Positions 1-64,000 of a DNA stretch of 64,000 bases are shown piece by piece (position 1 is the stretch's first letter; each line of letters opens with the position of its first letter). A program made the position numbers and the translations under genes. The stretch is from Christiangramia sp. OXR-203 (GTDB lineage Bacteria; Bacteroidota; Bacteroidia; Flavobacteriales; Flavobacteriaceae): NCBI RefSeq assembly GCF_034372165.1, contig NZ_CP139698.1, forward strand, positions 124,001-188,000. The letters run 5' to 3'. The notes under the pieces were generated by a model. It was not told where the DNA came from. It made no database searches and was given only the letters and a program-made list of their open reading frames with translations.

Positions 1-2
1 TA

Positions 3-176
3 TTAATCGTTAGAAGCAGATACTAAAGTAGTTACAGTATTTTCTGTAGAAGTAGTATTCAGAAGATCACTTTTTTCGTTTAGGGATTTATTGATTATGG
101 TCACAAAAATTATAAGTCCGATCAAAAAGATAAGAATGAAGACAACTGTATAAGATGAAGACCTATGTAGTTTCAT
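3..176 (-). CDS. Small single-pass membrane protein, unknown function
   Basis: This is a complete 57-residue ORF on the minus strand, beginning MKLHRSSSYTVV and ending at a TAA near the window edge. Residues about 8-28 form one very hydrophobic helix rich in Ile, Leu, Phe and Val, preceded by a short basic N-terminus (Lys, His, Arg). That predicts a single-pass inner-membrane protein with a short Ser/Thr/Asn-rich outer tail. It is transcribed divergently from the RNase R gene across a 218-bp AT-rich spacer. I recognise no family. Clean start and stop codons and the sharp hydrophobic segment support a real gene, but so short an ORF could be spurious. Confidence 0.5.
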   Translation of the reverse strand: MKLHRSSSYTVVFILIFLIGLIIFVTIINKSLNEKSDLLNTTSTENTVTTLVSASND

Positions 177-235
177 GATGTTAGCAAATTTAGATGATGA
201 ACTGATTGCTAATGTTAAAATAAAATTAAGAAAAA

Positions 236-254
236 ATTAAGATTAAATCTTAAT
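236..254. repeat. 19-bp perfect palindrome in divergent promoter region
   Basis: ATTAAGATTAAATCTTAAT is a perfect inverted repeat around a single central base. It lies between the divergent small membrane protein gene and the RNase R gene. It is AT-only apart from one G and one C, so chance is possible. It could be an operator, but no regulator is evident nearby. Confidence 0.3.
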
Positions 255-394
255 AAAACTAAAATTTATTTGAAATATATTATTGACTATTAGTTAGTTG
301 GCTATTTACAAGCTCTTCCGACTTAACAAAACTTTAATCTCAACAGGGTGGAGACTGATTAATATGGTGTAATTTTATCGCATACTATTTGAGA

Positions 395-2593
395 ATGAAG
401 AAACAGAACAAGAATAAGCCCAAAGGACAGGGCAACCTTACCCGAAGCATTATAGATATCCTTAGAAAGAATTCGGGAAAAACATATAATTACAAACAAA
501 TTGCTTCTATACTAGGTGTTAGCGATGCCAGTAGCAGAAACCAGATCATTAAAAAACTAGCTCAACTCACTGCCAAAAAGGAAATTGAAGAAGTTGAACG
601 AGGTAAATTTAAGATCGAAGGTTCAAAAAATTATCATACTGCCGTACTTGATCTAACCACCAAAGGTTATGGATATGCGATTGTTGATGGATTTGATGAT
701 GATATCTTTATTGCAAATAAAGATTTAAAGTCAGCTTTTGATGGTGATACAGTAGAGATCTACATTTACAATCGCCGTCGTAATAAGAAAAGTGAAGGTG
801 AAGTTGTAAATATCACCAAGCGTAAGCGAACAGAATTTGTTGGAACACTTCAGAAAAGGAAAGATTTTGGATTTGTGGTAGTGGATGATAAATCCATGTA
901 CACAGATTTCTTTGTTTCGGCTAATAAAATGAATGGTGCTGAAGATGGAGACAAAGTAGTAATCCAGTTCGAAGAGTGGCCAGATAAGGCAGACTCACCT
1001 TTTGCTACGATCACTAGAGTACTTGGTACACCTGGAGAACATAATACAGAAATTCATTCCATACTTGCACAGTATGGTCTTCCTCATGATTTTCCTGAAG
1101 AGGTGGAGGAATACGCTAATAAGATAGATACTACTATCAACGAAGATGAGATCGCTAAAAGAAGGGATATGCGTGATATCCTAACTTTTACGATAGATCC
1201 TAAAGATGCAAAGGATTTTGATGATGCTCTAAGCTTCAGAAAACTTGAAAATGGTAATTACGAGATAGGAATTCATATTGCAGATGTATCGCACTACCTG
1301 CAACCTGGAACTATTCTAGACGATGAGGCTTACGAACGTGCAACATCAGTCTACCTGGTGGATCGCGTGGTGCCTATGCTTCCTGAAATTCTTTCGAACA
1401 ATGCCTGTTCATTAAGACCAAATGAGGAAAAATTTACTTTCTCTGCAGTCTTTGAAATTAACGATAAGCTTGATGTAAAAGATCAGTGGTTTGGAAGAAC
1501 TGTGACTTATTCAGACGAGCGTTTTGCTTATGAAGAGGCTCAGCATATTATTGAAACGAATGCTGGTAGTATTCCAAAAGATATTTCAATTCGCGAAGAT
1601 GCTTATTCAGTTAGCGGTGAAGTAGTGGATGCTATTTCCACGCTGGACAGACTTGCTAAAAAGATGAGAAGTCGTCGTATGCGAAATGGTGCAATTTCTT
1701 TTGACAAGGTAGAAGTGAAATTCAACCTTAACGAAGAAAATGAACCGGTGGGAGTTTTCTTTAAAACTGCTAAAGATGCGAATAAACTTATCGAGGAATT
1801 CATGTTACTCGCTAACCGAAAAGTGGCTGAATTTATTGGTAAACAAAAGCCGAAAAAGACTTTTGTGTATAGATGTCATGATGAACCTAATGAAGAAAAA
1901 CTTGCTTCTCTACAAAGCATCGTTGGTAGATTTGGACACAAACTGAATCTCACAGACCGTAATTCCACAACCAGTTCTTTAAATAAACTTCTGGAAGATG
2001 TGCAGGGTAAAAAAGAACAGAACATGGTGGATACATTGGCAATTCGTACCATGAGTAAGGCCTATTATGGCACAGATAATATTGGACATTATGGTTTAGC
2101 CTTTGATCACTATACTCATTTTACTTCTCCTATTCGAAGGTATCCGGATGTTATGGTGCATAGATTGCTTCAACATTACCTGGATGGTCATAAATCTGCC
2201 AGCGAAGAAGAGTACGAAGACAAATGTAACCATAGTAGTGATCGTGAGTATCTGGCTACCAGCGCTGAACGGGATTCTATTAAGTTCATGCAGGTGAAAT
2301 TTATGATGGATCACCAGGATGAAGAATTTCTGGGAGTAATTTCCGGAGTTACAGACTGGGGAATCTTCGTGGAGATCGTCGAAAATAAGTGTGAAGGAAT
2401 GATCAGGTTACGGGATATGAACGATGATCATTATGAGTATGATGCAGATGAGTTCGCCGTAACTGGTAAGCGTACCGGTAAAACTTTCACTTTAGGTGAT
2501 GAGGTATACGTCACAGTTAAGAATGCAGATCTAGTGAAACGTCATTTAGATTTCACATTATTGGGTAGCAGAGCAGATGTAGAAGCAAATTAG
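395..2593 (+). CDS. rnr: Ribonuclease R (RNase II/RNB family exoribonuclease)
   Basis: This is a processive 3'-5' exoribonuclease that degrades structured RNA in mRNA and rRNA decay. At about 732 residues it has the full RNase R layout. A winged-helix-like N-terminal domain (about 15-70) is followed by cold-shock OB domains (about 80-215), then the RNB domain containing IDPKDAKDFDDA (about 267-278) with the catalytic metal-binding aspartates, and a C-terminal S1 domain (about 635-720, GVISGVTDWGIFVEI). I chose the ATG at 395 over a TTG two codons upstream. The N-terminus is Lys/Asn-rich, as is usual for RNase R. The gene stands alone, with a LysE-type gene behind its own promoter downstream. 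Confidence 0.95.
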   Translation: MKKQNKNKPKGQGNLTRSIIDILRKNSGKTYNYKQIASILGVSDASSRNQIIKKLAQLTAKKEIEEVERGKFKIEGSKNYHTAVLDLTTKGYGYAIVDGFDDDIFIANKDLKSAFDGDTVEIYIYNRRRNKKSEGEVVNITKRKRTEFVGTLQKRKDFGFVVVDDKSMYTDFFVSANKMNGAEDGDKVVIQFEEWPDKADSPFATITRVLGTPGEHNTEIHSILAQYGLPHDFPEEVEEYANKIDTTINEDEIAKRRDMRDILTFTIDPKDAKDFDDALSFRKLENGNYEIGIHIADVSHYLQPGTILDDEAYERATSVYLVDRVVPMLPEILSNNACSLRPNEEKFTFSAVFEINDKLDVKDQWFGRTVTYSDERFAYEEAQHIIETNAGSIPKDISIREDAYSVSGEVVDAISTLDRLAKKMRSRRMRNGAISFDKVEVKFNLNEENEPVGVFFKTAKDANKLIEEFMLLANRKVAEFIGKQKPKKTFVYRCHDEPNEEKLASLQSIVGRFGHKLNLTDRNSTTSSLNKLLEDVQGKKEQNMVDTLAIRTMSKAYYGTDNIGHYGLAFDHYTHFTSPIRRYPDVMVHRLLQHYLDGHKSASEEEYEDKCNHSSDREYLATSAERDSIKFMQVKFMMDHQDEEFLGVISGVTDWGIFVEIVENKCEGMIRLRDMNDDHYEYDADEFAVTGKRTGKTFTLGDEVYVTVKNADLVKRHLDFTLLGSRADVEAN

Positions 2594-2654
2594 TAGGAAA
2601 AGGTATGCTTTCAGGCATTAATTGATATATTTACTTTAAAAGCCACAAAAAGTT

Positions 2655-2662
2655 TACATTTG
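2655..2662 (+). promoter_or_regulatory. Bacteroidota-type -7 promoter element (TACATTTG)
   Basis: TACATTTG matches the TAnnTTTG -7 consensus of the Bacteroidota housekeeping sigma factor. It sits 17 nt before the ATG of the LysE-family gene. No clear -33 TTG is visible. Confidence 0.5.
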
Positions 2663-2679
2663 CAAAACAACTTAACTGT

Positions 2680-3405
2680 ATGTTACAGGACGTTTTAGCT
2701 GCCTTACCCTTAGGTTTTTTTCTGGCATTTCTATTTGGACCGGTTTTTTTTGTATTACTGGAAACCGCTGCTATAAAAGGGTTTAGAGCTGCTATTGCAT
2801 TGGATTTTGGGGTTATCTTCGCTGACTGTGTTTTTATAACCATCGCTTATTTTAGTACAACGAAGCTACTGGAAAGTCTTAAAGATGATCCCGCTCTATT
2901 CATTTTTGGGGGTATGATCCTCGCTACCTATGGCTTAATGACATTTGTGCAATCTAAGAAATCTCTGCAAACAGATGATAAGACCCCTGAAATTAGAAAG
3001 CTAGGTAAAAGTGCCTATTTTAGCTTGTTCGTTAAAGGATTTCTACTGAATTTCATCAATATTGGCGTGCTTGGTTTCTGGCTGGGAGTGATCATTGTTT
3101 TTGGTCCCAAACTGGATATGCAAGTGGATAGAATAGGAATATTCATTTCTACAGTTCTTATTACATACCTGATTGTAGATGTGGCCAAGATTTTACTGGC
3201 AAAAAAATTAAACCGAAAGTTGACACCTAACCGAATCTATATTATGAAAAAGTTCATTAGTTGCGTACTGGTGATCTTCGGGGTGGTACTGATTTTTCAG
3301 GGACTCTTTCCAGACCAGGTAGACGAGATCAAAGACCAGATAGAAGAAATTACACCAAGTGATTCTTTGATCGGTGATCTGGATTTTACGAAAACAAATG
3401 ATTGA
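2680..3405 (+). CDS. LysE family translocator (amino-acid/metabolite exporter)
   Basis: This 241-residue integral membrane protein has about six hydrophobic segments. Its N-terminus resembles the LysE/RhtB superfamily: a first helix with Gly and Pro (LGFFLAFLFGPVFFVLLETA, residues about 11-30), then a second helix near FGVIFADCVFI. Family members export amino acids or related small molecules; the substrate here cannot be told from sequence. The C-terminal 25 residues are acidic and hydrophilic (DQVDEIKDQIEEI). The gene is monocistronic, with its own -7 element upstream and a strong bidirectional terminator just after the stop. Confidence 0.8.
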   Translation: MLQDVLAALPLGFFLAFLFGPVFFVLLETAAIKGFRAAIALDFGVIFADCVFITIAYFSTTKLLESLKDDPALFIFGGMILATYGLMTFVQSKKSLQTDDKTPEIRKLGKSAYFSLFVKGFLLNFINIGVLGFWLGVIIVFGPKLDMQVDRIGIFISTVLITYLIVDVAKILLAKKLNRKLTPNRIYIMKKFISCVLVIFGVVLIFQGLFPDQVDEIKDQIEEITPSDSLIGDLDFTKTND

Positions 3406-3409
3406 AAAT

Positions 3410-3441
3410 AAAAAAGCTTCCTGAATCAGGAAGCTTTTTTT
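3410..3441. terminator. Bidirectional intrinsic terminator
   Basis: A 15-bp perfect stem (GCTTCCTGA core, one-base loop) is flanked by A and T tracts on either side. It can terminate the LysE gene from the left and tRNA-Cys from the right; the tRNA 3' end is only 2 nt away. Confidence 0.85.
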
Positions 3442-3442
3442 G

Positions 3443-3513
3443 AGGCATCGAGCGGATTCGAACCGCTGTACAAGGTTTTGCAGACCTCTGCCTAGCCACT
3501 CGGCCACGATGCC
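3443..3513 (-). tRNA. tRNA-Cys (anticodon GCA)
   Basis: On the minus strand the 71-nt sequence folds as a cloverleaf. The acceptor stem is GGCATCG with CGATGCC, the anticodon loop contains TGCAAA with GCA at 3479-3481, and the T arm is GCGGTTCGAATCCGC. The discriminator base is U, which is the key identity base for CysRS. The CCA end is not encoded. The terminator follows directly. Confidence 0.95.
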
Positions 3514-3563
3514 CTTTGCGGGATGGCAAATGTAATAAAAAATTTAAGTTTCAAAACTAAAAT

Positions 3564-3920
3564 CTACCTTGATTTCTGCATGCTCACAGTAACCATGGCA
3601 ACATTACCTCCAATGGGTGGGTTGATCTTGGAAACTTCGACTTCAGCCTGCTGAACCATAATAAGTTCGCTAAGAACACGGGTTAAGATTCTATCAGCAA
3701 CCGTTTCCAATAATTTAGATCTGATGGCCATTTCCTGCTTAACTATGTGATTTAGATGCACATAATCTATGGTATCTTTAAGTTCATCTGTCTTTGCAGA
3801 ATGAGATAGATCCCCGGAAACTTTAAGATCTACCTGGTATTCGCTTCCAATTTTACTTTCTTCATCAAGACATCCATGATAGGCGAAAGTTCTTATATTC
3901 TTAAGTGTGATTACTCCCAA
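3564..3920 (-). CDS. folB: Dihydroneopterin aldolase
   Basis: This 118-residue FolB-family protein converts 7,8-dihydroneopterin to 6-hydroxymethyl-dihydropterin and glycolaldehyde in folate synthesis. Visible family marks are the N-terminal strand with AYHGCLDEE (about 13-21, the pterin-binding Glu region), the conserved Tyr in DTIDYVHL (about 49-56), and the catalytic Lys in SKINPPIGG (about 97-105). Length is normal. The start is a TTG at 3920; no ATG is available upstream in frame. A good -7 element lies only 12 nt upstream, so the 5' UTR would be very short. Confidence 0.93.
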   Translation of the reverse strand: MGVITLKNIRTFAYHGCLDEESKIGSEYQVDLKVSGDLSHSAKTDELKDTIDYVHLNHIVKQEMAIRSKLLETVADRILTRVLSELIMVQQAEVEVSKINPPIGGNVAMVTVSMQKSR

Positions 3921-3931
3921 AACTTTTTTTA

Positions 3932-3939
3932 CAAAGATA
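3932..3939 (-). promoter_or_regulatory. Bacteroidota-type -7 element for folB (TATCTTTG)
   Basis: TATCTTTG on the minus strand lies 12 nt before the folB TTG start, in the 41-bp spacer after the ZIP transporter gene. It suggests folB has its own promoter with an almost leaderless mRNA. Confidence 0.5.
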
Positions 3940-3961
3940 TGTTTCCTGAAGAATAGAGGAA

Positions 3962-4678
3962 TTATTGAATTAATTTTTCTCCAATCATACCTATCAAAAA
4001 ACCAAGATTAGCACCTAAAGCAGGTATCCATGCCCGTTTCAGCTTTACATTTGGGGCGATATCCTGAAATATGAGATATAATATTCCACCACCAGCAAAT
4101 ACCATCAGGAAGGCCGTGACTTCAGGTAGGTTCGTTAGAAATTCATAACCGAGCAGCGCACCTATAACTCCGCTAAAGCTCAATGCAAATAGTATTCCTA
4201 GTGCTTTTTTCGATTTCATTCCAGATCTAATTAGATCCTGGTAAGAATTGAAAGATTCAGGTAAGTTCTGTAAACCTATGAATGCGGCCAGTAGTGTACC
4301 AGTGTTAGGATCTGTCGCGAATATTGCACCTAATGCTATCGCTTCAGGAATAAAATCTAATAGCATCGCCAGTAATTGCGATAAAGTGCTTCCAGATCTT
4401 TCTAGTTTCCGGTCTATTAAAAACACAATCAGGGCACCGGCTATAAATCCTAAGAGTAAAACGGGGAGATCCAGATCTTCCATTCCTCTTGGTATCAATA
4501 CCAATGCAACGGCACCCATAAGAATACCTCCTCCAAAAGCCGTAATGAAATGGGTTATTTCTTTCTTTCGATTGGACTTATCTGGATTGCTTCCGAAGTA
4601 TTTGGAAAGCAAACCTCCTACTAATACCGTAATTCCCGAAAATGCTGAGTATAATATGATTTTATACAGGTCATCCAT
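3962..4678 (-). CDS. ZIP family divalent metal transporter
   Basis: This 238-residue membrane protein has about eight hydrophobic segments in the ZIP (Zrt/Irt-like) arrangement, with a hydrophilic stretch after TM1. The metal-site signatures are altered versions of the family HNxPEG/HExPH pair: DFIPEAIALG at 108-117 (His replaced by Asp) and LQNLPESF at 136-143. Such proteins import zinc, iron or manganese. The Asp/Gln substitutions leave metal choice open, and function as a divergent family member is possible. It is divergent from glnS and upstream of folB on the same strand. Confidence 0.75.
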   Translation of the reverse strand: MDDLYKIILYSAFSGITVLVGGLLSKYFGSNPDKSNRKKEITHFITAFGGGILMGAVALVLIPRGMEDLDLPVLLLGFIAGALIVFLIDRKLERSGSTLSQLLAMLLDFIPEAIALGAIFATDPNTGTLLAAFIGLQNLPESFNSYQDLIRSGMKSKKALGILFALSFSGVIGALLGYEFLTNLPEVTAFLMVFAGGGILYLIFQDIAPNVKLKRAWIPALGANLGFLIGMIGEKLIQ

Positions 4679-4761
4679 ATTCTAATCCATGATTTTAATT
4701 CAAGTTATCAATTTTAAACATACTATTGTTCGCATGCTGTCTTTATCGATTTAAAATTTGA

Positions 4762-4769
4762 TAAATTTG
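4762..4769 (+). promoter_or_regulatory. -7 element for glnS (TAAATTTG)
   Basis: TAAATTTG matches TAnnTTTG and lies 19 nt before the glnS ATG. No convincing -33 element is seen. Confidence 0.5.
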
Positions 4770-4788
4770 CAGCTCATTAAAACAGGTT

Positions 4789-6468
4789 ATGGCAGAAGCT
4801 AAAAAGTCCCTCAATTTCATTGAGCAGATCATAGAAGAAGATCTTAATTCTAATTATTCAAGAGAAGAACTTAAATTCAGGTTTCCTCCTGAACCTAATG
4901 GGTATTTGCATATTGGTCACGCATCCTCGATTTGTTTAAATTTTGGATTGGGTGAAAAATATAATGCACCTGTAAATTTAAGATTTGATGATACGAATCC
5001 TGCAAAAGAAGAGCAGGAGTATGTAGATGCTATCAAAAGAGATATCGAGTGGTTAGGTTTCAAATGGGCTGAGGAATGTTATGCTTCAGATTATTTCCAG
5101 AAACTTTATGACTGGGCGGTAGAAATGATTAAAAATGGAGATGCTTATGTAGATAGCCAGACTTCAGAAGAAATAGCAGAGCAGAAGGGAACACCTACTG
5201 AACCTGGAAAGGAAAGTCCGTATAGAAACCGTTCAGTAGAAGAAAACCTGGAGCTTTTTGAGCAGATGAAGAATGGTGATACTCCTGAAAGAGGGCACGT
5301 TCTTCGTGCAAAAATCGATATGACGTCTTCTAACATGCTAATGCGTGACCCGATCATGTACCGTTGTTTGCATAAGGATCACCACCGAACTGCAGATAAC
5401 TGGAAGATCTATCCAATGTACGATTGGGCGCATGGACAGTCAGATTTTATTGAGCATGTTTCTCATTCGTTTTGTACTCTTGAATTTTTACCACATAGAG
5501 AATTATATAACTGGTTTCTTGACAAAGTCAGCAAACAAGGTGAATTTGAGCCAAAACAGCGAGAATTTGCACGTAGAAACCTGAGTCATACCATTGTAAG
5601 TAAACGTAAATTATTACAACTTGTAGAAAAAGGTTTTGTAGACAGCTGGGATGACCCCAGAATGCCTACGATCTCGGGATTGCGAAGAAGAGGCTATACC
5701 GCTGGTGCTATTCGAAAGTTTGCCGATTCAATTGGTGTTGGGAAGCGTGAGAATATGATCGATGTTTCACACCTTGAATTCTGTGCCAGAGAAGATCTAA
5801 ATAAAATAGCTCCAAGGGTTATGGGTGTTCTTGATCCTGTTAAACTGGTAATTACGAACTATCCTGAAGGAGAAGAAGAATGGCTGGAAGCTGAAAATAA
5901 TCCTGAAGATGAAACTGCCGGGAGCAGAGAAATTCCATTTTCACGCGAACTATTCATTGAAAGAGAAGATTTCAAAGAAAGTGCAAACCGTAAGTTTTTC
6001 AGGTTGACACTAGGAAAAGAAGTACGCCTTAAAAATGCATATATTATTAAAGGCGAGGAGGTTGTAAAGGATGCTGAAGGTAATATTACTGAAATTCATG
6101 TTACTTACGATCCTAAAAGTAAAAGTGGAAGTGGTTCTGAAGAATCCCTTCGGAAGGTGAAAGGCACATTACACTGGGTTTCTGTAAAACATGCTGTTGA
6201 GGCTGAAGTTAGACTTTATGACAGATTATTTACTGAAGAAGCACCAGATGGACATAAGGAAAAAGATTATCTTGAGTTTGTAAATCCCGAATCACTAAAA
6301 GTAGTGACTGGTTATCTTGAGCCAGGCCTTAAGGAGGCAAAACCTGAAGATAAGGTACAGTTCCAGAGAATAGGATATTTTTGCGTAGATAAAGATTCCA
6401 CGAGTGAAAAACCTGTTTTCAATCGAACCGTCACTTTGCGCGATTCCTGGGCTAAAATTAAGTCTTAA
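4789..6468 (+). CDS. glnS: Glutaminyl-tRNA synthetase
   Basis: This 559-residue class I aminoacyl-tRNA synthetase charges tRNA-Gln with glutamine. It has the HIGH motif in PPEPNGYLHIGHA (33-45), LRFDDTNP shortly after, and a KMSKS-like VSKRKLL near 270-276, followed by the anticodon-binding beta-barrel region (from about 340). GlnRS-specific wording (PEPNGYLHIGHA, SKRKL) separates it from the GluRS encoded at 8681-10198. Having both enzymes fits direct Gln-tRNA charging rather than reliance on the GatCAB route. The gene is monocistronic; a YtxH-type trio follows after its own promoter. Confidence 0.96.
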   Translation: MAEAKKSLNFIEQIIEEDLNSNYSREELKFRFPPEPNGYLHIGHASSICLNFGLGEKYNAPVNLRFDDTNPAKEEQEYVDAIKRDIEWLGFKWAEECYASDYFQKLYDWAVEMIKNGDAYVDSQTSEEIAEQKGTPTEPGKESPYRNRSVEENLELFEQMKNGDTPERGHVLRAKIDMTSSNMLMRDPIMYRCLHKDHHRTADNWKIYPMYDWAHGQSDFIEHVSHSFCTLEFLPHRELYNWFLDKVSKQGEFEPKQREFARRNLSHTIVSKRKLLQLVEKGFVDSWDDPRMPTISGLRRRGYTAGAIRKFADSIGVGKRENMIDVSHLEFCAREDLNKIAPRVMGVLDPVKLVITNYPEGEEEWLEAENNPEDETAGSREIPFSRELFIEREDFKESANRKFFRLTLGKEVRLKNAYIIKGEEVVKDAEGNITEIHVTYDPKSKSGSGSEESLRKVKGTLHWVSVKHAVEAEVRLYDRLFTEEAPDGHKEKDYLEFVNPESLKVVTGYLEPGLKEAKPEDKVQFQRIGYFCVDKDSTSEKPVFNRTVTLRDSWAKIKS

Positions 6469-6556
6469 ACTGATTTTCAGGCTATTTAAGAATAATTTAG
6501 CATTGAATTTTTAACATATTAACCGGTTATTAACAAGCTAGGGTGAATCCATCTGC

Positions 6557-6564
6557 TATCTTTG
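6557..6564 (+). promoter_or_regulatory. -7 element for the YtxH/holin-like operon (TATCTTTG)
   Basis: TATCTTTG lies 29 nt before the ATG of the YtxH-like gene and would drive the three-gene unit to 7573. No clear -33 TTG is visible. Confidence 0.5.
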
Positions 6565-6592
6565 AGTTTTAATAACCTAAAATCAATAACTT

Positions 6593-6973
6593 ATGGCAAG
6601 TACAGGAAATACATTATTAGCATTAATTACCGGAGCAGCAATTGGAGCTGGTGTTGGTTTACTTTATGCCCCAGATAGCGGAGATAAAACTCGCAAGAAA
6701 CTTAGGGATGATGCTCAGAACGCACAGGACAGACTGAATAAGAAATATAACGAAACTTCTTCTAATCTTTCTGAAAAGGCTAAAAAAGCAAGAACAGATT
6801 TCGAAGCAAGACTGGAAGAGACTTTGTCGTCAGCAAGTCACAAAGCAGATGATATTCTATCTGCAATGGAGTCTAAATTAGAGGAACTTAGAAAGCAAAA
6901 TTCTAAATTGCAGAAAGATAAGCCTGGAACCTCCTCTGGATCTGGAAACACTCCAAATAAAGCGGTAGTATAA
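6593..6973 (+). CDS. YtxH domain-containing protein
   Basis: This is a 126-residue protein with a glycine/alanine-rich hydrophobic segment (about 7-26, ALITGAAIGAGVGLLYAP) followed by the GDKTRKKL motif typical of YtxH proteins. A long charged helical region that could form a coiled coil follows (about 38-105), then a Ser/Gly-rich tail. YtxH proteins are small envelope-associated, often stress-induced proteins of unknown biochemical role. It heads a three-gene unit with a holin-like protein 7 nt downstream. Confidence 0.85.
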   Translation: MASTGNTLLALITGAAIGAGVGLLYAPDSGDKTRKKLRDDAQNAQDRLNKKYNETSSNLSEKAKKARTDFEARLEETLSSASHKADDILSAMESKLEELRKQNSKLQKDKPGTSSGSGNTPNKAVV

Positions 6974-6980
6974 TTTCTGT

Positions 6981-7340
6981 ATGGCATTTGAAAAACTTAC
7001 TAACAACGTAGACGACTTAAATCATAATATACAGGCATTTTTACATAGTAATGCTGAGTATTATAAACTTAAAGCCTTTAAACAGGGAATGAAAGGAGCA
7101 ACATCGCTCGTTCGCTTCCTCATAATGGGTTTTTTGCTAAGCATTGCTGGGATCATGTTATCCTTTGCTATTGCGATTATTATAAGTCAGGCAATTGGTG
7201 TACCCAGCTCCGGTTATTTTATCGTAGGTGGTTTTTACCTTATCGTTGGGATATTGATTTTTATTTTTGGAAAAGAACCAATAGAAAAATTGATACTTCA
7301 GAAGTTTTCAAAGGCAGTTTTTAATGATAAAAATGATTAA
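6981..7340 (+). CDS. Phage-holin-like membrane protein (holin 3/6 superfamily type)
   Basis: This 119-residue protein has two strong TM helices at about 42-68 and 75-96 and hydrophilic ends. It resembles the housekeeping phage-holin-like family found beside YtxH in Bacteroidota, not a lysis cassette; no endolysin or phage genes are nearby. Its last base overlaps the next gene's first base, so the three small proteins are probably translationally coupled and may form one membrane complex (inference). Confidence 0.7.
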   Translation: MAFEKLTNNVDDLNHNIQAFLHSNAEYYKLKAFKQGMKGATSLVRFLIMGFLLSIAGIMLSFAIAIIISQAIGVPSSGYFIVGGFYLIVGILIFIFGKEPIEKLILQKFSKAVFNDKND

Positions 7341-7573
7341 TGAGAGTTTATTCATCCTTTAAAGATATAGACAAAGATCTTAAGATTCTGAAATTACAAA
7401 CAGAGATCGATAAAGAGGAGATTCGCCTTAGTATGGATCACACTAAACAACAAATGACACCAATGTCACTGCTGGGAAGTGGTGTGGGTTCGATAGTTCA
7501 TAAAATTTTATCTATACGTGCGGTTTCCAAGATTATGGGTATTAAAAGAACCGATATGGATCATAATCTTTAA
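7340..7573 (+). CDS. Small conserved protein of the YtxH operon (DUF6327-like)
   Basis: This 77-residue protein starts MRVYSSFKDIDKDLKILKLQ. It has a charged helical first half (about 8-36) and an amphipathic, glycine-containing second half (MSLLGSGVGSIVHKIL). It resembles small flavobacterial proteins that follow the YtxH and holin-like genes; I recall these as DUF6327 but cannot confirm it. Start and stop are clean. The ATG overlaps the preceding stop by one base and a terminator follows within 20 nt, so it closes the operon. Confidence 0.6.
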   Translation: MRVYSSFKDIDKDLKILKLQTEIDKEEIRLSMDHTKQQMTPMSLLGSGVGSIVHKILSIRAVSKIMGIKRTDMDHNL

Positions 7574-7591
7574 TCATCATACATAAAAATT

Positions 7592-7616
7592 AAAGCCCCA
7601 ATCGGGGCTTTTTTTA
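7592..7616. terminator. Bidirectional intrinsic terminator
   Basis: The AAAGCCCC/GGGGCTTT stem with a 4-nt loop is followed by T7 on the plus strand, with A-rich sequence on the other side. It ends the YtxH operon and, read in reverse, the SPFH gene whose stop lies inside it. Confidence 0.85.
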
Positions 7617-8573
7617 TGCTTGATTTTCGTTATTCCTCTTTTGCTCTTCTATTCTTTTTTTGTTCTGTTCTTTCATCGCCTCCCCAATTTGGTTGGAAGC
7701 GGTAAAGGACGCAACCATATTGTTCAGCATTTCACTACCTGCCTGTGGAGAATTAGGTAAGAGAATAAGATTTGAATTCGTTTCTTCACCAATGGCCTGT
7801 AAGGTATCATAGTGTTGTGTAACCACAATAAGGGCAGACGCTTCCTGAGAATTGATACCTACATTGTTCAAAACATCCACGCTTTCTTCCAGTCCGCGTG
7901 CGATTTCTCTTCGCTGATCGGCAATTCCCTGTCCCTGTAAGCGCTTACTTTCAGCTTCTGCCCGGGCTTTTGCAACGATTTTTATACGATCTGCTTCAGC
8001 ATCATATTCTGCTGCAACCTTTTCTCTTTCTGCAGCATTTATCCTGTTCATGGCAGCTTTCACCTGTACATCAGGATCTATATCTGTAACCAGGGTTTTG
8101 ATGATATCATATCCATAAGACTGCATCGCTTCGTTCAATTCACGGTTTACAGCAATGGCTATGTCATCTTTACGCTCAAAAACATCGTCCAGCTTCATTT
8201 TAGGTACCTCTGCGCGCACAACGTCGAATACATAGGCTGTTATCTGATCATGCGGACTTTCAAGCTTGTAGAAGGCATCATACACGTTATCTTTTCTAAC
8301 CTGAAATTGTACAGATATCTTCAGCTTTACGAATACATTATCCTTGGTTTTAGTTTCCACCAGAACATCCAGCTGCTGAACTTTTAGGTTAATTCTTCCT
8401 GCTACCTGATCAATGAGAGGAACTTTTAATTGTAATCCAGAATTCCGGATACTGGTAAACTTTCCGAAGCGCTCTACTACTGCTGAAGTCTGCTGCCGAA
8501 CTACAAAGATTCCGGAGAAGATAAGAAGCAACAGGAAAATGGCGAGTATGGGTATTAAGACAAAATTTATCAT
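7614..8573 (-). CDS. SPFH/Band 7 (stomatin-like) membrane protein
   Basis: This 319-residue protein has one N-terminal TM helix (about 4-26) followed by an SPFH/PHB domain (about 27-190: VVRQQTSAVVERFGKF, VDVLVETKTKDNVFVK-type strands, TDIDPDVQVKAAMNRINAAERE). A helical coiled-coil region rich in Ala/Glu/Arg comes next, with a charged C-terminal tail (EQNKKRIEEQKRN). This matches the stomatin/QmcA branch. Such proteins oligomerise in membranes and scaffold proteases or lipid microdomains; no NfeD partner is adjacent. The ATG at 8573 directly precedes the TM helix. The gene sits downstream of the gltX terminator. Confidence 0.9.
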   Translation of the reverse strand: MINFVLIPILAIFLLLLIFSGIFVVRQQTSAVVERFGKFTSIRNSGLQLKVPLIDQVAGRINLKVQQLDVLVETKTKDNVFVKLKISVQFQVRKDNVYDAFYKLESPHDQITAYVFDVVRAEVPKMKLDDVFERKDDIAIAVNRELNEAMQSYGYDIIKTLVTDIDPDVQVKAAMNRINAAEREKVAAEYDAEADRIKIVAKARAEAESKRLQGQGIADQRREIARGLEESVDVLNNVGINSQEASALIVVTQHYDTLQAIGEETNSNLILLPNSPQAGSEMLNNMVASFTASNQIGEAMKEQNKKRIEEQKRNNENQA

Positions 8574-8625
8574 GCTAATAGAATTTTTTACTGAAATTAA
8601 GCATTCTTCAGCATTTAATCAGCAT

Positions 8626-8661
8626 AAAAAAAGCCGGTAAGATCAAGTTTCTTACCGGCTT
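8626..8661 (-). terminator. Intrinsic terminator of gltX
   Basis: On the minus strand, AAGCCGGTAAG and CTTACCGGCTT form an 11-bp perfect stem with a 9-nt loop, followed by T7. It lies just after the gltX stop and upstream of the SPFH gene. Confidence 0.85.
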
Positions 8662-8680
8662 AAATAATATTCAGAATCAA

Positions 8681-10198
8681 TTATCCCAACGTTTCAATGG
8701 CTTTAGTAAGCCTGCTTAAAGTTTGTTGTTTTCCAATATAGCTTGCAATCTCGTAAACGTCTGGACCTTGTAATGCTCCAACCAGCGCGAGACGTAAAGG
8801 CATCATTACCTTTCCAAAACCAATCTCCTTGCTTTTTATCCAGTTTTTGACTTCAGCCTGTAGTTGTTCGGTTTCAAAATTATCCTGTCCTTCCAGGAAG
8901 ATTTTTAATTCGTTCATTAATTCCGCTGAACCTTCTTTCCATGCTTTTTTAGCATCTTTTGGTTCGAAAGAAGTAGGGGAGATGAAGAAGAAATATCCCT
9001 GATCCCAGAGATCCTCTACAAATACTGCTCTTTCTTTAATCAAGGAAACTACGTTCTTAACATAGGATTCTTCTACCACGATCTCTTTTTCCTTCAGGAT
9101 CTTTTGAAATTCCTTTGTAACCTGCGATTCATCTGCTTCCTGCATATAATGCTGCTGGAACCATTTTGTTTTTTCAGGGTCAAATTTTGCACCTCCTTTA
9201 TGTACTCGTTCCAGTTCAAAAGCGCTCGTTAATTCCTCCAGACTAAAGAATTCCTGCTCTGTTCCAGGATTCCATCCTAAAAATGCCAGCATATTTACTA
9301 CCGCTTCAGGATAGTAACCCTCTTCCTTGTATCCTGTAGAAACATCCCCAGTTGCTGGATCTTTCCACTCAAGAGGAAATACCGGGAAGCCCATTTTTTC
9401 ACCATCTCTTTTGCTCAATTTCCCTTTACCCTGAGGTTTCAGAATAAGTGGTAAATGGGCAAATTCTGGAGCGGTCCATCCGAACGCGCGATAAAGCATA
9501 TAATGCAAAGCGAGAGAAGGCAGCCATTCTTCACCACGAATTACATGAGTGATCTTCATTAAATGGTCATCCACGATATTGGCGAGGTGATAGGTTGGCA
9601 TTCCATCACTTTTAAATAGAACCTTATCGTCAAGTATATTGGAATCAATTTCCATATCCCCTCGAATCACATCTTTTAAATGCAAGGTTTCATCTTGCGG
9701 AGATTTAAACCTAATCACATAAGCATCCCCGTTTTCAATTTTCTCCTTTGTCTCTTCGGAAGAGAGGGTAAGGGAATTATTGAGCTTTTCCCTGTTATGC
9801 CAGTTATATATAAAGGTTTTACCTTTTTCTTCGTGATCCTTTCTATGTGCGTCCAGCTCTTCTGAAGTATCAAAAGCATAGTATGCATTTCCAGATACTA
9901 TCAATTCTTCTGCATAAGCACGATACTTATCTTTTCTCTCGCTTTGCCTGTACGGTCCGAAGCCTTTCTCCTTGCCCGGTCCTTCATCGTAAGGGATTCC
10001 GCACCAGTTCAGGGATTCGATAATATAATCTTCGGCTCCATCTACGTACCTGTTTTGATCTGTATCCTCAATACGAAGAACGAAATCACCACCGTGTTTT
10101 TTGGCAAATAGATAATTGTATAAAGCGGTTCTTACACCACCAATATGTAACGGTCCCGTAGGGCTCGGAGCAAATCTTACTCTAACTTTAGAAGACAT
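8681..10198 (-). CDS. gltX: Glutamyl-tRNA synthetase
   Basis: This 505-residue class I synthetase charges tRNA-Glu. The HIGH motif lies in PSPTGPLHIGGVRTALYNYL near the N-terminus, and the KMSKS motif in GKLSKRDGEKMGF near residue 258. The C-terminal all-helical anticodon-binding domain (about 330-505) is of the bacterial GluRS type. Length is normal. It is a single-gene unit with a -7 element 19 nt upstream and a strong terminator downstream. Confidence 0.96.
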   Translation of the reverse strand: MSSKVRVRFAPSPTGPLHIGGVRTALYNYLFAKKHGGDFVLRIEDTDQNRYVDGAEDYIIESLNWCGIPYDEGPGKEKGFGPYRQSERKDKYRAYAEELIVSGNAYYAFDTSEELDAHRKDHEEKGKTFIYNWHNREKLNNSLTLSSEETKEKIENGDAYVIRFKSPQDETLHLKDVIRGDMEIDSNILDDKVLFKSDGMPTYHLANIVDDHLMKITHVIRGEEWLPSLALHYMLYRAFGWTAPEFAHLPLILKPQGKGKLSKRDGEKMGFPVFPLEWKDPATGDVSTGYKEEGYYPEAVVNMLAFLGWNPGTEQEFFSLEELTSAFELERVHKGGAKFDPEKTKWFQQHYMQEADESQVTKEFQKILKEKEIVVEESYVKNVVSLIKERAVFVEDLWDQGYFFFISPTSFEPKDAKKAWKEGSAELMNELKIFLEGQDNFETEQLQAEVKNWIKSKEIGFGKVMMPLRLALVGALQGPDVYEIASYIGKQQTLSRLTKAIETLG

Positions 10199-10216
10199 AA
10201 AAAGTGAATTTTAGAG

Positions 10217-10224
10217 CAAAGATA
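10217..10224 (-). promoter_or_regulatory. -7 element for gltX (TATCTTTG)
   Basis: TATCTTTG on the minus strand lies 19 nt before the gltX ATG. A TTTA sits near the expected -33 position. Confidence 0.5.
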
Positions 10225-10309
10225 CAACCTTATTCAAGCATTCCTAAACTCAGCTAACTACTAATTAAAGTGTCTTAATTATCGTATTTTTAAACAAACT
10301 ATAGAAGAA

Positions 10310-13300
10310 GTGACCAGCAATTTTGATCGCGTAATTTCCAGGCTTGATGCTTTCGTTCGAAAATATTATTTCAGCCAGATCCTAAAGGGCTTGATGCTCT
10401 TTGCAGGTATTGGGTTGTCGTATTTTCTCCTAATCGGAAGCCTCGAGCACTTCTTCTGGTTTAATGAATCTGTAAGAGCATTCCTGTTCTGGTTGTTTAT
10501 CGCCATAGAAATTGCCCTTTTCATTTACTTTATTGGGATACCTCTTTCGAAACTTTTTAAACTACGGAAGGGAATAGATAAAGAACAGGCTTCAGAAATT
10601 ATAGGAACACATTTTCAAGAAATAGGGGATAGGTTACTCAATTTATTGCAACTGGGTCATACTTCTGAAAGATCTGAATTACTTATAGCAAGCATTAATC
10701 AAAAAGCTAAGAATTTAAAGATCTTCGATTTTTCTGAAGCAGTTGAGCTAAAGAAGAACCGTAAATATTTACCGGTTGTAATTCTTCCTGTACTGATCAT
10801 ATTTGCTTTGTGGATCTCTAATAACGCTCACGTTTTTACTGAAGGTTTTGACAGAATAAGTAATTATGATCAGGCGTTCGAAAAGCCGGCTCCATTTCAA
10901 TTTTTAGTACTGAATGAGAAACTGGAAACATTTCAGAATTCAGATTTTGAACTGGTAGTACAGATTAAAGGAGACCAGATGCCTGAAGAGCTGCATTTTA
11001 TTACAGATGACTACAAACGTGTTCTCACTGCTGCAGGGAATGGACGCTTTGTTTATAAGTTTGAAAATGTAGACAACTCTCTACAATTCAAATTACATGG
11101 CGCTGGTATAAGTTCTAGGACTTATATTTTGAAGGTTTTGGCACTACCGTTGATCACAAATATGGAAGTTGAGGTGAATTATCCCAATTATCTAAATTTA
11201 GATGAGCAGGTATTCAAAGGTATGGGATCCTTTCAGGTGCCTGAAGGTTCGAAATTAACCTGGTGGTTTTCAACTATAGCTACAGATTTTGTACAGTTCA
11301 CGATTAATGACTCAGTCCGCAACCTATCAGTAAATGATCATAAAGCTGAAATAGAGCAACAAGTTTTTAGAGATTTTGATTATTCTGTCAGTTCTTCTAA
11401 CGCTTTTAAAACTGAACATGAAAAGTTAGATTATCAAATTGAAATAGTACCCGATCTTCACCCGGAGATAGATGTTCAAAGCACAAGAGATAGTTTAGAC
11501 TTACAGCAGACTTACATCAAAGGTCGTGTAAAGGACGATCATGGACTCTCAAGATTGCAGTTAGTTTATTATCCGCAAGATTCGATTAAAAAAAAGGTGA
11601 CTCAAAATTTAGAAATTAGCTCAGCTCTTGTGGATGAATTCTACTATAGCTTTCCCAATAATTTGCAACTCGAACCTGGTATGTCATATTCCTATTATTT
11701 TGAAGTATTTGATAATGATGGTGTAAATGGAGCTAAATCGAGCAGGTCAAAGATCCTTAATTACCGAAAGATCACCAAAACTGAAAAAGAAGATCAAAAC
11801 CTGCAGAAACAGCAGAATTCTATCGAGACGATTTCCGAAGAACTGGAACAATTCAGAAGGGATTCGAATGAACTGCAAGAGCTTCAAAGGATAGACAGGG
11901 AGAACAATAATTTGAATTACAACGAGAAGCAACGGCTGGATCAATTTTTAGAAAGGCAGAAGATCCAGAATGAGTTAATGCAAAAGCATAGCAAGGAACT
12001 TCAGCAAACTATAGAAGAACAATCTACTGAGGAACCATCCTCAGATAAAGAAGATTTAAAACAAAGGCTTGAGGAGAATGAGAATAGCCTGAAAGAGAAT
12101 GAGGAATTATTAAAGGAACTTCAGGAGTATTCTGATAAAATTGAGAAAGAAAATCTTGGAGAAAAGTTGGAGGATCTGAGTAAAAATAATAAGAACAATG
12201 AGCGTAATCTTGAGCAGTTTCTGGAACTTACCAAACGATATTATATAGAAGAGAAACAACAAAAGATAGCTCGGGATCTGAATCGTCTAGCCAATGAACA
12301 GGAGAAAATATCGAACCTTTCTGAACCAACTTCAGAGGAACAGGAAAATCTAAATAATGATTTCGATAGAATTCAAGAGGAATTAGATGCCTTATCGAGA
12401 GACAATCAGGAATTGAAAAAACCAAAATCCTTAGCTCGCGATGAAGCCATAGAAGAGGAAATTTCAGAAGATCAAAAGAAGGCATCAGAACAATTACAAC
12501 AGCAAAAGAATGCCAGCCAGGAACAAAAGGATGCTGCTAAGAAAATGCGGCAATTGAGTTCTAAAATGCAACAAGCCGGTATGCAGGCAGAGATGCAGAA
12601 GTTGGAAGCTGATGCTAAAGTATTACGTGAAATTCTGAATAATCTGGTGAGATTTTCTTTGATACAGGAAGAACTGCTAGAGGACTTTAAAAGTATCAAA
12701 CAGTCAAGTCCAGCTTATGCGAACAAATTAAATGATCAAAGTGAACTAAGGGAAAACTTTGAACATATTGATGACAGTATTTACAGCCTGGCGCTACAAA
12801 ACCCAATGTTCTCAAGTAAGATAACTTCCAAACTTACAGATATAGATTTTGATATAGAAAAGTCGCTGGAAAGACTAGTTGAAAATCAAATAGAGCAGGG
12901 TACCGCTAGTCAGCAATATGTTGTTACCGGGGCAAATGATCTTGCAGTTATGTTATCTGATGTTCTGGATTCTATGCAGGAGATGATGTCCAATCCTCAA
13001 TCTGGTTCTGGTGATGGACAGGAATTTCAATTGCAACAGATCATCGATGAGCAAAAAGAACTTCAGCAGGATATGCAGCAAAATATGGAGATTCCTGAAA
13101 AGTCTGGAAAGCCTAGTCAACAAAATTCAGGTGAAATATTTGAAATTTATAAACGTCAGCAAAATATCAGAAGGAAACTAGATGAATTAATGGAAAATGG
13201 CTCATCGGACGCTCTCGAGAAGAAGATGGAACAAATCGAGCAGGATCTTTTGGAGAAGGGTTTGGATGGGAAAACCTTGGAAAGAATGAAGCAGCTGGAT

Positions 13301-13522
13301 TATGAATTAATGAAAATGAAGAGCGCTGCTCAAAAACAGGGATTTGATAATAAGAGGAAGGCAAACACGAATACTCTGAACTATGAGAATAGGCTTAAGA
13401 ACCAGATAAATACCGCTAAAGAATATTTCCAATCAACTGAAATTTTAAACAGACAAGTCTTACCTTTGCAGCAAATTTACAGATCTAAGGTCAAGGAATA
13501 TTTTGGTAAAAGGAACGATTAA
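10310..13522 (+). CDS. DUF4175 family large membrane and coiled-coil protein
   Basis: This is a 1070-residue protein. The N-terminus has hydrophobic helices at about 25-45 and 55-75 and another at about 150-168. A beta-rich segment (about 190-480) follows, then a very long Gln/Glu/Lys-rich coiled-coil region (about 500-790) and a second Gln-rich helical region to the C-terminus. This is the layout I associate with Bacteroidota DUF4175 proteins; function is unknown. Position next to ybeY and mnmG is, as I recall, a common flavobacterial arrangement. The start is a GTG at 10310 with no upstream in-frame ATG. Its 3' end overlaps ybeY by 20 bp, so translation is probably coupled. Confidence 0.75.
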   Translation: MTSNFDRVISRLDAFVRKYYFSQILKGLMLFAGIGLSYFLLIGSLEHFFWFNESVRAFLFWLFIAIEIALFIYFIGIPLSKLFKLRKGIDKEQASEIIGTHFQEIGDRLLNLLQLGHTSERSELLIASINQKAKNLKIFDFSEAVELKKNRKYLPVVILPVLIIFALWISNNAHVFTEGFDRISNYDQAFEKPAPFQFLVLNEKLETFQNSDFELVVQIKGDQMPEELHFITDDYKRVLTAAGNGRFVYKFENVDNSLQFKLHGAGISSRTYILKVLALPLITNMEVEVNYPNYLNLDEQVFKGMGSFQVPEGSKLTWWFSTIATDFVQFTINDSVRNLSVNDHKAEIEQQVFRDFDYSVSSSNAFKTEHEKLDYQIEIVPDLHPEIDVQSTRDSLDLQQTYIKGRVKDDHGLSRLQLVYYPQDSIKKKVTQNLEISSALVDEFYYSFPNNLQLEPGMSYSYYFEVFDNDGVNGAKSSRSKILNYRKITKTEKEDQNLQKQQNSIETISEELEQFRRDSNELQELQRIDRENNNLNYNEKQRLDQFLERQKIQNELMQKHSKELQQTIEEQSTEEPSSDKEDLKQRLEENENSLKENEELLKELQEYSDKIEKENLGEKLEDLSKNNKNNERNLEQFLELTKRYYIEEKQQKIARDLNRLANEQEKISNLSEPTSEEQENLNNDFDRIQEELDALSRDNQELKKPKSLARDEAIEEEISEDQKKASEQLQQQKNASQEQKDAAKKMRQLSSKMQQAGMQAEMQKLEADAKVLREILNNLVRFSLIQEELLEDFKSIKQSSPAYANKLNDQSELRENFEHIDDSIYSLALQNPMFSSKITSKLTDIDFDIEKSLERLVENQIEQGTASQQYVVTGANDLAVMLSDVLDSMQEMMSNPQSGSGDGQEFQLQQIIDEQKELQQDMQQNMEIPEKSGKPSQQNSGEIFEIYKRQQNIRRKLDELMENGSSDALEKKMEQIEQDLLEKGLDGKTLERMKQLDYELMKMKSAAQKQGFDNKRKANTNTLNYENRLKNQINTAKEYFQSTEILNRQVLPLQQIYRSKVKEYFGKRND

Positions 13523-13937
13523 TTTTTTCAATGAAAACGACTTCAGCCTGAAGGATGAGGAACTATTTCAAAACTGGTTATTCAGGCTTGCTGAATCTGA
13601 GCTCAAAAATGTAGGCGAGATCAATTATATTTTTTGTGATGATGAGTACTTACTGGAGATCAACCAGAATTATTTAGATCATGATACCTATACAGACATT
13701 ATCAGCTTTGATAATACTGTTGGTAATTCTCTAAATGGAGATATTTTCATTAGTACAGAGAGAGTAGAGGAGAATGCTGCAGAATATAATGTGGATTTTC
13801 TTCAGGAACTGAAAAGAGTTATAGCTCACGGTATGTTACATCTTTGTGGATATAAGGATAAATTAGAAAGTGAAAGCGAATTAATGCGACGTAAGGAAGA
13901 CGAGAAAATTGAAATGTTCCACGTGGAACAATCATAA
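13503..13937 (+). CDS. ybeY: Endoribonuclease YbeY (rRNA maturation)
   Basis: This 144-residue single-strand endoribonuclease takes part in 16S rRNA 3' maturation and ribosome quality control. The zinc-site motif is AHGMLHLCGYKDK at about 108-120. The first two His ligands are present, but the usual third ligand (GYDH in E. coli) reads GYKDK, a change I recall as common in Bacteroidota. The listed start is a TTG inside the upstream gene. The homology-like region begins INFFNEN, so an ATT at 13518 is another possibility. The C-terminal residues MFHVEQ are encoded by a perfect parS palindrome. Confidence 0.9.
   Translation: MVKGTINFFNENDFSLKDEELFQNWLFRLAESELKNVGEINYIFCDDEYLLEINQNYLDHDTYTDIISFDNTVGNSLNGDIFISTERVEENAAEYNVDFLQELKRVIAHGMLHLCGYKDKLESESELMRRKEDEKIEMFHVEQS
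13915..13930. other. Putative parS centromere site 1
   Basis: TGTTCCACGTGGAACA is a perfect 16-bp palindrome agreeing with the ParB-binding parS consensus TGTTnCACGTGnAACA (canonical form TGTTTCACGTGAAACA). It lies in the last codons of ybeY, 23 nt before mnmG. An identical copy follows mnmG. Confidence 0.8.
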
Positions 13938-13952
13938 TGAAAAGAAGATTTT

Positions 13953-15824
13953 ATGTTCGAGAAGGAATATGATGTTATAGTAATTGGAGCTGGTCACGCA
14001 GGAAGTGAAGCTGCCGCCGCTGCCGCTAATATGGGTAGTAGCACGCTCTTAATTACAATGAATTTGCAGAATATCGCTCAAATGAGCTGCAATCCTGCTA
14101 TGGGTGGCATTGCAAAAGGTCAGATTGTAAGAGAAATAGATGCGATGGGTGGTTATAGTGGTATTGTAAGTGATACTAGTGCTATCCAGTTTAAAATGTT
14201 GAATAAATCCAAAGGACCTGCAATGTGGAGTCCGCGCGTACAAAGTGATCGTATGCGCTTCGCTGAAGACTGGCGTCTAAAGCTGGAGCAAACTCCAAAT
14301 CTTGATTTTTATCAGGAAATGGTCGCAGGATTGATCATCGAAAATGATAAGATTACTGGTGTTCGAACTTCCTTGGGTCTGGAAGTTCGTGCTAAATCTG
14401 TTATATGTACTAATGGAACATTTTTAAACGGACTCATCCATATTGGTGATAAGCAATTTGGTGGTGGAAGAGCAGGGGAAAGAGCTGCAACCGGAATCAC
14501 AAAGGATCTTATTGATGTTGGATTTGAGGCGGGAAGAATGAAGACAGGAACTCCTCCACGTGTGGATGGTAGATCTCTGGATTATTCTAAGATGATCGAA
14601 CAACCTGGTGATGAAAAACCTTCTAAATTTTCTTATTCAGATGAGACTAAGCCTTTGGAAAAACAACGTAGTTGTTTTATGACTTACACTTCTAATGAAG
14701 TGCATGAGATACTAAAGGATGGTTTTGATCGATCTCCCATGTTTAACGGACGTATAAAAAGTCTGGGTCCAAGATACTGTCCTTCCATAGAGGATAAGAT
14801 CAATAGATTTGCAGACAAGGACAGACATCAGTTATTTGTAGAACCCGAGGGTTGGAATACTGTAGAGGTTTATGTGAACGGATTTTCAACTTCACTTCCA
14901 GAGGATGTTCAGTTTAAAGCCTTACGATCTGTTGCGGGGTTTGAGAATGTAAAATTCTTCAGACCAGGTTATGCGATCGAATATGATTATTTTCCGCCAA
15001 CTCAGTTAAAGCATACTTTGGAGACCAAGCTAATTGATGGGTTATATTTTGCCGGGCAGATAAATGGAACTACAGGTTACGAGGAAGCTGCTTGTCAGGG
15101 TATGATGGCTGGTATAAATGCTGCTCTAAAAGTTCAGGAAAAAGAAGAATTTATTCTGAAGCGTAACGAGGCATATATTGGTGTTCTTATAGATGATCTC
15201 ATTACGAAAGGTACCGAAGAACCCTATCGAATGTTTACCTCAAGAGCTGAGTATAGAACGTTATTGAGACAGGATAATGCCGACTTTAGGTTAACCGAGA
15301 AATCCTATAACATTGGTTTAGCTTCCGTAGAACGTATGCGGAAAATGGAAGAGAAGAAAGATAAGTCTTTAAAGTTTGTTCAGCACCTTAAGGATCTTAG
15401 TGTGGCCCCGGAAGAAGCGAATCCTGTTCTGGAGAATCGAAATTCTTCTCCCATGAAACAAAGTGATAAGGTCTTTAAAGTTTTTTCAAGACCACAAATC
15501 ACGATGGAAGATGTACTTGGTTTTTCTGGCGTAAATGAATTTATTGTTGAGAATGATCTTAATAATGAAATGATCGAACAAACGGAAATTCAGGTCAAAT
15601 ATTCAGGATACATTGAGAAGGAGAAAAACAACGCCGACAAATTAAATCGTCTAGAGAACGTAAGAATTCCGTCGAATTTTGATTATTCTAGTATAAAAAG
15701 TATGTCATACGAAGCGAGGGAAAAACTCAAAAAAGTTCAACCTGCTACAGTTTCTCAAGCTTCTAGAATTAGCGGAGTAAGTCCTAACGATATTTCAGTA
15801 TTATTGGTATACATGGGTCGATAA
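13953..15824 (+). CDS. mnmG: tRNA uridine-5-carboxymethylaminomethyl modification enzyme MnmG (GidA)
   Basis: This 623-residue FAD enzyme works with MnmE to install the cmnm5 group on wobble U34 of certain tRNAs. The N-terminal dinucleotide-binding motif is VIGAGHAGSEAAAAAA (about 10-25). Family motifs include GQIVREIDAMGG, FGGGRAGERAATG and FAGQINGTTGYEEAA, and the C-terminal helical MnmE/tRNA-binding domain ends RISGVSPNDISVLL. Length is standard. The gene is flanked by two parS-like palindromes. In many bacteria gidA is near oriC and parAB; neither dnaA nor parAB is in this window. Confidence 0.96.
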   Translation: MFEKEYDVIVIGAGHAGSEAAAAAANMGSSTLLITMNLQNIAQMSCNPAMGGIAKGQIVREIDAMGGYSGIVSDTSAIQFKMLNKSKGPAMWSPRVQSDRMRFAEDWRLKLEQTPNLDFYQEMVAGLIIENDKITGVRTSLGLEVRAKSVICTNGTFLNGLIHIGDKQFGGGRAGERAATGITKDLIDVGFEAGRMKTGTPPRVDGRSLDYSKMIEQPGDEKPSKFSYSDETKPLEKQRSCFMTYTSNEVHEILKDGFDRSPMFNGRIKSLGPRYCPSIEDKINRFADKDRHQLFVEPEGWNTVEVYVNGFSTSLPEDVQFKALRSVAGFENVKFFRPGYAIEYDYFPPTQLKHTLETKLIDGLYFAGQINGTTGYEEAACQGMMAGINAALKVQEKEEFILKRNEAYIGVLIDDLITKGTEEPYRMFTSRAEYRTLLRQDNADFRLTEKSYNIGLASVERMRKMEEKKDKSLKFVQHLKDLSVAPEEANPVLENRNSSPMKQSDKVFKVFSRPQITMEDVLGFSGVNEFIVENDLNNEMIEQTEIQVKYSGYIEKEKNNADKLNRLENVRIPSNFDYSSIKSMSYEAREKLKKVQPATVSQASRISGVSPNDISVLLVYMGR

Positions 15825-15832
15825 TTTACTCA

Positions 15833-15848
15833 TGTTCCACGTGGAACA
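15833..15848. other. Putative parS centromere site 2
   Basis: This is an identical perfect TGTTCCACGTGGAACA palindrome in the 33-nt spacer between mnmG and the methyltransferase gene, 1918 bp from site 1. Exact conservation of 16 bp at two spots around one gene argues against chance. Confidence 0.8.
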
Positions 15849-15857
15849 ATTAGAATT

Positions 15858-16718
15858 TTGATAGAATCAAATCAGATAAAATCAGCTCTGGAATCGCAGG
15901 AAGTTATACTTACCTGTAAAGATCATCTGGTATCTCAGGAAACCTTTTCTATATTAAAAAGCGAACCTGGGATCTTGCGTACTTCCCCTATTCCAGAAAA
16001 TTTACCGGCCTATTACGAGAGTGATAGTTATATTTCTCACACAGACTCAAAAGAAAATCTTCAGGATAAGATCTATCAGTATGTAAAGTCTAAAATGCTT
16101 TTGAAAAAAGCAAAGTGGATTGAGCAGGAAACAGCGGGTTGCAAACTTCTGGATTATGGAGCTGGTACCGGAGATTTTCTCGCATATATGCAAAATAGGA
16201 ACTGGAATGCATTTGGTGTTGAACCAAATAACGATGCCAGATCTTTAGCTTCGAGAAAAGGAATCACAATTGAGGACAATCTGGATAAATTGGATGCAAG
16301 AACATTTGACGTAATTACCCTCTGGCACGTCTTGGAACACATTCCAAATTATGAGGATGTCCTGAAAAGACTTATAGCTAAATTAAATAAGGATGGGCTT
16401 CTTATTATCGCAGTTCCAAATCATAGATCCTATGATGCTTATTATTATCAAGATTATTGGGCTGCCTGGGACGTTCCAAGACATCTCTGGCATTTTTCTA
16501 GAAGTGGTATTGCTCAGCTTTTAAAAAAGAATGACCTTATAGAGGTTTGTGAAAAACCTTTAATATTCGATTCATTTTATGTAAGTCTGTTAAGCGAGGA
16601 GAATCAAAAACCGAAGCCTTCTAAAATAAATGCATTTTGGCGCGGTTTAATCTCCAACTTTAAGGCAAGATCTACAGGAGAGTACTCTTCCATTGCATAT
16701 TTCTATAGAAAATCATAA
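15858..16718 (+). CDS. Class I SAM-dependent methyltransferase
   Basis: This 286-residue protein has a Rossmann-type methyltransferase core: motif I LLDYGAGTGDFLAYM at about 97-111, an acidic residue in GVEPN at about 119-123, and a motif-IV-like LWHVLEHIPNYEDVL near 155-169. The N-terminal 70 residues (VILTCKDHLVSQETF) resemble the leader domain of ubiE/UbiG-like Methyltransf_11/23 proteins that modify small molecules or surface glycans; the substrate is unknown. The TTG start at 15858 is the best available, because the ATG at 15832 is out of frame and stops after nine codons. It follows mnmG and may be cotranscribed with it. Confidence 0.85.
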   Translation: MIESNQIKSALESQEVILTCKDHLVSQETFSILKSEPGILRTSPIPENLPAYYESDSYISHTDSKENLQDKIYQYVKSKMLLKKAKWIEQETAGCKLLDYGAGTGDFLAYMQNRNWNAFGVEPNNDARSLASRKGITIEDNLDKLDARTFDVITLWHVLEHIPNYEDVLKRLIAKLNKDGLLIIAVPNHRSYDAYYYQDYWAAWDVPRHLWHFSRSGIAQLLKKNDLIEVCEKPLIFDSFYVSLLSEENQKPKPSKINAFWRGLISNFKARSTGEYSSIAYFYRKS

Positions 16719-16912
16719 ATGAGCTTATTTTAGCCATTTTAAGAGTAGTTAATATATTTATATAGTGTTCATCCTATAAAATTGCCTAGAGTTTCTTAAA
16801 ACGACTCTAAACACTTCATTTTTTATAGATTAATTTTATAATGAATATATTTTAGATTAATCTTATCGATAACAACTATTCAATCTCCTATTTTACTCTA
16901 AGATTAGTTTAT

Positions 16913-16920
16913 TACCTTTG
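16913..16920 (+). promoter_or_regulatory. -7 element for the OmpH/Skp-like gene (TACCTTTG)
   Basis: TACCTTTG lies 19 nt before the ATG, at the end of a 221-bp AT-rich spacer that otherwise shows no gene. Confidence 0.5.
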
Positions 16921-16939
16921 CCAATCAAATTTTTTAACT

Positions 16940-17491
16940 ATGATCAAAAAAGTTTTCGGAATTGCTGCAATTGCAATTTTAATGGTATCCTGTAATGAGC
17001 AAAAAACAGCTTATGTAGATACTAAAGTATTGGTTCAGGAATATAAAGAAATGAAAGAAGTGGAAGCTGAGTTCACTTCAAAATCAGATTCTGTTCGTCA
17101 ACAATTGGATTCTGTAGCAAAATCATTCCAGGAAGAAGTTCAGGCTTATCAGTCTGAAATGAATTCTATGACTGATGCGCAAAGGCAGGAAAAAGAACGT
17201 ACTTTAATGCAGAAACAACAAATGCTGCAACAACAGCAGCAAATGCAAAGTAATCGTCTTAGAGAGGAAAGTACCGCTGCTATGGATTCTTTAGTTGAAA
17301 AGGTTAAGGGATACGTTAAGGACTATGGAAAGGATAATGGTTATACATATATTTTTGGTTCCAATGAATCTGCGAATATTATGTATGCTGAAGAAGGTCT
17401 TGATATCACTCAGGATATTCTTGCTGAATTAAACGAACAATACGGTGGATCTGATGTTACTACTGAAGAAAACGAAGAAGTAGAAGACTAA
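16940..17491 (+). CDS. OmpH/Skp family periplasmic chaperone-like lipoprotein
   Basis: This 183-residue protein carries an SPII signal peptide with lipobox ending at Cys18 (LMVSC). The mature part is a long helical region rich in Gln, Glu and Met (about 40-125), the coiled tentacle of the OmpH/Skp fold, followed by a short compact section (DYGKDNGYTYIFGSNESANI) typical of the family end. Skp-type chaperones hold unfolded outer-membrane proteins in the periplasm. The lipid anchor is the Bacteroidota twist, since E. coli Skp is soluble. The last residues are acidic. It is monocistronic, with a promoter upstream and a perfect terminator hairpin downstream. Confidence 0.88.
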   Translation: MIKKVFGIAAIAILMVSCNEQKTAYVDTKVLVQEYKEMKEVEAEFTSKSDSVRQQLDSVAKSFQEEVQAYQSEMNSMTDAQRQEKERTLMQKQQMLQQQQQMQSNRLREESTAAMDSLVEKVKGYVKDYGKDNGYTYIFGSNESANIMYAEEGLDITQDILAELNEQYGGSDVTTEENEEVED

Positions 17492-17513
17492 ACTCTAAGA
17501 ATAGCTTATACAG

Positions 17514-17545
17514 AAAAAGGCTCCTAATTAGGAGCCTTTTTTTAT
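17514..17545. terminator. Bidirectional intrinsic terminator
   Basis: AAAAAGGCTCCTAA and TTAGGAGCCTTTTT form a perfect 14-bp palindrome followed by more T residues. It separates the Skp-like gene from the convergent DoxX-like gene. Confidence 0.85.
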
Positions 17546-17559
17546 TTAAATTTTTTTTT

Positions 17560-17955
17560 CTAGTTCATCATCCATACACCCAAAATACATACGATAAAGT
17601 ATCCAGTGAGCGTAAATGCTCCTGCATAATCTTTAGCAACTCTTTGTCCAAATAACAACATAAGCAAGGTAACACAGGCGAGAATGGAGGCTAGTAGTCC
17701 CAAATCAGGATCACCGCTGGCTATTAAAGTATAGATACCAGCGATTGCGAGAAGTCCGACAATGACTTCGATCACCAGTATAATTCCAACCATGAGGGGA
17801 ACCATTCCTGCCAGAAAGGTTTTTGAGAAATGTTCCTTCAACCAACCTGTATTACCATTCCAGTCCATCATTTTATCCACTCCAGATTGTAAGAATGTGA
17901 TAAGAATGAATAGCAGTATTAGAATCTCAGTAATATGGGTATTCAGATTTTCCAT
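17560..17955 (-). CDS. DoxX-like four-helix membrane protein
   Basis: This 131-residue protein is predicted to have four TM helices (about 10-24, 50-74, 84-100 and 113-130). It has the DoxX-like arrangement of a loop after TM1 (SGVDKMMDWNGNTGWLKEHF) carrying charged and aromatic residues. DoxX proteins are small inner-membrane proteins with varied proposed redox or respiration roles; the function here is unassigned. The ATG lies 6 nt after the stop of the DNA polymerase III delta prime gene, so the two are probably cotranscribed. Confidence 0.7.
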   Translation of the reverse strand: MENLNTHITEILILLFILITFLQSGVDKMMDWNGNTGWLKEHFSKTFLAGMVPLMVGIILVIEVIVGLLAIAGIYTLIASGDPDLGLLASILACVTLLMLLFGQRVAKDYAGAFTLTGYFIVCILGVWMMN

Positions 17956-17961
17956 AATTCG

Positions 17962-19113
17962 TTAATTTTTGTGTAGGTATCGGGTTAGTTTAATTGAAAG
18001 ATCGGTCAGTATGATTTTAGCATTTCCATTTCTACCAATATGATAAATGGCAGTTTCTATTGCTTCGGAAATTTCTCCAATATTCTTACCATTAATAAAG
18101 GTGGCGAATTTATCGAATTTAAAGACTTTTGGTTCAATATCAATGTATACTAAGTCTTTAGCCTTATAATTCTGAAGCATGGCCTGCCTAAAGAAGTCTA
18201 GACAATAGCGAAGGTAGCTTTTTTGAGTTTCACGGTTGAGGGATGCAATCTCATCACTCCAGGCTACCAGCTCCAATACTGTAGCTTTGTTTCCTTTAGC
18301 CTGAAATGCACTCCGCACCCATTGAATGAACCAGGCTTGGAATTGCTCATCACCCGCATCTTTTCTTAGAATGTGTATTGCCTTGGTGTAGTCTCCATTA
18401 GCCTGATGCGCAATCTTCTTTGCAATTTTAGGCTCGCAATCCTCTTTGCGTATCAGAAAATCTTCTATATCAGATTCCCCAAGGGGTGGAAAATGTAATC
18501 GTTGGCATCTGGATCTAATGGTTTGAATTATTTGCTCTTCAGCTTCGGTAACAAGTAAAAAGATAGTTTTGCTTGGCGGCTCTTCAATCAACTTCAGCAA
18601 CTTATTAGAAGCTTCATTATTCATCTTTTCAGGCATCCAGATGATCATCACTTTAAAACCACCTTCATAACTTTTTAAGGAAAGTGATTTTACGATCTCA
18701 TGAGCTTCATCTACCCCAATCTTACCTTGCTTGTTTTCAATTCCAAGACTTTGATACCAGTCATATAAACTTCCGTAGGGATTCGTTCGAACAAATTGTC
18801 GCCACTCCTCGAGAAAATGTGAAGAAACCGGATGTTTTTTGATCTTTTCATTGGTAGCAACCGGAAATGCGAAGTGCAGATCTGGATGAGAAAGATTATT
18901 GAATTTCAGATTGCAGGAAGCTGAACTTTCTGAATCATTTTCTCCACTGGAATTGCCACATAATATATACTGAGCGTAGGCGATCGCCATGGGTAAAGTA
19001 CCACTACCAGCCTTTCCGGAAAAAAGTTGAGCATGCGGAATTCTTCTCCGGTCTGCCGTGGTCACGAGGTGATTTTTTATATGCGGAAGGCCTATTATTT
19101 CTCTAAAAAGCAT
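17962..19113 (-). CDS. holB: DNA polymerase III subunit delta prime (clamp loader)
   Basis: This 383-residue AAA+ clamp-loader subunit begins MLFREIIGLPHIKNHL. The P-loop region reads GKAGSGTLPMA, a degenerate Walker A lacking the Lys-Ser/Thr pair, as expected for the non-ATP-binding delta prime. It then has GVDEAHEIVKSLSLKSYEGGFKV, a Walker-B-like MIIWMPEKMN and a sensor-1-like region ending TIRSRCQRL, which is diagnostic of delta prime/gamma proteins. The C-terminal collar domain spans about 220-383. I chose the ATG at 19113 over a TTG two codons upstream. It is divergent from pgk. Confidence 0.88.
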   Translation of the reverse strand: MLFREIIGLPHIKNHLVTTADRRRIPHAQLFSGKAGSGTLPMAIAYAQYILCGNSSGENDSESSASCNLKFNNLSHPDLHFAFPVATNEKIKKHPVSSHFLEEWRQFVRTNPYGSLYDWYQSLGIENKQGKIGVDEAHEIVKSLSLKSYEGGFKVMIIWMPEKMNNEASNKLLKLIEEPPSKTIFLLVTEAEEQIIQTIRSRCQRLHFPPLGESDIEDFLIRKEDCEPKIAKKIAHQANGDYTKAIHILRKDAGDEQFQAWFIQWVRSAFQAKGNKATVLELVAWSDEIASLNRETQKSYLRYCLDFFRQAMLQNYKAKDLVYIDIEPKVFKFDKFATFINGKNIGEISEAIETAIYHIGRNGNAKIILTDLSIKLTRYLHKN

Positions 19114-19158
19114 AGGCAAATATAAAATTATATAAGCTTTATTATCTTCGGAAAAATT

Positions 19159-19166
19159 TATATTTG
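19159..19166 (+). promoter_or_regulatory. -7 element for pgk (TATATTTG)
   Basis: TATATTTG matches TAnnTTTG and lies 15 nt before the pgk ATG, implying a 5' UTR of about 10 nt or less. Confidence 0.5.
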
Positions 19167-19181
19167 TAACAAAGCAAACCT

Positions 19182-20366
19182 ATGAAAACTATAGACGATT
19201 ATAACTTTAATGGTAAACAGGCCTTGATTCGAGTAGATTTTAATGTGCCATTGAATGATGAAATGGAGGTAACTGATGCCAATAGAATAGAAGCTGCTAA
19301 ACCTACAATTATTAAAATTCTTGAAGATGGTGGCAGTGTAGTTCTAATGTCACACCTGGGTCGTCCAAAAGGAAAGGAAAGTAAATACTCGTTACAACAC
19401 ATTCAGGACAAAGTTTCCGAAGTTATTGGCGTGAACGTTAAGTTTGTTGAAGACAGTACTGGTGAGGAAGTTGAAAAGGCTGCTAATGATCTTAAGTCTG
19501 GAGAAATTCTTTTAATGGAAAATCTTAGGTTTCATGATGAAGAGACTGCTGGAAATGAAGCTTTCGCTGAAAAGCTTGCGAAACTTGGTGATATTTACGT
19601 AAACGATGCGTTTGGAACTGCACACAGAGCTCATGCTTCCACAACTATCGTAGCTAAATACTTCGAGGATAAGTGCTTTGGTTATTTGTTAGCTAAAGAA
19701 ATCAAAAGTCTTGATAAGGTTTTGAACAGTAGTGAAAAGCCGGTGACAGCTGTACTTGGTGGTGCGAAAGTGTCTTCTAAGATCACCGTAATAGAAAATA
19801 TCCTTGATAAGGTCGATCACCTCATCATTGGTGGTGGAATGACTTATACTTTTATTAAAGCTCAGGGTGGGCATATTGGAACTTCACTAGTGGAAGATGA
19901 TAAACAAGAACTTGCTCTTGAAATCCTTAAAAAAGCTAAGGAAAAAGGAGTGGAAGTTCATTTACCGGTAGACTCAGTGATCGCAGATAGTTTTTCTGAA
20001 CAGGCGAGCACACAGGTTGAGAGTGTGGATAATATTCCTGATGGTTGGATGGGACTTGACGTAGGTCCAAAAACGGTTAAGAATTTCGCAAATGTAATCA
20101 AGGATTCTAAGATCATTCTTTGGAACGGTCCACTGGGAGTTTTTGAAATGGAGACATTTGCTCAGGGAACCATAGAGCTTGGAAAAGCGATCGTAGAAGC
20201 TACAGAAAATGGTGCTTTCTCTTTAGTTGGAGGAGGAGATTCAGTTGCCGCGGTGAAACAATTTGGATTTGCAGATAAGGTGAGTTATGTTTCTACCGGT
20301 GGTGGAGCGATGCTGGAGATGCTTGAAGGAAAATCACTTCCGGGTATCGAGGCAATTAAGAATTAA
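19182..20366 (+). CDS. pgk: Phosphoglycerate kinase
   Basis: This 394-residue glycolytic enzyme catalyses 1,3-bisphosphoglycerate + ADP to 3-phosphoglycerate + ATP. Visible motifs are the N-domain substrate loop RVDFNVPLN (about 17-25), MSHLGRPKG (about 56-64), LLMENLRFH, the C-domain [10 protein letters not shown], and the nucleotide-binding [13 protein letters not shown] near the end. Length is typical for bacteria. It is divergent from holB, with its own promoter and no other glycolytic gene adjacent. The 48-nt gap to the LysM transglycosylase shows no terminator, so some readthrough is likely. Confidence 0.97.
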
Positions 20367-20414
20367 TCGGGTACGAAATTTGATTAATTCCCGTTTGTTA
20401 TTCAAAACATTTTT

Positions 20415-21995
20415 ATGCTGAAACGAAGATTTTTTGCAGTGCTGCTATTGGCAGGAATTTCTGGTTTTGCTCAGGAGAAAGATAAGAAGGTTCGTGAGGA
20501 AAAAGCGAATTTCAGAGTTCAGATCTTTCAGAAAAGTGATGATACTGAAATCAAACTGACTGAACCAGATCCGGAATTTCAGAATAAACTGCCTATTTCC
20601 GCAGTGATCAGAGATTCATCGAAAGTGGCGCTTTCAGATCTTCCTAAAGCAAAGACTATAGATTCTCTCTGGAGGCTGGAGCTTACAAATTCAGATCTTT
20701 TTGAGACCATGCAGAAGTCTATAGAAGATCAGGACTACGAAAAAGTGGTCTATGATGAACTTCCTACAGATACTCTTAAGGCAAGGTTAGCCAGGCTGAA
20801 TGCAAGAACGCCTTTTAACGTTGAGTACAATCCAATACTGGAATCGGTCATAAAATCATATCTGAAAAGGAATAAAAAAGGAATGGAGCGACTTATGGCT
20901 CTAAGTACCTACTACTTTCCGCTCTACGAGCAGGAATTGGATAAATATGATGTTCCTTTAGAGATCAAATATCTATCTATTGTAGAGTCGGCTTTAAATC
21001 CCAGAGCTAAGTCGAGAGTTGGTGCTACAGGTTTATGGCAATTTATGTTTCCAACCGGTAAAATGCATGGACTTGATGTAAGTTCTTACGTAGATGAGCG
21101 TATGGATCCATCAAGATCTACGGAAGCTGCAGCGCAATATCTTTCAAGTTTATATAAGGTCTTTGGTGACTGGAACCTTGTTCTTGCCTCTTATAATTCG
21201 GGCCCCGGGAATGTGTCTAAAGCAATACGAAGAAGCGGTGGATCTACAGATTACTGGCACTTGAGAAGATTCCTTCCACGTGAAACAGCAGGTTATGTTC
21301 CAGCATTTCTGGCTACCTTATATCTTTTTGAGTATGCCGATGAGCATAAGTTTCAGCCAGCAAATCCAGATGTTGTATTTTTTGAAACTGATACACTACA
21401 GGTGAAGCAGTTGATTACTTTCGATCAGATATCCAAAGTAACGGGAGTAGAAAAAGAAATGCTTCAGTTTTTAAATCCAAGCTATAAGCTAGATATCATT
21501 CCATTTGTAGAAGACGAAAAATATACATTAAGATTGCCTAAACCTGCTATTGGGAAATTCGTTTCTAATGAAAACGCGATCTATGATTTTGTAGATACTC
21601 AGGCTAAAGAAAAGGAAAAAGAACTACCTCAACTAGTGAAAACCGAGGATAAGGTTCGTTACAGAGTGAGAAAAGGCGATTACCTCGGTAAGATCGCAGA
21701 AAAATACGGTGTTGGAGTTAGTAGTATTAGGCGCTGGAATAACATGCGTAGTAATAATTTAAGAATAGGACAGTATCTAACAATCTATCCTAGAAAGCCC
21801 GTAGCATCCTCTTCAAATACTTCCACAGCCTCTAATTCATCGAACCCAAAGATCTATACGGTTAAGAGTGGAGATAGTCTCTGGAGCATCTCAAAAAAAT
21901 TCCCGGGAGTTACGGTACAGAATTTGAGGAGTTGGAATGATATGAATACCAACAGCCTTAAACCTGGAATGAAGATCAAAATTTCCAAAGGTTAA
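20415..21995 (+). CDS. Membrane-bound-type lytic murein transglycosylase with LysM repeats (MltD-like)
   Basis: This 526-residue envelope enzyme cleaves peptidoglycan glycan strands. A signal peptide (MLKRRFFAVLLLAGISGFAQ) is followed by an SLT domain (about 160-330) with catalytic Glu in SIVESALNPRA, then GATGLWQFM and LASYNSGPGNV, which are the diagnostic SLT motifs. Two C-terminal LysM domains (about 415-458, YRVRKGDYLGKIAEKYGV; about 478-522, YTVKSGDSLWSISKKF) bind peptidoglycan, linked by a Ser/Thr/Asn-rich spacer. No lipobox is seen, so it is probably periplasmic. It is followed 27 nt later by the DUF4837 lipoprotein, likely one operon. Confidence 0.92.
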   Translation: MLKRRFFAVLLLAGISGFAQEKDKKVREEKANFRVQIFQKSDDTEIKLTEPDPEFQNKLPISAVIRDSSKVALSDLPKAKTIDSLWRLELTNSDLFETMQKSIEDQDYEKVVYDELPTDTLKARLARLNARTPFNVEYNPILESVIKSYLKRNKKGMERLMALSTYYFPLYEQELDKYDVPLEIKYLSIVESALNPRAKSRVGATGLWQFMFPTGKMHGLDVSSYVDERMDPSRSTEAAAQYLSSLYKVFGDWNLVLASYNSGPGNVSKAIRRSGGSTDYWHLRRFLPRETAGYVPAFLATLYLFEYADEHKFQPANPDVVFFETDTLQVKQLITFDQISKVTGVEKEMLQFLNPSYKLDIIPFVEDEKYTLRLPKPAIGKFVSNENAIYDFVDTQAKEKEKELPQLVKTEDKVRYRVRKGDYLGKIAEKYGVGVSSIRRWNNMRSNNLRIGQYLTIYPRKPVASSSNTSTASNSSNPKIYTVKSGDSLWSISKKFPGVTVQNLRSWNDMNTNSLKPGMKIKISKG

Positions 21996-22022
21996 GGTTC
22001 TAAAAAAACCTAATCCGAAAAA

Positions 22023-23003
22023 ATGAAACGTAGTTTATTATTATTAGCCAGTATTTTCCTGTTTTTTGCCTGCGAGGAAAGTAAAGATCAAAAGAAAGAC
22101 ACCAGAATCCTATCAGATTCTTCCGGAAACATAAATCAGCTCACAGTAGTGATCGATAATCAAATGTGGGAAGGTGAAGTAGGTGAGGCCATAAGGACTA
22201 AATTCGCAGCGCCGGTAGATGGACTGCCACAGGAAGAACCACTTTTCAGCTTAAGCCAGATACCACCAGAAACTTTTACCGGGTTTGTACGTAACAGCAG
22301 GATCTTTTTAAAAATCGAAAATGGCAAACAAGGAATGGCCGTGGTAAGTGATGAGTTTTCCCGTCCTCAAAAAGGAATTGTACTACAAGGGGCAAATTCG
22401 CAGGATATCATTGATGTGATTGAGAAAAAGTCTGATACTATTATAGACATTCTTAAACAAACCGAACTTACAGAGAAACAACGCCGAATTAGAAAATCAC
22501 TTTCAGATGATGTAGCACTGAAAGAGAAATTTGGAATAGATCTAAAATTTCCTTCAGCTTACAGATATGCTAAGGATGAAGATAAATTCAGCTGGATAAG
22601 AAAAGAGATCCCAAAGGGAAGCATGGAAATTCTTATTTACGAGGTTCCTATGAGTTCTATAGATAATGACTCCAGCGTAGTTGCAAACATCATTAAAATG
22701 CGTGATTCTATTGGAGAAGCGATGATCCCAGGTCGTCTGGAAAATTCCTATATGATCACTGAAAAAGCATATGCTCCATACTTGTTCGAATCTACAGTTG
22801 ATGGCAAATTTGCTTATGAAACAAGAGGTACGTGGGAGGTACAAAATGATTTTATGGCTGGACCCTTTGTGAACTATGCTGTAAAGGATGAAGCGAATAA
22901 CAGGTATTTGATCCTGGAAGGATTTGTATTCTCACCATCGAGGGCAAAACGGGATAATATCTTCGAGCTGGATGCTATACTGCGATCGGCAAAACTGAAC
23001 TAA
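22023..23003 (+). CDS. DUF4837-type lipoprotein
   Basis: This 326-residue protein has an SPII signal peptide (LLLLASIFLFFAC, Cys at about 17) and a polar linker. The following domain has no motif I can tie to an enzyme. It fits the DUF4837 family, which I recall as common in Bacteroidota. It contains paired sections (PPETFTGFVRNSRIF; RYLILEGFVFSPSRAKRDN). Placement behind a lytic transglycosylase suggests envelope maintenance (inference). A bidirectional terminator follows. Confidence 0.65.
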   Translation: MKRSLLLLASIFLFFACEESKDQKKDTRILSDSSGNINQLTVVIDNQMWEGEVGEAIRTKFAAPVDGLPQEEPLFSLSQIPPETFTGFVRNSRIFLKIENGKQGMAVVSDEFSRPQKGIVLQGANSQDIIDVIEKKSDTIIDILKQTELTEKQRRIRKSLSDDVALKEKFGIDLKFPSAYRYAKDEDKFSWIRKEIPKGSMEILIYEVPMSSIDNDSSVVANIIKMRDSIGEAMIPGRLENSYMITEKAYAPYLFESTVDGKFAYETRGTWEVQNDFMAGPFVNYAVKDEANNRYLILEGFVFSPSRAKRDNIFELDAILRSAKLN

Positions 23004-23007
23004 ACTA

Positions 23008-23037
23008 AAAAAAGCCCAACTGAAAAGTTGGGCTTTT
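23008..23037. terminator. Bidirectional intrinsic terminator
   Basis: AAAAGCCCAACT and AGTTGGGCTTTT form a 12-bp stem with a 4-nt loop, flanked by A7 and T4. It serves the DUF4837 gene and the convergent tatA gene. Confidence 0.8.
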
Positions 23038-23057
23038 ATATATTCTAAAATACCGGT

Positions 23058-23267
23058 TTACTTGTTCTCTTCCGGTACTTTTTTACTATCATCTGTAGTT
23101 GCAGGATTCTCATCATCCTTAGAAGCGTCTTTAAATTCTTTAATTCCGCTACCAAGGCCTCTCATTAATTCCGGGATTTTTCGTCCTCCAAAAAGCAACA
23201 ATATTACCACTACAATCAGGATAATTTGTGGTGCTCCTATAGCCAAAGGCAAGATAAATGCGTTCAT
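23058..23267 (-). CDS. tatA: Twin-arginine translocase subunit TatA/TatE
   Basis: This is a 69-residue single-TM protein. The hydrophobic helix spans about 10-26 and is followed by the diagnostic hinge and amphipathic helix [21 protein letters not shown] (about 26-46) and an acidic/lysine tail. It forms the pore ring of the Tat export system for folded proteins. No tatC is in the window. Its promoter (TAAGTTTG) lies 20 nt upstream, and it is divergent from the M23 peptidase gene. Confidence 0.93.
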
Positions 23268-23286
23268 GTGTTATAATTTTGTTCTA

Positions 23287-23294
23287 CAAACTTA
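23287..23294 (-). promoter_or_regulatory. -7 element for tatA (TAAGTTTG)
   Basis: TAAGTTTG on the minus strand lies 20 nt before the tatA ATG. Confidence 0.45.
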
Positions 23295-23398
23295 ACAAGA
23301 ATAACCTAATATAAACGTTAAGAAGACAATAAATTGATGGATACCTCCTCACTAATAATAACGGTCATGGTCATTCAGGAATTCGAATTATTTTAATT

Positions 23399-23406
23399 TA
23401 TCTTTG
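23399..23406 (+). promoter_or_regulatory. -7 element for the M23/GH3/rhamnose operon (TATCTTTG)
   Basis: TATCTTTG lies 19 nt before the ATG of the M23 peptidase gene, the first gene of a tightly packed eight-gene run. Confidence 0.5.
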
Positions 23407-23424
23407 TAATACTCAATTACGGCT

Positions 23425-24294
23425 ATGGCTGAAAACACAAAATCTAAAAAGAAGTTCGCTAAGAAACTGCTGCATAAGTACCGCATGGTGGTTCTTAACG
23501 AAGATACTTTTGAAGAAAGGTTCTCTTTTCGCTTAACAAGATTGAACGTTTTCGTAGCTGTTGGAATCTCAGCAATTCTTTTGATCGCTATGACTACCTT
23601 CCTGATTGCGTTTACACCATTGAGGGAGTATATTCCTGGTTATTCTTCCGCAGCATTAAAGGAAAAAGCTACAAATCTGGCATATACTTCAGATTCTCTA
23701 CAAAACAGAATGCGTATGAACGACCAGTATTTGCAATCTATCCAGGATGCGCTACGAGGTGAATTTGATGTACAGCAACTGGACAGGGACTCTATTCTCA
23801 GCCAGCCAATCACAGACCTGGAATATCAGGAGATCAATCGCATCAAGGCCGATAGTTTGTTGCGTGAAGAAGTCGCTCAGGAAGATAAATATAATATCCT
23901 GCCAACAGCAACAGATAATATCAACTTTTCTTTGTTTCCGCCAGTAATAGGTACTATTTCTGAAAGTTATAATATCGAAAATAAGCATTATGCTATTGAT
24001 ATCGTAACCACGAGGAATTCACCAATAAAGTCGGTCGCAGATGGTCGCGTGATCTTTGCCGAGTGGACTGCTGAAACCGGGTATGTGATCATCATCGAAC
24101 ACAGTTATGGTTTGCTTTCGGTATACAAACACAATGCTTCACTAAGTAAAAGTCAGGGCGATATAGTACGATCTGGTGAGGTGATCGCTACTGCGGGTAA
24201 TACCGGTGAATTTACTACAGGACCGCATTTACACTTTGAACTTTGGAACGAAGGAAACCCTGTGGATCCTTCAGAATATATTGATTTCAATTAA
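23425..24294 (+). CDS. M23 family metallopeptidase (peptidoglycan endopeptidase), membrane anchored
   Basis: This 289-residue protein has a basic cytoplasmic N-terminus (about 1-40), one TM helix (about 43-65), a helical periplasmic stalk (about 75-150), and a C-terminal LytM/M23 domain (about 175-285). The zinc and catalytic residues look intact: HYAID (first His and Asp), YKHNAS, and GPHLHFEL. It should cut peptide cross-links in peptidoglycan. It starts a packed operon; the GH3-family gene begins 4 nt after its stop. Confidence 0.9.
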   Translation: MAENTKSKKKFAKKLLHKYRMVVLNEDTFEERFSFRLTRLNVFVAVGISAILLIAMTTFLIAFTPLREYIPGYSSAALKEKATNLAYTSDSLQNRMRMNDQYLQSIQDALRGEFDVQQLDRDSILSQPITDLEYQEINRIKADSLLREEVAQEDKYNILPTATDNINFSLFPPVIGTISESYNIENKHYAIDIVTTRNSPIKSVADGRVIFAEWTAETGYVIIIEHSYGLLSVYKHNASLSKSQGDIVRSGEVIATAGNTGEFTTGPHLHFELWNEGNPVDPSEYIDFN

Positions 24295-24297
24295 TCT

Positions 24298-25791
24298 ATG
24301 TCTATAAAATCTTTTGCTGCCGGGATCTTTGCTTCCTATGTTAGAAAAAAAATGAATAAATGGGCTGAGAATCCTCATGATACCCAAGAGAAAGTATTTC
24401 AGCAATTATTGAAAAAGGGCGCAAATACAAAATTCGGTAAGGATCACGATTTTCAAAATATCAACAATCATCAGGATTTTTCAAAGCAGGTTCCGGTAAG
24501 AGATTATGAAGAGTTAAAGAATTATATGGACCTGATGGTTTCCGGAGAAGAGAATGTATTATGGCCTGGAAAACCTTTGTATTATGCGAAAACTTCAGGG
24601 ACCACGAGTGGAGCCAAATATATTCCACTAACCAAAGACAGTATGCCCACGCATATAGAAGCTGCCAGAAATGCCATTTTATGCTATATCCATGATACCG
24701 GGAATAGTAAGTTTGTGGATGGTAAAATGATATTCCTGCAGGGAAGTCCGGAGTTGCAGGAGAAAAACGGAGTGAAATTAGGCAGGTTATCGGGAATCGT
24801 GGCGCATTATGTTCCAGGCTATCTTCAAAAGAACAGAATGCCTTCGTGGGAAACTAATTGTATCGACGATTGGGAAACGAAAGTGGATGCGATCGTGGAG
24901 GAAACTGTACAGGAGGACATGTCGGTAATAAGCGGGATTCCGTCCTGGGTGCAGATGTATTTTGAAAGATTGATCGATAAGACAGGGAAAAAGGTAGGAG
25001 AGATTTTTCCAAATTTTGATCTGTTCATTTATGGCGGAGTTAATTACGAACCATATCGAGCCAAATTCGAAAAATTAATTGGCAGAAGGGTGGATAGTAT
25101 TGAATTATACCCTGCTTCGGAAGGTTTTTTTGCTTTTCAGGATAAGCAGAATGTTCATGGTATGCTGCTTCAGCTAAACTCAGGGATTTTTTACGAATTT
25201 ATTGAAGCAGATAAATTCTTTGAAGAAAACCCAGCACGTTTACTTCTGAAGGATGTACAGATTGGGGTGAACTATGTCATGATCATAAGTTCTACCGCTG
25301 GTCTATGGGCATATAATATTGGCGATACGATACAGTTCACTTCAGTAAAACCATATAGAGTCATAGTTTCCGGAAGGATCAAGCACTTTATTTCAGCTTT
25401 TGGCGAACATGTGATCGCTAAAGAAGTAGAAGAGGCCTTGCAGGAAGCAGTCAAAGATACGCAGGCTGCTATTAGCGAGTTTACGGTAGCACCGCAAATT
25501 AGTCCGAATAATGATGAACTACCGTACCATGAATGGTTTATAGAATTTGAAAAAGAACCTCAGGATATTAATCATTTTGCGGGAGTTATCGATAGAGCAA
25601 TGCAACAGCAGAATTCATATTATAAGGATCTTATAGATGGAAGCATCCTTCAAAGGCTCAAGATCACTAAATTGCCCCCAAACACATTTCAGCAATACAT
25701 GAAATCTATTGGAAAGCTTGGAGGACAGAATAAACTGCCAAGATTATCCAACGACAGGAAGATTGCTGATAAATTAAACGAGATCATATAA
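24298..25791 (+). CDS. GH3 auxin-responsive promoter family (acyl-adenylating) protein
   Basis: This 497-residue protein is of the GH3 family, which belongs to the adenylate-forming superfamily; plant members conjugate acyl acids to amino acids. Visible markers are the ATP-binding loop KTSGTTSGAKYIPLTKDS (about 97-114), ELYPASEGFFAFQ (about 268-280) and the hinge region VSGRIKHFISAFGEHV (about 358-373). The bacterial substrate is unknown. It is sandwiched between an M23 peptidase and the DUF6909 gene, with 3-nt and 9-nt gaps. Confidence 0.88.
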   Translation: MSIKSFAAGIFASYVRKKMNKWAENPHDTQEKVFQQLLKKGANTKFGKDHDFQNINNHQDFSKQVPVRDYEELKNYMDLMVSGEENVLWPGKPLYYAKTSGTTSGAKYIPLTKDSMPTHIEAARNAILCYIHDTGNSKFVDGKMIFLQGSPELQEKNGVKLGRLSGIVAHYVPGYLQKNRMPSWETNCIDDWETKVDAIVEETVQEDMSVISGIPSWVQMYFERLIDKTGKKVGEIFPNFDLFIYGGVNYEPYRAKFEKLIGRRVDSIELYPASEGFFAFQDKQNVHGMLLQLNSGIFYEFIEADKFFEENPARLLLKDVQIGVNYVMIISSTAGLWAYNIGDTIQFTSVKPYRVIVSGRIKHFISAFGEHVIAKEVEEALQEAVKDTQAAISEFTVAPQISPNNDELPYHEWFIEFEKEPQDINHFAGVIDRAMQQQNSYYKDLIDGSILQRLKITKLPPNTFQQYMKSIGKLGGQNKLPRLSNDRKIADKLNEII

Positions 25792-25800
25792 AACAAAACT

Positions 25801-27489
25801 ATGTCAATATTAAAGTTACAGGGAAGAACAAGAGCTCAGGAAAGTTCAGGAGCAATTGAACGAATGTATATCACTATGAGACACCTTTTTAACCGTGGTT
25901 TTTATAAACCTATGGGTGTTTCCGGAGAAACTTTAAGGGAATCCTTACTTACATTACGTCCTGAAATTTACGGATCTATCGCGAATGAAAAAGCAGAACT
26001 GGAAGGTTTGCTATACGTTATAGATCGATTACCACACGGTATCGAAGAATGCAGGTTTATAAACCTAACCAGCGATGAAGGCTATGGGAATTCGCATTTC
26101 AAGCCTATTATACCGCCTAAAAGACGTAGAAACTGCTATAGGATCGATGATGAGCAAATGAACATTGAGATCACTCGTGGTCGCTCAGAGATCTATGATA
26201 TCCTTACGCATCTTACTTTTCTATTTATAGAATCGCATAAGATCATGAAAAGAGTGATTATTGATGAAGACGGGAGCGTGAACCGGGACTGGGAAAAACT
26301 GGATTTTGCAGTAACCCAGAAAGATCCGCTTACACAATCACAGCGGGAAATAGCTCTTACCCATACCGCCAGTATCCTGGGAAGAACTTTTTCAGATATC
26401 AATAAACTTTATCCTAAATTCAGCACACCAGACAATCCAGACAGATTTCTTAGAGTGATCTGGTCTCTTGGAAAAATGGCGATCAAGGAAGCGGTTCAGA
26501 ATGAAAAAAGAATTATCACTTTTAGCCCTGTGCTGCGGGAAAGACTGGGACATCACATTCACGGAGAAGTCTGGGCGAATGATATAAAGAGTTTTCTAAC
26601 CAAAGAAGAACTTATTAAAAGACCAATTCATATCATCTCTGCGAATATGCACAGTGTCATGAACACTTTGTATACTCCGTGCGCTTTCAAAGCAGAATTA
26701 AAAAAGAAAAAACCCCTTGATATTTACGAAGAACTAAGTGATAGTGGCAATGGCAACCTTAGAACAAAGATCACCAAGTTTGCTCTGGACAACGGGATGA
26801 CCTTTCTTGAAGATAAAAGCGGAACCAATATCGATGTGCAGATCTTTGATACTGCGCAACTGAAGGATGGTTTTCAAACCGATAAATTCGCTGATATAGA
26901 TCTTTCAGAAAAACCGGTACTAGTGGTCATGGACTACGCCTTTGGTGAGCAGGCTTATGAAACTATGGATGAACTGCTTAAACCTTTTGATAACGACGGA
27001 AAAGAGATCAAACTCAATGTGAAGTCGGTTTCCATTATGGGGAAAGCGGGGATTCTTGAAGGTGGCAAGGGTGATATTATGATTCCTGATGCCCATTTAT
27101 TTGAAGGAACAGCAGATAATTATCCTTTTGAAAACCAGTTAAAGAAATCTGATCTCGAAGGCCAGGGAATTAGCGTGGTAGATGGAGCAATGATCACTGT
27201 ACTGGGAACATCACTGCAGAATAAGGATATTCTAAGATTCTTCCATGATTCTACATGGAATGTTTGTGGTCTGGAAATGGAAGGTGCACATTACCAAAAA
27301 GCGATACAGGCAGCTTCCAGATTACGAGGAAGTATTGATGAAGATGTTCAGGTAAGATATGCTTATTACGCATCAGATAATCCATTGGAAACAGGAAGTA
27401 CACTTGCTTCTGGAGGACTTGGAACATCTGGAGTGAAACCAACCTATCTTATTACTGAAAAGATCCTGGAACAGATCTTCAATTCCTAA
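25801..27489 (+). CDS. DUF6909-like protein with nucleoside-phosphorylase-like C-terminus
   Basis: This 562-residue protein I recall as a Bacteroidota-only family (DUF6909). The N-terminal half is helical and charged (about 1-240). The C-terminal half carries features of the PNP/UDP phosphorylase and AMP nucleosidase superfamily. These are SIMGKAGILEGGKGDIMIP (about 412-430), an LEMEGA motif at about 491-496 like the ribose-binding EMEGA of MTA/SAH nucleosidase, and ASDNPLE near 523-529, matching the catalytic Asp position (SDxx) of that fold. A nucleoside or nucleotide N-glycosidase role is an inference. It lies 9 nt after GH3 and 9 nt before rfbC. Confidence 0.6.
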   Translation: MSILKLQGRTRAQESSGAIERMYITMRHLFNRGFYKPMGVSGETLRESLLTLRPEIYGSIANEKAELEGLLYVIDRLPHGIEECRFINLTSDEGYGNSHFKPIIPPKRRRNCYRIDDEQMNIEITRGRSEIYDILTHLTFLFIESHKIMKRVIIDEDGSVNRDWEKLDFAVTQKDPLTQSQREIALTHTASILGRTFSDINKLYPKFSTPDNPDRFLRVIWSLGKMAIKEAVQNEKRIITFSPVLRERLGHHIHGEVWANDIKSFLTKEELIKRPIHIISANMHSVMNTLYTPCAFKAELKKKKPLDIYEELSDSGNGNLRTKITKFALDNGMTFLEDKSGTNIDVQIFDTAQLKDGFQTDKFADIDLSEKPVLVVMDYAFGEQAYETMDELLKPFDNDGKEIKLNVKSVSIMGKAGILEGGKGDIMIPDAHLFEGTADNYPFENQLKKSDLEGQGISVVDGAMITVLGTSLQNKDILRFFHDSTWNVCGLEMEGAHYQKAIQAASRLRGSIDEDVQVRYAYYASDNPLETGSTLASGGLGTSGVKPTYLITEKILEQIFNS

Positions 27490-27498
27490 AAACCGTTT

Positions 27499-28041
27499 AT
27501 GCAAATTGAAAAAACTCCGCTAAAAGATTGCCTGCTCATCAAACCTACCATGTTTGAAGATCATCGTGGTTTATTTCTGGAGACTTATCATCGCAAGAGG
27601 CTGGCAGAATTTAGTGGTATAGATGCTGAATTCGTTCAGGATAATCAATCTATGTCGCATTATGGTGTGTTAAGGGGACTGCATTATCAACAGGGAGAAT
27701 TCGCGCAAACCAAGATCGTAAGAGTGATCCACGGGAAGGTTTTGGATGTGGTGGTGGATTTACGGCCAGATTCTCCAAGTTTTAAAAAGACTTTTTCTGT
27801 AATACTGGACGACGAGAATTTGTTTCAGCTTTATGTTCCGAAAGGTTTTGGACATGGTTTTGTAACGCTTTCCAAACGTTCTGTTTTTGCTTATAAATGT
27901 GATCACTATTATACTCCAGGCTCTGAAGCCGGAATTAGATACAATGATCCCGATCTCAATATCGACTGGAATTTTCCTGAAGATCAAATGATCTTATCAG
28001 ATAAAGACAAAGAGCTTCCATTTCTAAAAGATGTATTTTGA
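27499..28041 (+). CDS. rfbC: dTDP-4-dehydrorhamnose 3,5-epimerase
   Basis: This 180-residue RmlC-type cupin enzyme epimerises dTDP-4-keto-6-deoxyglucose in dTDP-L-rhamnose synthesis. Diagnostic features are FVQDNQSMSHYGVLRGLHYQ (catalytic His in RGLHYQ, about 54-59), VVDLRPDSPSFKK, and YVPKGFGHGFVTLS. Length is standard. The stop overlaps the TTG start of rfbD by 4 nt. The upstream enzymes RmlA and RmlB are not in this window. Confidence 0.95.
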   Translation: MQIEKTPLKDCLLIKPTMFEDHRGLFLETYHRKRLAEFSGIDAEFVQDNQSMSHYGVLRGLHYQQGEFAQTKIVRVIHGKVLDVVVDLRPDSPSFKKTFSVILDDENLFQLYVPKGFGHGFVTLSKRSVFAYKCDHYYTPGSEAGIRYNDPDLNIDWNFPEDQMILSDKDKELPFLKDVF

Positions 28042-28889
28042 AGAATATACTGGTAACCGGTGCAAATGGTCAGTTAGGTTCATGTTTTAGAAAGCATAGA
28101 AAAAAATATCCCGATCTCAACTTTGATTTCAAGAGCTCGCGCGAGTTGGATATTAGCGATTTTGCTGAAGTAGAAAAGTTATTCTCTTCGCGATCTTACG
28201 ATTTCTGTATTAATGCAGCGGCTTATACCAATGTAGAAAAAGCAGAATCTGAGAAAGAGAAGGCATTCCAGATCAATGCTGAAGCGGCAGGTAAACTTGC
28301 AGAAGTTTGTGCTGCAAAGCAGGTTAAAATGATCCATTTCTCAACCGACTATGTTTTCGACGGAAGCAAAACAGAACCTTACCTGGAAACCGATGATGTA
28401 AATCCCATCAATGTTTACGGAGCCTCCAAATTAGCGGGAGAGCAACGGATCACTGAAGTTCTTGACGATCATTTGATCTTCAGAACGAGTTGGTTGTATT
28501 CAGAATTCGGACATAATTTTTTCTGCACGATCTTAAAAAAAGCTGCTGAAAAAGCAACCTTAAATATAACGACCACTCAGCTTGGTACTCCAACCAATGC
28601 CAACGATCTGGCCATATATGTTCTGGATGGTATTCAGAAAGAATCTTCAGCAACGGGCATTTACCATTATAGTAATCTGGGACAGGCGACCTGGTATGAT
28701 TTTGCTAAAGAAATATTAAATTATTCAGGAAAAATTGATCAGGTTGTTCTAAATAAAACGGGATTTTTTAAGACCTTGGCACGAAGGCCCGAATATAGTG
28801 TGCTTTCCAAGGAAAAAGTACTAAAGGAGATCGGTGATATCAAGGATTGGAGGAAAAGTCTTTGGGACTTGATAGATGAGGTTGTTTAA
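28038..28889 (+). CDS. rfbD: dTDP-4-dehydrorhamnose reductase
   Basis: This 283-residue extended SDR reduces dTDP-4-keto-L-rhamnose to dTDP-L-rhamnose with NAD(P)H. It shows the GANGQLGSCF cofactor loop (about 8-17), STDYVFDGSKTEPY, the catalytic YxxxK in NVYGASKLAGE, and RTSWLYSEFGHNF. The TTG start overlaps the rfbC stop (TTGA), so the two are translationally coupled and supply the last two steps of rhamnose activation. Confidence 0.94.
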   Translation: MKNILVTGANGQLGSCFRKHRKKYPDLNFDFKSSRELDISDFAEVEKLFSSRSYDFCINAAAYTNVEKAESEKEKAFQINAEAAGKLAEVCAAKQVKMIHFSTDYVFDGSKTEPYLETDDVNPINVYGASKLAGEQRITEVLDDHLIFRTSWLYSEFGHNFFCTILKKAAEKATLNITTTQLGTPTNANDLAIYVLDGIQKESSATGIYHYSNLGQATWYDFAKEILNYSGKIDQVVLNKTGFFKTLARRPEYSVLSKEKVLKEIGDIKDWRKSLWDLIDEVV

Positions 28890-28898
28890 AAACAGGAT

Positions 28899-29888
28899 AT
28901 GTCAAAAAGAATACTAATTACAGGAGCAGCAGGATTTTTAGGATCTCATTTATGTGACCGTTTTATCAAAGAAGGTTATGCTGTTATTGGAATGGATAAT
29001 CTTATTACTGGTGATCTTAAGAATATTGAACATCTCATCAAGGAAAAGAATTTCGAATTTCATCATCATGACATTACCAAGTTCGTTCATGTAGCTGGTG
29101 ATCTTGATTACATATTACACTTTGCCTCTCCGGCGAGTCCTATAGATTATTTAAAAATTCCTATACAAACCTTGAAGGTTGGTTCCTTTGGAACCCATCA
29201 TTGTCTTGGTCTGGCAAAAGAAAAAAATGCCAGGATTCTAATTGCTTCCACTTCCGAAGTTTACGGAGATCCTTTGGTACATCCGCAGAATGAAGATTAT
29301 TATGGCAATGTGAATACTATAGGACCTCGAGGAGTTTATGATGAAGCAAAACGTTTTCAGGAATCCATTACCATGGCCTATCATAGATTTCATGGTCTGG
29401 AAACAAGGATCGCAAGAATATTTAATACATATGGTCCGCGAATGCGACTAAATGATGGTAGAGTGATTCCGGCCTTTATAGGTCAGGCATTAAGAGGCGA
29501 GGACCTTACCGTTTTTGGAGATGGTTCTCAAACACGTTCTTTTTGTTATGTTGATGACCAGGTAGAAGGCATTTACCGACTTTTACTTAGCGATTATTCC
29601 GACCCCGTAAATATTGGAAATCCCGATGAGATCACCATACTTGATTTCGCCAAAGAGATCATTAAGCTAACCGGAACAGAACAGAAGATCATCTTTCAGG
29701 AGTTGCCGCAGGATGATCCATTGCAACGCCAGCCCGATATCACGAGAGCGAAGGAAATTCTGGGGTGGGAACCTCAAGTTTCAAGGAGCGAGGGTATGAA
29801 GATCACTTATGACCACTTCCGAAGTATGAGTAAAGAGGAACTGGATAAAAGAGAGCACAAGGATTTTTCAGCACATATTAGACGATAG
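28899..29888 (+). CDS. UDP-glucuronate decarboxylase-like SDR (UDP-xylose synthase)
   Basis: This 329-residue extended SDR has the [14 protein letters not shown] loop (about 8-21), [14 protein letters not shown] (about 124-137), and the catalytic YDEAKR (YxxxK, about 150-155). [13 protein letters not shown] and [12 protein letters not shown] are strongly like UXS/ArnA-type UDP-glucuronate decarboxylases, which give UDP-xylose. A related UDP-sugar epimerase or dehydratase role cannot be excluded. It lies 10 nt after rfbD and 2 nt before the GT2 gene, so it probably supplies a nucleotide sugar to the same surface glycan. Confidence 0.85.
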
Positions 29889-29889
29889 A

Positions 29890-30660
29890 ATGAAGGAGGG
29901 ACTGGTGTCTGTCATAATGCCCGCTTACAATAGCGAAGCTTATATTGCTGATGCGATTCGTTCTGTAATTTCCCAGACTTACCACGACTGGGAACTGCTT
30001 ATTGTAAATGATGCTTCCAAAGATTCCACTGTACAGATCCTGCAGAAATTCGATTCCGAAGAAAATAGGATCAGGGTTTTTACCAATTCGACGAATAAAG
30101 GTACCGCATATTCCCGAAATAAGGCGATTGAGGCTGCAGAGGGACAGTATATTTCATTTCTTGACGCAGATGACCTCTGGAAGGAGAATAAGCTTGAGAG
30201 GCAGCTAAAGGTTCTTTCCAAGGCTAATGTCGCGGCTTGTTTCTCCAGTTACCAGTTAATGCATGAATCGGGCAACGAAAGTAATATCATCATTCAGGCC
30301 TTGCCAGTGTTAAGTCATCGAAGATTGCTTAAAGCAAATTATGTTGGGAACTTAACAGGTATTTATAATGCTGGGCTGTTGGGAAAGATCTATGCTCCAG
30401 ACCTTCGGAAGCGCCAGGACTGGGCAATGTGGCTAAGAGTTATTGAAGAAGGTGGACCCATGGAAGGAATCTGGGAATCACTGGCCTATTATAGACTTCG
30501 GAAGAATTCAATTTCAGGAAATAAACTGGAAATGCTGAAATATAATTACAAGGTTTACCGGCTTGTTGGTTTTGGCAGAAGAGCATCGCTTAAGAAAATG
30601 CTTATTTTTCTGAATGAGCAATTCTTCGTAAAATCGAAACAGAAATTAACTATTGAATAA
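29890..30660 (+). CDS. Family 2 glycosyltransferase
   Basis: This 256-residue GT-A fold glycosyltransferase starts VSVIMPAYNSEAYIADAIRS with LLIVNDASKDST, and has the metal-binding DADD near residue 95 and RQDWAMWLRV further on. No TM helix is apparent. It probably adds a sugar to a polysaccharide or LPS-like glycan made with the nucleotide sugars of the genes just upstream. It is the last gene of the run, and its 3' end overlaps the convergent PaaK/CapK-like gene by 11 bp with no terminator. Confidence 0.9.
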   Translation: MKEGLVSVIMPAYNSEAYIADAIRSVISQTYHDWELLIVNDASKDSTVQILQKFDSEENRIRVFTNSTNKGTAYSRNKAIEAAEGQYISFLDADDLWKENKLERQLKVLSKANVAACFSSYQLMHESGNESNIIIQALPVLSHRRLLKANYVGNLTGIYNAGLLGKIYAPDLRKRQDWAMWLRVIEEGGPMEGIWESLAYYRLRKNSISGNKLEMLKYNYKVYRLVGFGRRASLKKMLIFLNEQFFVKSKQKLTIE

Positions 30661-31960
30661 GCGAGGTAAATTGTTTTAGTTTCCCGCTTTTTGTACGTTT
30701 TAGCACCTCATTTTTCTGAAAACTAATCTTCAGATCTTTTCCCACATACATTTCGATCGCCTTCATAATACCTTTTTTCTGATGCTCAGAAAGTTCGATA
30801 TCGCTCACATAATCTATATGAAATGTATCCAGTCTGGTTTGGGTAATAATAAATTCCCTAATGTTCCCGCTGTCTTCTATAATGGTTTTAGTGACATAAT
30901 AAAAGGTTAGTCCTGGAACTACTTTACCATCTGGTAAGCGGGCAATGTCATTCGTACGACCTACTAATTGTTCCAGAACTGGCTTTTTTCGCGTACTTCT
31001 GGTAGATAAAGACCCGGTATCTCCAATATCGTAACGTATCATTGGGTGAGCATAATTATATAGTGCTGTGATAACGATCCGGCCTTCCTCACCATAGGGC
31101 AATATCCTGTCATTTTCATCAAGAATTTCTACGTAAAGATCTTCAGAATTTACGATCCAGTGATGGTTAGGATCCTCGAAAGCAATAAGTCCAACTTCGC
31201 TGGCACCGTATTCATTGATCACTGGAACTCCCAGAACATTTTCTATTAGTTCCTTGTCTTTTTCGAAGAGTCTTTCAGAAGTAACAATACATATTTTTAG
31301 ACTTGGACAAAGATCCTTCAGTAGGATTTCGCGATCCTTCAAAAATTTTGCGAATAGCAGGATGGCACTGGTGTAACCATTAAGATAATTGAAATCTGCT
31401 TTTTTAAAACGTTCCAGAAAAGATTCCATTTTTTGATCACTAAGATCAAAAATATTGAACCTCCGCCTCAGGCTTATTCTGTCTTTTAATCGTTCCTGCA
31501 CATTTCCGAAGAAATCAAGAGGAATTCCGTAGAAACGAGCCTGTAATGAGGTGTTAAGATCGATGCCATACCAGGAGTAGCGATCCTGAAAACCAGCCCA
31601 ACTCAAGGCATGAGCAAACCTGTTCTTGGCAAAAATAAAGGGATGCCCACTGCTTCCTGAAGTTTTCCCCACATAAGCCGACTTCGTTGTATACGTAGAA
31701 CTCAACCTGTCCTTGAGCGGTTGTTGCAGATCTGATTTTTTCATGATCGGGACTTTGCTCCAATCGTCAAAACCTTCCCATTTAAAAAAGTCGCGGTAAA
31801 AATCGTTATGCTGAATATGATAGTCCAGCAATAGATTTCTCTGCCGGTATTGATACTTCTCATATTCGGCTTCGGGGATGTTCTTAACCTCCTTTAGTTT
31901 TTTCTGAGCCCGCTGAATAGGGAATTTATTGAGTTGTAAAGATAATCTGAACCAATCCAA
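30650..31960 (-). CDS. Phenylacetate-CoA ligase/CapK-like adenylate-forming protein
   Basis: This 436-residue member of the PaaK/CapK branch of adenylating enzymes has the P-loop GKTSGSSGHPFIFAKN (about 98-113), INEYGASEVGLIAFE (about 240-254), and the hinge region LVGRTNDIARLPDG (about 339-352). Members near polysaccharide loci are often called CapK-like; the substrate is unknown. The start is a TTG at 31960. A possible -7 box sits almost on the start, so translation may begin at another codon. It is convergent with the GT2 gene and divergent from purD. Confidence 0.82.
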   Translation of the reverse strand: MDWFRLSLQLNKFPIQRAQKKLKEVKNIPEAEYEKYQYRQRNLLLDYHIQHNDFYRDFFKWEGFDDWSKVPIMKKSDLQQPLKDRLSSTYTTKSAYVGKTSGSSGHPFIFAKNRFAHALSWAGFQDRYSWYGIDLNTSLQARFYGIPLDFFGNVQERLKDRISLRRRFNIFDLSDQKMESFLERFKKADFNYLNGYTSAILLFAKFLKDREILLKDLCPSLKICIVTSERLFEKDKELIENVLGVPVINEYGASEVGLIAFEDPNHHWIVNSEDLYVEILDENDRILPYGEEGRIVITALYNYAHPMIRYDIGDTGSLSTRSTRKKPVLEQLVGRTNDIARLPDGKVVPGLTFYYVTKTIIEDSGNIREFIITQTRLDTFHIDYVSDIELSEHQKKGIMKAIEMYVGKDLKISFQKNEVLKRTKSGKLKQFTSLIQ

Positions 31961-32012
31961 GTGTAGAAGCGCTTTTTTAACGAATTTATTGGTGCTTCAA
32001 TGTACAAACATT

Positions 32013-32020
32013 TATTTTTG
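32013..32020 (+). promoter_or_regulatory. Promoter for purD (TTG and TATTTTTG)
   Basis: A TAttTTTG -7 element lies 24 nt before the purD ATG, with a TTG at 31989-31991 giving a 21-bp spacer. This is the best -33/-7 pair seen in the window. Confidence 0.55.
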
Positions 32021-32044
32021 ATGCAACAATTAAAATTTGAAGCT

Positions 32045-33316
32045 ATGAATATTCTCATTCTTGGTTCCGGTGGTCGCGAGCATACTTTTGCCTGGAAGAT
32101 TGCCCAAAGTGATCTATGCGATAAACTTTATGTAGGACCCGGGAATGCCGGTACAGCAGCTATTGCCGAAAACCTGGATATCAATCCGATTGATTTTGCA
32201 CAGGTAGGAAAAGTGGCCCTGGACAAGAATATCGACATGATTGTGGTGGGTCCTGAAGATCCTCTGGTAAAAGGAATTGTGGATTTCTTTAAGAATGATG
32301 ATCAATTAAAGCATATTCAAATGATCGGGCCTTCACAGCGAGGAGCTTTACTGGAAGGTAGTAAGGAACGTGCCAAGGAATTTATGGCTCTTTACAATAT
32401 TCCTACTGCTGCTTATGAGAGTTTCAGTTTTGAGAGTCTACAGGCAGGGAAACGTTTTCTGGAAACTTTAAAACCTCCGTACGTGTTGAAAGCCGATGGT
32501 TTAGCCGCAGGCAAAGGGGTGCTTGTTATTAAAGATCTGGACGAAGCTAAAAAGGAACTGGAAAACATGCTTTCAGGGAAATTTGGTGCGGCTAGTGAGA
32601 AGGTAGTGATAGAAGAATTCCTTGATGGGATCGAATTAAGCGTATTTGTATTAACCGATGGTGAGAATTATAAGATTCTTCCAACGGCAAAAGATTATAA
32701 AAGAATAGGCGAGGGGGACACCGGGCTTAATACTGGCGGTATGGGAGCAATTTCACCTGTACCATTTGCAGATGAAACGCTAATGAAAAAAATTGAGGAC
32801 CGGATCGTAAAACCAACGGTGAATGGTCTTAAAGCTGAAGATATCGATTACAAAGGCTTTGTTTTTATAGGTTTGATCAAGGTTGGAGATGAACCTTATG
32901 TGATCGAGTATAATGTTAGAATGGGTGATCCTGAAACTGAAGTCGTATTACCAAGAATAAAATCTGATCTGGTTTCATTACTGGAATCTACTTGGAAAGG
33001 TGAACTAAATACTGCAAGTCTTGAAATTGACAAGCGGTCTGCGACAACGGTGATGCTGGTATCTGGAGGTTATCCAGAATCTTACGAGAAAGGAAAGCCT
33101 ATCACAGGACTGGAAAAAGTTACAGAATCTCTCGTATTCCATGCAGGAACGAGTAGAACTGCAGAAGGAGTTGTAACTAGTGGTGGCCGCGTAATTGCGG
33201 TAAGTTCCTTTGGGGATGATTACAAACAGGCACTAAAAAAATCTTACCAAAGTGCAGAATTGTTGCAATTTGATAAGATGTATTTTAGAAAGGATTTAGG
33301 TTTTGACCTATCCTAA
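32045..33316 (+). CDS. purD: Phosphoribosylamine-glycine ligase (GAR synthetase)
   Basis: This 423-residue ATP-grasp enzyme of purine biosynthesis converts phosphoribosylamine + glycine + ATP to GAR. The start ATG at 32045 begins MNILILGSGGREHTFAWK, the conserved N-terminus; an upstream in-frame ATG would add 15 unlikely residues and lies before the promoter element. ATP-grasp motifs are KADGLAAGKGVLV, NTGGMGAISPVP, and EYNVRMGDPETEVVLPR. No other pur gene is nearby. Its 3' end overlaps the convergent DUF6341-like gene by 9 bp. Confidence 0.96.
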   Translation: MNILILGSGGREHTFAWKIAQSDLCDKLYVGPGNAGTAAIAENLDINPIDFAQVGKVALDKNIDMIVVGPEDPLVKGIVDFFKNDDQLKHIQMIGPSQRGALLEGSKERAKEFMALYNIPTAAYESFSFESLQAGKRFLETLKPPYVLKADGLAAGKGVLVIKDLDEAKKELENMLSGKFGAASEKVVIEEFLDGIELSVFVLTDGENYKILPTAKDYKRIGEGDTGLNTGGMGAISPVPFADETLMKKIEDRIVKPTVNGLKAEDIDYKGFVFIGLIKVGDEPYVIEYNVRMGDPETEVVLPRIKSDLVSLLESTWKGELNTASLEIDKRSATTVMLVSGGYPESYEKGKPITGLEKVTESLVFHAGTSRTAEGVVTSGGRVIAVSSFGDDYKQALKKSYQSAELLQFDKMYFRKDLGFDLS

Positions 33317-33535
33317 GAATGAATGTGAAGTAGATTCTCTGTTTTCTTCGTTATTATCGTTAAAGGTTTTTAGCTGCTTCATCCAGTAAAGAAAAGCAAG
33401 AAAACCAATAGCCATAAAGATCCAGTTCAATCCATTGGCAAGAAACCAGGAATCAAGTTCCAAAGCTCTCAATTCGTCTAATGGAGCAAGGAGTAACTCA
33501 AACAAATCTTCTATTCCTTCAAAAAAATCTTTCAT
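33308..33535 (-). CDS. Small DUF6341-like membrane protein
   Basis: This 75-residue protein starts MKDFFEGIEDLFELLLAPLD. An acidic amphipathic N-terminal helix is followed by a TM helix (about 36-53, LNWIFMAIGFLAFLYWM) and an Asn/Glu-rich tail. I recall this as the flavobacterial DUF6341 family, found beside DUF6427. The ATG at 33535 is preferred over longer in-frame starts, whose extra residues run into the divergent promoter region. Function is unknown. It overlaps the purD 3' end. Confidence 0.65.
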   Translation of the reverse strand: MKDFFEGIEDLFELLLAPLDELRALELDSWFLANGLNWIFMAIGFLAFLYWMKQLKTFNDNNEENRESTSHSFLG

Positions 33536-33578
33536 GATCGTATCATTAATTGTGACTACAAAAATATAAAAACTACCA

Positions 33579-34502
33579 ATGCTAACAAGCTTTTTTAGCA
33601 AATCCAAACCTATTAACCTTACAGTGATCGTTCTGCTATTGGTGATCTTTTATACCGGCGTGAACTTTTTTCACTGGGAAAATGGTTTTGAGATAGTGGA
33701 TTTACTGCAAAAGATTGGCGTTTTGGGCTTACTCGTTCTAAGTTTATTCGTGCTAAATTTTATAGCAAAGAAAAATGAACTCACTAAGCGGAGTGCGTAT
33801 AAAACCCTGCTTTTTGCAATTTTCGCGATTAGTTTTAGTGAACTTCTGGCCAATACGCCGGTAATCATTTCCAATCTTTGCATCCTGCTGGCCTTACGGA
33901 GAATCATTAGTCTCAAATCACATAAATTTGTACAGCAAAAGATCTTTGATGCAACTTTCTGGATCGCCATTGCCACACTTTATAATTTCTGGTCGGTATT
34001 GTTCTTTTTGCTTATATTTTTCGCGATTCTCAATTTTGCTTCTGCTTTTAAGAACTGGCTGGTTCCCTTTGTATCTTTTTTGGCGGTAGCCATCCTTACG
34101 GTAACTTTCCATCTACTCGCTTATGACGATTTCTACACCTTAATCGACTGGTTTCAGACCAGTAATTTTGACTTTAGTCGTTATAACGTAGCGTCGATAT
34201 TAGTTCCATTAAGTATTATTCTGGGTTTGCTTTTCTGGACACTTATTCAATATTTCAGTGCGATACAGAAGGCAAGCATTACCAGAAGACCGGTCTTAAG
34301 CATGATCCTGTTCTGCCTGGTTATTTCTATTGCTGTTGCGATCTTTGCGCCGACTAAAAATGGAAGTGAACTTATATTCTTCTTCGTACCTCTTAGTATC
34401 ATTGCTTCTAACTATTTTGATAGTAAGAAGGATCGCATATTCAAGGAAATACTACTGGCAGTGCTAATTCTTATGCCATTTATCCTGGTTTTCCTGGGTT
34501 AA
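33579..34502 (+). CDS. DUF6427-like polytopic membrane protein
   Basis: This 307-residue, very hydrophobic protein has about eight to nine TM helices and short loops. The N-terminus reads MLTSFFSKSKPINLTVIVLL. It matches my recollection of the flavobacterial DUF6427 family; no catalytic motif is visible. It is divergent from the small DUF6341-like gene with a 43-bp spacer. It precedes the DUF4254/GT9 pair, so a part in glycan or lipid export is conceivable but unproven. Confidence 0.65.
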   Translation: MLTSFFSKSKPINLTVIVLLLVIFYTGVNFFHWENGFEIVDLLQKIGVLGLLVLSLFVLNFIAKKNELTKRSAYKTLLFAIFAISFSELLANTPVIISNLCILLALRRIISLKSHKFVQQKIFDATFWIAIATLYNFWSVLFFLLIFFAILNFASAFKNWLVPFVSFLAVAILTVTFHLLAYDDFYTLIDWFQTSNFDFSRYNVASILVPLSIILGLLFWTLIQYFSAIQKASITRRPVLSMILFCLVISIAVAIFAPTKNGSELIFFFVPLSIIASNYFDSKKDRIFKEILLAVLILMPFILVFLG

Positions 34503-34544
34503 ACCATTTCCTTCAGATTCACCGGAATCTCTTTATAAAAATAA

Positions 34545-34552
34545 TATCTTTG
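34545..34552 (+). promoter_or_regulatory. -7 element for the DUF4254/GT9 pair (TATCTTTG)
   Basis: TATCTTTG lies 55 nt before the DUF4254 gene start, giving a longer leader than most genes in this window. Confidence 0.45.
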
Positions 34553-34607
34553 CAAAACCTGAGCATTTCAGGCCAGTTTGCATTCAATTTATATTAAAAA
34601 CAACTTT

Positions 34608-35216
34608 ATGTTTTCAGATAAAGCCAATACTATTTTTAGAGAAGTGATCGAACTCTATCATGAGAAAGATAGCGTAGAACAGGATTTCAAAAATCCTTAT
34701 GATGCTGAAAAAAACCTTCTGGAACATTTACTTTTCAGAAAATGCTGGATAGATACCGTTCAATGGCATTATGAAGATATTATTCGCGACCAGAATATTG
34801 ACCCGGTTGCAGCATTAACTTTAAAGCGTAAGATCGATGCTTCCAACCAGGACAGAACCGATACAGTAGAGTATATTGATAGTTATTTTCTTGAGAAATA
34901 TAAGGATGTAAAAGCAAACACAGATGCCACGATCAATTCTGAAAGTCCGGCATGGGCGATCGATCGTTTATCTATTCTGGCGCTGAAGATCTATCATATG
35001 AACGAAGAAGCACAGCGTACAGATGCTTCAGAAAAGCACCAGATGGCCTGTAAAGCCAAGTTGGATATACTTCTGGAACAATGTGTAGACCTTTCTACGG
35101 CGATCAATCAGCTTCTGGAAGACATCGAAAAAGGTGAAAAGTACATGAAAGTGTATAAGCAAATGAAGATGTATAATGACGATGAGCTTAATCCTGTTCT
35201 AAGAGGTAATAAGTAG
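34608..35216 (+). CDS. DUF4254 domain-containing protein
   Basis: This 202-residue, mainly helical cytoplasmic protein starts MFSDKANTIFREVIELYHEKD and has LLEHLLFRKCWIDTVQWHYEDIIRD, the DUF4254 look. There is no signal peptide. I recall the family as regularly paired with a GT9 glycosyltransferase in Bacteroidota, as here (2-nt gap). The biochemical role is unknown. I chose the ATG at 34608 because the upstream in-frame extension lacks family character. Confidence 0.8.
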   Translation: MFSDKANTIFREVIELYHEKDSVEQDFKNPYDAEKNLLEHLLFRKCWIDTVQWHYEDIIRDQNIDPVAALTLKRKIDASNQDRTDTVEYIDSYFLEKYKDVKANTDATINSESPAWAIDRLSILALKIYHMNEEAQRTDASEKHQMACKAKLDILLEQCVDLSTAINQLLEDIEKGEKYMKVYKQMKMYNDDELNPVLRGNK

Positions 35217-35218
35217 AA

Positions 35219-36298
35219 ATGAAAGATCAGTATAGCAATCAGCATCCATCAACTTCAGAAAATAAACATCTGTTGGTGATTCGTCTTTCTGCCATGGGAG
35301 ATGTGGCGATGGTGGTTCCTGTTTTGAGCATTCTGGTTAGAACCTATCCACAGCTTACAATTACGGTACTTACACGTTCTTTCTTTTTTCCGCTATTCAG
35401 TCATTTGCCAAATGTGCGGCTCTATGAGGCAGATGTTGATGGCGTTCATGAAGGTGTTCTGGGGCTTGGTACCCTGGCCCGGGAACTTCGTGATGAGGAG
35501 ATCGATATGGTCGCAGATCTTCATGATGTACTTAGAACCAATGTTTTACGTTCGGTTTTTTATTTCTACGGAATTCCTTTCGAACAAATAGATAAGGGCA
35601 GAGCTGAAAAGAAAGCTCTTACACGGGAGACCAACAAGATTTTCAAGCAGCTTAAAACAACCCATCAGCGTTATGCAGATGTTTTTGAAAAACTAGGATA
35701 CCCGATAGATCTTTCCAATTACACAGCAGCTGCAAGGAGGGAAATACTTCCCAGAATTTCTGATGTTACCGGTAAACGGAAAAAAGTAAAATGGCTTGGA
35801 ATCGCACCATTTGCCCAGCATATTTCAAAATTTTATCCGGTGGATCTTATGGAACAGGTGATTTCCAGCCTTTCTTCGGAGGCAAATACAAAAATCTTCC
35901 TGTTTGGAGGGGGGGAAAAGGAAAAGAAACAGCTGGAAGAATGGGAATCCAGATTTGAGAATTGTGTGAGTGTGGTTGGTAAGCTGAGGTTTGCGGAAGA
36001 ACTAAGCCTTATCTCTAACCTGGATATGATGTTATCCATGGATAGTGGAAATGCTCATATCGCAGCGATATTCGGGATTCCGGTTCTAAGTATCTGGGGC
36101 GTTACCCATCCTTATGTGGGATTCGCTGCATTTAATCAGCCTATGGAGAATTGTATCTTACCGGATCTTGAGAAATATCCAAAGATCCCAACTTCGGCTT
36201 ATGGCAATAAAGTTCCGGAGGGCTACGAAGATGTTATGCGAAGCATTCCTCCGGAAGTGGTAGTATCTAAAATTCAGCAGCAGCTGAATAATTCTTAA
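35219..36298 (+). CDS. Family 9 glycosyltransferase (heptosyltransferase-like)
   Basis: This 359-residue GT-B enzyme of the ADP-heptose:LPS heptosyltransferase family has an N-terminal Rossmann region (LLVIRLSAMGDVAMVVPVL, about 17-35) with the conserved Asp in GD. The C-terminal acceptor/donor motif is SMDSGNAHIAAIFGIPVLSIWG (about 272-293). It probably works in lipopolysaccharide core assembly. It is translated directly after DUF4254. Its stop codon overlaps the convergent ferredoxin reductase stop (TTAA). Confidence 0.88.
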   Translation: MKDQYSNQHPSTSENKHLLVIRLSAMGDVAMVVPVLSILVRTYPQLTITVLTRSFFFPLFSHLPNVRLYEADVDGVHEGVLGLGTLARELRDEEIDMVADLHDVLRTNVLRSVFYFYGIPFEQIDKGRAEKKALTRETNKIFKQLKTTHQRYADVFEKLGYPIDLSNYTAAARREILPRISDVTGKRKKVKWLGIAPFAQHISKFYPVDLMEQVISSLSSEANTKIFLFGGGEKEKKQLEEWESRFENCVSVVGKLRFAEELSLISNLDMMLSMDSGNAHIAAIFGIPVLSIWGVTHPYVGFAAFNQPMENCILPDLEKYPKIPTSAYGNKVPEGYEDVMRSIPPEVVVSKIQQQLNNS

Positions 36299-37344
36299 AC
36301 ATCATCAAAATCTACTTTTAGCGTAGAAGTGGTTGGATGCGCCTGGCAGGTAAGAATAAAACCTTCCTCGATCTCTGCATCTGTTAAGATCTGGTTTTTA
36401 CTCATTTCAGCTTTACCTTCAGTAATTCGAGCCATACAGCTACTACAAATTCCGCCCTGGCAGGAATAAGGCACATCGATATCTTCTTCCAGAGCAACAT
36501 CAAGAACCACATCTTTACGATCCATAGAAAAGCTATACTCTTCATCATCCACTACAATCGTTACTGAAGTTTTTCCATCAGTATCTCCCTCGATCACTTT
36601 TTCTTCTGAAGTGCTTGTAAACAATTCGAATTTGATCTGCTCATCACGAACATCGTTCTTCTTCAATACTTCAGTAACGTGATCGATCATTTTTTTGGGT
36701 CCGCATAGATAGAAGGTTTCGAAATTGCGATCCTTGAATTTATTCTTCAGGATATAGTTTACAGTACTTGTTTCGATTCTTCCGAATTGTGCATTTTCTT
36801 CACGTGTACGGCTGTAAATAAACTCTACGAAAAGCCTTTCCGGAAACTTAGATTGCAATTCCAGCAACTCCTTAAAAAAGATCGTATCGTCTACAGATTT
36901 ATTTCCATAGGTTAGCACAAACCGACTTTCGGGTTCCTGTTCTAATACAGATTTGATGATGGAAAGCACCGGCGTGATCCCGCTACCTGCTGCAAAAGCA
37001 GCATAATCCTTAGCGGAATTACCAGGTTCAAAAACAAATTTTCCTTCCGGCGGATGCACCTCCAGAATATCTCCGGCTGTAAGTTTATTGTTTGCGATCA
37101 CTGAAAAGCTACCGCCTTCTACTTCTTTTACGGTTACCTTGAAATCTTCAGAAGCAGGAGCAGAACAAAGAGAATAGGCTCTTCTTATTTCCCCATTTTC
37201 AGCATCATATTTGATAGTGATATACTGCCCGGCCTTGAATTGGAACTCTTCTTTCAAGTTTTCAGGAATATCGAAAGATAAACTCACCGCCTGGGAAGTT
37301 TCACGAATTATTTCCTTTATTTTTAGCGGGTAAAAATTACTCAT
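36295..37344 (-). CDS. 2Fe-2S ferredoxin-NAD(P)H oxidoreductase (PaaE-like)
   Basis: This 349-residue modular electron-transfer protein has an FAD domain (about 1-100, RAYSLCSAP), an NAD(P)-binding domain (about 105-230, AAGSGITPVLSI and YLCGPKKMI), and a C-terminal plant-type 2Fe-2S domain (about 260-349) with the cluster cysteines in SCQGGICSSC and LTCQAHP. This is the order in PaaE and related oxygenase reductases. No oxygenase is next to it, so the partner is unknown. Its stop overlaps the convergent GT9 gene. Confidence 0.92.
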   Translation of the reverse strand: MSNFYPLKIKEIIRETSQAVSLSFDIPENLKEEFQFKAGQYITIKYDAENGEIRRAYSLCSAPASEDFKVTVKEVEGGSFSVIANNKLTAGDILEVHPPEGKFVFEPGNSAKDYAAFAAGSGITPVLSIIKSVLEQEPESRFVLTYGNKSVDDTIFFKELLELQSKFPERLFVEFIYSRTREENAQFGRIETSTVNYILKNKFKDRNFETFYLCGPKKMIDHVTEVLKKNDVRDEQIKFELFTSTSEEKVIEGDTDGKTSVTIVVDDEEYSFSMDRKDVVLDVALEEDIDVPYSCQGGICSSCMARITEGKAEMSKNQILTDAEIEEGFILTCQAHPTTSTLKVDFDDV

Positions 37345-37441
37345 TTTTTAATATTTGGGCGTAAAAATACAAAGTATGAAGCTTTTAAAAATGTAACAAA
37401 AGTTTAAATTTCTCTACCTATCTAAATAAACAGCAGATTTT

Positions 37442-38926
37442 ATGTTTAGTAAATTTCTCTGGCTGGAATGGAAATCATTCACAAGGTCGGCCAGTTTTGG
37501 AAAAAGTCTGGGATTAAAGATCCTGATGATATTCCTGGCGCTCTATTTTTCGGCCATGTTTTTATTTCTGGGCGTAGCATTACTTCCGCTGCTTAAGGAA
37601 TCTTTTCCAGAACAGGATCCATTGGCGATCGTGAATAGATTTGCTTTGACTTATCTAGGCTTTGAGTTCATTTTCCGGTTTATGTTGCAAAGCCTACCGG
37701 TGATGAATATCAAACCGCTTATGGTAATTCCTGTATCGAAGAAAAAAGCGGTCAATTACATACTTCTTAAATCTCTATACTCATTTTATAACATTTTGCC
37801 ATTGCTCTGGATCATTCCCTTCGGGCTGGTGAGTATCCTGAAGTATGATTACCCTGCCTGGAATGTTATAGGCTGGATGCTTGGGTTTTACGCACTTGTT
37901 TTATGTGTGAACTATTTCAATTTTATTGTCAAGAAGAAGTTCAACGAAAGTCTTAAGCAATTAATTCCGGTTATTATAGGGGTGGCAATTCTGGGTGCTT
38001 TGGACTACTATGGTATTTTCGATATTGGAAGTTACTTTGGTTCGACCCTCGATTATTTATATGACCAACCGTACTTAGCAGTCATTCCTTTCATTTTACT
38101 GGTTATTCTTTATCAGTGGAATCTTTCAGACTTAAGGAAAAAATTCTATCTGGACCGTGACTTAAAAGCCAAATCTAAGGAAGTGAACACCCAGGATCTT
38201 GGTTGGACCCGTAAATTTGGAAGTATTGCACCTTTCCTTCAATTAGATATTAAACTTATTCTTCGGAATAAAAGAGCGAAAACAACCATTTTCATGTCTC
38301 TTCTGCTGTTGTGCTATGGGCTCATCTTCTACCCGAACGACGCCTATCAGGACATGCCAGCATTCTTTCTGTTTGTGGGTATTTTTATGACCGGTGTATT
38401 TATGATGAATTTTGGTCAATTCGTACCATCCTGGGATTCGTCCTATTACTCCATGATCATGTCTCAAAACATACCTATGAGACAATACCTGGCTTCTAAA
38501 ATGGGATTAATAACCGTAAGTGTGGTGGTATTGTTGATTCTTACAACTCCCTATATCTATTTTGGATGGGAAGTGGTTTTGCTGAATATTACCGCCGCGA
38601 TCTATAATATTGGAGTGAACGTTCCTATGCTAATTTTTGCCGGAAGTTTCAACATAAAGAGCATCGATCTTGACAAAAGTCCGGTGATGAATTACCAGGG
38701 AATGGGTGTTTCACAATGGCTCGTTGGAATTCCAGTTATGGCATTTCCCGTCTTCATTTTCTGGCTGGTAAATAAATTCATAAGTTATGAAGTTGCCGTG
38801 GGAACCATTGCTGGATTGGGTATTATCGGGATCCTTATGCGTCCGGTACTATTAACTTACCTTACACAGCGCTACCGAAGACGTAAATATGTAACGATCC
38901 AGGGATTTAAACAAAAAGGAGAATAA
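37442..38926 (+). CDS. ABC transporter permease (DUF5687 type)
   Basis: This 494-residue membrane protein has about twelve hydrophobic segments and the N-terminus MFSKFLWLEWKSFTRSASFG, typical of the Bacteroidota DUF5687 permease family. The matching ATPase gene starts 12 nt after its stop, so together they form a two-gene exporter; the substrate is unknown. A central hydrophilic loop (about 228-275) contains the coupling-helix-like region LRNKRAKTTIFMS. Confidence 0.85.
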   Translation: MFSKFLWLEWKSFTRSASFGKSLGLKILMIFLALYFSAMFLFLGVALLPLLKESFPEQDPLAIVNRFALTYLGFEFIFRFMLQSLPVMNIKPLMVIPVSKKKAVNYILLKSLYSFYNILPLLWIIPFGLVSILKYDYPAWNVIGWMLGFYALVLCVNYFNFIVKKKFNESLKQLIPVIIGVAILGALDYYGIFDIGSYFGSTLDYLYDQPYLAVIPFILLVILYQWNLSDLRKKFYLDRDLKAKSKEVNTQDLGWTRKFGSIAPFLQLDIKLILRNKRAKTTIFMSLLLLCYGLIFYPNDAYQDMPAFFLFVGIFMTGVFMMNFGQFVPSWDSSYYSMIMSQNIPMRQYLASKMGLITVSVVVLLILTTPYIYFGWEVVLLNITAAIYNIGVNVPMLIFAGSFNIKSIDLDKSPVMNYQGMGVSQWLVGIPVMAFPVFIFWLVNKFISYEVAVGTIAGLGIIGILMRPVLLTYLTQRYRRRKYVTIQGFKQKGE

Positions 38927-38938
38927 ATTTATAGGAAT

Positions 38939-39649
38939 ATGATCACAGCAACCAATCTTTCAAAAGTATATAACGGAAACAAAGTGCTTGATATCGAGCA
39001 TCTGGAAATTCCTTCAGGACAAAATTTCGGACTCGTAGGTAACAACGGTGCGGGTAAAACCACATTTTTTAGCTTGCTGCTGGATCTTATTCAGCCCACT
39101 TCCGGAAATATCTTTAATCAGGATATAACGGTGAGCGAAAGCGAGGACTGGAAAACTTTTACTTCTTCCTTTATCGATGAAAGTTTCCTTATTGGTTACC
39201 TGACTCCAGAAGAATATTTTTACTTTATTGGAGATCTCCGGAATAGAAATCGGGCAGATGTAGACTCATTCTTAACGCAGTTTCAGGATTTTTTCAATGA
39301 AGAGATCATTGGTCGCAAGAAATATCTTCGGGATCTTTCAAAAGGAAACCAGAAAAAGGTAGGAATCGTAGCCGCATTGATCGGTGATCCTGAAGTGGTT
39401 ATTCTCGACGAACCATTTGCAAACCTGGATCCAACCACACAGATCAGATTAAAAAAAATACTGAAAGAACTTTCAAATACCTCTGGAACCACTGTCCTCA
39501 TTTCCAGTCATGATCTTATTCATGTTACTGAAGTTTGCGAAAGAATCGTTGTCCTGGATAGGGGAGTGCCGGTTCGTGATATAACTACTTCCGAAGCTAC
39601 CCTGAAGGAACTGGAGGATTATTTTTCCAGTGAGATCGTTGAGGCCTAG
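38939..39649 (+). CDS. ABC transporter ATP-binding protein
   Basis: This 236-residue ABC ATPase has Walker A GNNGAGKT (about 35-42), signature RDLSKGNQKKVGI (LSKGN, about 131-143), Walker B VVILDEPFANLDPT (about 151-164) and an H-loop His in ISSHD. It pairs with the DUF5687 permease encoded just upstream. The signature SKGNQKK is typical of exporters and drug/peptide-type ABC ATPases. Confidence 0.93.
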   Translation: MITATNLSKVYNGNKVLDIEHLEIPSGQNFGLVGNNGAGKTTFFSLLLDLIQPTSGNIFNQDITVSESEDWKTFTSSFIDESFLIGYLTPEEYFYFIGDLRNRNRADVDSFLTQFQDFFNEEIIGRKKYLRDLSKGNQKKVGIVAALIGDPEVVILDEPFANLDPTTQIRLKKILKELSNTSGTTVLISSHDLIHVTEVCERIVVLDRGVPVRDITTSEATLKELEDYFSSEIVEA

Positions 39650-39743
39650 TAATTGCAGCTATTGGACTTTGCAAAAAGAAGTTTACTTTTACATACTAAA
39701 CCAGCTGTATCAAAGTTATTCATGATACCATAAAAGGTTCATA

Positions 39744-42314
39744 TTGAATACGTTTACCCGAATTTCACTGTTTTTACTAACTGCCGCGGCAATTCTTAGC
39801 TGCTCCAGGAAAAAGAACTCTTTTGTAAACCGAAATTATCACGCGATCACTTCGGAATATAATACGCTGTACAATGGTGGTCTGGCCTTTGAAAAGGGAA
39901 AAGAAGAGATCAACCAGAATTACGCAGATAATTACTGGGATATTCTACCTGTTGAAAGACTTGCTCTTGATGAAAATATCGTCCTACCAGATAGCATTAG
40001 AAATCAGAATTTTGGTATAGCTGAAGAAAAAGCGGTCAAAGCTATTCAGAAGCATTCCATGCAAATTGGAGGCAAAGAGCGAAATCCTCAAATCGATGAA
40101 GCTTATTTGCTCCTTGGGAAATCCCGGTATTTCGATCAACGTTTCGTCCCTGCGCTCGATGCATTCAACTACATTCTTTACCGTTATCCTGCCAGTGATA
40201 ATATAACTCACGCAAGGATCTGGCGAGAGAAAACAAACATCAGGTTGGGAAATGAAAAACTGGCGATCAAAAACCTGAAAAAGATCCTGGATTCAGATAA
40301 ACTAAATGATGAAGATGTAGCCGATGCCAGTTCAAGTCTTGCGCAGGCTTATATCAATTTACAATATATTGACAGTGCTGTAGTCCCATTACAGAACGCT
40401 AGTGAATTCACCAGTAATAATGCTGAAAAAGGTCGTTATTACTATATTCTTGGTCAGCTCTATGATCGAATGGATCAATCGGCAGCCGCAAATGCTTCTT
40501 TTGATAAAGTAATAGACCTGAAACGCAAGTCTCCCCGAATTTACCTGGTGAATGCTCATATTCAAAAAGCAAGGAATTTTAATTTTCAGAATGGTGACCG
40601 TACCCAACTACTGGCGCTTTTAAGAGATCTGGAAGAAGATCGCGAAAACCGACCATTTCTCGACAAGATCTATTTTCAGATTGGAGAGTATTACAATCGT
40701 TTAGATTCCGTAGAAACCGCTGTGGATTATTATAATCGCTCTTTAAGATCACCATCAAGCGATATTTTCCTGAAATCGATCAATTATGAGATTCTGGCGA
40801 ATATCAATTTTGATGAAGCAAACTACCAGCAAGCCGGTAAATATTTTGATAGTACCTTGACCTATATGTCTCCAGATCTACTGGAGTTCAGGACCATCAG
40901 CAAAAAACGAGAAAACCTTGCCGATGTGATTCTTTACGAAGAGATCGCTGAGGAAACAGATAGTATTTTGAGGCTCGCGAACATGAGCGAGGAGGATAGA
41001 TTGCAGTATTTTACGACTTATACAGATACATTAAGAGCACGCGCTGTCAAAACCATGGAGTCTGGAGAATTACCTGCTTACACAGCAGGGATAGGACCAA
41101 GAACTAATTTTCCACAAACGAATAATATACCAGCTTCAGCTTCGGTGCCGCCAGCAGGTGACTTTAATAGTGGAAATACTGGTAACATTTTTTACTTCTA
41201 TAATCCAATACGGGTTTCCCGGGGCGCGCAGGATTTTCTCCGCACATGGGGAAGCAGGGAACTCGCCGATAACTGGCGCTACGGCAGCCGTGCTATGAAT
41301 CAAAGTACGGTAAATGCTGAAGAGCGATTGATGGATATCAACCTGGACAATGATCCAATCTACGATCCCCAAACCTATCTTGCACAAATCCCTACAGACG
41401 CTTTAGTTCTGGATAGTTTGTCTTCTCAACGAAATCGTGCAAATTATCAACTGGGAGTGATCTATAATGAGAAGTACCGTGAGTATGCACTTGCAGCGAA
41501 CAGGTTGGAGTTTATGCTGAATAGTAATCCACAACAGAGCCTGATCCTTCCGGCGAAATATAATTTGTATTCGGTTTACAAAGCTCAGAATCGTGTAGAT
41601 GATTTACGAAGACTGGAACAGGATATACTGCAGAATTATCCAGATTCGCGATATGCCGCTTTTATCAGAAATCCCCAGAGCGTTCAAATGGATGAAAGCA
41701 GTCCTCAAAAAATCTACGAACAATTATATAGAAAATTTGAAGAACAGAATTTTGCTGAGGTTATAGAGCAATCAGACGCTTATAGATCTCAGTATAACGG
41801 TAATAGTATCTTGCCTAAGATAGAATTACTGAAAACACAGGCGATCGCAAGATTATATGGAATCGATGCTTATGAAAATTCCCTGCAATATGTGGCTGCA
41901 AACTATCCGCAATCTCCGGAAGGTCAAAAAGCACAGCTATTATTGAATACTGCTATTCCATCCCTTAAAAACCTGGAGTTTGTAGCCGATAGTACTCAGA
42001 CTAATTTTAAACTGGTGATTGCTTTTTCTGAAAGTGAAAATGTTTCTGCAGATTCTTTAAAAATTCAGATTGAAGAAAAATTAGAAGAATTAGACTACAG
42101 GAAAATACAAACTTCACGGGATGTTTATAATGCTGAGCAGACGTTTGTTGTTATACATGGATTAAGCTCAAGATCTGCAGCACAAGGATTTCTGGAGCTA
42201 CTTCAGAAGGATAAGAAGATTAAAATTGAATCGGAAGCTTTTGTCATGTCGGCAGAAAATTATAGAATTGTACAAATTAAGAAAAATTTAAGAAATTTGT
42301 CAGATCTTAATTAA
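39744..42314 (+). CDS. sprE: SprE/PorW-like TPR lipoprotein (T9SS and gliding motility)
   Basis: This 856-residue lipoprotein has lipobox ending AAAILSC (Cys at about 20), several TPR-like helical repeats (about 120-390 and 560-740), and a C-terminal SPOR-like alpha/beta segment (about 750-850). Start of the mature region (RNYHAITSEYNTLYNGGLAFEKG) matches SprE of Flavobacterium and PorW of Porphyromonas, needed for type IX secretion and gliding. A Pro/Asn/Gly-rich linker lies near 445-475. The TTG start at 39744 puts the signal peptide right at the N-terminus. A bactofilin gene follows after 12 nt. Confidence 0.85.
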   Translation: MNTFTRISLFLLTAAAILSCSRKKNSFVNRNYHAITSEYNTLYNGGLAFEKGKEEINQNYADNYWDILPVERLALDENIVLPDSIRNQNFGIAEEKAVKAIQKHSMQIGGKERNPQIDEAYLLLGKSRYFDQRFVPALDAFNYILYRYPASDNITHARIWREKTNIRLGNEKLAIKNLKKILDSDKLNDEDVADASSSLAQAYINLQYIDSAVVPLQNASEFTSNNAEKGRYYYILGQLYDRMDQSAAANASFDKVIDLKRKSPRIYLVNAHIQKARNFNFQNGDRTQLLALLRDLEEDRENRPFLDKIYFQIGEYYNRLDSVETAVDYYNRSLRSPSSDIFLKSINYEILANINFDEANYQQAGKYFDSTLTYMSPDLLEFRTISKKRENLADVILYEEIAEETDSILRLANMSEEDRLQYFTTYTDTLRARAVKTMESGELPAYTAGIGPRTNFPQTNNIPASASVPPAGDFNSGNTGNIFYFYNPIRVSRGAQDFLRTWGSRELADNWRYGSRAMNQSTVNAEERLMDINLDNDPIYDPQTYLAQIPTDALVLDSLSSQRNRANYQLGVIYNEKYREYALAANRLEFMLNSNPQQSLILPAKYNLYSVYKAQNRVDDLRRLEQDILQNYPDSRYAAFIRNPQSVQMDESSPQKIYEQLYRKFEEQNFAEVIEQSDAYRSQYNGNSILPKIELLKTQAIARLYGIDAYENSLQYVAANYPQSPEGQKAQLLLNTAIPSLKNLEFVADSTQTNFKLVIAFSESENVSADSLKIQIEEKLEELDYRKIQTSRDVYNAEQTFVVIHGLSSRSAAQGFLELLQKDKKIKIESEAFVMSAENYRIVQIKKNLRNLSDLN

Positions 42315-42326
42315 AGCACTACTATT

Positions 42327-42725
42327 ATGTTTTCAGATACCAAAAAGTCCAGAAGCTCTGCAGATCAGCGTGAGCAAAATCGTATTGCAGCAGGAACAAT
42401 TATAACCGGTGAGGTCTCTGGAAAAGGATGCTTCAGAATAGAAGGCAAGCTAGAAGGTAGTCTTAAGACTACCGGAAAGGTTGTAATAAGTAAAGGCGGA
42501 GTGATAAATGGTACTCTGGAATGTGATAGCGCAGATATTGAAGGAAACTTTAATGGCAAATTGCTGGTAAAAGACGTACTTAGTCTCCGCGGTACGGCTC
42601 ATATTGAAGGAGAAGTGATCGCCGGTAAACTTGCGGTAGAAACGGGAGCAGTATTTAATGCGACCTGTGAAATGAATGGAGGTATAAAACCTCTTAAAGC
42701 GAAAAATGAAAAACGATCAGCGTAA
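42327..42725 (+). CDS. Bactofilin (polymer-forming cytoskeletal protein)
   Basis: This 132-residue protein consists of short hydrophobic/Gly-rich repeats (GTIITGEVSGKGCFRIEGKLEG, then similar turns to about 115), the right-handed beta-helix of bactofilins. The N- and C-terminal tails are charged. Bactofilins polymerise and position envelope machinery. It lies between sprE and atpZ, overlapping atpZ by 20 bp, so the three are coupled at the transcript level. Confidence 0.9.
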   Translation: MFSDTKKSRSSADQREQNRIAAGTIITGEVSGKGCFRIEGKLEGSLKTTGKVVISKGGVINGTLECDSADIEGNFNGKLLVKDVLSLRGTAHIEGEVIAGKLAVETGAVFNATCEMNGGIKPLKAKNEKRSA

Positions 42726-42921
42726 CAAGTATCTGGGTTTTATAAATATAGCCTTTCAAATGGGGCTTCTCATAGCTGCCGGAGTTTTCGCGGGCATCTG
42801 GCTTGACAACAAGTTTCCGAACAAATTTTCTGTATATACAATTTCTCTATCTCTTGCCGGGGTGTTTATCTCACTTTACCTTGTTTACAGAGAGGTCAAA
42901 AATCTGAACGAAGACGAATAA
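42706..42921 (+). CDS. atpZ: AtpZ/AtpI family protein
   Basis: This 71-residue protein with two TM helices (about 9-27 and 37-57) reads MGLLIAAGVFAGIWLDNKFPNKFS, the AtpZ/AtpI consensus (GxxxGxWLDxxF). AtpZ and AtpI help assemble the c-ring or carry Mg2+ for the F-ATPase. It begins 20 bp inside the bactofilin gene and its last base overlaps the next gene. Confidence 0.85.
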   Translation: MKNDQRNKYLGFINIAFQMGLLIAAGVFAGIWLDNKFPNKFSVYTISLSLAGVFISLYLVYREVKNLNEDE

Positions 42922-43304
42922 TGCAACAAAAGATCTTAGGTTTCCTCAAAGTATTTATTCCTTTTTTTATCATTTGCCTGCTAATACAGTTTGCACTGGT
43001 TAACCATCTATTCCAGCCCGTACTTTATTATTCTACATTTGCAATCTATGCTTTCCAGTTCATAGCAACACTCATTGTATACATTTTACTGGTTCTTGTA
43101 CAGCAAAACTTTAGCGATAAAACTGGTTTTGCCTTTATGGGTTGCGGTCTTTTTAAGATGCTCGCTGCAGTTTTGTTTTTGCTTCCTATGATGCTGAATG
43201 GGACGCTTAATCCATTTCAGAGCTTAATCGCATTTTTTATACCTTATTTTATCTTTCTTGTTTTTGAAACTATTTACGCTGTAAAGCTTATAAACCTGAA
43301 ATAA
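42921..43304 (+). CDS. Small four-TM membrane protein of the ATP synthase locus (DUF6168-like)
   Basis: This 127-residue hydrophobic protein has four predicted TM helices (about 12-30, 38-58, 75-92 and 100-122), starting directly on the atpZ stop. It sits where other bacteria encode AtpI. I recall the flavobacterial family as DUF6168, without a proven role. An ATPase-assembly function is inferred from position only. atpB follows after a 133-nt leader with its own promoter. Confidence 0.6.
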   Translation: MQQKILGFLKVFIPFFIICLLIQFALVNHLFQPVLYYSTFAIYAFQFIATLIVYILLVLVQQNFSDKTGFAFMGCGLFKMLAAVLFLLPMMLNGTLNPFQSLIAFFIPYFIFLVFETIYAVKLINLK

Positions 43305-43387
43305 ACTGCTGACTTTCAGTAAAATCATAAAATCGCAGGACAGGCAAAAAAAATATAACTGCTTCTTTCAGATAAAAATTAAAAGTA

Positions 43388-43395
43388 TACCTTTG
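43388..43395 (+). promoter_or_regulatory. -7 element for atpB (TACCTTTG)
   Basis: TACCTTTG lies 42 nt before the atpB ATG, giving the F-ATPase genes a promoter separate from the sprE-bactofilin-atpZ run. Confidence 0.5.
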
Positions 43396-43437
43396 CACGG
43401 AAATTTAGAGCCCACAATTTTAAGTAGATCAGGTAGT

Positions 43438-44538
43438 ATGATAGCACAGAAATCTTTAGTGATTAGCTTGTACTTTACATTGGCCTTAGCCATTTTCCCA
43501 GCCTTTACCTTTGCTCAGGAGCACGGAGAGGAGCATTCCGATCTTCAGGAAGCTGAAGAAGAGTTTAACGCAACAGAGATGATTTTGCATCATATCGGTG
43601 ATTCTCACGGTTGGCATTTCTTTGGTTCCGGAGACAACTCGTATACATTGCCTTTACCGGTTATTCTTTATACGGAAAACGGTCTGGTAACTTTTATGTC
43701 TAGTGAATTTCACCATGATACTGAAGGTCATCATGTAGTTGAAAAAGACGGAATGCGTTTTGTAAATCTTCATGAGGATATTTACAGGCTTAATGATGGT
43801 GCAACCGCTGTGGAGCTTGACGCTGAGGAGCATCCGGTAAACGCTTCTAAACCATGGGATTTTTCTATTACAAAGAACGTTGCGGCTATGCTGCTTACAG
43901 TGATCTTAATGCTGTTGTTTTTCACAAGCCTGGCCAGACATCATAAAAAGAATGCACATGCGCCAAAAGGTTTTAATAATATTCTTGAGACACTTGTGAT
44001 TTTTGTTAGAGATGATATCGCGATTCCACAATTAGGAGAAAAGAGATACATGAAATTCATGCCTTTCTTATTATCGGTATTCTTTTTTATCTGGATCACT
44101 AACTTACTTGGTCTGTTACCAGGAGCTGCAAACGTTACCGGTAATATTGCTGTAACCGTTTCACTTGGTTTATTTACACTTGCCTTAATATTAATCAATG
44201 GTAATAAGGATTTCTGGAAGCACACATTATGGATGCCGGGAGTTCCTACTTTTGTAAAACCAATTCTTGCAGTCGTGGAACTTGCAGGGGTATTTATTAA
44301 GCCTATCGCGCTTATGATTCGTTTATTCGCGAATATCACGGCAGGGCACATTATTATCCTGAGTTTGATCGGGTTGATCTTTATCTTAGAAAATGCAGGT
44401 ATCGCCGGAGTTTCGGTTCCGTTTGCCTTATTTATAACAGTACTGGAATTGTTAGTAGCATTCCTACAAGCGTTTATTTTTACAATGCTGTCTGCCCTGT
44501 TTATCGGGATGGCAGTTGAGGAACATGAACATCATTAA
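43438..44538 (+). CDS. atpB: F-type ATP synthase F0 subunit a
   Basis: This 366-residue subunit a starts with a signal-peptide-like segment (MIAQKSLVISLYFTLALAIF with TFAQE cut region) and a His/Glu-rich periplasmic extension (EHGEEHSDLQEAEEE, and again HHDTEGHHVVEKDG). About six TM helices follow. The essential arginine is in LIRLFANITAGHII (about 295-308). The long acidic, His-rich N-terminal domain is typical of Bacteroidota atpB and unlike E. coli. The ATG at 43438 is preferred to the TTG upstream, which overlaps the -7 element. Confidence 0.95.
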   Translation: MIAQKSLVISLYFTLALAIFPAFTFAQEHGEEHSDLQEAEEEFNATEMILHHIGDSHGWHFFGSGDNSYTLPLPVILYTENGLVTFMSSEFHHDTEGHHVVEKDGMRFVNLHEDIYRLNDGATAVELDAEEHPVNASKPWDFSITKNVAAMLLTVILMLLFFTSLARHHKKNAHAPKGFNNILETLVIFVRDDIAIPQLGEKRYMKFMPFLLSVFFFIWITNLLGLLPGAANVTGNIAVTVSLGLFTLALILINGNKDFWKHTLWMPGVPTFVKPILAVVELAGVFIKPIALMIRLFANITAGHIIILSLIGLIFILENAGIAGVSVPFALFITVLELLVAFLQAFIFTMLSALFIGMAVEEHEHH

Positions 44539-44562
44539 TTTTAATTATTTAATTCTATTATT

Positions 44563-44793
44563 ATGGAGTATTTACACATTGGACTTGCAGCTTTAGGAGC
44601 TGGTCTTGCAGTTGTTGGAGCCGCTATCGGTGTTGGTAAAATTGGTGGTTCTGCCATGGATGCTATCGCACGTCAGCCAGAGGCTGCTGGGAAAATCCAG
44701 ACTGCTATGATTATTGCTGCTGCACTTGTAGAAGGTGTTGCACTTTTTGGAGTGGTAGCTGCTTTGCTAGGGGTACTTACTGTACCGGCATAG
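44563..44793 (+). CDS. atpE: F-type ATP synthase F0 subunit c
   Basis: This 76-residue two-helix proteolipid has a glycine-zipper first helix (GAGLAVVGAAIGVG), the polar loop ARQPEA, and the second helix with the ion-binding Glu in ALVEGVALFG (about 60). The residue after Glu is Gly, not Ser/Thr, and no Na+-type Gln is seen in helix 1, so proton coupling is expected. A strong hairpin follows the stop. Confidence 0.95.
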   Translation: MEYLHIGLAALGAGLAVVGAAIGVGKIGGSAMDAIARQPEAAGKIQTAMIIAAALVEGVALFGVVAALLGVLTVPA

Positions 44794-44806
44794 TCCTGAA
44801 TTTAAA

Positions 44807-44843
44807 AAGATCTGTTCGTAACGGTTGGTTACGAACAGATCTT
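44807..44843 (+). promoter_or_regulatory. Strong RNA hairpin between atpE and atpF
   Basis: AAGATCTGTTCGTAAC and its exact complement form a 16-bp perfect stem with a 5-nt loop, 13 nt after the atpE stop. No T tract follows, so it is probably not a plain terminator. A processing or mRNA-stabilising role, raising c-subunit output, is inferred. Confidence 0.6.
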
Positions 44844-44881
44844 AATTAATGATTACTTAAGAACATTTTATTTAGTTATAT

Positions 44882-45376
44882 ATGGATTTAATCACTCCCG
44901 ATTTTGGCTTGTTTTTCTGGCAAACGATCGTCTTTCTGGTGCTTTTGTTTCTTATGGCAAAATTCGCCTGGAGACCTATCCTTAATTCTGTAAGAGATAG
45001 GGAACAGTCTATCAACGACGCGTTGGCTTCAGCTGAAAATGCTCGTAAGGAAATGCAGAATCTTAAATCTGATAATGAGCAATTGATGAAAGAAGCTCGT
45101 GCAGAAAGAGATGCTATCCTTAAAGAAGCACGTGAGTTGAAAGAAAAAACGATCGCTTCAGCAGCTGAAGAAGCGAAGCTTAAAGCAGACAGAATTGTTG
45201 CAGATGCTCAAAAGAGTATCGAACTTGAAAAACAATCTGCTCTTGCTGAACTTAAAAATCAGGTTGCAGAGCTTTCAGTAGAAATTGCTGAGAAAGTTGT
45301 GCGTAAAGAACTATCAAGTAAGAACGAACAACGCCAGATGATCGAGAAGATGCTGAGCGATGCTAAGTTAAACTAA
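44882..45376 (+). CDS. atpF: F-type ATP synthase F0 subunit b
   Basis: This 164-residue subunit has one N-terminal TM helix (about 8-27, FGLFFWQTIVFLVLLFLMAK) and a long charged Ala/Glu/Lys helical stalk (about 30-155) that dimerises as the peripheral stator. Length and layout are standard. atpH follows after 3 nt. Confidence 0.95.
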   Translation: MDLITPDFGLFFWQTIVFLVLLFLMAKFAWRPILNSVRDREQSINDALASAENARKEMQNLKSDNEQLMKEARAERDAILKEARELKEKTIASAAEEAKLKADRIVADAQKSIELEKQSALAELKNQVAELSVEIAEKVVRKELSSKNEQRQMIEKMLSDAKLN

Positions 45377-45379
45377 AAT

Positions 45380-45934
45380 ATGAAAGGGAACAGAGCCGCA
45401 CAACGTTACGCAAAAGCGATCCTTTCACTGGCAAAGGATAAGAATTCGGCGGAAGCTGTAAACAGTGATATGCAAACCATATCTGCTACTGTAAAGAACA
45501 GTGGTGATCTGGAGAACATGCTCACGAGTCCGGTGGTTAGAAAAGGCATTAAAAAGAGCGCGCTGCTTGAGATCTTTAAGGGTCTTAATGGTGTTACTGT
45601 TGGTGCTATGGATATGCTACTTGACAATGATCGTATTAATATTTTGCACATCGTTGCAAAGCAGTATACGATGATGTTCAACGCTATGAACAATATTCAG
45701 CACGCTAAAGTAACCACGGCAATTCCGTTGGATGCTGAGCTGGAAACAATTATCATGGCGAAGGTTAAGGAACTTACAGGTAATGATGCGATCCTTGAGA
45801 ATGTGATCGACGAGAGCATTATTGGTGGTTTTGTTCTTAGAGTTGGTGACTTGCAGTATGATGCAAGCGTAGCCAGAAACCTGGACAGACTAAAGAGACA
45901 ATTAAAAGACAACACATACGTTTCAAAAATTTAA
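45380..45934 (+). CDS. atpH: F-type ATP synthase F1 subunit delta
   Basis: This 184-residue OSCP/delta subunit joins the b stalk to the alpha subunits. It has the N-terminal helical domain RAAQRYAKAILSLAKDKN and the C-terminal DESIIGGFVLRVGDLQYDASVARNL (about 148-172), which is diagnostic of the family. It lies between atpF and atpA, as usual. Confidence 0.95.
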   Translation: MKGNRAAQRYAKAILSLAKDKNSAEAVNSDMQTISATVKNSGDLENMLTSPVVRKGIKKSALLEIFKGLNGVTVGAMDMLLDNDRINILHIVAKQYTMMFNAMNNIQHAKVTTAIPLDAELETIIMAKVKELTGNDAILENVIDESIIGGFVLRVGDLQYDASVARNLDRLKRQLKDNTYVSKI

Positions 45935-45979
45935 TTAAAACAGGTGCGCCTGGTGCGTACCATTTTATCTTGAATAATT

Positions 45980-47560
45980 ATGGCAGAAGTAAATCCTGCT
46001 GAAGTATCAGCAATATTAAAACGACAATTATCAGGTTTTGAATCCAAGGCCTCTCTTGATGAAGTAGGTACCGTTCTAACCGTTGGTGACGGTATTGCGA
46101 ACATCTACGGACTTGCAAACGCTCAATATGGAGAACTTGTTCAGTTCGAGAGTGGATTGGAAGGAATCGTTCTAAACCTTGAGGAAGATAATGTTGGGGT
46201 AGTACTTTTAGGTCCTGCAAAAGAGATCAAAGAAGGTTCTACAGTAAAAAGAACTCAGCGAATTGCTTCTATCAATGTAGGTGAAGGTATTGTTGGCCGT
46301 GTGGTTGATACTCTTGGAGCTCCAATTGATGGTAAAGGTCCAATTGAAGGTGAGACATTTGAAATGCCTCTTGAGCGTAAAGCTCCGGGAGTAATTTATC
46401 GTCAGCCTGTAACTGAGCCATTGCAAACTGGTATTAAATCTATCGATGCTATGGTACCGGTAGGAAGAGGACAGCGTGAGCTTATAATTGGTGACCGTCA
46501 AACAGGTAAGACTGTGGTTGCAATTGATACCATTCTTAACCAGAAAGAATTTTACGATGCCGGTGAGCCGGTATTCTGTATATATGTAGCGATCGGGCAG
46601 AAAGCCTCTACCGTTGCTGCTATTGCCAAGACACTTGAAGATAAAGGTGCGCTTGCATATACTACCATTGTTGCTGCAAATGCATCAGATCCTGCTCCAA
46701 TGCAGGTGTATGCTCCATTTGCCGGTGCGGCGATTGGTGAATACTTTAGAGATACAGGTCGTCCTGCATTGATCGTTTATGATGATCTTTCCAAGCAGGC
46801 AGTTGCTTACCGTGAGGTTTCTCTTTTACTTCGTCGTCCACCAGGACGTGAAGCATATCCTGGGGATGTATTCTTCCTTCACTCAAGACTTCTTGAGCGT
46901 GCAGCGAAGGTAATTGCCGATGATGATATCGCGAAGCAAATGAATGATCTTCCAGATAGCTTGAAAGACAAGGTAAAAGGAGGTGGATCTTTAACTGCAC
47001 TTCCAATTATCGAAACTCAGGCGGGTGACGTTTCAGCATATATTCCAACCAACGTAATTTCGATTACAGATGGTCAGATCTTCTTAACATCAGATCTATT
47101 TAACTCGGGTGTACGTCCTGCGATTGACGTGGGTATTTCAGTATCTCGTGTGGGTGGTAACGCTCAGATCAAGTCGATGAAAAAGGTTGCAGGTACATTA
47201 AAACTTGACCAGGCTCAGTATCGTGAACTTGAAGCATTTGCCAAGTTTGGATCCGACCTTGATGCATCAACGATGAGTGTGATCTCTAAAGGTAAGCGTA
47301 ACGTGGAAATCCTAAAGCAGGGACAAAACGATCCTTACCCGGTAGAAAACCAGATCGCGATCATCTACGCTGGTTCTAAGAACTTACTTAGAGATGTACC
47401 GGTAGAGAAAGTAAAAGAATTTGAATTAGAATATCTGGATTACTTGAATTCTAAGCATAGAGATACTTTGGATACTCTTAAAGCAGGAAAACTTACAGAT
47501 GAAGTAACAGATACTTTGACTAAGGCTGCTAAAGAGCTTTCAGGGAAATACAAGAAATAG
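45980..47560 (+). CDS. atpA: F-type ATP synthase F1 subunit alpha
   Basis: This 526-residue alpha subunit has the Walker A GDRQTGKT at about 171-178, [30 protein letters not shown], and the catalytic-interface arginine region [12 protein letters not shown]. The N-terminal beta-barrel carries [14 protein letters not shown]. The 45-nt leader contains no hairpin of note. A 118-nt spacer with a hairpin separates it from atpG. Confidence 0.97.
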
Positions 47561-47627
47561 TATTGAGTACATAGATTGAAGATTTTAGATCTTTAATTGA
47601 AGTATTTACAATTGAAAATTATATAGG

Positions 47628-47661
47628 TATTGAGTAGTTTCTAACATCTAACTACTCAATA
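47628..47661 (+). promoter_or_regulatory. Hairpin in the atpA-atpG spacer
   Basis: TATTGAGTAGTT and AACTACTCAATA form a 12-bp perfect stem with a 10-nt loop, ending 18 nt before the atpG ATG. The AT-rich wording (ACTCAATACTCAATACT) looks like the low-complexity intergenic repeats of flavobacteria. It could tune atpG translation; this is inference. Confidence 0.4.
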
Positions 47662-47678
47662 CTCAATACTAAAACAAA

Positions 47679-48539
47679 ATGGCAAACTTAAAAGAATTAC
47701 GTAGCAGGATTACTTCGGTTTCCTCAACGATGCAGATCACCAGCGCCATGAAAATGGTATCGGCTGCTAAGTTGAGCAAGGCTCAGGATGCAATTACATC
47801 CATGAGACCTTATGCTGAAAAGTTAACACAATTGCTGCAGGATTTAAGTGCTACTCTGGATGATGATGCGAACAGCAAATTTGCTGAAGAGCGCGAAGTA
47901 AAAAGAGTACTCATCGTAGCTATATCTTCTAATAAAGGTCTGGCCGGTGCTTTTAATACCAATATCATCAAAAAGGTAAAAAGTAAGGTTGCTGCAGATT
48001 ATCAAAATACAGAAGTAGAACTTCTAACTCTTGGAAAAAAGGGTAATGATATTCTGAAGAAAACCTTTGAGGTTTACAAGAACGATAACGCTATTTTCGA
48101 TGATCTTTCTTTCGAGAATGTTTCTGCAATTGCTGAAGAACTTATGCAGGTTTTCGTTGATGGGAAATTCGATAAGATCGAACTTGTTTATAACCAGTTT
48201 AAAAATGCCGGAACTCAGATCGTGATAGATGAGCAGTTCCTTCCAATCGAAAGATTTGAAACGGAATCTGAAAAGCAACTGGATTATATTTTCGAACCAT
48301 CGAAAATTGAGATTGTTAAAGATCTTATACCAAAGTCATTGAAGATGCAACTTTTTAAGGCTCTTAGAGACTCTTTTGCTTCTGAACATGGCGCACGTAT
48401 GACTGCGATGCATAAAGCGACAGACAACGCCAAGGAACTTAGAGATGATCTTAAATTATCTTATAACAAAGCAAGACAGGCATCTATTACCAATGAGATC
48501 CTTGAGATCGTTGGTGGAGCTGAAGCTTTGAACGGATAA
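47679..48539 (+). CDS. atpG: F-type ATP synthase F1 subunit gamma
   Basis: This 286-residue central-stalk subunit has the N-terminal coiled helix ANLKELRSRITSVSSTMQITSAMKMVSAAKL, which is strongly conserved, and the C-terminal helix SEHGARMTAMHKATDNAKELR. The middle Rossmann-like domain carries VAISSNKGLAGAFNTNI. Length is normal. It ends the operon, with a terminator 20 nt downstream; atpD and atpC are absent here. Confidence 0.96.
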   Translation: MANLKELRSRITSVSSTMQITSAMKMVSAAKLSKAQDAITSMRPYAEKLTQLLQDLSATLDDDANSKFAEEREVKRVLIVAISSNKGLAGAFNTNIIKKVKSKVAADYQNTEVELLTLGKKGNDILKKTFEVYKNDNAIFDDLSFENVSAIAEELMQVFVDGKFDKIELVYNQFKNAGTQIVIDEQFLPIERFETESEKQLDYIFEPSKIEIVKDLIPKSLKMQLFKALRDSFASEHGARMTAMHKATDNAKELRDDLKLSYNKARQASITNEILEIVGGAEALNG

Positions 48540-48558
48540 GCTTATTAAATATAATTTG

Positions 48559-48588
48559 AAATGCCCTCCAAATGGAGGGCATTTTTTG
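48559..48588 (+). terminator. Intrinsic terminator of the atp operon
   Basis: AAATGCCCTCC and GGAGGGCATTT form an 11-bp stem with an AAAT loop, then T residues. It lies 20 nt after the atpG stop. Confidence 0.85.
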
Positions 48589-48636
48589 TTTGGTACAGCT
48601 TTTGTTTTTATATCTTCAACTTTAAAAATCAACATT

Positions 48637-49083
48637 ATGAAAAAATCACTACTAATTATGACCGGTATTCTGGTATTAAGCATTTTTGCTTCCTGTGGCA
48701 GTAATAAAGATCTTCAGGAAAGAGCACCTGCTCAATTCGCTGACGTTTATTATACATACACTTCAGAAGGTATCCAGCTAAATATTCCAGTTTCAGTAAT
48801 TCAGGAGGAGCGTGTAGATCTGCAAGCTGTTTATTTCCACGGTATGAAGTCGCCTCTTGTTAAGAGCGAAGAGAATTCCAATACCTACATAGCCAACTTT
48901 AGAGTAGGAGGAGGAGATTTGGTGATGGATGTAGACCCTAAAAAGGAATACGGTAATAAAATGCCTCAGATGCCAGAAGAGAGTCCGTTTAAAATAGATC
49001 AGGATGAAGCCATTCTGGTATTTGGACAGAATGAGAAAACCAAATTCTACAAGCTTACTGGAATTGTGGAAAAGGAAGAGTAG
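48637..49083 (+). CDS. Small lipoprotein, unknown function
   Basis: This 148-residue lipoprotein (MKKSLLIMTGILVLSIFASC; Cys20) has a mature domain of alternating strands (DVYYTYTSEGIQLNIPVSVIQ, VDLQAVYFHG) suggesting a small beta-rich fold. I recognise no named family. The start at 48637 is chosen because longer in-frame starts run into the atp terminator. It stands alone between the atp operon and the flippase gene. Confidence 0.75.
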   Translation: MKKSLLIMTGILVLSIFASCGSNKDLQERAPAQFADVYYTYTSEGIQLNIPVSVIQEERVDLQAVYFHGMKSPLVKSEENSNTYIANFRVGGGDLVMDVDPKKEYGNKMPQMPEESPFKIDQDEAILVFGQNEKTKFYKLTGIVEKEE

Positions 49084-49138
49084 CCAGAGCGGTTTTGTTA
49101 TTTAAATTCAGATATTTGTAGCAAACCAACCGGCTCCT

Positions 49139-50590
49139 TTGAGTACTATAAAAAATCTCTTTAAGCAAACTTTCGTTTACGGCCTTGCTACTGTCTTGCC
49201 GAGGATGGTAAGTTTCCTTTTAGTTCCCTTATATACCGATATTTTACCGAAAGAAGAGTACGGTGAAATATCGGTTATTTTTGCTTATTTCGTTTTGATC
49301 AATGTCATCCTTGCCTATGGTATGGAAACGGCATTTTTCAGATTTTATAATAAGAGCGAAAATCCCAATAGTGTTTTAAGCACCTCTGGATGGTCCCTGG
49401 TGATCACTTCACTGCTGTTTACGTTAGTAGCTTATCTTACCCGCGATCTTATTGTAGAGGTTACCAATATTCCTCTGAAATACATAGAACTTGCGATCTG
49501 GATCCTACTTCTGGACGCCCTGGTAATAATTCCGTTTGCCTGGCTGCGTGCTGTGGAAAAACCAATGAGATACGCGATTATCAAGATATTCAATGTTGCT
49601 GTTAACCTTGGTCTGAATGTCTTTTTCCTGGTGTACCTTAAAGATCTGGCAGAAGAACATAGCTTCTTCCGAAGTATTTATGTAGAGGATTTTAAGATCA
49701 GTTATGTATTTATTTCCAACCTGGTAGCAAGCGGACTTACGCTTTTGCTCATGCTGCCTTTTTACTTCAGAATCTCTTTCACTTTTGATTCGGTACTCTG
49801 GCGTAAGATGCTGTCTTATGGATTTCCTATTCTGATCGCAGGAATTGCCTTTTCAGTAAATGAAGTTTTTGATAGAATTCTGCTTGACCGGCTATTACCA
49901 CAGGATATAGCACGTGAACAAATTGGAGCGTATTCGGCCTGTTATAAGCTTGCCATGTTCATGACTTTATTTGCAACCGCATTTAGATTGGGAATAGAGC
50001 CATTCTTTTTCAGCCATTCCGGAGAAGAGAATGCTACTACAACGTATGCCCGTATCACCAACTATTTTGTCATTCTTGGATCCTTGATCCTGCTGGGCGT
50101 GATCGTTTTTGCCGATCTTTTAAAGATTTTGATCATTAAAGATTCAGCTTACTGGGAGGCTATGGAAATCGTTCCCTTAATTTTATTGGCGAACCTTTTT
50201 CTTGGTATCTACCACAATCTTTCAGTTTGGTACAAGGTAACAGATCGCACGAAATTTGGAGGCTATATTTCTCTGGCTGGAGCTGCCGTGACGATTACTC
50301 TCAACCTATACCTTATTCCGAAGATAGGTTATACCGGTTCTGCCATCGCAACACTTGCTGCGTATGGTTTGATGATGATACTTTCTTATTACTACGGAAG
50401 AAAATATTATAAGGTTCCTTACGATATGACTCGAATAGGAGCTTACCTTCTGGTATCCATTACCTTCTCAATAATCTCATTTTACTTTTTCCGGGGAAAT
50501 TATTTCGTGGGAATCCCGTTATTATTGATATTTATGGGTGTCATTTACTATTTTGAAAAAGACCAGATTTTAAGAATTATACAATCCTAA
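49139..50590 (+). CDS. Polysaccharide flippase (Wzx/MATE-like, MVF superfamily)
   Basis: This 483-residue polytopic protein has about 14 TM helices and the N-terminal signature FKQTFVYGLATVLPRMVSFL with LVPLYTDILPKEEYGEI, which is characteristic of oligosaccharide flippases. It should move lipid-linked glycans across the inner membrane. The start is a TTG at 49139. It is the first gene of a run with dut, a sugar nucleotidyltransferase and envelope genes, 3 nt before dut. Confidence 0.88.
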   Translation: MSTIKNLFKQTFVYGLATVLPRMVSFLLVPLYTDILPKEEYGEISVIFAYFVLINVILAYGMETAFFRFYNKSENPNSVLSTSGWSLVITSLLFTLVAYLTRDLIVEVTNIPLKYIELAIWILLLDALVIIPFAWLRAVEKPMRYAIIKIFNVAVNLGLNVFFLVYLKDLAEEHSFFRSIYVEDFKISYVFISNLVASGLTLLLMLPFYFRISFTFDSVLWRKMLSYGFPILIAGIAFSVNEVFDRILLDRLLPQDIAREQIGAYSACYKLAMFMTLFATAFRLGIEPFFFSHSGEENATTTYARITNYFVILGSLILLGVIVFADLLKILIIKDSAYWEAMEIVPLILLANLFLGIYHNLSVWYKVTDRTKFGGYISLAGAAVTITLNLYLIPKIGYTGSAIATLAAYGLMMILSYYYGRKYYKVPYDMTRIGAYLLVSITFSIISFYFFRGNYFVGIPLLLIFMGVIYYFEKDQILRIIQS

Positions 50591-50593
50591 GAC

Positions 50594-51028
50594 ATGGAAG
50601 TAAGAGTGATCAATAAGTCGGCACACAAGTTGCCGCATTATGAAACCGATTTTTCTGCAGGGATGGATCTTCGAGCTAATATCGATGAGCCGGTAACGCT
50701 GAAACCTTTAGAAAGGACCATTGTAAAAACAGGACTTTTTATTGAACTTCCTTTGGGTTTTGAAGCCCAGGTGAGACCAAGAAGTGGTCTTGCGGCCAAA
50801 AAAGGGATTACGGTACTCAATGCACCAGGAACAATCGATGCCGATTATAGAGGTGAAATTGGTGTCATCCTTGTAAATTTGTCCAATGAAGCATTTGAGA
50901 TCCAGAATGGAGAGCGTATTGCTCAAATGGTCATCGCTAAACACGAACAGATCTCCTGGGAAGAAGTAGACATTCTTGGAGAAACTTCCCGGGGCGCAGG
51001 AGGTTTTGGAAGCACAGGAAATAACTAG
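50594..51028 (+). CDS. dut: dUTP diphosphatase
   Basis: This 144-residue trimeric dUTPase hydrolyses dUTP to dUMP + PPi. All five family motifs are visible: [35 protein letters not shown] with the catalytic Asp, RIAQMVI, and the C-terminal [10 protein letters not shown]. Length is standard. It sits 3 nt after the flippase gene and is cotranscribed with envelope genes. Confidence 0.97.
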
Positions 51029-51062
51029 CCCATATTTAAAGAATAATTAAAAAAGCTATAAA

Positions 51063-52073
51063 ATGAAAATTATTGTACCAATGGCAGGTCGTGGTTCACG
51101 ACTTCGTCCACATACTTTGACTGTACCAAAACCTTTAATTCCTATCGCAGGAAAACCAATCGTTCACCGACTGGTAGAAGATATTGCAAAGGTTCTTGAT
51201 GAGAAGATCGACGAGGTTGCATTTATCATTGGAGAAGATTTTGGAGAAAAGGTGGAGGAAGATCTTAAAAAGATTGCCGAAAGTCTGGACGCTAAAGGAA
51301 CGATCTATTACCAGGATAAACCACTTGGAACCGGACACGCGATTATGTGTGCGAAGGAATCTCTTAGCGGTCCTGCGGTGGTTGCATATGCCGATACACT
51401 TTTTAAAGCCGACTTTAACCTGGATAAATCTGCAGATGCAGTAATGTGGGTGAAGAAAGTTGAGAATCCATCAGCTTACGGTGTGGTGAAGCTGAATGAC
51501 AATAACGAGATCACAGATCTTGTCGAAAAACCTGAGGAATTTGTTTCAGATCTTGCGGTTATTGGGATATACTATTTCAAGGATGTAGCAGTTTTAAAAG
51601 ATGAACTTCAGAATGTTCTGGATGCAAAGCTAACCCGAGGTGGGGAGTACCAGATCAACGATGGGATTGAAGCAATGCGTAAAAACGGACTCCGTTTTGT
51701 TCCAGGGAAAGTAGATGAATGGATGGACTGTGGAAACAAAAATGTTACCGTGGAAACCAATGGTAGAATGCTGAATTTCCTTCATCAGGATGGAGAGAAA
51801 TTAATGGCAGACTCAGTTAAGATCAAAGATTCTGAAATTACCGAACCTTGTTATATTGGTGAAAATGTTGAATTGATCAATGCTAAAATTGGACCTAATG
51901 TATCTATTGGGGATGGAACCAAAATTGAAAACAGTACTATCAAGAACAGTCTTATCCAGACCTTTGCTGAAGTAAAAAATGCAAAACTTGATAACGCAAT
52001 GATTGGAAACTTTGCCAGATTTGATGGTGAATTTACCCAGATCAGCATCGGTGATTACTCCGTTTTAGAATAA
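51063..52073 (+). CDS. Sugar-phosphate nucleotidyltransferase with left-handed beta-helix tail
   Basis: This 336-residue protein has an N-terminal nucleotidyltransferase domain (MKIIVPMAGRGSRLRPHTL, PKPLIPIAGKP; about 1-230) with substrate loop EKPEEFVSDLAVIGIYYF. The C-terminal hexapeptide repeats (about 255-330, IGENVELINAKIGPNVSIGDG) form a beta helix. It makes an NDP-sugar (glucose-1-phosphate thymidylyl/uridylyl type; exact sugar unknown). It could supply precursor to the surface glycans in this region. Confidence 0.88.
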   Translation: MKIIVPMAGRGSRLRPHTLTVPKPLIPIAGKPIVHRLVEDIAKVLDEKIDEVAFIIGEDFGEKVEEDLKKIAESLDAKGTIYYQDKPLGTGHAIMCAKESLSGPAVVAYADTLFKADFNLDKSADAVMWVKKVENPSAYGVVKLNDNNEITDLVEKPEEFVSDLAVIGIYYFKDVAVLKDELQNVLDAKLTRGGEYQINDGIEAMRKNGLRFVPGKVDEWMDCGNKNVTVETNGRMLNFLHQDGEKLMADSVKIKDSEITEPCYIGENVELINAKIGPNVSIGDGTKIENSTIKNSLIQTFAEVKNAKLDNAMIGNFARFDGEFTQISIGDYSVLE

Positions 52074-52078
52074 CTTTT

Positions 52079-53443
52079 ATGCGTACATCCGGGAGCCTAC
52101 TTCTTATGTTATGGTTTATACTTTCTGTGCAGGCACAGGATGATAAACGTCCATTTGAAGATGTGAACCAGGATGATCTCGGTCTTGTGAATGATGAGTT
52201 TCAGGAGCTGTTCTTTGAAGCCCTCAAACAAAAAGGCATCGAGAATTATGAAAAAGCGATCATAGCACTGCGTAAAGCTTCAGAAATTTCTGAAGACAAC
52301 GCGGTGCTTTATTTTGAACTTGGGAAGAATTATCGGGAACTTCAGCAATTTCCGGCAGCTATTGAAAATTTTCAGAAGGCTACAGCATTAGAACCCAAAC
52401 GGGAAGCTATACTTGTTTCACTTTTCGAGACTTATGCCGCTACTCGTGATTTTGATAGTGCAATTTCCACAGTGCAAAAGCTTATTAGTTTTGATTCTGA
52501 TTATAAAGAGGACCTGGCTAATTTGTATTTGCTCAATGAAGATTACGACAATGCATTACAACTTATCGATCAACTGGATCAGGACTTAGGTGCAAATTCC
52601 TATCGAAACTCGTTACGCCGGCAGATCTATGCGAGGACCAATAATACCGATGCTCAAATTCAGAATTTAAGGCAAAGTATTGCCGCTAACCCTGAGCTGG
52701 AAAAAAATTATCTCAACCTAATTTACATGTATAGTGAGCAGGGTGAGGATGAAGAAGCGTATAATGTTGCCAATGAACTTTTGGAAAGTAATCCCGGTTC
52801 TTCTCTGGCTCATCTTGCACTCTATAAATTTCAGCTCGAAAAACAGGAGCCTGAAGCTGCTATTGCTTCCATGGAAATTGTATTTGAAAGTGAAGAAATC
52901 GATGCTGAGTCTAAATTCAAAGTGCTCAATGACTTCCTGATTTTTGTACAGGATAATCCTCAATATGAAAACCGTCTGGTAGAAGTTGCTCAAAAACTCA
53001 CTCAAATCGAGAATACACCGGGTTTGTATGAAAAACTGGGACAATTCTATCTAAAAAAAGCTGATCGGAAAAATGCACTTCGGTATTTTGAACTGGGAAT
53101 AAAGAAGAATTCTACCAATTTTGAACTTACCAGGAATACACTGTTGTTACAAATTGATCTTCAGAAATATGAAGACGTTAGAGAATTGAGCGCACAGGCG
53201 TTGGAAAATTTTCCTTCTCAACCTGTTTTATACCTATTTCAAGGGGTTGCTCTTAACAAACTTGAAAAGTTTGAGCAGGCTGAAAGCAGCTTGAAGGATG
53301 GGCTGGATTACCTGGTCGATGATATTAGAATGGAAGCCGATTTCTATGCACAGCTTTCTTTTAGCTATCATGGTATGAATAATGCAGGATTGGCGAATGA
53401 ATATCGCGCTAAAGCGGAGGAATTACTTAAAGAAATAAATTGA
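52079..53443 (+). CDS. TPR-repeat protein, exported
   Basis: This 454-residue protein begins with a signal peptide (MRTSGSLLLMLWFILSVQAQ), then multiple TPR-like helix pairs (about 40-440; for example ALRKASEISEDNAVLYFELGK and NYRELQQFPAAIENFQKA). It is probably a periplasmic scaffold. The ATGA stop/start overlap couples it to the DUF4292 lipoprotein gene, which in turn overlaps the EnvC-like gene, so the three may work on one envelope process (inference). Confidence 0.85.
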   Translation: MRTSGSLLLMLWFILSVQAQDDKRPFEDVNQDDLGLVNDEFQELFFEALKQKGIENYEKAIIALRKASEISEDNAVLYFELGKNYRELQQFPAAIENFQKATALEPKREAILVSLFETYAATRDFDSAISTVQKLISFDSDYKEDLANLYLLNEDYDNALQLIDQLDQDLGANSYRNSLRRQIYARTNNTDAQIQNLRQSIAANPELEKNYLNLIYMYSEQGEDEEAYNVANELLESNPGSSLAHLALYKFQLEKQEPEAAIASMEIVFESEEIDAESKFKVLNDFLIFVQDNPQYENRLVEVAQKLTQIENTPGLYEKLGQFYLKKADRKNALRYFELGIKKNSTNFELTRNTLLLQIDLQKYEDVRELSAQALENFPSQPVLYLFQGVALNKLEKFEQAESSLKDGLDYLVDDIRMEADFYAQLSFSYHGMNNAGLANEYRAKAEELLKEIN

Positions 53444-54216
53444 TGATTAGAAGAATAGTAACACTGGTATTTATGGCGGTAATTATAGCTTCCTGCGGAA
53501 GTTCCCGTCGTGCCGGAAAAATCGTTACAAAGAACACAGAAGCTGTTTCCATTATTAAAAAGCACTATGCTGAAGAAGCCGATTATAAGACCGCTTCCGG
53601 GAAATTAAGAGCAGTGTACCAGGACGATGAAAAAACACAATCTGTAAACCTTAGTTTTAGAATGGAAAAGGACAAGGCGATCTGGATGAGTGCGAGTATT
53701 CTCGGTTTTCCTGTTGCTAAAGTTTATATCACACCAAATAGTGTGAGCTATTATGAAAAGGTGACTCAGAGTTATTTTGATGGTGACTTCAGGTTAGTTA
53801 GTGATTTCCTTGGGACTCCGCTGGATTTTCAAAAACTTCAGAATCTGCTGATCGGGCAGGCGATCTATGATCTTCGTACTGAAGAATATGATTTCACACA
53901 ATCTCCAAGAGGGTTTCAGTTCGTTCAGGAAGAAGAATCTGCTGATATGAAAAAAATGTTCCTGCTGGATAGTCGTACTTTGAAAGCAGCGGCTCAGCAA
54001 CTGGCACAGGTTTCAGAAAACAGAAGTCTTACGGTTACCTATTCAGATTACCAGGTGGTAGATGGTATTGTCTTTCCTGAGGAGATTCGTATTATCGCCA
54101 ATGAAGGAGGAAGCAGCACCAATATTGAAATTACCTACAGAAGCATCAATTTCAATGAGGAAGTTAGTTTTCCTTTCGATATCCCCTCTGGTTACGAAGA
54201 AATAAGCTTGAAATGA
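53440..54216 (+). CDS. DUF4292 lipoprotein (LolB/LolA-like fold proposed)
   Basis: This 258-residue lipoprotein has lipobox VIIASC (Cys at about 19). The mature domain reads TASGKLRAVYQDDEKTQSVNLSFRMEKDKAIWMSAS, GFPVAKVYITPNSVSYYEK and ITYRSINFNEEVSFPFDIP. This strand pattern recalls the LolA/LolB lipoprotein-carrier fold. I recall DUF4292 being placed near that clan but could not check. It overlaps both neighbours by 4 nt (ATGA). Confidence 0.75.
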   Translation: MMIRRIVTLVFMAVIIASCGSSRRAGKIVTKNTEAVSIIKKHYAEEADYKTASGKLRAVYQDDEKTQSVNLSFRMEKDKAIWMSASILGFPVAKVYITPNSVSYYEKVTQSYFDGDFRLVSDFLGTPLDFQKLQNLLIGQAIYDLRTEEYDFTQSPRGFQFVQEEESADMKKMFLLDSRTLKAAAQQLAQVSENRSLTVTYSDYQVVDGIVFPEEIRIIANEGGSSTNIEITYRSINFNEEVSFPFDIPSGYEEISLK

Positions 54217-55436
54217 TTAGAATGAAGGCTTCAAATGTATTGATTATTCTACTGCTTTGCTTAGGTGGTATGCAGTTTAGCTATGCCCAAACAGATCGTG
54301 AAGAACTGGAAAAAAGGCGTATTCAGCTTAGAAATGAGATCACCAGGATCAATGAGCTTAGAATTTCCAACCAGAAGAAGCAACGCTCGGTGCTTGTACA
54401 GGTGGAAGATCTTGGACAACAAATAAAAAGCACCGAAGATCTTATAAAACTAACCAACCAGCAGGCGAATTTGCTCACAAGGGAAATTACGACCAATACG
54501 AATAAAATTGGTGCGCTTAGAAAGGAACTGGAACAGCTTAAGGAAGATTATGCCCGAATGATCGAGAAAAGCTACAAGAGCAAGTCTCAGCAAAGCAGGG
54601 TGATGTTCTTGCTGTCTTCTCAGAACTTCCTGCAGGCATATAAACGAATTCAGTATATGAAGCAGTATACCAATTATCGTAAACAGCAAGGAGAAGAGAT
54701 CAAGGCTAATACGATAGAATTGCAACAATTGAATTCCAGGTTGGTTCAGCAAAAAGAAGAAAAGCAGAAACTAATTGCTGAAAATAGAAAAACCAGGGCT
54801 CAGTTAGAACAAAATAGAAAATCTCAGCAAGAACTTGTTTCCACGATCAAAAAACGTGAAGGTGAATTTGCGAGTCAGTTAAAAAGCAAACAGAGAGAGA
54901 TCGACGAAATCGACAGGGCGATCGATCGAATGATTCGCGAATCCATTGCCAATGCAAATAAAGAGAGCGGTTCAAGCTCAAGAAGTACTTATGAACTTAC
55001 TCCGGAAGCGAAAGCACTGGCGACTGATTTCAATAATAACAAGGGAAAATTGCCTTGGCCGGTGAAATCTGGTGTGGTGACGATGAAGTTTGGAAAACAG
55101 CCACATCCTGTAGTAAGTTCGGTAATGGTTAATAACAATGGAGTACGAATTGATACTGATAAAGGTGGAAAGGCGCGTGCTGTTTTTAATGGAACTGTTA
55201 GCGAAGTGCAGGCGGTGAAAGGTGCGAATAAAGCGGTGATGGTTAGACACGGTGATTTTATTACGATCTATAACAACCTTGAGAACGTTTTTGTGAAAAA
55301 AGGGGACACGGTAAGGACAGAGCAGGAGATAGGAGAGATCGCAACCAGTAGAACTACCGGGAAAACGACTCTGCATTTTCTATTGTATAAGAACGATCAA
55401 AAAATGGATCCGGCAGGATGGATCTATAGAATGTAA
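54213..55436 (+). CDS. EnvC-like murein hydrolase activator with degenerate M23 domain
   Basis: This 407-residue exported protein has a signal peptide (to about residue 26, SYAQ), a long coiled coil (about 28-240) and a C-terminal M23/LytM fold (about 275-405). The zinc site looks dead. The first His position reads VNNNGVRIDT (Asn for His) and the HxH motif reads TTLHFLL (Thr for the first His). Such LytM proteins activate amidases (EnvC, NlpD) rather than cut peptidoglycan. Compare the intact site of the M23 peptidase at 23425. Position after the DUF4292 gene is coupled. Confidence 0.85.
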   Translation: MIRMKASNVLIILLLCLGGMQFSYAQTDREELEKRRIQLRNEITRINELRISNQKKQRSVLVQVEDLGQQIKSTEDLIKLTNQQANLLTREITTNTNKIGALRKELEQLKEDYARMIEKSYKSKSQQSRVMFLLSSQNFLQAYKRIQYMKQYTNYRKQQGEEIKANTIELQQLNSRLVQQKEEKQKLIAENRKTRAQLEQNRKSQQELVSTIKKREGEFASQLKSKQREIDEIDRAIDRMIRESIANANKESGSSSRSTYELTPEAKALATDFNNNKGKLPWPVKSGVVTMKFGKQPHPVVSSVMVNNNGVRIDTDKGGKARAVFNGTVSEVQAVKGANKAVMVRHGDFITIYNNLENVFVKKGDTVRTEQEIGEIATSRTTGKTTLHFLLYKNDQKMDPAGWIYRM

Positions 55437-55488
55437 TTTCAACGCAACCTTATGGGTTTGAAAGCATCTAGTGAATAGAATCTAACCT

Positions 55489-56190
55489 ATGAGTTCAGAA
55501 AAATTTGGTTACACGCGTGCGTTTATAGTGTTTATGCTACTGTTACTACAGGGATGTACACCTGTTTCTATAGAAAATAATAAACGAATTCTGGTACAGG
55601 GAAAATTTGTAACTCCTGAAGGCAATGCTTTACAGGGAATCCGGGTAAGTACAAAAACAGATATCAATGGTTTTTTAAGCCGGGGACAGGGCACACTTTC
55701 TGAAGTTGTAAGTGATGAAAACGGTGATATTTCTATGGTCTCTCTGGATGTTGATCCTGAAATTTTGTGCCTGGATATTAAAAATACTTCTAATGATCGA
55801 AGGTTGCAGAGTTTTACAGTTTGTGATTCTTCATTCAGCAGGAAGGAAACATTGTTGGATCTTGGTGAATTTGAGCTGAAAGAAATCATAGAAACGAGCA
55901 TAATCATTCGGCATAATTCAGATGTTTATTATACGTTGAGGTCTGAAGCATCTTCAGTACGAATTGGTATTGAAGATTGGAATGAATTAAGCTCTTACGA
56001 TGATTTAGACCTGGCTTCGAAATATACAACCCGGGAATCCTTTCTGAGTTCTGAAAATCAGATTGATACTTTAAGAGTCACCACCACTAATAATTCTACT
56101 GTTTATTTAAAATTACAAAGCGCTCAGGAAGAATATATTTATGAATTTGAGGTGAACGAAATCGATGAAAGCTATGAGATCGATCTTTAG
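55489..56190 (+). CDS. Lipoprotein with carboxypeptidase-regulatory-like domain, unknown function
   Basis: This 233-residue lipoprotein (LLLLQGC, Cys at about 23) has a mature N-terminal part (ILVQGKFVTPEGNALQGIRV) resembling the CarboxypepD-regulatory-like/beta-sandwich domains common in Bacteroidota surface lipoproteins. The C-terminal half (about 130-233) is beta-rich and acidic. No enzyme motif is seen. The last 26 bp overlap the next gene, which begins in another frame. Confidence 0.65.
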   Translation: MSSEKFGYTRAFIVFMLLLLQGCTPVSIENNKRILVQGKFVTPEGNALQGIRVSTKTDINGFLSRGQGTLSEVVSDENGDISMVSLDVDPEILCLDIKNTSNDRRLQSFTVCDSSFSRKETLLDLGEFELKEIIETSIIIRHNSDVYYTLRSEASSVRIGIEDWNELSSYDDLDLASKYTTRESFLSSENQIDTLRVTTTNNSTVYLKLQSAQEEYIYEFEVNEIDESYEIDL

Positions 56191-56794
56191 GCTCATAATA
56201 GTGCTGGTTGTTTGTTCAACTGTTTCTTTGAAAGCACAGGAGCAGGACAGCACAAAATTTTCTCCACATCATTTCAATCGTATACAGTTGGATCCGGAAC
56301 TTAGCATGTTTACAGCAATAGGAGATAACTTTTTAAAGGATGCTTATGATCTCAAAACCGGAACCGGCCTTACTGCCGACTTTTATCTCCATAAGAACTG
56401 GTACATAGGAACTCGATTTTTGAATATAAATACGCAGATAGTCAAGCCTGAAAATATTGGTGACATCAAGAACACAAAAATCTTTACATTCGGTGTTCAG
56501 GGTGCTTATGTTTATGAATTTACCGAGCGTCTATATCTGGATCTAATTGCTGGATTTGGTTCTACCGGCTATTATCATGATTCAAAATTTGGAACGAACT
56601 TTAGAGATTCGGCCACCAGTATTTGGGGGGGGCCAAAAATCAGTTATCGCATCAATAATTTCTTCGGAATATTCCTGGGAAGTGAATTTAGAAGAGATTT
56701 TATGAATATTAAAGTCACCGAACAGCTGAATGATTATTTTGGTAACGCAAACTTATTGAGTATAAGAGCAGGGGTGCGGTTTATCACGCACTAA
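56165..56794 (+). CDS. Probable outer-membrane beta-barrel protein
   Basis: This 209-residue protein has a signal peptide (SIFRLIIVLVVCSTVSLKAQ). The mature chain alternates hydrophobic and polar residues, with aromatic-rich strand ends (FYLHKNWYIGTRFLNI, FTFGVQGAYVYEF, RLYLDLIAGFGSTGYYHD), typical of a small outer-membrane barrel. ATG 56165 or ATG 56174 (MRSIFRL) may be the true start. It overlaps the preceding lipoprotein gene and is convergent with the thioesterase gene, sharing a CTAA stop overlap. Confidence 0.7.
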   Translation: MKAMRSIFRLIIVLVVCSTVSLKAQEQDSTKFSPHHFNRIQLDPELSMFTAIGDNFLKDAYDLKTGTGLTADFYLHKNWYIGTRFLNINTQIVKPENIGDIKNTKIFTFGVQGAYVYEFTERLYLDLIAGFGSTGYYHDSKFGTNFRDSATSIWGGPKISYRINNFFGIFLGSEFRRDFMNIKVTEQLNDYFGNANLLSIRAGVRFITH

Positions 56795-57306
56795 TCTTTG
56801 TCAAAAAGAGCCTTAAGTTCAGTAGCATCACTAGGTTTCATTTTACCAGCAAGCACAAGACTTAATTGCTTTCTGCGCAAGGCAGCGGCAAATCTTTCTT
56901 TTTCAAGATCAGTTTCCGGCTCTAGCTGTGGGATTTGAATTGGAGTTCCGGTTTCGTCTACCGCTACAAAAGTATAAATTGCTTCATTTGCTTTTGTTCT
57001 ACGACCACTTTCACGGTCTTCCACCCAAACATCAATGAAGATCTCCATGGAACTCTTAAAAGCTCTTGAAACAGCTGCCTCAACGGTTACAACACTTCCT
57101 AAAGGAATCGCTTTATTAAAAGCTACGTGATTGACTGAAGCAGTTACTACGATCCTACGACTATGACGTCTTGCGGCGATACTGGCTGCACGATCCATTC
57201 TTGCCAGTAGTTCACCACCAAAAAGATTGTTCAGCGGATTCGTTTCACTGGGTAAAACAAGATCTGTAAGTGTAGTACGAGATTCATTAGGTGATTTAGC
57301 CTCCAT
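56791..57306 (-). CDS. Acyl-CoA thioesterase (hotdog fold)
   Basis: This 171-residue hotdog-fold thioesterase has NPLNNLFGGELLARMDRAASIAARRHS (catalytic Asn/Asp helix region, about 23-48), ASVNHVAFNKAIPLGSVVTVEA and VDVWVEDRESGRRTKANEAIYTFVAVDE, typical of the BACH/YciA-type acyl-CoA hydrolases. It should release CoA from acyl-CoA in the cytoplasm. Its stop overlaps the convergent barrel gene. A -7 element lies 14 nt upstream. Confidence 0.9.
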   Translation of the reverse strand: MEAKSPNESRTTLTDLVLPSETNPLNNLFGGELLARMDRAASIAARRHSRRIVVTASVNHVAFNKAIPLGSVVTVEAAVSRAFKSSMEIFIDVWVEDRESGRRTKANEAIYTFVAVDETGTPIQIPQLEPETDLEKERFAAALRRKQLSLVLAGKMKPSDATELKALFDKD

Positions 57307-57319
57307 GTAAGATTTTTTG

Positions 57320-57327
57320 CAAAAATA
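57320..57327 (-). promoter_or_regulatory. -7 element for the thioesterase gene (TATTTTTG)
   Basis: TATTTTTG on the minus strand lies 14 nt before the thioesterase ATG. Confidence 0.45.
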
Positions 57328-57367
57328 GGGAGGTTAGCGGTAATTTCGCAGTTAACGAACTATTAAA

Positions 57368-58297
57368 TTACAGTTCCTGAACCAATAACCAGGCTGCATC
57401 ATTCGTTTTCTTAACCGCATAAAGTTTATTGATCGCCTCTCTTCTGGTTTGATGACTGGAATAAACTACCTGGTGAAGGCCATATTTATTAGATCCTAGT
57501 AATCGGGCTTTGAAACCTTCTGCTCTAAGTTCATCAACTTTGGTTTGTGCGTTTTCTTCAACTCGAAATGCTCCTGCAACAACATGATAGTTCCCAGATT
57601 GTTTTTCTACTTCGAAAGTAACCGCTGGTAGTGGGTTGTCTATTACAAAGGTTGCCTGTTGTATTTGTTCCTGAAGCTGAGTTTCTGCCTCCTGCTGTTC
57701 AGCAATATTATGTTTTGTAACCTGGCTGCTGTAAATGTTAAGTCCGGCAAAACTTGAAACTCCAAGGGCTATTAGGCCAATCGCGGCATATTTCCAAATG
57801 GATGATCGCTTGCTTTCAGGAGTGAAAGTAATAGGGGCTTTTTCCTCAAGTTCTGATACCTGTTGTTTGTAAGCCTCTCTATTAACCGGCAAGGCTTTGT
57901 AAGTATCCAGACCAAAGGACTGCGTGAGAAAGTTTACATTCGTAACAGGTTCAAATTGCAGTTTATCCTCACTATCCAGGTAAAGCTCTCCAATATTCTC
58001 GAGCCTGGCTTTAGAAGCATTTTGTAAAGAAGATTCCAGGTCATATACGTACTCCTGGATCATGTTATTTGCAGTCTGATATTTTACATTCTCGACCTCA
58101 GCAATATAATTTGCAAGTAGCCCATCATTTTTGATAAGCTGCCTGTTGAATGAGATCACCTTTTTTGGAGGAAAGAACTCATTGGAATTTTCATCGATAA
58201 AAGCTGATTGCTTCTGGGCCAGGAAGGCACCAAAACCGGGAAGAACTACACATTCATAACGGTAAAGCAGGTCCTGTATGTAATTGGAAATATTCAT
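57368..58297 (-). CDS. HU-like (CCDC81-type) domain plus SPOR domain protein
   Basis: This 309-residue protein starts MNISNYIQDLLYRYECVVLPGFGAF. The N-terminal domain (about 1-120) resembles the HU-CCDC81-like domain of Bacteroidota proteins, followed by a linker, a TM helix (about 168-186, YAAIGLIALGVSSFAGLN), and a C-terminal SPOR domain (about 230-309, NYHVVAGAFRVEENAQTKVDELRAEG) that binds denuded peptidoglycan. The N-terminus would be cytoplasmic and the SPOR domain periplasmic. Start at 58297 is preferred over a TTG three codons upstream. It is divergent from dprA. Confidence 0.85.
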   Translation of the reverse strand: MNISNYIQDLLYRYECVVLPGFGAFLAQKQSAFIDENSNEFFPPKKVISFNRQLIKNDGLLANYIAEVENVKYQTANNMIQEYVYDLESSLQNASKARLENIGELYLDSEDKLQFEPVTNVNFLTQSFGLDTYKALPVNREAYKQQVSELEEKAPITFTPESKRSSIWKYAAIGLIALGVSSFAGLNIYSSQVTKHNIAEQQEAETQLQEQIQQATFVIDNPLPAVTFEVEKQSGNYHVVAGAFRVEENAQTKVDELRAEGFKARLLGSNKYGLHQVVYSSHQTRREAINKLYAVKKTNDAAWLLVQEL

Positions 58298-58303
58298 CGA
58301 GTG

Positions 58304-58311
58304 CAAAAATA
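58304..58311 (-). promoter_or_regulatory. -7 element for the HU/SPOR gene (TATTTTTG)
   Basis: TATTTTTG on the minus strand lies only 6 nt before the ATG, implying a leaderless or nearly leaderless mRNA, or a chance match. Confidence 0.4.
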
Positions 58312-58396
58312 TAGGTTAAAGACAGTTAGTTAAAGTTACCTAAACAAATTTTATTAACAAATGTTTTTTTCTGTAAATTTCGTCAAATTATCCTGA

Positions 58397-59500
58397 ATGG
58401 AACCTGATCAACTTTTGTATACCCTGGCACTGCAACATGTTCCAAATCTGGGAGATAGCACAGCTAAAAAATTAATAAGACATTTTGGTTCTGCGGAAAA
58501 CGTTTTTAAAGAAAAAAAGTCTAGTCTATTGAAAATTGATGGTATTGGGAAGACCAGGATCAGTGAAATTGAGAACCCAATGCATCTGAAGGAAGCTGAA
58601 AAGGAACTTGGTTTTATTCACAAGAATAAGATTAGCGTAAGCTATTTCAAAGAAGATAGCTATCCTGAAAAGCTCAAACATTGCCAGGATTCGCCCCTGC
58701 TGTTATTTAGCCGTGGAACCATAAACCTCAACAGGAAGCGAATTCTCAGTATCGTTGGGACTCGACAGATCAGTTCACATGGAATCTCCTATTGCGAACA
58801 GCTTATAGAAGATCTCGCACCTTTAGAACCGGTTATTATCTCAGGATTTGCATACGGAACCGATATTACGGCTCATAAAGCAGCCATCAGGAATAATCTA
58901 CAAACCGTAGCCTGCCTGGCTCACGGACTGAACCAGATCTATCCAAAAGCTCATAAAAAGTATATGACCGAAATGGAGGAGAACGGAGGGTTTTTTACCG
59001 ATTTCTGGAGTAGCGATACTTTTGATCGTAATAATTTCCTGAAAAGAAACCGGATCATTGCCGGCTTGAGCGAAGCTACTGTAGTAATTGAGAGTGCCGA
59101 AAAAGGAGGAGCATTGGTAACGGCCGATATTGCTAATTCCTATGATAGAGAGGTTTTTGCTGTGCCGGGTAGACCGGGAGACAAGTCAAGTATAGGCTGT
59201 AATGAACTAATTAAAAGTCAGAATGCTAGAGTACTTACTTCCGCAGCAGATATTGCATATATGCTTAACTGGCGGAATAATGAAAATGATCTAAAACCAG
59301 TTCAGAAGAAATTATTTATTGATCTTGGAGCAGAAGAACAACTCTTATATGACCAGTTGCAACTTCAGGGAAAAACTGAATTGGATCTGCTGGCACTTCA
59401 GTGTAAAATACCAACTTTTAAAACGGCGTCATTATTACTGAGTATGGAATTGAAGGGAGCGGTAAGACCACTCCCTGGTAAGTTATTTGAGATCGCGTAG
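58397..59500 (+). CDS. dprA: DNA processing protein DprA
   Basis: This 367-residue protein loads RecA on incoming single-stranded DNA. An N-terminal HhH/SAM-like region (QHVPNLGDSTAKKLIRHFG, about 13-31) is followed by the Rossmann DprA domain with SIVGTRQISSHG (about 117-128), ISGFAYGTDITAH, and RNRIIAGLSEATVVIESAEKGGALVTA, which are diagnostic, and a C-terminal winged-helix-like end. The stop lies 2 nt from the convergent trpS stop. No other competence gene is nearby. Confidence 0.95.
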   Translation: MEPDQLLYTLALQHVPNLGDSTAKKLIRHFGSAENVFKEKKSSLLKIDGIGKTRISEIENPMHLKEAEKELGFIHKNKISVSYFKEDSYPEKLKHCQDSPLLLFSRGTINLNRKRILSIVGTRQISSHGISYCEQLIEDLAPLEPVIISGFAYGTDITAHKAAIRNNLQTVACLAHGLNQIYPKAHKKYMTEMEENGGFFTDFWSSDTFDRNNFLKRNRIIAGLSEATVVIESAEKGGALVTADIANSYDREVFAVPGRPGDKSSIGCNELIKSQNARVLTSAADIAYMLNWRNNENDLKPVQKKLFIDLGAEEQLLYDQLQLQGKTELDLLALQCKIPTFKTASLLLSMELKGAVRPLPGKLFEIA

Positions 59501-59502
59501 GC

Positions 59503-60471
59503 TTAGTAACCTAATTTGGTTCTAACTTTAGCCAGTACTTCATTCGCTACATTTTTAGCTTTTTCTGCTCCAATCGATAGTGCTTTGTCAACTTCTTCCA
59601 GATTATTGATATAGTATTCGTACTTCTCACGTGGTTCAGCGAATTTATCCCGAACAAGTTCGAACAATGCCTGTTTGGCGTGACCGTAACCATAGCCACC
59701 TGCTTCGTAGTTCTTCCTCATTTCAACTATTTGCTCTTCAGAAGCCATAATCTTATAAAGGGCAAATACATTACAGGTATCAGGATCTTTTGGTTCTTCC
59801 AGCGGAGTACTGTCTGTAGCAATTCCCATGATCTGCTTTCTTAGCTTCTTATCGGTCTGGAAAATATTGATCGTATTTTCTTTTGATTTGCTCATTTTCG
59901 CACCATCAGTTCCAGGAATGTACATGGTCTCTTCCTGTACATTACCTTCAGGAATTACAAATACATCGCCCATTTTTGCGTGGAAGCGGGAAGCAACATC
60001 CCGGGTCATCTCGATATGCTGCAATTGATCTTTCCCTACCGGAACAATTTCAGCGTCATAAAGAAGAATATCGGCCGCCATAAGCATAGGATAGGTAAAT
60101 AAACCACTATTCACATCTTCAAGACGATCTGCCTTATCCTTAAATGAATGCGCAAGGGTTAGCCTCTGAAACGGAAAGAAACAACTTAGATACCAGGAAA
60201 GTTCAGCAACCTGCGGGATATCAGACTGGCGATAAAAAACACTTCTTTCAATATCTAGTCCACAGGCAAGCCATGTCGCTGCTACAGAATAAGTGTTTTG
60301 ACGTAGGGTCTCGGCATCTTTGATCTGGGTAAGCGAATGCAGATCTGCAATAAAAATAAAGGAATCATTTTTAGGATCATTCGCCATATTAATGGCGGGC
60401 ATGATGGCACCTAGTAAATTCCCCAAATGCGGGGTTCCTGTACTCTGTACTCCTGTAAGTATTCTTGACAT
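59503..60471 (-). CDS. trpS: Tryptophanyl-tRNA synthetase
   Basis: This 322-residue class I synthetase charges tRNA-Trp. It has the HIGH-like TGTPHLGNLLGAI (about 11-23), KMSKS in GAKMSKSKENTI (about 192-203), and the QYIEMTRD-like region DQLQHIEMTRDVA. Length is normal. It is divergent from the PlsC-type gene; promoters for both lie in the 73-bp spacer. Confidence 0.96.
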   Translation of the reverse strand: MSRILTGVQSTGTPHLGNLLGAIMPAINMANDPKNDSFIFIADLHSLTQIKDAETLRQNTYSVAATWLACGLDIERSVFYRQSDIPQVAELSWYLSCFFPFQRLTLAHSFKDKADRLEDVNSGLFTYPMLMAADILLYDAEIVPVGKDQLQHIEMTRDVASRFHAKMGDVFVIPEGNVQEETMYIPGTDGAKMSKSKENTINIFQTDKKLRKQIMGIATDSTPLEEPKDPDTCNVFALYKIMASEEQIVEMRKNYEAGGYGYGHAKQALFELVRDKFAEPREKYEYYINNLEEVDKALSIGAEKAKNVANEVLAKVRTKLGY

Positions 60472-60491
60472 GGACTTTTCGAATTTTCCTG

Positions 60492-60499
60492 CAAAGGTA
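60492..60499 (-). promoter_or_regulatory. -7 element for trpS (TACCTTTG)
   Basis: TACCTTTG on the minus strand lies 21 nt before the trpS ATG. Confidence 0.5.
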
Positions 60500-60532
60500 A
60501 ATTTTTTATAGAACTCCTTCCTTTCATTTTAC

Positions 60533-60540
60533 TACTTTTG
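60533..60540 (+). promoter_or_regulatory. -7 element near the PlsC-type gene (TACTTTTG)
   Basis: TACTTTTG lies only 4 nt before the first possible ATG of the acyltransferase gene. If used, transcription would begin at or after that ATG and favour the ATG at 60560. Confidence 0.45.
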
Positions 60541-60544
60541 ACGC

Positions 60545-61288
60545 ATGCGATACATCAAAATGGCAGGCATCCTTTTATGGAGAATCTGGTTCTATATTCT
60601 CCTGATCGTACCAATTGTGATAATGCTTCCCGTTTTGATCGTTTTCACCACTTCTGAAAAGTTTTACCCTCAGTATTTCGTTTGCTCCCGTATATGGGCA
60701 AAATGTATCCTCTACGGAATGGGTTTCTGGGTTAAAGTTAAAGCTGAAGAAATTCCTGAAAAACATAAAAGCTATATGCTGGTGGCGAATCATACCAGTA
60801 TGCTTGATATTATGCAGATGCTGGTCATTATGAAGCAACCTTTCGTTTTTATAGGAAAAAAGGAACTGAGTAAAATCCCTGTATTCGGATTCTTCTATAA
60901 GCGTACCTGTATCCTGGTGGATCGGAAGAACCAGCAAAGCCGGAAAGCTGCATTTCTGGAAGCACAAAGAAGATTAAAACAAGGAAATTCAATTTGCATA
61001 TTTCCTGAAGGTGGAGTGCCAGATGATCATTCGGTCGTGCTGGATCAATTTAAAGAAGGAGCTTTTAGACTGGCCATTGAACATCAGATTCCAATCGTTC
61101 CCATCACATTTCATGATTCGAAAAGAAGATTTTCATATAGATTCCTTTCGGGCAGCCCCGGGAAGTTAAGAGTCAGGATCCATCATTTTATCCCTACCCT
61201 TGGCCTTGAAATGACCGATAGAAAGGAAATCAAAAACTCGACTTTCAATATTATTCATGATGAGCTGGTAGATCCTTCGGTTTATTAG
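60545..61288 (+). CDS. plsC: 1-acyl-sn-glycerol-3-phosphate acyltransferase (PlsC-type)
   Basis: This 247-residue membrane-bound acyltransferase makes phosphatidic acid from lysophosphatidic acid. It has an N-terminal hydrophobic helix (about 10-32), the catalytic NHTSMLD (HX4D, about 79-85), and the substrate motif IFPEGG (about 156-161). The start is either ATG 60545 or ATG 60560 (MAGILLWRIW); the promoter position suggests the second. Its TTAG stop overlaps the convergent barrel-protein gene by 4 nt. Confidence 0.9.
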   Translation: MRYIKMAGILLWRIWFYILLIVPIVIMLPVLIVFTTSEKFYPQYFVCSRIWAKCILYGMGFWVKVKAEEIPEKHKSYMLVANHTSMLDIMQMLVIMKQPFVFIGKKELSKIPVFGFFYKRTCILVDRKNQQSRKAAFLEAQRRLKQGNSICIFPEGGVPDDHSVVLDQFKEGAFRLAIEHQIPIVPITFHDSKRRFSYRFLSGSPGKLRVRIHHFIPTLGLEMTDRKEIKNSTFNIIHDELVDPSVY

Positions 61289-62847
61289 AAAGTATAGCTA
61301 ATCCCTGAGTAAACCCCGAAATTAACTGGACGTACATTATCAACATTATTAAAAGTGTTGACCTGGTATTTCATCATAGGTTCTACGCTAAGGCTTATTT
61401 TGTTGCTAATTTCATAATCCACCCCAATCCCAACATTCGTACTAAAACTTGTTTTATTGATATTGGAAGCTGTTCCAAGTTTGGTCCTGGACTCAGCCGT
61501 TACAAGATCCACACTGTTCTGGTCAAGGAAAAGTCCACTTGCACCACCAATGAGATTTAGTCCAAAGCGTTCGTCAACCAAAGCGTATTCCACTTCCAGC
61601 GGAACTTCGATAAACCCAAATTGCTGATTGATCTCTCCAGGAGTGAATACAGTTGGAGAAATAATACTTCCGTTGCTGTTATCACTATTTCCGCCAAAAC
61701 TAGGTAGACCACTATCATTAGGAGACTCAACCCTAATTTCGATGTTGTCTTCCGTAGAATTTATATTTTCAAAGCCTGGATTCATTGCCGTTGGGCTATA
61801 AGATACATTGGCAATGTTCTGACTCATATTCACTTTGCTGATTCCAGTTCTAATCTTGATATTTTTCGCGATATCATAAGCCAGCTTAACACCGTATGAA
61901 AAGGTAACTTCAGCATTCGTGGAATTGTTTGAAAACTGGTTTGAAAGTTCATTTCCATCCCCAAGATTAGCATAGAAAACGGGTGCGGCAAATGTTGACA
62001 GACGAAGATTTTTCTGGTTGAGGTTTTCATCCTCCTCGTTTTCTTTATTTTCTTCGGAAGTTTTTGCAGCTAATAACTCTTCGAGTTGGTTTAAGGAAGT
62101 ATCCTGTAAAATAGCAGTACTTAGCAGTTCATCAGAAAGTTCAGGATTTCTTTCATTCCAGTAGTTTTCGAATATACTTTCTACGGTATTTCTCTTTGCA
62201 TCTTCATCGGTCAAAGTTATTGCTTCGTTGGTGAGAGATGTAGTTGCTGAGGTACGATATTTATTATTTAAATTATTTTCTTCTGAATTGTTATTACCAT
62301 TTTCGTGATGAGTATAACGGGAATCTTCTTTTGATCTTTGATTGGTCTGGGATTCATTTCTTCCCGAATCATCTAGATATTCTTGATCTTCAGCTGTGGT
62401 ATTGCTGTTTTTATCAGCAATTGCTGCATTAGAACTGCTTGTTTCTTCAGAGTTGTTATTAGTTTTTTGTCCGTTATGGTAAGCGGCACCAGATTGTTCT
62501 TTTTGATTGTTCTTATCCTCATTCACTATTCTTTCTTCTGAAGGAGATTCCTGATCAATACTTTCATTGTTTTCTGCTCCCGTTTCAATCGATTCGTTCA
62601 CAAATCCAGGTTCTGAAACTTCCGTAGTGGAAAGATTCATTTTCCAGATTCCCGTGGCTACTAAGGCTAAAATTGCAGCTGCAGCACTAAATTTAAGCCA
62701 GAGTGGAATTACCGGCTTTTTAGCAACCGGTGGTGTTCCGGCATCCAGCCGTGCCGATATTTTCTCCCAGTTTCTAGGAGATGGTTCTTTCTCGAAGTCC
62801 TTGAACTTCTCCTGAAAGATCCTGTCTATGTTCTTTTTCTCTTTCAT
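61285..62847 (-). CDS. Probable dual-membrane anti-sigma factor: cytoplasmic anti-sigma N-terminus, TM helix, outer-membrane beta barrel
   Basis: This 520-residue protein has no signal peptide. Residues about 1-48 are charged and cytoplasmic-like, with FKDFEKEPSPRNWEKISARL, the P..W..I...L pattern of Bacteroidota anti-sigma N-termini. One TM helix spans about 49-70. A long low-complexity linker rich in Asn, Glu, Ser and Gln (about 75-275) follows. The last 240 residues are beta-strand rich, with aromatic ends and a final Phe (SGISYTF), as in BAM-assembled barrels. The gene overlaps the ECF sigma gene by 4 nt (ATGA). Together these suggest a membrane-spanning signal relay; similar dual-membrane anti-sigma factors have, as I recall, been described in Bacteroides. 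Confidence 0.75.
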   Translation of the reverse strand: MKEKKNIDRIFQEKFKDFEKEPSPRNWEKISARLDAGTPPVAKKPVIPLWLKFSAAAAILALVATGIWKMNLSTTEVSEPGFVNESIETGAENNESIDQESPSEERIVNEDKNNQKEQSGAAYHNGQKTNNNSEETSSSNAAIADKNSNTTAEDQEYLDDSGRNESQTNQRSKEDSRYTHHENGNNNSEENNLNNKYRTSATTSLTNEAITLTDEDAKRNTVESIFENYWNERNPELSDELLSTAILQDTSLNQLEELLAAKTSEENKENEEDENLNQKNLRLSTFAAPVFYANLGDGNELSNQFSNNSTNAEVTFSYGVKLAYDIAKNIKIRTGISKVNMSQNIANVSYSPTAMNPGFENINSTEDNIEIRVESPNDSGLPSFGGNSDNSNGSIISPTVFTPGEINQQFGFIEVPLEVEYALVDERFGLNLIGGASGLFLDQNSVDLVTAESRTKLGTASNINKTSFSTNVGIGVDYEISNKISLSVEPMMKYQVNTFNNVDNVRPVNFGVYSGISYTF

Positions 62848-63386
62848 GATGATTTCACCGCTTTTGAGTTCTGTACCAATTCAATTTTCTCCTTTAAAGA
62901 AGTTCTGGCTCTGGCCAGGTTTGATTTCGAAGTTCCCTCAGTGATACTTAATAAATCTGAAATTTCTTTATGAGAATAGCCGTCCAGCACATACAGGTTA
63001 AATACCTGTCTATATCTGTCTGGTAATTCCTGTACACATTGTAAGAGGAAGTCCACGGAAATATTTTCTGTTTCAATTTCTATTTCATCTTCCTGCAGAT
63101 CTTCTTCGTTGGTAATGCCGTAAACTTTTTGTTGTCTGTGTTGTTGCAGTGATGTGTTGATAAGAATACGTTTCATCCAACCCTCAAAAGATCCTTTATC
63201 CTGAAACTGACCAATCTTTTCGAAAATGGTCACAAACCCGTCCTGCAAATTATCTTCCGCCTGTTGATAGTTATCAGAATATTTCAGGCATACCCCAAAC
63301 AACTTGGGGGAATAGAGCCTGTAAAGCTCTTCCTGAGCTTTTCTTTCGTTTTGCTTACAACGGTAGATGAGGTCTTTAGAACCCAC
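62844..63386 (-). CDS. ECF-type RNA polymerase sigma factor
   Basis: This 180-residue sigma-70 family factor has region 2 (about 18-85: LYSPKLFGVCLKYSDNYQQA, DNLQDGFVTIFEKI) and region 4 (about 112-165: LPDRYRQVFNLYVLDGYSHKEISDLLSITEGTSKSNLARAR, a helix-turn-helix for the -35 region). No region 3 or extra domain is present, so it is an ECF group member. The start is a GTG at 63386, because the nearby ATG is out of frame. The gene overlaps the putative anti-sigma gene by 4 nt and lies 21 nt after the lipoprotein gene. Confidence 0.92.
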   Translation of the reverse strand: MGSKDLIYRCKQNERKAQEELYRLYSPKLFGVCLKYSDNYQQAEDNLQDGFVTIFEKIGQFQDKGSFEGWMKRILINTSLQQHRQQKVYGITNEEDLQEDEIEIETENISVDFLLQCVQELPDRYRQVFNLYVLDGYSHKEISDLLSITEGTSKSNLARARTSLKEKIELVQNSKAVKSS

Positions 63387-63407
63387 GTATTCATTTTAGG
63401 TTAGTAG

Positions 63408-63842
63408 TTATGACTGCTCCATTACAACAGGAATGGTAACTTCTTCATATATCGCTTCATCTCCATCCTGTCCCTTCCAGAATCTAAAAGTGTAATCTCT
63501 TTCTTCATCAATGGTCACCACAAACTTTGTACTTGAAGATGTTCCAATAACATCTCTGGTACAGGAACTATTTTCGACAACAGCGGTAACAACCGAAATG
63601 TAAATCTGGCTTCTTTCTTCTGAAGTAGTGCCTGCTCTTCGAGCGTCCACTGCCTGAAAGTTATTACAATCTGATGGAAAGACGAAATCTACTCTTACAT
63701 CGTAAGTATTACCTAATACGAATTCATCTGGTAGATCGTGACTTGTAATACTTGCTAATTCGTAGGAGGTGATTTGGGAATCATTGTCTACTGAACAATT
63801 TATTAGCAGTAATGTTAGGGCTATTACAACCAATTTTCTCAT
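63408..63842 (-). CDS. Small lipoprotein upstream of the ECF sigma gene
   Basis: This 144-residue lipoprotein has lipobox LLLINC (Cys at about 16). The mature chain has strands such as YDVRVDFVFPSDCNNFQA and YTFRFWKGQDGDEAIYEE and three further Cys, suggesting one or more disulphides. No family is recognised. The start at 63842 places the signal peptide at the N-terminus; longer in-frame starts add residues without a signal. It is on the same strand and 21 nt upstream of the sigma gene, with no terminator between them, so it is likely the first gene of the operon. Confidence 0.75.
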   Translation of the reverse strand: MRKLVVIALTLLLINCSVDNDSQITSYELASITSHDLPDEFVLGNTYDVRVDFVFPSDCNNFQAVDARRAGTTSEERSQIYISVVTAVVENSSCTRDVIGTSSSTKFVVTIDEERDYTFRFWKGQDGDEAIYEEVTIPVVMEQS

Positions 63843-63898
63843 ATTCTTATTGCTTTTATAGTAGATGCAATAATTGAGAAATGGTTGCGTAGGTATCA

Positions 63899-63925
63899 AA
63901 AAAAATCCCCGGATGGGGATTTTTA
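63899..63925 (-). terminator. Intrinsic terminator of the recA-like gene
   Basis: AAAAATCCCC and GGGGATTTTT form a 10-bp stem with a 4-nt loop, 2 nt after the partial gene's stop on the minus strand and followed by T residues. It separates recA from the lipoprotein-sigma operon. Confidence 0.8.
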
Positions 63926-63926
63926 A

Positions 63927-64000
63927 TTAAGCTTCTCTAGCGACCTTGATCGCATCTTTAATTTTGACTTCCAGTTCTTCCATAAGATCTGGATTGTCTT
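63927..64000 (-). CDS. recA: RecA recombinase, C-terminal end only (partial)
   Basis: Only the last 23 codons are in the window, encoding DNPDLMEELEVKIKDAI and a short Ala/Glu tail before TAA. The NPxLxxELExKIxxA pattern matches the C-terminus of bacterial RecA. The gene extends past the right edge, so identity rests on this tail alone. Confidence 0.65.
   Translation of the reverse strand, partial: DNPDLMEELEVKIKDAIKVAREA

Follow-up and report, generated by a model that had tools for sequence, protein, structure and literature searches.

The closest described relatives of the locus considered here are the Dma anti-sigma factors, described in Bacteroides thetaiotaomicron (PMC13088901), in which an N-terminal domain, one helix, a tether and a barrel follow one another in a single chain. 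According to that report, deletion of dma genes frees the sigma factor Das and increases vesiculation, and in the Dma1/Das1 pair, which belongs to the same family, the vesicle effect operates via nigD1. For the Dma2/Das2 pair (BT_1558/BT_1559), with the published gene order das2-dma2-DUF4943-DUF4858-NMO, deletion of dma2 in B. thetaiotaomicron is reported to act chiefly on polysaccharide loci and on the region of its own operon, with no lipoprotein regulon as such. In the RseA/sigma-E system of Escherichia coli, a single-helix anti-sigma factor reports envelope state, sigma is released through regulated cleavage and in turn controls envelope genes; in the FecR-TonB receptor relay, the state of the outer membrane is passed to an ECF sigma factor by several proteins together with a signalling domain.

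In the window, the whole 64,000-nucleotide stretch of Christiangramia sp. OXR-203 that was analysed, a 180-residue ECF sigma factor of Das type (62844..63386, minus strand, GTG start), with Pfam matches to Sigma70_r2 (E 5e-14) and Sigma70_r4_2 (E 2.8e-17), is followed by a 520-residue Dma-type anti-sigma factor (61285..62847, minus strand, ATG start), the TGA stop of the sigma gene lying inside an ATGA shared with the start of the longer frame. The sequence-only reading of this DNA had proposed the pair at 61285..63386, with the ATGA overlap and with phenylalanine as the last residue of the longer protein; position, strand, overlap and final residue proved correct on re-check. The operon opens with a lipoprotein gene, and a convergent plsC-like acyltransferase gene (60545..61288, plus strand), identified by Pfam and conserved as a neighbour in 121 of 132 loci, lies outside it. 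The cognate sigma factor of Dma proteins belongs to the ECF21 group; the one here, an ECF sigma factor by Pfam, is 35.9% identical to a Das2-type sigma factor. Its gene adjoins the Dma-type gene in all 132 Flavobacteriaceae loci read, so the pairing is not due to chance, and when the whole class was searched, each of the best 29 loci, of which 19 belong to other families, likewise had an adjacent sigma match.

The predicted segments of the 520-residue protein match the published Dma architecture: a cytoplasmic N-terminus (residues 1-48), a membrane helix (49-70), a tether (71-280) and an outer-membrane barrel (281-520). An AlphaFold2 model built on 47 orthologues (mean pLDDT 64.3, pTM 0.48) places helices at 4-16, 24-35 and 49-70 with pLDDT of only about 50-70 (52-67 for the membrane helix), and hydropathy gives one segment, 46-64, within the first 407 residues. 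The barrel is modelled as eight long strands (281-294, 315-327, 330-352, 402-424, 428-449, 466-479, 484-496 and 507-519), with pLDDT above 90 in 281-350 and 401-520 and lower values in the loop 351-400; Foldseek ranks OmpA barrels first, at E-values of 4.6e-9 and 5.7e-8 with target-based TM-scores of 0.70 and 0.73, and Pfam OMP_b-brl scores 28.0 bits, slightly below its cut-off of 28.7. The single helix and barrel of about eight strands anticipated from the letters are both present in the model. The linker had been described as disordered, about 200 residues long and rich in Asn, Glu and Ser; its length (210 residues), its composition and its disorder across 72-213 (pLDDT below 50) bear this out, whereas 214-269 is modelled as low-confidence helices, and about 55 residues ahead of the barrel may therefore be helical. 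The N-terminus matches an NCBIfam anti-sigma model weakly (E 0.013), and profile alignment with a Dma2-type protein, from loci assigned to Dma2 by the gene order given above, yields E 8.4e-6 for the N-terminus and helix and E 2e-4 for the barrel. A dual-membrane anti-sigma factor, whose N-terminus would bind the neighbouring sigma factor, is a supported reading, in keeping with the AlphaFold2 model, with the adjoining sigma gene and with the Dma family as published. The similar vesicle-linked factors of Bacteroides that the sequence-only reading mentioned correspond to this family (PMC13088901).

Whereas RseA has neither a barrel nor a tether to the outer membrane, the protein here is predicted to have both. 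The FecR-TonB relay also carries outer-membrane state to an ECF sigma factor, as is proposed here, but a FecR-type identity, from which the sequence-only reading had set the protein apart, was rejected: there was no FecR-type Pfam match (OMP_b-brl is the sole match at E <= 1), and inspection by eye of the 57.4-64 kb ORFs, and of locus L013, showed no TonB-receptor-like partner. A plain porin reading was also rejected. Dma2/Das2 resembles the present pair in domain order and in its adjacent ECF sigma gene, and two Dma2-type loci share the promoter layout, with the N-terminus and barrel detectably homologous. The Dma2-type locus differs in having DUF4943 and DUF4858 downstream and a protein of 356 residues, whereas here a lipoprotein gene lies upstream, the protein has 520 residues and the predicted targets are lipoproteins. 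The predicted target set is also broader than that of Dma1/Das1, whose NigD1 is itself a lipoprotein.

Of 199 Flavobacteriaceae genomes, sampled at one per genus, 166 carry a Dma-type relative; the protein is family-wide rather than a lone oddity. Flavobacterium fluvii, F. silvaticum and F. terrisoli are among the species with a relative (L186, L190 and L196). The 132 loci read correspond to 120 unique orthologous proteins, with mean pairwise identities of 56% in the N-terminus, 46% in the barrel and 16% in the tether, which varies from 132 to 276 residues (median 196). A proteolytic relay is a plausible alternative, albeit one we lean slightly against: the chain would be intact only briefly, regulated cleavage of the tether would free sigma, as in RseA, and the barrel would sense folding instead of linking the membranes mechanically. 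Such cleavage would suit a conserved hydrophobic-acidic spot at residues 82-85 (mostly V/I-V-D/N-E/T), immediately outside the predicted inner membrane, and the repeated [IV]A dipeptides of the tether (314 versus 119 expected in shuffles), which could serve as recognition sites, but conservation of the whole chain across the 120 orthologues is equally expected of a permanent link.

The first gene of the operon (63408..63842, minus strand, ATG start) encodes a 144-residue lipoprotein and occupies this position in 126 of the 132 loci. Its lipobox (LLIN-C16) is followed by an acidic stretch after the cysteine (CSVDND), and AlphaFold2 models a seven-strand sandwich, Ig-like by eye (pLDDT 90.8), in which Cys59 and Cys94 are conserved across an alignment of 37. 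Pfam gave it no family, only the generic lipoprotein attachment-site model recurring across the 37 members (12/37) beside single chance-like matches, and a PDB fold search returned no match at E <= 0.001 (best E 0.014, TM-score by query up to about 0.45). A NigD or DUF4943 identity was not adopted, as neither search gave an identification.

Ahead of the operon lies a conserved predicted ECF-type promoter, ACGCAACCnTT-N12-CATCTA, whose exact site here, CGCAACCATTTCTCAATTATTGCATCTA (63862..63889, minus strand), points to autoregulation. Among 107 orthologous upstream regions, 105 contain GCAACC, and in 97 of those 105 the first CATCT occurs exactly 15 nt past it. Across the family, 135 of the 166 genomes that have Dma carry the site, leaving 31 with no exact site, versus none of the 33 without Dma (Fisher 3.5e-20), an absence partly confounded by small genome size and shared ancestry; among genomes under 2.5 Mb the counts are 11 of 16 versus 0 of 27. 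Upstream of das2 at two loci of Bacteroides type stands GCAGCA-N15-CGTCTA, with spacing identical to that of the flavobacterial promoter. Sites with three mismatches are noise, as up to that limit this genome holds 74 sites in total and the reversed control 80, and no Rfam family reached its gathering score, either in 52000-64000 of the window or in eight loci that have the recA-side transcript. Relative to published Dma, the lipoprotein-first operon, the conserved promoter, its co-occurrence with Dma and the lipoprotein targets in the genus are new; no publication on a flavobacterial Dma or its promoter appeared among the open-access matches listed.

We consider it unlikely that this promoter is read by another ECF sigma factor, such as the L016-type paralogue, or by both, in which case the regulon would not belong to the Das-type sigma factor alone. 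The L016 paralogue in the same genome is 38% identical to the Das-type sigma factor, its partner protein has no barrel, and its upstream sequence GCAACC-N16-CGTCTA has the same -35 element; the Das2-type sigma factor is nearly equidistant (33.3% identical to L016, against the 35.9% given above), and cross-recognition is possible on this resemblance. An ECF motif from the same bacterial family, SM6 of Flavobacterium psychrophilum, is reported (PMC9723704) at YceA, at an operon for an ECF sigma and its anti-sigma factor and at several genes of type IX secretion; it has a CGT box at -10 where the motif here has CAT, and the motif here precedes lipoprotein genes. However, this genome holds two exact copies of the CGTC-type pattern, one belonging to the L016 paralogue's own operon, whereas the CATCT site at 15-nt spacing heads the Das-type sigma factor's own operon in 97 of 107 orthologous loci and is missing from every Dma-less genome. 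That the protein is a structural tether between the membranes, merely beside a sigma gene and with no anti-sigma role, is highly improbable, since the OmpA-like barrel and weak NCBIfam match that would suit it are set against sigma adjacency in both surveys (132/132 and 29/29) and an N-terminus homologous to that of the Dma2-type protein.

A motif scan placed a second predicted promoter site, with one mismatch, in the window (55443..55470, plus strand), and 18 nt past it starts the gene of a 233-residue lipoprotein (LLQG-C; 55489..56190, plus strand), a predicted regulon member with site-bearing orthologues in other species (a cluster of 8 members). Overlapping it is a predicted co-transcribed gene for a 209-residue exported protein (56165..56794, plus strand), barrel-like by eye and with no Pfam match. 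Five further sites in this genome have two mismatches: two (L209, L210) precede lipoproteins, while the other three were not counted as targets, lying within a gene (L211), before a non-lipoprotein gene (L212) and where an oxidase-like gene begins (L213). Across 24 genomes of the genus, 116 sites were found versus 7 for the reversed pattern, and the first ORF after the site encodes a lipoprotein at 112 of the 116 (19 of 21 protein clusters), a count that stood at 105 under a first lipobox rule, loosened after the misses were seen; 110 of the 112 start 4-43 nt downstream. With the own-operon cluster removed, the proportions are 86 of 90 sites and 18 of 20 clusters. The background, counted once under the looser rule on ORFs of at least 100 residues and allowing a start anywhere within the first 60 codons, came to 7 of 319 ORFs in the flanks and 9 of 59 in the window, whereas site ORFs were allowed from 60 residues and a later in-frame start was accepted where it created a lipobox. 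At least two D/E residues occupy positions +2 to +6 after the cysteine in 91 of the 112 and, as a rough reference rather than a background, in 2 of the 9 rule-positive window ORFs, and to judge from sequence these residues resemble surface-export signals; the member at 55489 has no such feature.

The best reading, and a probable one, is a Dma/Das circuit running from the outer membrane to sigma and controlling surface-type lipoproteins. The barrel would sit in the outer membrane, the disordered tether of about 200 residues would span periplasm and cell wall, and one helix would cross the inner membrane, leaving the N-terminal helices to keep the sigma factor inactive. Events at the outer membrane, such as barrel assembly, a ligand, crowding or vesicle budding, might alter the tether or expose it to a protease and so free sigma, which would transcribe its own operon, with the first-gene lipoprotein, and a small regulon, in the genus almost wholly of lipoproteins and mostly with acidic, surface-export-like N-termini. 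This suggests a circuit that adjusts the cell coat to outer-membrane state. Lipoprotein targets fit the report from Bacteroides that display of lipoproteins on the surface is coupled to their packing into vesicles (PMC6222051) and the rise of surface lipoproteins (13/16) upon TamL depletion in Flavobacterium johnsoniae (PMC12045153). With a family-wide relative, a sharp promoter and defined targets, Dma sensing and vesicle action become directly testable. A more speculative and rather doubtful extension is a homeostat, in which the barrel senses how surface lipoproteins are loaded or exported, the operon's sandwich lipoprotein acts as ligand or plug, and sigma resets the lipoprotein regulon (in other genera together with micro-proteins and a recA-side small transcript); if true, one protein chain would connect surface lipoprotein export with vesicle output.

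In other genera, the predicted targets are less uniformly lipoproteins. Among 60 sites hand-picked from the matches listed (32 genomes), with the aim of omitting sites beside Dma, 37 satisfy the lipoprotein rule, two of which (L415, L416) match the operon's own lipoprotein. By eye, five others have an imperfect lipobox and are orthologues of passing ones, four precede a signal-peptide protein and four nothing convincing. The recA-side element is not claimed as a micro-lipoprotein, the ORF being present in only 13 of 39 copies and the cysteine missing in some of those. In another set of 39 sites, in which own-operon and recA-side sites are mixed and the rows were resolved in part, 15 satisfy the rule and 11 of 30 loci match the operon lipoprotein. 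The remaining 10 of the 60 hand-picked sites precede a micro-ORF of 28-35 residues, which in 2 of the 10 retains a lipobox-like cysteine.

The operon lies on the minus strand of a single-contig host genome (3.395 Mb) and consists, in order, of a small lipoprotein gene (63842, ATG, to 63408), an ECF sigma gene with a GTG start (63386-62844) and the gene of a 520-residue protein (62847-61285), the last two sharing the ATGA overlap that the sequence-only reading had proposed and the minus-strand coordinates bear out. By eye, recA is located upstream of the operon (locus L013), while a plsC-like gene converges on it from the other side. The nearest named relative found for the 520-residue protein is from Christiangramia portivictoriae (82% identity). 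Among 13 region-2 sigma matches in the host genome, only the window sigma has a barrel partner, as judged by eye within 1.5-kb flanks.

An AlphaFold2 model built on an alignment of 47 orthologues comprises N-terminal helices at residues 4-16 and 24-35 and a membrane helix at 49-70 (pLDDT about 50-70 for all three), a segment below 50 from residue 72 to 213 with low-confidence helices onward to 269, and an eight-stranded barrel at 281-520, with pLDDT above 90 save for the loop 351-400. The top solved match by Foldseek is the barrel of OmpA (E 4.6e-9, TM-score by target 0.70). The model recovers the expected order of short N-terminus, single membrane helix, disordered linker and C-terminal barrel of about eight strands. 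A cleaved signal peptide appears unlikely, since lysines precede the helix and the soluble N-terminus spans 48 residues. Among 120 unique orthologues, the tether ranges from 132 to 276 residues (median 196). Mean pairwise identity is 16% in the tether, 56% in the N-terminus and 46% in the barrel; the tether's length and chemistry are conserved, its sequence is not. [IV]A dipeptides are over-represented in the middle tether of these orthologues (314 versus 119 +/- 10 in shuffles), an excess inflated by shared ancestry, though tether identity is low; their spacings peak at 30-40 residues, and the window protein's own tether contains only one.

In its order of domains, this predicted architecture corresponds to that of the dual membrane-spanning anti-sigma (Dma) proteins of Bacteroides thetaiotaomicron, in which an anti-sigma domain at the N-terminus is followed by a helix, a disordered tether and a barrel, with an adjoining ECF21 sigma factor, Das (PMC13088901). 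Bacteroides-type members were sought through DUF4943, for which 7 of 295 class genomes gave a match (six over the cut-off); six loci were fetched and two read (L117 and L118), whose hosts are probably Bacteroides or near relatives. Each encodes a sigma factor, an overlapping protein with a Dma-like N-terminus and then DUF4943, followed in L117 by DUF4858 and a nitronate monooxygenase (Pfam), an arrangement equivalent to the BT_1559 to BT_1555 order given in PMC13088901. In profile alignments, the N-terminus plus helix of the window-type and Bacteroides-type proteins are related (E 8.4e-6, probability 83.5%), as are their barrels (E 2e-4, probability 46.5%), whereas N-terminus against barrel is unrelated (E 0.2). 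The sequence-only observation holds: the 520-residue protein is a new flavobacterial variant of Dma, and its architecture supports reading it as a dual-membrane anti-sigma factor.

Dma is widespread in the family: with one genome searched per genus, 166 of the 199 from Flavobacteriaceae gave a match at E 1e-3, as did 23 of 24 Christiangramia genomes, some genomes having more than one match, with fragments and paralogues counted unsorted. Neighbours were counted in 132 loci (120 unique proteins) drawn from the best matches, a sample that favours good orthologues. The sigma gene lies directly upstream in all 132, the lipoprotein gene is present in 126, convergent plsC was found in 121, and the 4-nt overlap occurs in 54. 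Class-wide, matches at E 1e-3 were obtained in 211 of 395 genomes, in many of them through the N-terminus alone. Leaving aside the window's own locus, the best 29, of which 19 come from other families, each have an adjoining sigma match; in three, the partner has just 263-373 aa and may lack a barrel.

A conserved promoter was predicted from 107 of the 120 unique loci having a lipoprotein gene and enough upstream DNA. GCAACC occurs within 150 nt upstream in 105, and in 97 of those the first CATCT follows at exactly 15 nt; the consensus from the column table is ACGCAACCnTT-N11-G-CATCT-A. At least one exact site was detected in 135 of the 166 family genomes with Dma versus none of the 33 without, and the reversed-pattern control matched in 2 of 199. 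Many Dma-less genomes are small, but the split persisted among genomes under 2.5 Mb (11/16 versus 0/27). Upstream of the das2 sigma gene, L117 and L118 carry GCAGCA-N15-CGTCTA, a candidate Das2 promoter, and a paralogous sigma locus of the window's genome (L016, G000:C1:637688-640882) has GCAACC-N16-CGTCTA. An ECF promoter shape fits these sequences. The L016 partner has 256 aa, one helix, no barrel and an N-terminus weakly similar to that of the window protein (E 0.13); the sigma factor of this locus possibly accounts for the promoters with a CGT box that have been reported from F. psychrophilum.

The promoter and the lipoprotein regulon it predicts are the new, testable part of the finding. 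The window's genome contains five exact sites, one with one mismatch and five with two; a lipoprotein start follows 18-43 nt after each of the six best sites, one of them a second site in the window (55443-55470), and after two of the two-mismatch sites. In the 24 Christiangramia genomes, 116 sites with at most one mismatch were listed and all read (reversed-pattern control, 7), and a lipoprotein follows 105 by a first rule and 112 by a looser one, 110 of the 112 starts falling 4-43 nt past the site and two at 165 and 235 nt (L261 and L249, respectively). Since orthologous sites are not independent, clusters provide the safer count: the 114 first ORFs form 21 clusters, 19 of them lipoproteins, and without the operon's own cluster of 26, lipoproteins remain at 86 of 90 sites and in 18 of 20 clusters. 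As background, the looser rule picked out 7 of 319 ORFs in the flanks and 9 of 59 in the window; of the latter nine, two stand behind the promoter. At least two acidic residues occur at +2 to +6 in 91 of the 112 lipoproteins, resembling lipoprotein export signals that PMC5080379 describes as tested in Capnocytophaga using Flavobacterium and Bacteroides motifs. Recurring members include an LVIVD-repeat protein and lipocalin-like proteins, one above and one below a Pfam cut-off. In one genome (G200:C27), near-identical tandem lipoprotein genes 1.8 kb apart each have their own promoter copy (L267, L268).

Mechanistically, the N-terminal helices would most likely hold the sigma factor, and a change sensed by the barrel would most likely be passed along the tether, mechanically or by cleavage, to free it. 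In B. thetaiotaomicron, Das is released and vesiculation increases when dma genes are deleted (PMC13088901). Two further reports are consistent with a surface-lipoprotein circuit, short of proof: the surface exposure of lipoproteins is coupled to their packing into vesicles (PMC6222051), and 13 of 16 surface lipoproteins rose when TamL was depleted in F. johnsoniae (PMC12045153). The operon's own lipoprotein would be a natural candidate for the ligand or for a feedback component.

Outside the genus, 37 of 60 sites picked by hand passed the lipoprotein rule (two being the operon's own lipoprotein), and five more precede orthologues with an imperfect lipobox; ten precede a hydrophobic micro-ORF of 28-35 residues, four a signal-peptide protein and four nothing convincing. 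A further 39 sites yielded 15 lipoproteins. Ten genera have such a micro-protein immediately after the promoter (L375, L383, L395, L400, L402, L407, L409, L411, L418 and L429); eight of these proteins end in FSVNKKTEP or a close variant, and two contain FSCND. A second promoter copy beyond recA, pointing away, occurs in 39 of 80 named loci (including L137, L140, L144, L145, L152, L157, L185, L201, L202 and others in L123-L202), and the recA-side site is not among the best promoter sites of the window genome. It precedes about 200-250 nt with, by eye, an inverted repeat and terminator-like hairpin in many copies; eight loci gave no Rfam match for this stretch. In 13 of the 39, it contains an ORF of 28-37 residues ending in [DE]GG, often after a cysteine.
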